From: a bacterium
GTDB lineage: Bacteria; JAJRZV01
DNA: 11,774 nt
Direction of reading: 5' to 3'
NCBI GenBank assembly: GCA_024275095.1
Contig: JAJRZV010000077.1
Location: forward strand, 1-11,774
Part shown: piece after piece, positions 1 through 11,774 of the stretch
How positions within the stretch are numbered: position 1 is the first letter of the stretch
Layout of the letters: the number at the start of each line of letters is the position of its first letter
Translations under genes and position numbers: made by a program
Notes under the pieces: generated by a model
The model's input: the letters and a program-made list of their open reading frames with translations, nothing else
Databases searched by the model: none
Told to the model about the DNA's origin: nothing

Positions 1-293
1 AAACCAAGATAGGAACGTGACTTCATCCCGAGTTCCTGGATGGCCATGGCCAGAAGCCCAATGGATACCTGTTCTCCAGACGAGACAACCACATCGTACT
101 CACACGGATCGGGCTTGCTTGATATATCATTCGCAAGACCCACCAGGCGATCCGTTTCACCAGCCATGGCGGAAACAACTACAATCACCTTGTGACCTTC
201 CCTGGCAGTTTCAACCACTCGTTTGGCCACGTGTTTAATTTTCTCAATGCTGCCCACTGAGGTGCCACCAAACTTCTGAACAATCAGAGCCAT
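1..293 (-). CDS. lysC: Aspartokinase, N-terminal part (runs off the left edge)
   Basis: Aspartate kinase phosphorylates L-aspartate to 4-aspartyl phosphate in the cytoplasm, the first step toward lysine (and diaminopimelate for peptidoglycan), threonine and methionine. Only the first 97 codons are inside the window. They begin [15 protein letters not shown] and carry the amino acid kinase signature KFGGTSVG at residues 7-14, the [12 protein letters not shown] segment at about 39-50 and the SSGEQVS substrate-site motif at 71-77, all typical of the N-terminal kinase domain. The C-terminal ACT regulatory domains are beyond the edge, so feedback control cannot be judged. The ATG at 293 has a GAGGT ribosome-binding site six bases upstream that overlaps the tsaE stop codon, so translation is probably coupled to tsaE. 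The gene is too short here to tell a LysC type from other aspartokinase isoforms. The family assignment itself is secure. Confidence 0.93.
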
Positions 294-299
294 TGACTC

Positions 300-304
300 A
301 CCTC
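300..304 (-). promoter_or_regulatory. Ribosome-binding site of lysC overlapping the tsaE stop
   Basis: On the minus strand GAGGT lies six bases before the lysC ATG. Its bases are shared with the TGA stop of tsaE (303-305). Ribosomes finishing tsaE therefore sit directly on the lysC start signal, which suggests coupling. It also fixes the ATG at 293 as the lysC start. Confidence 0.6.
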
Positions 305-743
305 AAGGTTGCTGTTCTTCCACCTTCACTATCCTTTTATCTTCAGAAGGCGCTTCGAATTTTATTATATATTTCGACAAATTAATAATGTCTGGAGAGC
401 GCTCAGCCCACTCAACCGCTACCACCGCGCCATTATGAGCCGCTTCAAACACCTCCAGCTCCAGCTGGTGATCCATTTTTTCCAGGCGGTACAAATCCAC
501 GTGGTAAAGTTCCAGATGTGCACCCTTATATACGCTGTAAATAACAAAAGAGGGACTCACAACCTCACGAGGATTTACGCCCAGTGCCCTCGCCAATCCT
601 TTTACAAAAGTGGTTTTTCCACTACCAAGCTCCCCCAGCAAGCTGAGAATTTCACCCCCGCGCAGTTTATCCGCAAGGTGTTCACCTGCTTTTTCTGTTT
701 CAGCCGGGCTATGGGAAACTACCGTGAAGAGAGGCGTAAGCAT
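303..743 (-). CDS. tsaE: tRNA threonylcarbamoyladenosine biosynthesis ATPase TsaE
   Basis: TsaE is the cytoplasmic P-loop ATPase that works with TsaB and TsaD to transfer threonylcarbamoyl from TC-AMP to A37 of ANN-decoding tRNAs (t6A). The 146-residue protein has the usual family length. It shows a Walker A loop GELGSGKTT at 37-45, the switch-like segment VVSPSFVIY at 61-69, the conserved HVDLYRL stretch at 81-87 and the VEWAER motif at 110-115, in the canonical order. The ATG at 743 is preceded by a GAGG site about eight bases upstream. It lies inside the last 35 bases of the upstream nnr gene, in another frame, an unusually long overlap that suggests coupled translation. The next downstream gene is lysC, 9 bases away. 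tsaB and tsaD are not in the window. The assignment is strong. Confidence 0.95.
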   Translation of the reverse strand: MLTPLFTVVSHSPAETEKAGEHLADKLRGGEILSLLGELGSGKTTFVKGLARALGVNPREVVSPSFVIYSVYKGAHLELYHVDLYRLEKMDHQLELEVFEAAHNGAVVAVEWAERSPDIINLSKYIIKFEAPSEDKRIVKVEEQQP

Positions 744-2253
744 TCTTTAAACCTCGTGCCACATCCGAAGCTGTATATCCGTGACAGGGTGGACAACCTG
801 CCAGAATATCTGCCGACAGGGCGTGCAAATAAACTCCGAGCACCGCGGCCTCAAGAGGGGAATAGTTTTGAGCAAGAAGGCCCGCGATAACACCTGTAAG
901 CACATCACCCATCCCACCCGAGGCCATACCATGATTCCCCGTAGTATTGACAAAAACACGTCCATCAGGGGCTGCCACTACAGTGCCAGCCCCTTTGAGA
1001 ACTGTAATTACCTTGTATTCCTGAGCAAAAGCACGCGCCACACCAATTCTGTCCTTCTGTATTTCGGACACAGCCAATCCGCACAGGCGAGACATCTCTC
1101 CGGGGTGTGGAGTAATCACACACTGGCGGTTTCTCTTCAATACAGCAGGGTCGTCACGTATGACATTGAGGGCATCAGCATCAAGCACCGTGGGCAAACC
1201 CGCGGAAATCACCGTCAGCACAATTTCTCTCTGACTCTCTCCAACACCTAGACCAGGGCCAACAGCAACAGCGTCCTTGCCATCAGAGTTGGCCTTGAAA
1301 AGCGGAATAAACTCCGCATACTCCATACCATCCTCATCCTCTCCTACAGGTACGGTCATAACCTCTGGAAGAGCCGCATCTACAGCTGGCTGCTCTGAGG
1401 CAGGAAGCATCGCCGTCACCAGACCCGCACCTGCAGCAGCGGCGCCCATTCCCATAAGCATGAGAGCGCCACACTTCCCTCGAGAACCGCCGATAAGGAG
1501 TACGTGTCCAAATGTACCCTTGTGGGCATCAGGTTCCCTGGGCTTTAAAAGGGAGCGGGCCAGTTCGGCAGTAACTGCATAGGTACTGGAAGGATACGAA
1601 TCAATAACATGTGAGGGTATCCCAATATGACAGATGCGAATTTCACCTGCGTATTTTCTGCCGGGGTAAACGTAAAGGCCCACTTTGGGCACAGCGAAAG
1701 TAACAGTAATATCTGCGCGCACAGCCACACCCAGCACCTCACCTGTGCGGCCGCTAATGCCACTGGGAATATCTACCGACACCACCGAAGCGTCCACGGA
1801 GTTAATCGTCTGAATAACCTGGGCGTAAAAACCCTCAACAGGCGCATTGAGCCCGGTGCCAAAAATGGCATCCACAACAATCTGTGCACCTGCAAGTTCC
1901 TTCTTTACCTGACGCGGTGTTGAAGCGAATACAGGTTTATGACCTGACCTCTCCAGAATCTCAAGATTCGCCAGCGCATCTCCCCTGTATTTTTCACGGG
2001 GTGCAACGCATACGACTTTCACATTCGTGTAGTGAGCAATGTTAAGATGTCGGGCAATGACAAAACCGTCACCGCCATTGTTACCAGGTCCCGCCACAAT
2101 GCAAACAGGGGTTGTGCTGTCTGGAAATTTTTCTTCTATTACAGCAGCAGCCCCGCGTCCTGCATTTTCCATAAGAATAATGGATGCAATACCATACTTT
2201 TGAGATGCATCTTTATCTATCTCTCTTGTAGCTTCCGGTGTAAAAAGCTTCAT
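709..2253 (-). CDS. nnr: Bifunctional NAD(P)H-hydrate epimerase / ADP-dependent NAD(P)H-hydrate dehydratase
   Basis: This enzyme repairs hydrated NADH and NADPH. The N-terminal YjeF_N domain epimerises R- and S-NAD(P)HX, and the C-terminal ribokinase-like domain dehydrates S-NAD(P)HX using ADP. At 514 residues it matches the full-length fused enzyme. The epimerase half (about 1-225) shows AGPGNNGGDGFVIARHL at 54-70, the DAIFGTGL segment with the likely catalytic Asp128, and VDIPSGISGRTGEV at 160-173. The dehydratase half (about 230-510) has KGTFGHVLLIGGS at 245-257, GPGLG at 332-336, LDADALN at 357-363, ITPHPGEM at 380-387 and the catalytic loop TGNHGMASGGMGD with Asp450. His441 stands where Pro is common in that loop, and Met448 where Ser is common. 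The ATG at 2253 overlaps the acpS stop by 4 bases and has a GGAGGGG site just upstream. All motifs are intact, so it is probably active. Confidence is high. Confidence 0.95.
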   Translation of the reverse strand: MKLFTPEATREIDKDASQKYGIASIILMENAGRGAAAVIEEKFPDSTTPVCIVAGPGNNGGDGFVIARHLNIAHYTNVKVVCVAPREKYRGDALANLEILERSGHKPVFASTPRQVKKELAGAQIVVDAIFGTGLNAPVEGFYAQVIQTINSVDASVVSVDIPSGISGRTGEVLGVAVRADITVTFAVPKVGLYVYPGRKYAGEIRICHIGIPSHVIDSYPSSTYAVTAELARSLLKPREPDAHKGTFGHVLLIGGSRGKCGALMLMGMGAAAAGAGLVTAMLPASEQPAVDAALPEVMTVPVGEDEDGMEYAEFIPLFKANSDGKDAVAVGPGLGVGESQREIVLTVISAGLPTVLDADALNVIRDDPAVLKRNRQCVITPHPGEMSRLCGLAVSEIQKDRIGVARAFAQEYKVITVLKGAGTVVAAPDGRVFVNTTGNHGMASGGMGDVLTGVIAGLLAQNYSPLEAAVLGVYLHALSADILAGCPPCHGYTASDVARGLKNAYASLHGSFP

Positions 2254-2633
2254 GGCCCCTCCGCTATAGCTACAACGATACAGATATTATCCTCGTGAGT
2301 AATGGAAATCAAAATTCTTTGCACCCCTCCCCTCTCAGCCGCCTCTCGCATGGCCCCATGAAGTACCACCTGTGGCGACCCTCCCCTGCCGCGCAATATT
2401 TCCACCTCCCGCCACCTGATGCCCGTATTCACGTAAGCTCCCAGGGCCTTGTACACGGCCTCTTTGGCGGCAAAGCGACCGGCCAGATGCTGAACCACCC
2501 TGCGCCTGGAAGTACAGTACTCCACCTCAGCCGGAGTAAAAACCCGTGAGAGGAAACGCTGGCCAAAACGCTCAAGGGTTCTTTCAATACGATCTATTCG
2601 CATCACATCCACACCCATTCCCTTCACCACCAT
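2250..2633 (-). CDS. acpS: Holo-[acyl-carrier-protein] synthase AcpS
   Basis: AcpS transfers 4'-phosphopantetheine from coenzyme A to the conserved serine of apo-ACP, activating it for fatty acid synthesis in the cytoplasm. The 127-residue product has the family length and motifs: KGMGVDVMRIDRIE at 4-17, with Mg-binding Asp9, RFAAKEAVYKALG at 53-65, with Glu58 at the same position as in the E. coli enzyme, and the C-terminal SITHE segment at 110-114. I chose the ATG at 2633 rather than the in-frame TTG one codon upstream. The ATG forms a TGATG junction with the stop of the sugar-phosphate transferase gene, and a purine-rich AGGGGG lies seven bases upstream. The start MVVKGMGVD also fits the family N-terminus. 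The gene overlaps nnr by four bases. acpS next to nnr is a common arrangement in many bacteria. Confidence 0.94.
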   Translation of the reverse strand: MVVKGMGVDVMRIDRIERTLERFGQRFLSRVFTPAEVEYCTSRRRVVQHLAGRFAAKEAVYKALGAYVNTGIRWREVEILRGRGGSPQVVLHGAMREAAERGGVQRILISITHEDNICIVVAIAEGP

Positions 2634-4036
2634 CAAAAAGCCCCCTTCCTCTTGAGTACAGCCGGAATGGTCTTGAGAAGAATGACAAGGTCAAAAAGTA
2701 AACTGCGGTTTTTGATGTAATAGAAGTCATACTCCAGGTTTTCATGCAAAGGAATGTCCTTGCGGCCGAGTATCTGCCACAGACCGGTTATCCCTGGCAC
2801 GGCATTGAGCCTGAGTTTCTGCCATTCATTATATTTTTCAACAATAAAAGGCATTTCCGGCCGCGGTCCCACCAGTGACATTTCTCCTTTAAGCACGTTG
2901 ATAAGCTGAGGAAGTTCATCAAGTGAAGTGCGCCTGAGAAACTGCCCCACGCGTGTGACCCGAGGGTCTCTTGAGGTTCTGGGAGCCTCTTCATACGGGG
3001 ACGTATCTGTACGCATCGTTCTGAATTTATACATTCTAAATCGTCTGCCCTTGTAACCCACTCTTTCGTGAACAAAAAATACAGGGCCTGGAGAATCCAG
3101 CTTGATAGCCACTGCAATCACGATCCATAACGGTAAAGTTACTACCAGCAACACCAGTGCGCTCACGAAGTCCATTATCCTTTTGGATACCGTATAAAAG
3201 CGGCTGACGTGCCCTGTACCCAGATTGAAAATGGGAAATTCCTCGAGCACATCCACTTTAAGCTCCCGCGAGAGCACTTCAAAAACATTGGAAATCACAC
3301 GAAAGCTCACATCCCTGTCAGAGACAGAACTGATGAGGTGAAGGATCATATCCTGCGGCATGGAAGGCACCGCAATAATAACTTCGTCAAGTTCGTATTC
3401 GTCAATAATGCGACCAAGGTCATCCAGTGTGCCCAGAACAGGTACGTTACTGATTTTTTCTCCCACATTTTCGTGATCGGTTTCCACAAAGCCCACCACC
3501 TCGTATCCTATTTCAGGGTGGTCTGAAATTTTTTGCAAAGCCCGTATGCCTGTGGATGATGTGCCGACTATAATACATCGCACCCTGCCCAGACCTTTCC
3601 TCATCAGGCTCGTCTCCGCTTTCCTTACGGCCATCCTCACGACGGTATAACCCAGAAGGTTCAGCAAAAAGTTAAAAATGACCACAGAACGGGCTATGCT
3701 CAACTCCTTCACCAGGAATGCCATGGTGCCTATGATAAAGAGACCGAGCAGGGCACTCTTAATAACAGCCTGGGCGTCTTCAAGTCCACTGGCTCCTCTC
3801 TTGCGCCTGTAAAGTCCGAAATACGCGTTGGCGACCAGGCACAGCAAAACCACAACGGGAAGCACGTGCAGGTAAGATGCGATCGGGTTAAGCGGGTACC
3901 CAAAAACTCCCGAGAGCCACTGGCGCAGGTAGTATGCACCTATCCACGAGCATCCGATAACACATGCATCCAGCACAGCGAGAATCGCCCTGTAACCCCT
4001 GCGCTTTTTGAACAATCTATCAATAAATCGAATCAA
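2633..4036 (-). CDS. Polyprenyl-phosphate sugar-1-phosphate transferase (WbaP/WcaJ-type initiating enzyme)
   Basis: Enzymes of this family start exopolysaccharide or O-antigen repeat units by moving a hexose-1-phosphate from a nucleotide sugar to undecaprenyl phosphate on the inner face of the cytoplasmic membrane. The 467-residue protein has the large-family layout: about four membrane segments between residues 17 and 135, a cytosolic Rossmann-like domain starting near RCIIVGTSSTG (153-163), a fifth hydrophobic segment near 290-312 and the C-terminal catalytic domain. The catalytic domain shows KLDSPGPVFF (312-321), KFRTM (337-341), SLDELPQLINVLKGEMS with the Asp-Glu pair 373-374, VGPRPE (389-394) and PGITGLWQ (414-421). 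The start is TTG at 4036, supported by GAGGG six bases upstream and by the absence of ATG nearby. That gives a 17-base overlap with the ligase-like gene. The sugar specificity (glucose, galactose or an amino sugar) cannot be read from sequence. Confidence 0.92.
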   Translation of the reverse strand: MIRFIDRLFKKRRGYRAILAVLDACVIGCSWIGAYYLRQWLSGVFGYPLNPIASYLHVLPVVVLLCLVANAYFGLYRRKRGASGLEDAQAVIKSALLGLFIIGTMAFLVKELSIARSVVIFNFLLNLLGYTVVRMAVRKAETSLMRKGLGRVRCIIVGTSSTGIRALQKISDHPEIGYEVVGFVETDHENVGEKISNVPVLGTLDDLGRIIDEYELDEVIIAVPSMPQDMILHLISSVSDRDVSFRVISNVFEVLSRELKVDVLEEFPIFNLGTGHVSRFYTVSKRIMDFVSALVLLVVTLPLWIVIAVAIKLDSPGPVFFVHERVGYKGRRFRMYKFRTMRTDTSPYEEAPRTSRDPRVTRVGQFLRRTSLDELPQLINVLKGEMSLVGPRPEMPFIVEKYNEWQKLRLNAVPGITGLWQILGRKDIPLHENLEYDFYYIKNRSLLFDLVILLKTIPAVLKRKGAF

Positions 4037-5831
4037 CGATATCCCTCAATTCAGGATCTTTTTCAAGGTACCGTTTTTGTATCGGCCTCTTCTGCAGATA
4101 CTTCTCCAGGAGGCTTCGAGCCTCTTCCTGCCTTCCTGTTTTCACAAAAAGGCGAGCGAGTTCAGGAACAGCCAGAGGATCGTAAGGATAGAGTTTCACA
4201 AACATTCGAAGGTCGTTTTCATAAGCCACAAAATCGTTCAACTGCCTTTCACACCGTGCCCTGATGTAGAGTGCGGGACCGTGATGAGGGTAAAGCTTCA
4301 GCACTTGTGACATTATCAACCGGGCTTTGTCCCATCCTTCATACCGGTAAACTGCACTTCCCAAAGCGAATGTGGTACGGTAAGACAGCGGGTTAACCCG
4401 CCACGCCCGAAAAAGTCCCGGCAATTCACCGGCTCTCCTGAGGGCCCTGATCTTCAATGCCTCGTCCATCTCCAGTCTTGAAACAATAGCACGCCATCCT
4501 GCTGTCGCTGAAAATCCCAATCCAATTACTGCACAGGTATAAAAGACGAAAAGAACCCGGGATGGTTTAAGCACTACAGTTTTTCCTTCTTTAATTTGAG
4601 CCATCAGGGGTGCAGCAAAAATCAGCATTGCCGGGAAAAACCGGGGATTGCTTCCGCCCTGTCCAGCTATTGCAAGAAGCATCGCTCCAGCGAAAAACAT
4701 TCCATCGGCCACGCGTTTCTCCTCAAGGGCCGCCCTTAATGCCACCACAAAAGGGATCAAAAAAAGCAAAAGCCCGGGAAACCCTGTCTCACCTCCCAGA
4801 AGGGCTGTCAAAGAGAGTGGCCGCACTTCATGGTTGGCAATCCCGACCTGCCTGTTCAACCATCGGAGTTCATCACTCTGATAAAGGGTCAGGCGTGATG
4901 AAAAAAGCCCTCTGCCGCTTCCAAATACCGGATCGTGAAAAAGCACAGCGTACTGCTGTTCCGTCAGCACTTTATCTCTAACAGAATGCACGAGTTTTTC
5001 AGCTGAAAGAGAATTCTCTCCTGGCAGCACCCTTTCAGAAAACCACCAGCCTCCCACCATTCCTGCCACAAGCAGGACGCTCAACACCCCCCGCAGGCTT
5101 CTTTCTCCCGGGGGAGCAAATCCAAAAGAGACTATCAAAGCCGTACCAGCTACAAGAAGCGGAAAGAGTGCTCTTGCGAACCCTGCCGCGAACCCCGTCA
5201 TTAAAAGGACCACTGCAACAACACCACGATAGCCTGAGGAACCTCTTCCTATCTGTGATTGCAAAAACAAAACAAAAAGAACAAAAAGAAGGGCAACCTC
5301 CTTCCATGTACCATATGGAGCCATCACATCCTTCATATTTACAACCTGCTCAAACCATACGCCCTCCATCTGTATATACACGGCCAGAGCGGTGATCACC
5401 AACGTGCCGAAAACAAAAGCGATCAGTGTTTTTTCGACAGGAAAGACTCTATCTTTCAAGCACATAACCCCTACAACGACGAGCACCACAAGTACATCCA
5501 CACTACTGTACACAAATGCCATGCCGGGACTTTCAGCAAACAGCGCGCTCAAGAGAGCCCACAGAGCAAAGCCCAGCAGGTAAAGTCCTGGATTCGAAAC
5601 ATTGACCTCGCAGCGTTTCAGCAGTGACAGGCTTACAAGAAAAAGCAAGAGTGAAAATCCTGCCGCTATAGCCACAGGGGAAACATCAGGATTTAATTTG
5701 AATACAGCATCATGCAATTTGGTTATTTTGACGAGTTCGGGGTAAAAGGCATTGAAAGCCACCAGCAGTGCAACGCAAGCAACAAAACCCTTAATCGCAC
5801 CCTCTGCCACACCCAGTATTTTTTCTTTCAC
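4020..5831 (-). CDS. O-antigen ligase/polymerase-like membrane protein with C-terminal TPR region
   Basis: This is a polytopic inner-membrane protein of the O-antigen ligase (WaaL/Wzy_C) type, likely to join or polymerise undecaprenyl-linked glycans on the periplasmic side. Residue numbers here count from the upstream GTG at 5834. The first 450 residues hold about ten to twelve hydrophobic segments. A large loop (about 265-340) contains FHDPVFGSGRGLF, followed by NHEVRPLSLTALLGGETGFPG (334-354), which resembles the family's loop-and-helix signature. From about 455 the protein is soluble and helical. The segments around 485-515, 516-550 and 552-585 look like TPR repeats, ending in EARSLLEKYLQKRP. 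The start is one of two adjacent GTG codons. I prefer 5831 because AGGAGG then has a five-base spacer and the overlap with the glycosyltransferase gene is the usual four bases. Ligase, polymerase and protein glycan transferase (PglL-like) roles cannot be separated from sequence alone. Confidence 0.8.
   Translation of the reverse strand: MKEKILGVAEGAIKGFVACVALLVAFNAFYPELVKITKLHDAVFKLNPDVSPVAIAAGFSLLLFLVSLSLLKRCEVNVSNPGLYLLGFALWALLSALFAESPGMAFVYSSVDVLVVLVVVGVMCLKDRVFPVEKTLIAFVFGTLVITALAVYIQMEGVWFEQVVNMKDVMAPYGTWKEVALLFVLFVLFLQSQIGRGSSGYRGVVAVVLLMTGFAAGFARALFPLLVAGTALIVSFGFAPPGERSLRGVLSVLLVAGMVGGWWFSERVLPGENSLSAEKLVHSVRDKVLTEQQYAVLFHDPVFGSGRGLFSSRLTLYQSDELRWLNRQVGIANHEVRPLSLTALLGGETGFPGLLLFLIPFVVALRAALEEKRVADGMFFAGAMLLAIAGQGGSNPRFFPAMLIFAAPLMAQIKEGKTVVLKPSRVLFVFYTCAVIGLGFSATAGWRAIVSRLEMDEALKIRALRRAGELPGLFRAWRVNPLSYRTTFALGSAVYRYEGWDKARLIMSQVLKLYPHHGPALYIRARCERQLNDFVAYENDLRMFVKLYPYDPLAVPELARLFVKTGRQEEARSLLEKYLQKRPIQKRYLEKDPELRDIVDSIY
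4043..4047 (-). promoter_or_regulatory. Ribosome-binding site supporting a TTG start
   Basis: On the minus strand GAGGG lies six bases before the TTG codon at 4034-4036. The first downstream alternative, another TTG at 4013-4015, has no comparable site. This is the main reason for placing the sugar-phosphate transferase start at 4036, inside the end of the upstream gene. Confidence 0.45.
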
Positions 5832-6994
5832 CACGTCCTCCTCTCATCTGCTGTTCTGATAAGTTCGGAGAATAACCCTTCATACTCATCAACAACCGCT
5901 TCCCAGGAGTAGAATTTTTCGGCTCGCTCCCGAGCGGCCCTTTTCAACTTCTCTCTTAACCCTTCATCGACAATTACCTTCCTGAGGCAATCCCCAAGGG
6001 ACCCGGGGGCCTCTTTCAAGCGAAAAATCAACCCGGCATCTCCCAGCACTTCCTTATTGGCCGGGGTATCGCTGGCAATCACACAATTCCCGAAACCCAT
6101 TTGCTCCACCAGCACAGGATGGGTACCTCCCACTCCCGAAGCAAGCACAAACACTGTTGCATAATGACTCAGCTGTCTGTAAGCACGACCAAACTGATAA
6201 CCTGTGAAAACAATACGAGGGTCCTCTCCTGCAATTTCTCTGAGATGCCTCTTGTAATCTTCTGCATAAGGGGCGTCTCCCACAATAACAAGCTTGATGT
6301 CCTGGGCTTCTTTCCCAAGCAGCCGAAAAGCCTGAATCAATATATGCGCGTTATTTTCTGGCACCATCCTTCCCACGAACAGAACGTATTTATCAGGTTC
6401 GAGCCCAAACTTCTCCAGTACATCAGTCCCTGTGTCGGTGGTAAAATCTGTACCGTAAGGGATGAAAACCGTTTCAAAGTTGTAATACCGCCGGTAATAC
6501 TCCTGCACAGCCCTGGCATCAGCAATCACAACATCAGGAGTAATGGTGGCAATACGCTCTGATGTGCGAAGGAACCATCGCGCGAATGTTCCCCACTTTT
6601 CCCTCTGCCAGTCGGCTCCGTCAACATTAAGGACCACCTTCATTCCCCTGATACGTGGAATCCACGCAAGTATGCTGTTACCCACTCCACAGATGTACAC
6701 AATATCATGTTTGTGAAAAAGAAGGTGAATTACGGAAAGAAATGTGTGCACAATCGTGTCTGTCGCTTTTGCAGGTATTGTCGGAAGTTTTACAAGTTTC
6801 ATGCCCTTGTAGGTATCCGCTTTGTATTTCACATGGGTACTGCGGTTGTATACGGTAACAGTCCAGCCTCTTTGCGCCAAACGCGAACCCGCTTCTTCCA
6901 CGAACGTCTCGAAACCACTGTAAGAAGCAGGCACCCCTCTCGTGCCGATAAACGCGATGCTGGCCTTCTTATCACTCACTGAACCGGTAGGCAT
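5828..6994 (-). CDS. GT4-family glycosyltransferase with DUF1972-type N-terminus
   Basis: This is a cytoplasmic or membrane-associated GT-B glycosyltransferase of 388 residues that likely adds a sugar from a nucleotide donor to a lipid-linked glycan. The acceptor-side domain (about 11-185) opens with ASIAFIGTRGVPASYSGFET, the DUF1972 hallmark found in rhamnosyltransferase-like enzymes. It continues with DIVYICGVGNS (97-107), NVDGADWQREKW (123-134) and VFIPYG (176-181). The donor domain follows: YVLFVGRMVPENN (203-215), KLVIVGDAP (234-242), IVFTGY (261-266) and GVGGTHPVLVEQMGFG (287-302), which is the nucleotide-sugar site. The ATG at 6994 lies 23 bases inside the end of the RNase gene and has only a weak site upstream. 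A GTG at 6979 is a possible alternative start. Together with the next two genes it forms a polysaccharide cassette. The sugar and linkage are unknown. Confidence 0.9.
   Translation of the reverse strand: MPTGSVSDKKASIAFIGTRGVPASYSGFETFVEEAGSRLAQRGWTVTVYNRSTHVKYKADTYKGMKLVKLPTIPAKATDTIVHTFLSVIHLLFHKHDIVYICGVGNSILAWIPRIRGMKVVLNVDGADWQREKWGTFARWFLRTSERIATITPDVVIADARAVQEYYRRYYNFETVFIPYGTDFTTDTGTDVLEKFGLEPDKYVLFVGRMVPENNAHILIQAFRLLGKEAQDIKLVIVGDAPYAEDYKRHLREIAGEDPRIVFTGYQFGRAYRQLSHYATVFVLASGVGGTHPVLVEQMGFGNCVIASDTPANKEVLGDAGLIFRLKEAPGSLGDCLRKVIVDEGLREKLKRAARERAEKFYSWEAVVDEYEGLFSELIRTADERRTW
5837..5842 (-). promoter_or_regulatory. Strong ribosome-binding site deciding between two GTG starts
   Basis: On the minus strand AGGAGG lies two bases before the GTG at 5834 and five bases before the GTG at 5831. 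The longer spacer is more normal, and it gives a GTGA-type four-base overlap with the preceding stop, so 5831 is the better start of the ligase-like gene. Confidence 0.55.
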
Positions 6995-8417
6995 CTATTT
7001 CCGAACCAGATTTCTCCATCACGATTACATCTGTGTCGAATTCTTTACCAAGTTCGAGAAGTTCCTTTCCATGGTGTGAAAGAAGATAATCTTTAACTTC
7101 AGGATGAACAGTAATTTTTATTTTCTCGCGTTTCTTAGATTTCAAGGTCCACAAGAGTTCCGCAAGTATTCGCGAAGCCACATACCTCGGAGATATCACA
7201 CTGCCGGTGCCATGACATTGCGGGCACTCGAATGTCATTTCATGTTTAAGCGAGCGCTCCGTCTTTCTGCGAGTCATTTCAACAATGCCAAGTTCTGAAA
7301 ATTTCCTGAAAGTTATTTTTGCCGTATCCTTGAGAGACTCCTCTTTGATGATATTGAGAATCTTGCGCTGGTGAGCCTCCTTCTTCATATTGAGGAAATC
7401 AATAATAATCAGCCCGGAGATATTTCTAAGCCTCAATACCCGCATTATCTCTTTTGCAGCTTCTGTATTGATACGAAAAGCCGTGGATTCGAAATCCGCA
7501 TCACCCGTATGGCTTCCTGTATTCACATCAATTCCCGTGAACGCCTCCATTTCCTCGATAATGAGAAAACCTCCAGACGGCAACTTAATACGCCTGTGCA
7601 ACACCTGATGAAGTTCGTCTTCCACTCTCTCGTGTTGAAAAAGCGGCTTGTCGCCTGAGTAAAGTTCCACGCTTACTTCGGCAGATGGCCAGAAGTGAAG
7701 CTCACGAGCCAGCACATCAAGGGCTTCTTGAGAATCCACCACAATCCGCTTGGTGGAGGGTTTCACGTATTCCCTGATGACGCGCTCCACCAGGCGCCTC
7801 TCCCTTCTCAGCAACGCAGGTGCATTTGTGTTGACCGCTTTATGAAGGAGTTCGTCCCATTCGTGTGAGATGCTTTCTGCCTCATGTCGGATCTCATCTT
7901 CCGTGGCAAAGGCCGCGGATGTGCGAATAATGAAAGCTCCTGGAAGTTCCTCCATGAGTGAACTCACCAGTGCAACAAGCTGTTCTCTCACGGACTTATC
8001 GGTAATTTTTGAGGAAATGCGGACATCATTTTCATAGGGGAGGTAAACGAGATACCTTCCCGGAATGGAAATCTTCATTGAGAGTTTCGGTCCCTTGTCA
8101 TTCTCACCTTCTCTTATTACTTGCACGATAATTTCCTGGCCTTCCTGGAGAACGTTCTTTATGCGCCTTTCACCGGACTCCCGCACTACATCGTCAATAT
8201 ACAGGTAACCTGGACGCTCTGCTCCGATATTGACAAATGCCGCCTGAAGCCCGGGCAGTACATTGAGCACCTTTCCCTTGAAAATGTCTCCAAACCTGGG
8301 GCCTTTCACCATCCGTTCAAACTCGTAATCCACGAGACGGTCCCCCTCTTTGACAGCCACACGCGTCCACCAGGGTGTATGATTGACGAGAATTTTCTCT
8401 TCTGGTGTTGCTGACAT
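6972..8417 (-). CDS. rng: Ribonuclease E/G family endoribonuclease (RNase G-like)
   Basis: RNase E/G enzymes cut single-stranded, AU-rich RNA, mature rRNA 5' ends and start mRNA decay. At 481 residues this is the short RNase G form, without the long C-terminal degradosome scaffold of RNase E. An S1-like RNA-binding domain sits near 40-118 (GDIFKGKVLNVLPGLQAAFVNIG). The DNase I-like catalytic domain contains FTGIDVNTG with Asp297 and IIIDFLNM with Asp340. They are 43 residues apart, the same spacing as Asp303 and Asp346 of E. coli RNase E. The zinc-link CPQCHGTG has Cys398 and Cys401, also at the expected distance. The ATG at 8417 is the first start after an in-frame stop. AGAGG lies only two bases before it, a rather short spacing. 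It follows the radical SAM gene by 116 bases. A radical SAM gene of this type beside rng is a recurring pairing in my knowledge of bacterial genomes. Confidence 0.95.
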   Translation of the reverse strand: MSATPEEKILVNHTPWWTRVAVKEGDRLVDYEFERMVKGPRFGDIFKGKVLNVLPGLQAAFVNIGAERPGYLYIDDVVRESGERRIKNVLQEGQEIIVQVIREGENDKGPKLSMKISIPGRYLVYLPYENDVRISSKITDKSVREQLVALVSSLMEELPGAFIIRTSAAFATEDEIRHEAESISHEWDELLHKAVNTNAPALLRRERRLVERVIREYVKPSTKRIVVDSQEALDVLARELHFWPSAEVSVELYSGDKPLFQHERVEDELHQVLHRRIKLPSGGFLIIEEMEAFTGIDVNTGSHTGDADFESTAFRINTEAAKEIMRVLRLRNISGLIIIDFLNMKKEAHQRKILNIIKEESLKDTAKITFRKFSELGIVEMTRRKTERSLKHEMTFECPQCHGTGSVISPRYVASRILAELLWTLKSKKREKIKITVHPEVKDYLLSHHGKELLELGKEFDTDVIVMEKSGSEIDAYRFSE

Positions 8418-8533
8418 TTCCTCTACCCTATGAAAAATTTATTCTTTTCTCTTTCCTGCACAAACCATCAGCACCTTTACATTCCTTCACAAGAAACCGG
8501 TATCACATCTTTTTCAAGCACACATTCTGTATT
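8418..8533 (-). promoter_or_regulatory. 116-bp gap upstream of the RNase gene; weak promoter candidate
   Basis: This is the longest non-coding stretch in the window and the only likely place for an internal promoter driving rng and the downstream block. On the minus strand a TTGTGC (8458-8463) and a TAAATT (8436-8441) are 16 bases apart, a poor match to a sigma70 pair, and would leave a leader of roughly 20 to 25 bases. A near-palindrome GATACCGGTTTC (8493-8504, 10 of 12 positions symmetric) could be an operator. No GC-rich hairpin with a T-tract marks a terminator for the radical SAM gene. I see no RNA gene or small coding frame in it. Confidence 0.25.
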
Positions 8534-10969
8534 TCATTTACTATCTTTTATTCTATCCTGATGCGACTCCATCTCATGAGCTGTTTTTACCACGCGTACC
8601 CTTTTCAGTATATCAGCTTTGACACCGTTAATTTCAAGTACTTTAAAAATATTAATATTTTTGTTCTCATCTGCTTCCACCTGTATCACAAGCTGATGTT
8701 CCTTTTTGTTCACCCTTTTCAACCGCATGCGTACGCCGTTTTTGATGCGCTCCAAGGCACTCGCTCCTGCCTTAAAATCCTCCTCATTCTCCCAGTACAG
8801 AAGATATTCCGCTCCTGAAGTATTCTCAAAAATTGATGGCTCATCTTTCCTGAGTTCTCTGGCCTCCTCCACCTGCAAGCCGGTACCATTCAAAACGCTA
8901 TTTAAAACACCGCTGAGTTCTTCGCACCGAACACTCCCCAAAATCACTGCATCCATGTACTCCTCACACGACTCCACGCCCACAGGTAGAGCCACACCAG
9001 CAGAAACCACCGGGCGAGGGTTGTGAGCACCACGGTATTTCAGGCGTACACCCGCGCGTCTGAATGCCCTCACAAAGGCATTCAACATTTCAGGCGCACT
9101 CATCAATGCAGCAGGCATAAAGCGCGAATAGCGTATTCTAACCCTTGTTTCTGAAGTGCTTTCAGGCACATAAACTCCTTTTTCTCGAAGCACACCTTCT
9201 GGTCTTGCACGACGAACACGTACCGCTCCGCCGCATATCCCACAGGCATGACATTCCGCTGCAGAACAATCCAGTCCCCCCTGCTCATCCAGCGCACGTT
9301 TGTAGTCCTTCTTCAGGAAGTCAACATTCACACCCGTATCAACAAAACTCCACGGCAACTCATCACTAACTTTACCCCCGGGATAGGAACATTCTCCGTA
9401 TTTCTTGAGCACATCAATCCACATTTCTCGATGGAGAAACTCCGTCCATGTCTCCAGGTAGGCACCCCTGTCCACTGCTTCACGCACTGCCTTTGCAGCA
9501 TCCCAACCGGCCCTGGCCAGAAAATTTTCTATCCGTGAAGATAGCAAATCATGCCATTTTACACGTACAGGCGAATTTTTGAACTCCTTTTTCAGGACCC
9601 CCAGGTGCTTACGCATCTCCTCGAAATCTGCCCGGTGCCACTGGAACGGTGTGTGCGGTTTCGGAACAAAAAAACTCACCGACGTATCAATTTGAACCTT
9701 TCTCCGGACTCTCCGCGCCTCTCTGTAAATTCTTCGAACAAGTCGGGCAATGGCAACCACATCTTCCTCATCCTCGCGAGGCAGACCCACCATGAAATAG
9801 AGCTTTACATGTTGCCAGCCGTGACGGAAGGCCATTACCGCCTGTTCAACAACTTCATCGTCAGTGTACCATTTGTTAATCACTTTTCTGATCCTTTCGG
9901 TCCCTCCCTCTGGTGCGATGGTCATTCCACGTTTACCCAGATCCGCGATCATTCGCACCACATCCTCACTCAAAGTACTGATACGGATGGAAGGCAGTGT
10001 GAGTGAAACGGTGTGTTCCTGGCAAAAGGGATAAAGTCGCCTGATTACATCCTCCAGAGCGCTGTAATCTCCGGTACTCAACGATAGCAGTGAAATTTCC
10101 TGAAATCCTGTGTTTTTGTAAATTTCCTTCGCCAGGGCTTCAACTGTTCCAGGTTCTCTTTCTCTCAGGGGTCGGTATATAAACGTGGCAAGACAAAACC
10201 GACATCCTCTCGGACAGCCCCGTGCCACCTCAACCATCACACGTTCGTGCAGTACAGACGTGAGGGGAACCATCTGGGTTTTGGGGTGAAAATTCTTCTC
10301 CAGATCCGCCACAACGCGCCTTTTCACCTTAACTGACAATGATGTCAATCCTTTCCCACGACCATGAACGGCTGGTACGTACATGCCTTCAATACCGGCC
10401 AGTGCCTCCAGCAACTCGCGCCTGCTTCCTCCGTACCGTTTCTGCTGGAGCATGATCTCGTTGATCTCCGCAACTGCCTCTTCGGCCTCTCCTGCAAAAA
10501 CAGCGTCAAAAAAGACATGGAGAGGTGCGGGGTTGGAGGTCACCGGTCCACCAGCAATAAAAAGTGGTGTGTTCTCGTTCCCCTTACACTGGGATCTCAT
10601 CATGTCCATAAGTTTCACTGCCGTGGGAATGTGCAGTTCTGTGGAAAGGGAGAAACCTATCACGTCAAAAGCCGAGGGCGTCTCCTGCCGTTCCAGACTC
10701 ACAAGTTTCTCCTCGCCAGAAAGTATGAGTTCCAGATAATCTCTCCAGGGTGCAAACAGCCTGTCACATACAGCGTCGGGAAGAGTATTTATAAGGTGGT
10801 AAAGGAGAGAAAATCCAAAGCTTGACATTCCAACCTCATAAACGTCGGGAAACACCAGCAGCCACCTGACCCCTTTCCGCCATTTCTTTTCACTGAGAGC
10901 AGGGCGACCGATCTCACTGTCCAGGTAACGCAGAGGTTTCCTGATGCTTCTCCACTTCCAGGCCTGCAT
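8534..10969 (-). CDS. Radical SAM protein (TIGR03960-like) fused to a DUF2344/TIGR03936-like domain
   Basis: The reaction of this family is not known to me. It belongs with B12-binding-type radical SAM proteins often encoded beside RNase G. In the 811 residues, the first 200 or so form a Rossmann-like B12-binding-type region (LLVFPDVYEVGMSSFGFSLL at 37-56, FIAGGPVTSNP at 137-147). A classical radical SAM core follows with RGCPRGCRFC, cluster cysteines 252, 256 and 259, then TIAPEGGTERIRK (350-362) and VKLYFMVGLP (388-397). A second cysteine group, C568-x4-C573-x2-C576-x2-C579, may bind another metal centre. From about 607 a DUF2344-type domain appears: RVRIRYSRF, RAFRRAGVRLKY (634-645) and NPRPVVSAGVALPVGVES (650-667). 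Many genomes encode these two parts as separate genes; here they are one chain. The ATG at 10969 is the first start after an in-frame stop six bases upstream, with no strong ribosome site. A role in rRNA or tRNA modification is only a guess from context. Confidence 0.88.
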   Translation of the reverse strand: MQAWKWRSIRKPLRYLDSEIGRPALSEKKWRKGVRWLLVFPDVYEVGMSSFGFSLLYHLINTLPDAVCDRLFAPWRDYLELILSGEEKLVSLERQETPSAFDVIGFSLSTELHIPTAVKLMDMMRSQCKGNENTPLFIAGGPVTSNPAPLHVFFDAVFAGEAEEAVAEINEIMLQQKRYGGSRRELLEALAGIEGMYVPAVHGRGKGLTSLSVKVKRRVVADLEKNFHPKTQMVPLTSVLHERVMVEVARGCPRGCRFCLATFIYRPLREREPGTVEALAKEIYKNTGFQEISLLSLSTGDYSALEDVIRRLYPFCQEHTVSLTLPSIRISTLSEDVVRMIADLGKRGMTIAPEGGTERIRKVINKWYTDDEVVEQAVMAFRHGWQHVKLYFMVGLPREDEEDVVAIARLVRRIYREARRVRRKVQIDTSVSFFVPKPHTPFQWHRADFEEMRKHLGVLKKEFKNSPVRVKWHDLLSSRIENFLARAGWDAAKAVREAVDRGAYLETWTEFLHREMWIDVLKKYGECSYPGGKVSDELPWSFVDTGVNVDFLKKDYKRALDEQGGLDCSAAECHACGICGGAVRVRRARPEGVLREKGVYVPESTSETRVRIRYSRFMPAALMSAPEMLNAFVRAFRRAGVRLKYRGAHNPRPVVSAGVALPVGVESCEEYMDAVILGSVRCEELSGVLNSVLNGTGLQVEEARELRKDEPSIFENTSGAEYLLYWENEEDFKAGASALERIKNGVRMRLKRVNKKEHQLVIQVEADENKNINIFKVLEINGVKADILKRVRVVKTAHEMESHQDRIKDSK

Positions 10970-11016
10970 GACTCAATCATGCCTCATAATAAAGTTCTTC
11001 GGCGAGGATATTGAAT

Positions 11017-11568
11017 TTATAGTAAACCGGCTGATTTCATTATCTCTTTAAGACGGGGATCAATTTGTGCATATTCTTTTAAAATCTTCTCGATTCTCTC
11101 TTCTCTCTCCTCAAGCTCTCTGTTTTTCCTGACCGCAGGAGCAAGTGCCGTACGCCTGTCCCACAGCACAAATCCAATGAGAGCAAAAATACCTGCAAAT
11201 GTAATTCCAAAACCCCAGAGCATGAAATTCTTGAGCTCAGCCACGTCCTGTTTCAGGTCGTTAATCTGTTGCTGGGTATAGGATTTCAGGTCATGTATCT
11301 GCTGCTGGGTGGAGGACTTCAGATCGGTGATCTGCTGTTGTGTAGAGGATTTCAGGTCCTTAATCTGCTGCTGGGTAGAGGACTTCAGATCGTTGATCTG
11401 CTGCTGGGTGGAAGACTTCAGATCGTTGATCTGCTGCTGCAGAAACTTCTGGCCTTCTTCCAGTCTGATAATCCTTTCCCGGTCCTCAAGTGTAAAAGAA
11501 ACTGCTTTTCCGTATGCTGTCAAAGACACTATTACCACATATCCTGCCATCATTATTTGAACTTTCAT
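11017..11568 (-). CDS. Membrane-anchored hendecad-repeat coiled-coil protein, unknown function
   Basis: I recognise the architecture but no characterised function. Residues 1-23 form a hydrophobic N-terminal segment that could be a signal peptide or anchor. LEDRERIIRLEEGQKFL (27-43) leads into six uninterrupted 11-residue repeats at 44-109 of the form QQQINDLKSST, varying mainly at position 5 (N, N, K, T, H, N). Hydrophobic Ile and Leu at positions 4 and 7, with Thr at 11, give 3-4-4 spacing, which defines a hendecad coiled coil, nearly straight or slightly right-handed. A transmembrane helix (about 116-136, NFMLWGFGITFAGIFALIGF) follows. It ends in WDRRTALAPAVRKN and a charged tail ELEEREERIEKILKEY with the C-terminus KSAGLL. 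The likely topology is coil outside the cytoplasmic membrane and tail inside, judging by the arginines after the helix. The ATG at 11568 has a weak GGGA site. Radical SAM starts 47 bases downstream. Confidence 0.8.
   Translation of the reverse strand: MKVQIMMAGYVVIVSLTAYGKAVSFTLEDRERIIRLEEGQKFLQQQINDLKSSTQQQINDLKSSTQQQIKDLKSSTQQQITDLKSSTQQQIHDLKSYTQQQINDLKQDVAELKNFMLWGFGITFAGIFALIGFVLWDRRTALAPAVRKNRELEEREERIEKILKEYAQIDPRLKEIMKSAGLL
11242..11439 (-). repeat. Six in-frame 33-bp tandem repeats
   Basis: Six head-to-tail units of 33 bases, with no spacer, encode the 11-residue repeats of the coiled-coil protein. Each unit begins with three glutamine codons (mostly CAG) followed by an Ile codon, a variable codon, then Asp-Leu-Lys. 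Units 1 and 2 differ at very few bases. Units 3 to 5 carry further changes, many of them synonymous (ATC/ATT/ATA, GAT/GAC, AAG/AAA). Unit 6 keeps the first eight residues and then diverges to Gln-Asp-Val. The pattern suggests internal duplication followed by selection on the protein. Copy-number change would preserve the frame and alter only coil length. Confidence 0.95.
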
Positions 11569-11600
11569 ATTCCCATTCTACTGAATACGGACTTATCTGG

Positions 11601-11774
11601 TCAAACACCCTCTTCCGAATACGAAATACTGGCCAGGATTTTATGCACTGCGTTTTTTAACGCATTTTCATGGCCCCCAAAAAAGTGGTCTGCTCCTTCA
11701 ATCACTTCCAGGACTTTTCTTTTATGTACCTTTCCCATTATTTCCTTCAGGATTTCTTCTGAGCAAAAAACATC
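11601..11774 (-). CDS. Alpha/beta hydrolase, C-terminal end (runs off the right edge)
   Basis: The last 57 codons of a gene enter from the right edge and end in TGA at 11601-11603. The reading frame begins DVFCSEEILKEIMGK and continues with RKVLEVIEGADHFFGGHENA (residues 19-38 of the fragment). GADHFFGG is the segment that places the catalytic histidine (His30 of the fragment) in small alpha/beta hydrolases of the dienelactone hydrolase/COG2945 kind. The chain then closes with a final helix, NAVHKILASI, as expected for the fold. The nucleophile serine and the acid residue are outside the window or not identifiable, so substrate and activity are unknown. The coiled-coil gene starts 32 bases after the stop with no terminator between them, so co-transcription is plausible. 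A 16-base hairpin inside this coding part is treated as incidental. Confidence 0.72.
   Translation of the reverse strand, partial: DVFCSEEILKEIMGKVHKRKVLEVIEGADHFFGGHENALKNAVHKILASISYSEEGV

Follow-up and report, generated by a model that had tools for sequence, protein, structure and literature searches.

Judged by the relatives gathered from public genomes, the small membrane protein encoded at one end of the window (the whole stretch of DNA analyzed, 11,774 nucleotides) is a member of a family of its own, for which neither Pfam nor NCBIfam holds an accepted model. The features that define this family, namely a conserved motif at the membrane exit, the tail that follows it and a variable coil, are all found in the window protein. 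Its architecture, that is, the order of its parts with a stalk, a transmembrane (TM) helix and a tail, is well supported by sequence comparison. Its cellular role is uncertain: we read it as a transmembrane coiled coil that self-associates and serves as a scaffold or adaptor, its outer reach being adjustable and its cytoplasmic tail a common docking element, and we consider this reading plausible, if slightly short of probable.

Architecture and repeat array

In the open reading frame (ORF) of the window, a signal peptide is followed by a short capped head, coil repeats with 3-4-4 spacing, a single TM helix and a tail of 48 residues (Table 1); complete-ORF relatives generally have the same order, with a coil of variable length, and the head of most of them is of the type FTQEDRDRLIRLE or ISDREIIERLTRLE. 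An N-terminal hydrophobic segment had been pointed out in the earlier note; it is present, but it reads as a cleavable signal peptide (that of relatives ends in AxA-type motifs), which places the stalk outside the membrane. The mean charge is +2.3 in the 12 residues after the TM helix and -0.3 before it (136 members), and this excess places the tail in the cytoplasm. From these sequence features we infer a topology with the stalk outside and the tail inside.

Table 1. Features of the repeat gene and its immediate neighbors, in window coordinates.
Feature	Position	Strand	Basis or remark
Gene, 183-aa stalked single-pass membrane protein	11017..11568	(-)	ORF and translation; single copy in its genome
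Signal peptide, residues 1-22 (boundary approximate)	11503..11568	(-)	Sequence reading; hydrophobic helix 2-18 in model; AxA-type ends in relatives
Capped head VSFTLEDRERIIRLEEGQKFL, residues 23-43; relatives' conserved form FTQEDRDRLIRLEEGQKAL	11440..11502	(-)	Alignment of relatives
Six 11-residue coil repeats, residues 44-109, 33-bp DNA period	11242..11439	(-)	Tandem Repeats Finder, unit comparison
Transmembrane helix NFMLWGFGITFAGIFALIGFVL, residues 114-135	11164..11229	(-)	Relatives' alignment, model, charge distribution
Conserved cytoplasmic tail WDRRTALAPAVRKNRELEEREERIEKILKEYAQIDPRLKEIMKSAGLL, residues 136-183	11020..11163	(-)	Alignment of relatives, model
Same-strand gene upstream, last 57 aa in view; by eye alone, alpha/beta-hydrolase-like	11604..11774	(-)	Stop 11601-11603
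Downstream gene, TIGR03960/TIGR03936 radical SAM protein	8534..10969	(-)	47 bp past the stop codon of the repeat gene

In the AlphaFold2 prediction (mean pLDDT 89; pTM 0.46), residues 27-169 form one helix, after which comes a short final helix, and the model is weakest in the tail (pLDDT 69-81); made for one chain, it has no bearing on the oligomer state. The repeats are helical throughout in this model. Together with the alignment of relatives, the helical prediction supports the arrangement proposed earlier, in which a stalk, a TM helix, a conserved juxtamembrane motif and a helical tail follow each other. At the membrane exit, the residues W, R, R, A and P are invariant among the 40 aligned members, and the WDRRTALAPA motif that had been singled out in the window protein is conserved across relatives. 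It should be noted that WDRRTALA was one of the six seed patterns of the first DNA search, so that the invariance at the exit is partly a matter of ascertainment; WDRR is also kept in a second subfamily, which was found by profile. The tail is usually 48 residues long counted from the W of WDRR, and other lengths occur at helix-turn steps.

Tandem Repeats Finder detects the array in the DNA as 5.7 copies of 33 bp with 82% matches. The encoded units are QQQINDLKSST (units 1 and 2), QQQIKDLKSST, QQQITDLKSST, QQQIHDLKSYT and QQQINDLKQDV. The lag-11 self-identities of the protein number 57, against a mean of 11.5 and a maximum of 24 in 10,000 shuffles. Thus, the array is real, although its description as six perfect-register hendecads was slightly generous: the I-L-T 3-4-4 spacing is intact in five full units, and the sixth ends in QDV. 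Among the units, pS is 0.66 and pN 0.13 per site (pN/pS 0.20), and this large excess of synonymous differences indicates that the repeat pattern has been kept by selection on the protein and is not merely the result of fresh DNA duplication. Opposite the repeat gene, the plus strand has a long open frame (11269-11772) that is a shadow of the repeats and is unsupported as a gene.

Stalk length, helical phase and expansion of the family

From the head to the exit of the TM helix, the stalk measures 40-102 residues across the family, and it varies even among close relatives and among copies in the same genome. Its lengths are quantized at 3.6 residues (R = 0.70 for 69 distinct stalks, all from members whose head matched the search motif), while periods of 3, 4, 5, 7 and 11 gave no signal. 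Taking one stalk per genome, R was 0.72 (31 genomes, p ~1e-7), and with one stalk per cluster it was 0.68 (25 clusters under 60% tail identity, p ~1e-5), these p-values being approximate because the members are related; the control length, from start codon to head, gave R = 0.21. The combination of variable length and kept 3.6-residue phase points to a continuous helix that is phase-locked to the membrane helix. Such a pattern is to be expected of a coiled coil that passes without interruption into its membrane helix. With its 98 residues, the stalk of the window protein deviates from the mean phase of the family by about 0.2 turn; its hendecad construction is a plausible reason. In the hendecad subgroup, repeats with conserved flanks number one in three relatives (L053, L007 and L012), two in L023 and six in the window protein, so the expectation that a homolog search with the TM-plus-tail part would uncover a conserved tail with a variable repeat number was borne out.

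That search of public genomes yielded at least 57 loci, and about 150 distinct members were gathered; the lineages represented include Nitrospirota, Nitrospinota, Planctomycetota (anammox), Binatia, Deltaproteobacteria and Tectomicrobia, among others. In a profile search, 15 of 386 domain-wide genomes (~4%) carried the family, and the profile of the second subfamily found largely the same carriers among the 386; the TM-tail profiles of the two subfamilies are clearly homologous (99.3% probability in a profile comparison). Copy number runs from 1 to 18 per carrier genome (37 carrier genomes), the window's genome having one. The window protein gives only coil-level matches below cut-off in Pfam, NCBIfam, PHROGs and PADLOC, and no common Pfam or NCBIfam model spans the 40 aligned members. 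No relative was found in phage, plasmid and viral-contig collections, the tail profile matched generic coils only among solved structures, and a literature search retrieved no paper on the family. Foldseek gave no match for the predicted structure, as is expected for one long helix.

For 54 members the nearest relative lies in the same genome, against a mean of 4.3 after shuffling, which argues for lineage-specific expansion, and tandem family copies are common. Same-genome duplicates have a median pN/pS of 0.23, with values of ~0.06-0.1 in the closest pairs, indicating that they are under purifying selection. A few decayed copies with in-frame stops stand beside intact copies in the same genomes (e.g. 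G408:C1, G397:C131, G409:C66 and G406:C104). These sequence patterns suggest a useful gene family whose members are born and lost over time. In one genome (L038:1486-2556, 3149-3829 and 7544-8254), the family protein has an extra N-terminal TM-plus-tail module, fused in frame before its normal signal region, which looks like a duplication of the tail module.

Genomic neighborhood and possible roles

The stop codon of the upstream gene lies 32 bp before the start codon of the repeat gene, and a Pfam search with its 57-residue fragment gave no match. Elsewhere in the window (2633-6994, minus strand) there are surface polysaccharide genes, encoding an exopolysaccharide sugar-phosphate transferase, a membrane protein with a TPR end that is O-antigen ligase-like by eye, and a glycosyltransferase; they stand between housekeeping genes (acpS, nnrD and tsaE; RNase G).

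Whether homologs share neighbors, a question raised in the earlier note, was checked over about 130 family loci: no common neighbor was found, and the neighbors differ from locus to locus. Complex I genes directly adjoin a family gene in four independent cases (L006/L056, L053, L166 and L179). In L166 the adjoining gene is nuoL, and in L179 (3024-8520) two tandem family genes lie between nuoF-like and nuoG-like genes, with gaps of 50, 12 and 35 bp; three further loci have nuoF/nuoG-like genes within a few kb. A general link with complex I was rejected, since a rough estimate does not put the number of such cases clearly above chance expectation. In a Tectomicrobia region (L092:3693-11973), three family copies with near-identical tails and different stalks alternate with four Uma2 genes; the region, which looks like a segmental amplification, also has genes reading as HepT/MNT-like and VapC-like. 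A general link with Uma2 was likewise rejected: Uma2 genes accompany the family in this region and in one other genome, are mostly non-adjacent elsewhere, and were absent when searched for in the window's own genome. Some family loci have neighbors resembling, by eye, PIN, MNT/HEPN and DUF104 genes, and in L019-L021 the family copies hold the same place between related species. In L099 (1498-2512), a coil protein with a DUF1640-like ATKAD motif ends 1 bp ahead of the family gene, which is followed by a DUF5618/HEPN-like gene (by eye); a DUF1640-like coil neighbor is clear in this one locus.

If the protein is a scaffold or adaptor, its N terminus would be secreted and its signal peptide removed, and the short capped head would begin a single helix that runs outside the membrane as a self-associating coiled-coil stalk, passes unbroken through the inner membrane, which the protein would cross once, and exits as the conserved cytoplasmic helical tail. 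The stalk would form an oligomer, presumably a homo-oligomer, and set its reach; the membrane-exit motif and the tail would dock a common putative partner, and one gene copy would be distinguished from another chiefly by its reach and its head. Sequence statistics support the order of parts, the conservation of the tail, the purifying selection on repeats and duplicates, and the phase-keeping length steps. The neighbors differ across loci, so that the docking partner was not found, and this counts against the scaffold or adaptor reading, as do the merely generic coil matches of the tail among solved structures, the low model confidence in the tail and the phase offset of the window protein's stalk. 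It is possible to go further and imagine a general-purpose envelope-to-cytoplasm adaptor, with a conserved inner docking end and stalks of freely evolving reach, of which up to 18 copies would present that end at varying heights or pair it with other partners at the head, but we regard this extension as doubtful.

The main rival is a minimal transmembrane signal coupler, in which a cell-wall, ligand or partner event at the head would twist or shift a rigid helix bundle and thereby alter what the tail binds in the cytoplasm. The helical phase kept between head and membrane helix, the invariant membrane-exit motif beside a proline and the many diverged copies would suit such a device. However, the head has only ~20 residues, Pfam and NCBIfam searches revealed no catalytic or known output domain in the tail, and any continuous coiled coil keeps phase without signaling, and we consider a coupler unlikely. 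The long coil outside the membrane might also be a fixed-length periplasmic spacer or ruler between two membranes, in the style of Omp-alpha or Lpp; the carriers identified by name would allow this, all belonging to lineages generally regarded as two-membraned. We give this explanation hardly any credence, because stalk length differs even between close relatives and between copies of one genome, and neither a lipobox nor an outer-membrane anchor was seen in the head. Coiled-coil spacers are recognized by their conserved length (PMC5082667), and the range of 40-102 residues therefore argues against a spacer of fixed length. The plain spacer role suggested in the earlier note thus finds no support.

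The distribution of the gene could also be that of an itinerant accessory gene, spread like toxin-antitoxin or Uma2 genes and perhaps encoding a small membrane protein that acts as an effector in conflict or in defense against phages. Its patchy occurrence in many copies, the single copies inserted among unrelated genes, the decayed copies, the PIN, MNT/HEPN and DUF104-like neighbors and the interleaving with Uma2 genes in one genome are consistent with this. It seems quite improbable, however, given that Uma2 is missing from the window's genome and mostly non-adjacent elsewhere, that PADLOC matches are coil-level only, that phage, plasmid and viral contigs yielded no relative, and that the L019-L021 copies keep their place. 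Finally, kinship with CCDC90/DUF1640 proteins (MCUR1 family) would make the protein a factor that helps to assemble respiratory or transport complexes. The complex I genes adjoining in four cases, a similar hendecad stalk in 6h9l and a PF07798 match of 24.7 bits speak for it; we hold it to be very improbable, as that score is below the gathering cut-off of 33.5 bits, only 1 of 40 family members matches PF07798 even weakly, the protein lacks the head of that family, which for its part has no equivalent of the extra 48-residue tail, and by rough estimate the cases next to complex I genes do not clearly exceed chance.

None of the curated libraries searched has a model dedicated to the family, though up to 18 copies occur in several environmental bacteria and duplicates are under purifying selection. 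A stalk whose length is free while its helical phase is strictly maintained offers a clear and testable sign of a helix that has to remain mechanically continuous with its membrane helix, and this separates coupling from spacing. If the partner of the invariant tail is found, a function would be gained for many hypothetical proteins at once.

Comparison with known coiled-coil systems

The CCDC90-like/DUF1640 proteins (PF07798; MCUR1, CCDC90B) share with the window protein a T-x-x-x-I-x-x-L hendecad stalk joined to one membrane helix, and at the sequence level this stalk resembles that of the solved structure PDB 6h9l (three chains in the entry). Unlike them, the window protein lacks the DUF1640 head and carries a signal peptide, and its TM helix is followed by a conserved tail. 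The PF07798 match begins at profile position 68, so that the first 67 of the 175 positions, which correspond to the N-terminal head, are not covered. DUF1640 stalks start with a beta-layer neck motif, [aliphatic]-A-T-K-[polar]-[DE] (PMC4786415), which on direct reading is absent from the window protein. With the cut-off missed, head and neck absent and a foreign tail, filing the protein as CCDC90/DUF1640 was rejected.

A coil running into a membrane helix is also found in XhlA (PF10779), a phage lysis-cassette protein. The match spans the coil and the membrane helix only, and XhlA has neither the signal peptide nor the tail of the family. The window protein scores 18.4 bits against a cut-off of 34.7, and one relative, L045, just passes at 35.2. 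No XhlA-style lysis-cassette context was found, the neighbors being cellular and the phage and viral-contig collections yielding no relatives. Filing as XhlA was rejected, since the window protein is under the cut-off and its tail is foreign to XhlA.

Omp-alpha and other periplasmic coiled-coil spacers resemble the family in having a long extracytoplasmic coil fixed to a membrane; whereas their length is constant, the family stalk varies freely in helical steps, with no outer-membrane or wall anchor seen. Division proteins of the FtsL/FtsB/DivIC type have a membrane helix continuous with a periplasmic coil, as does the family. No sequence relation with them was found, and the family differs in having its coil N-terminal to the TM helix (the opposite orientation), a signal peptide and variable length. 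The protein probably works like other membrane-anchored coiled-coil stalks.
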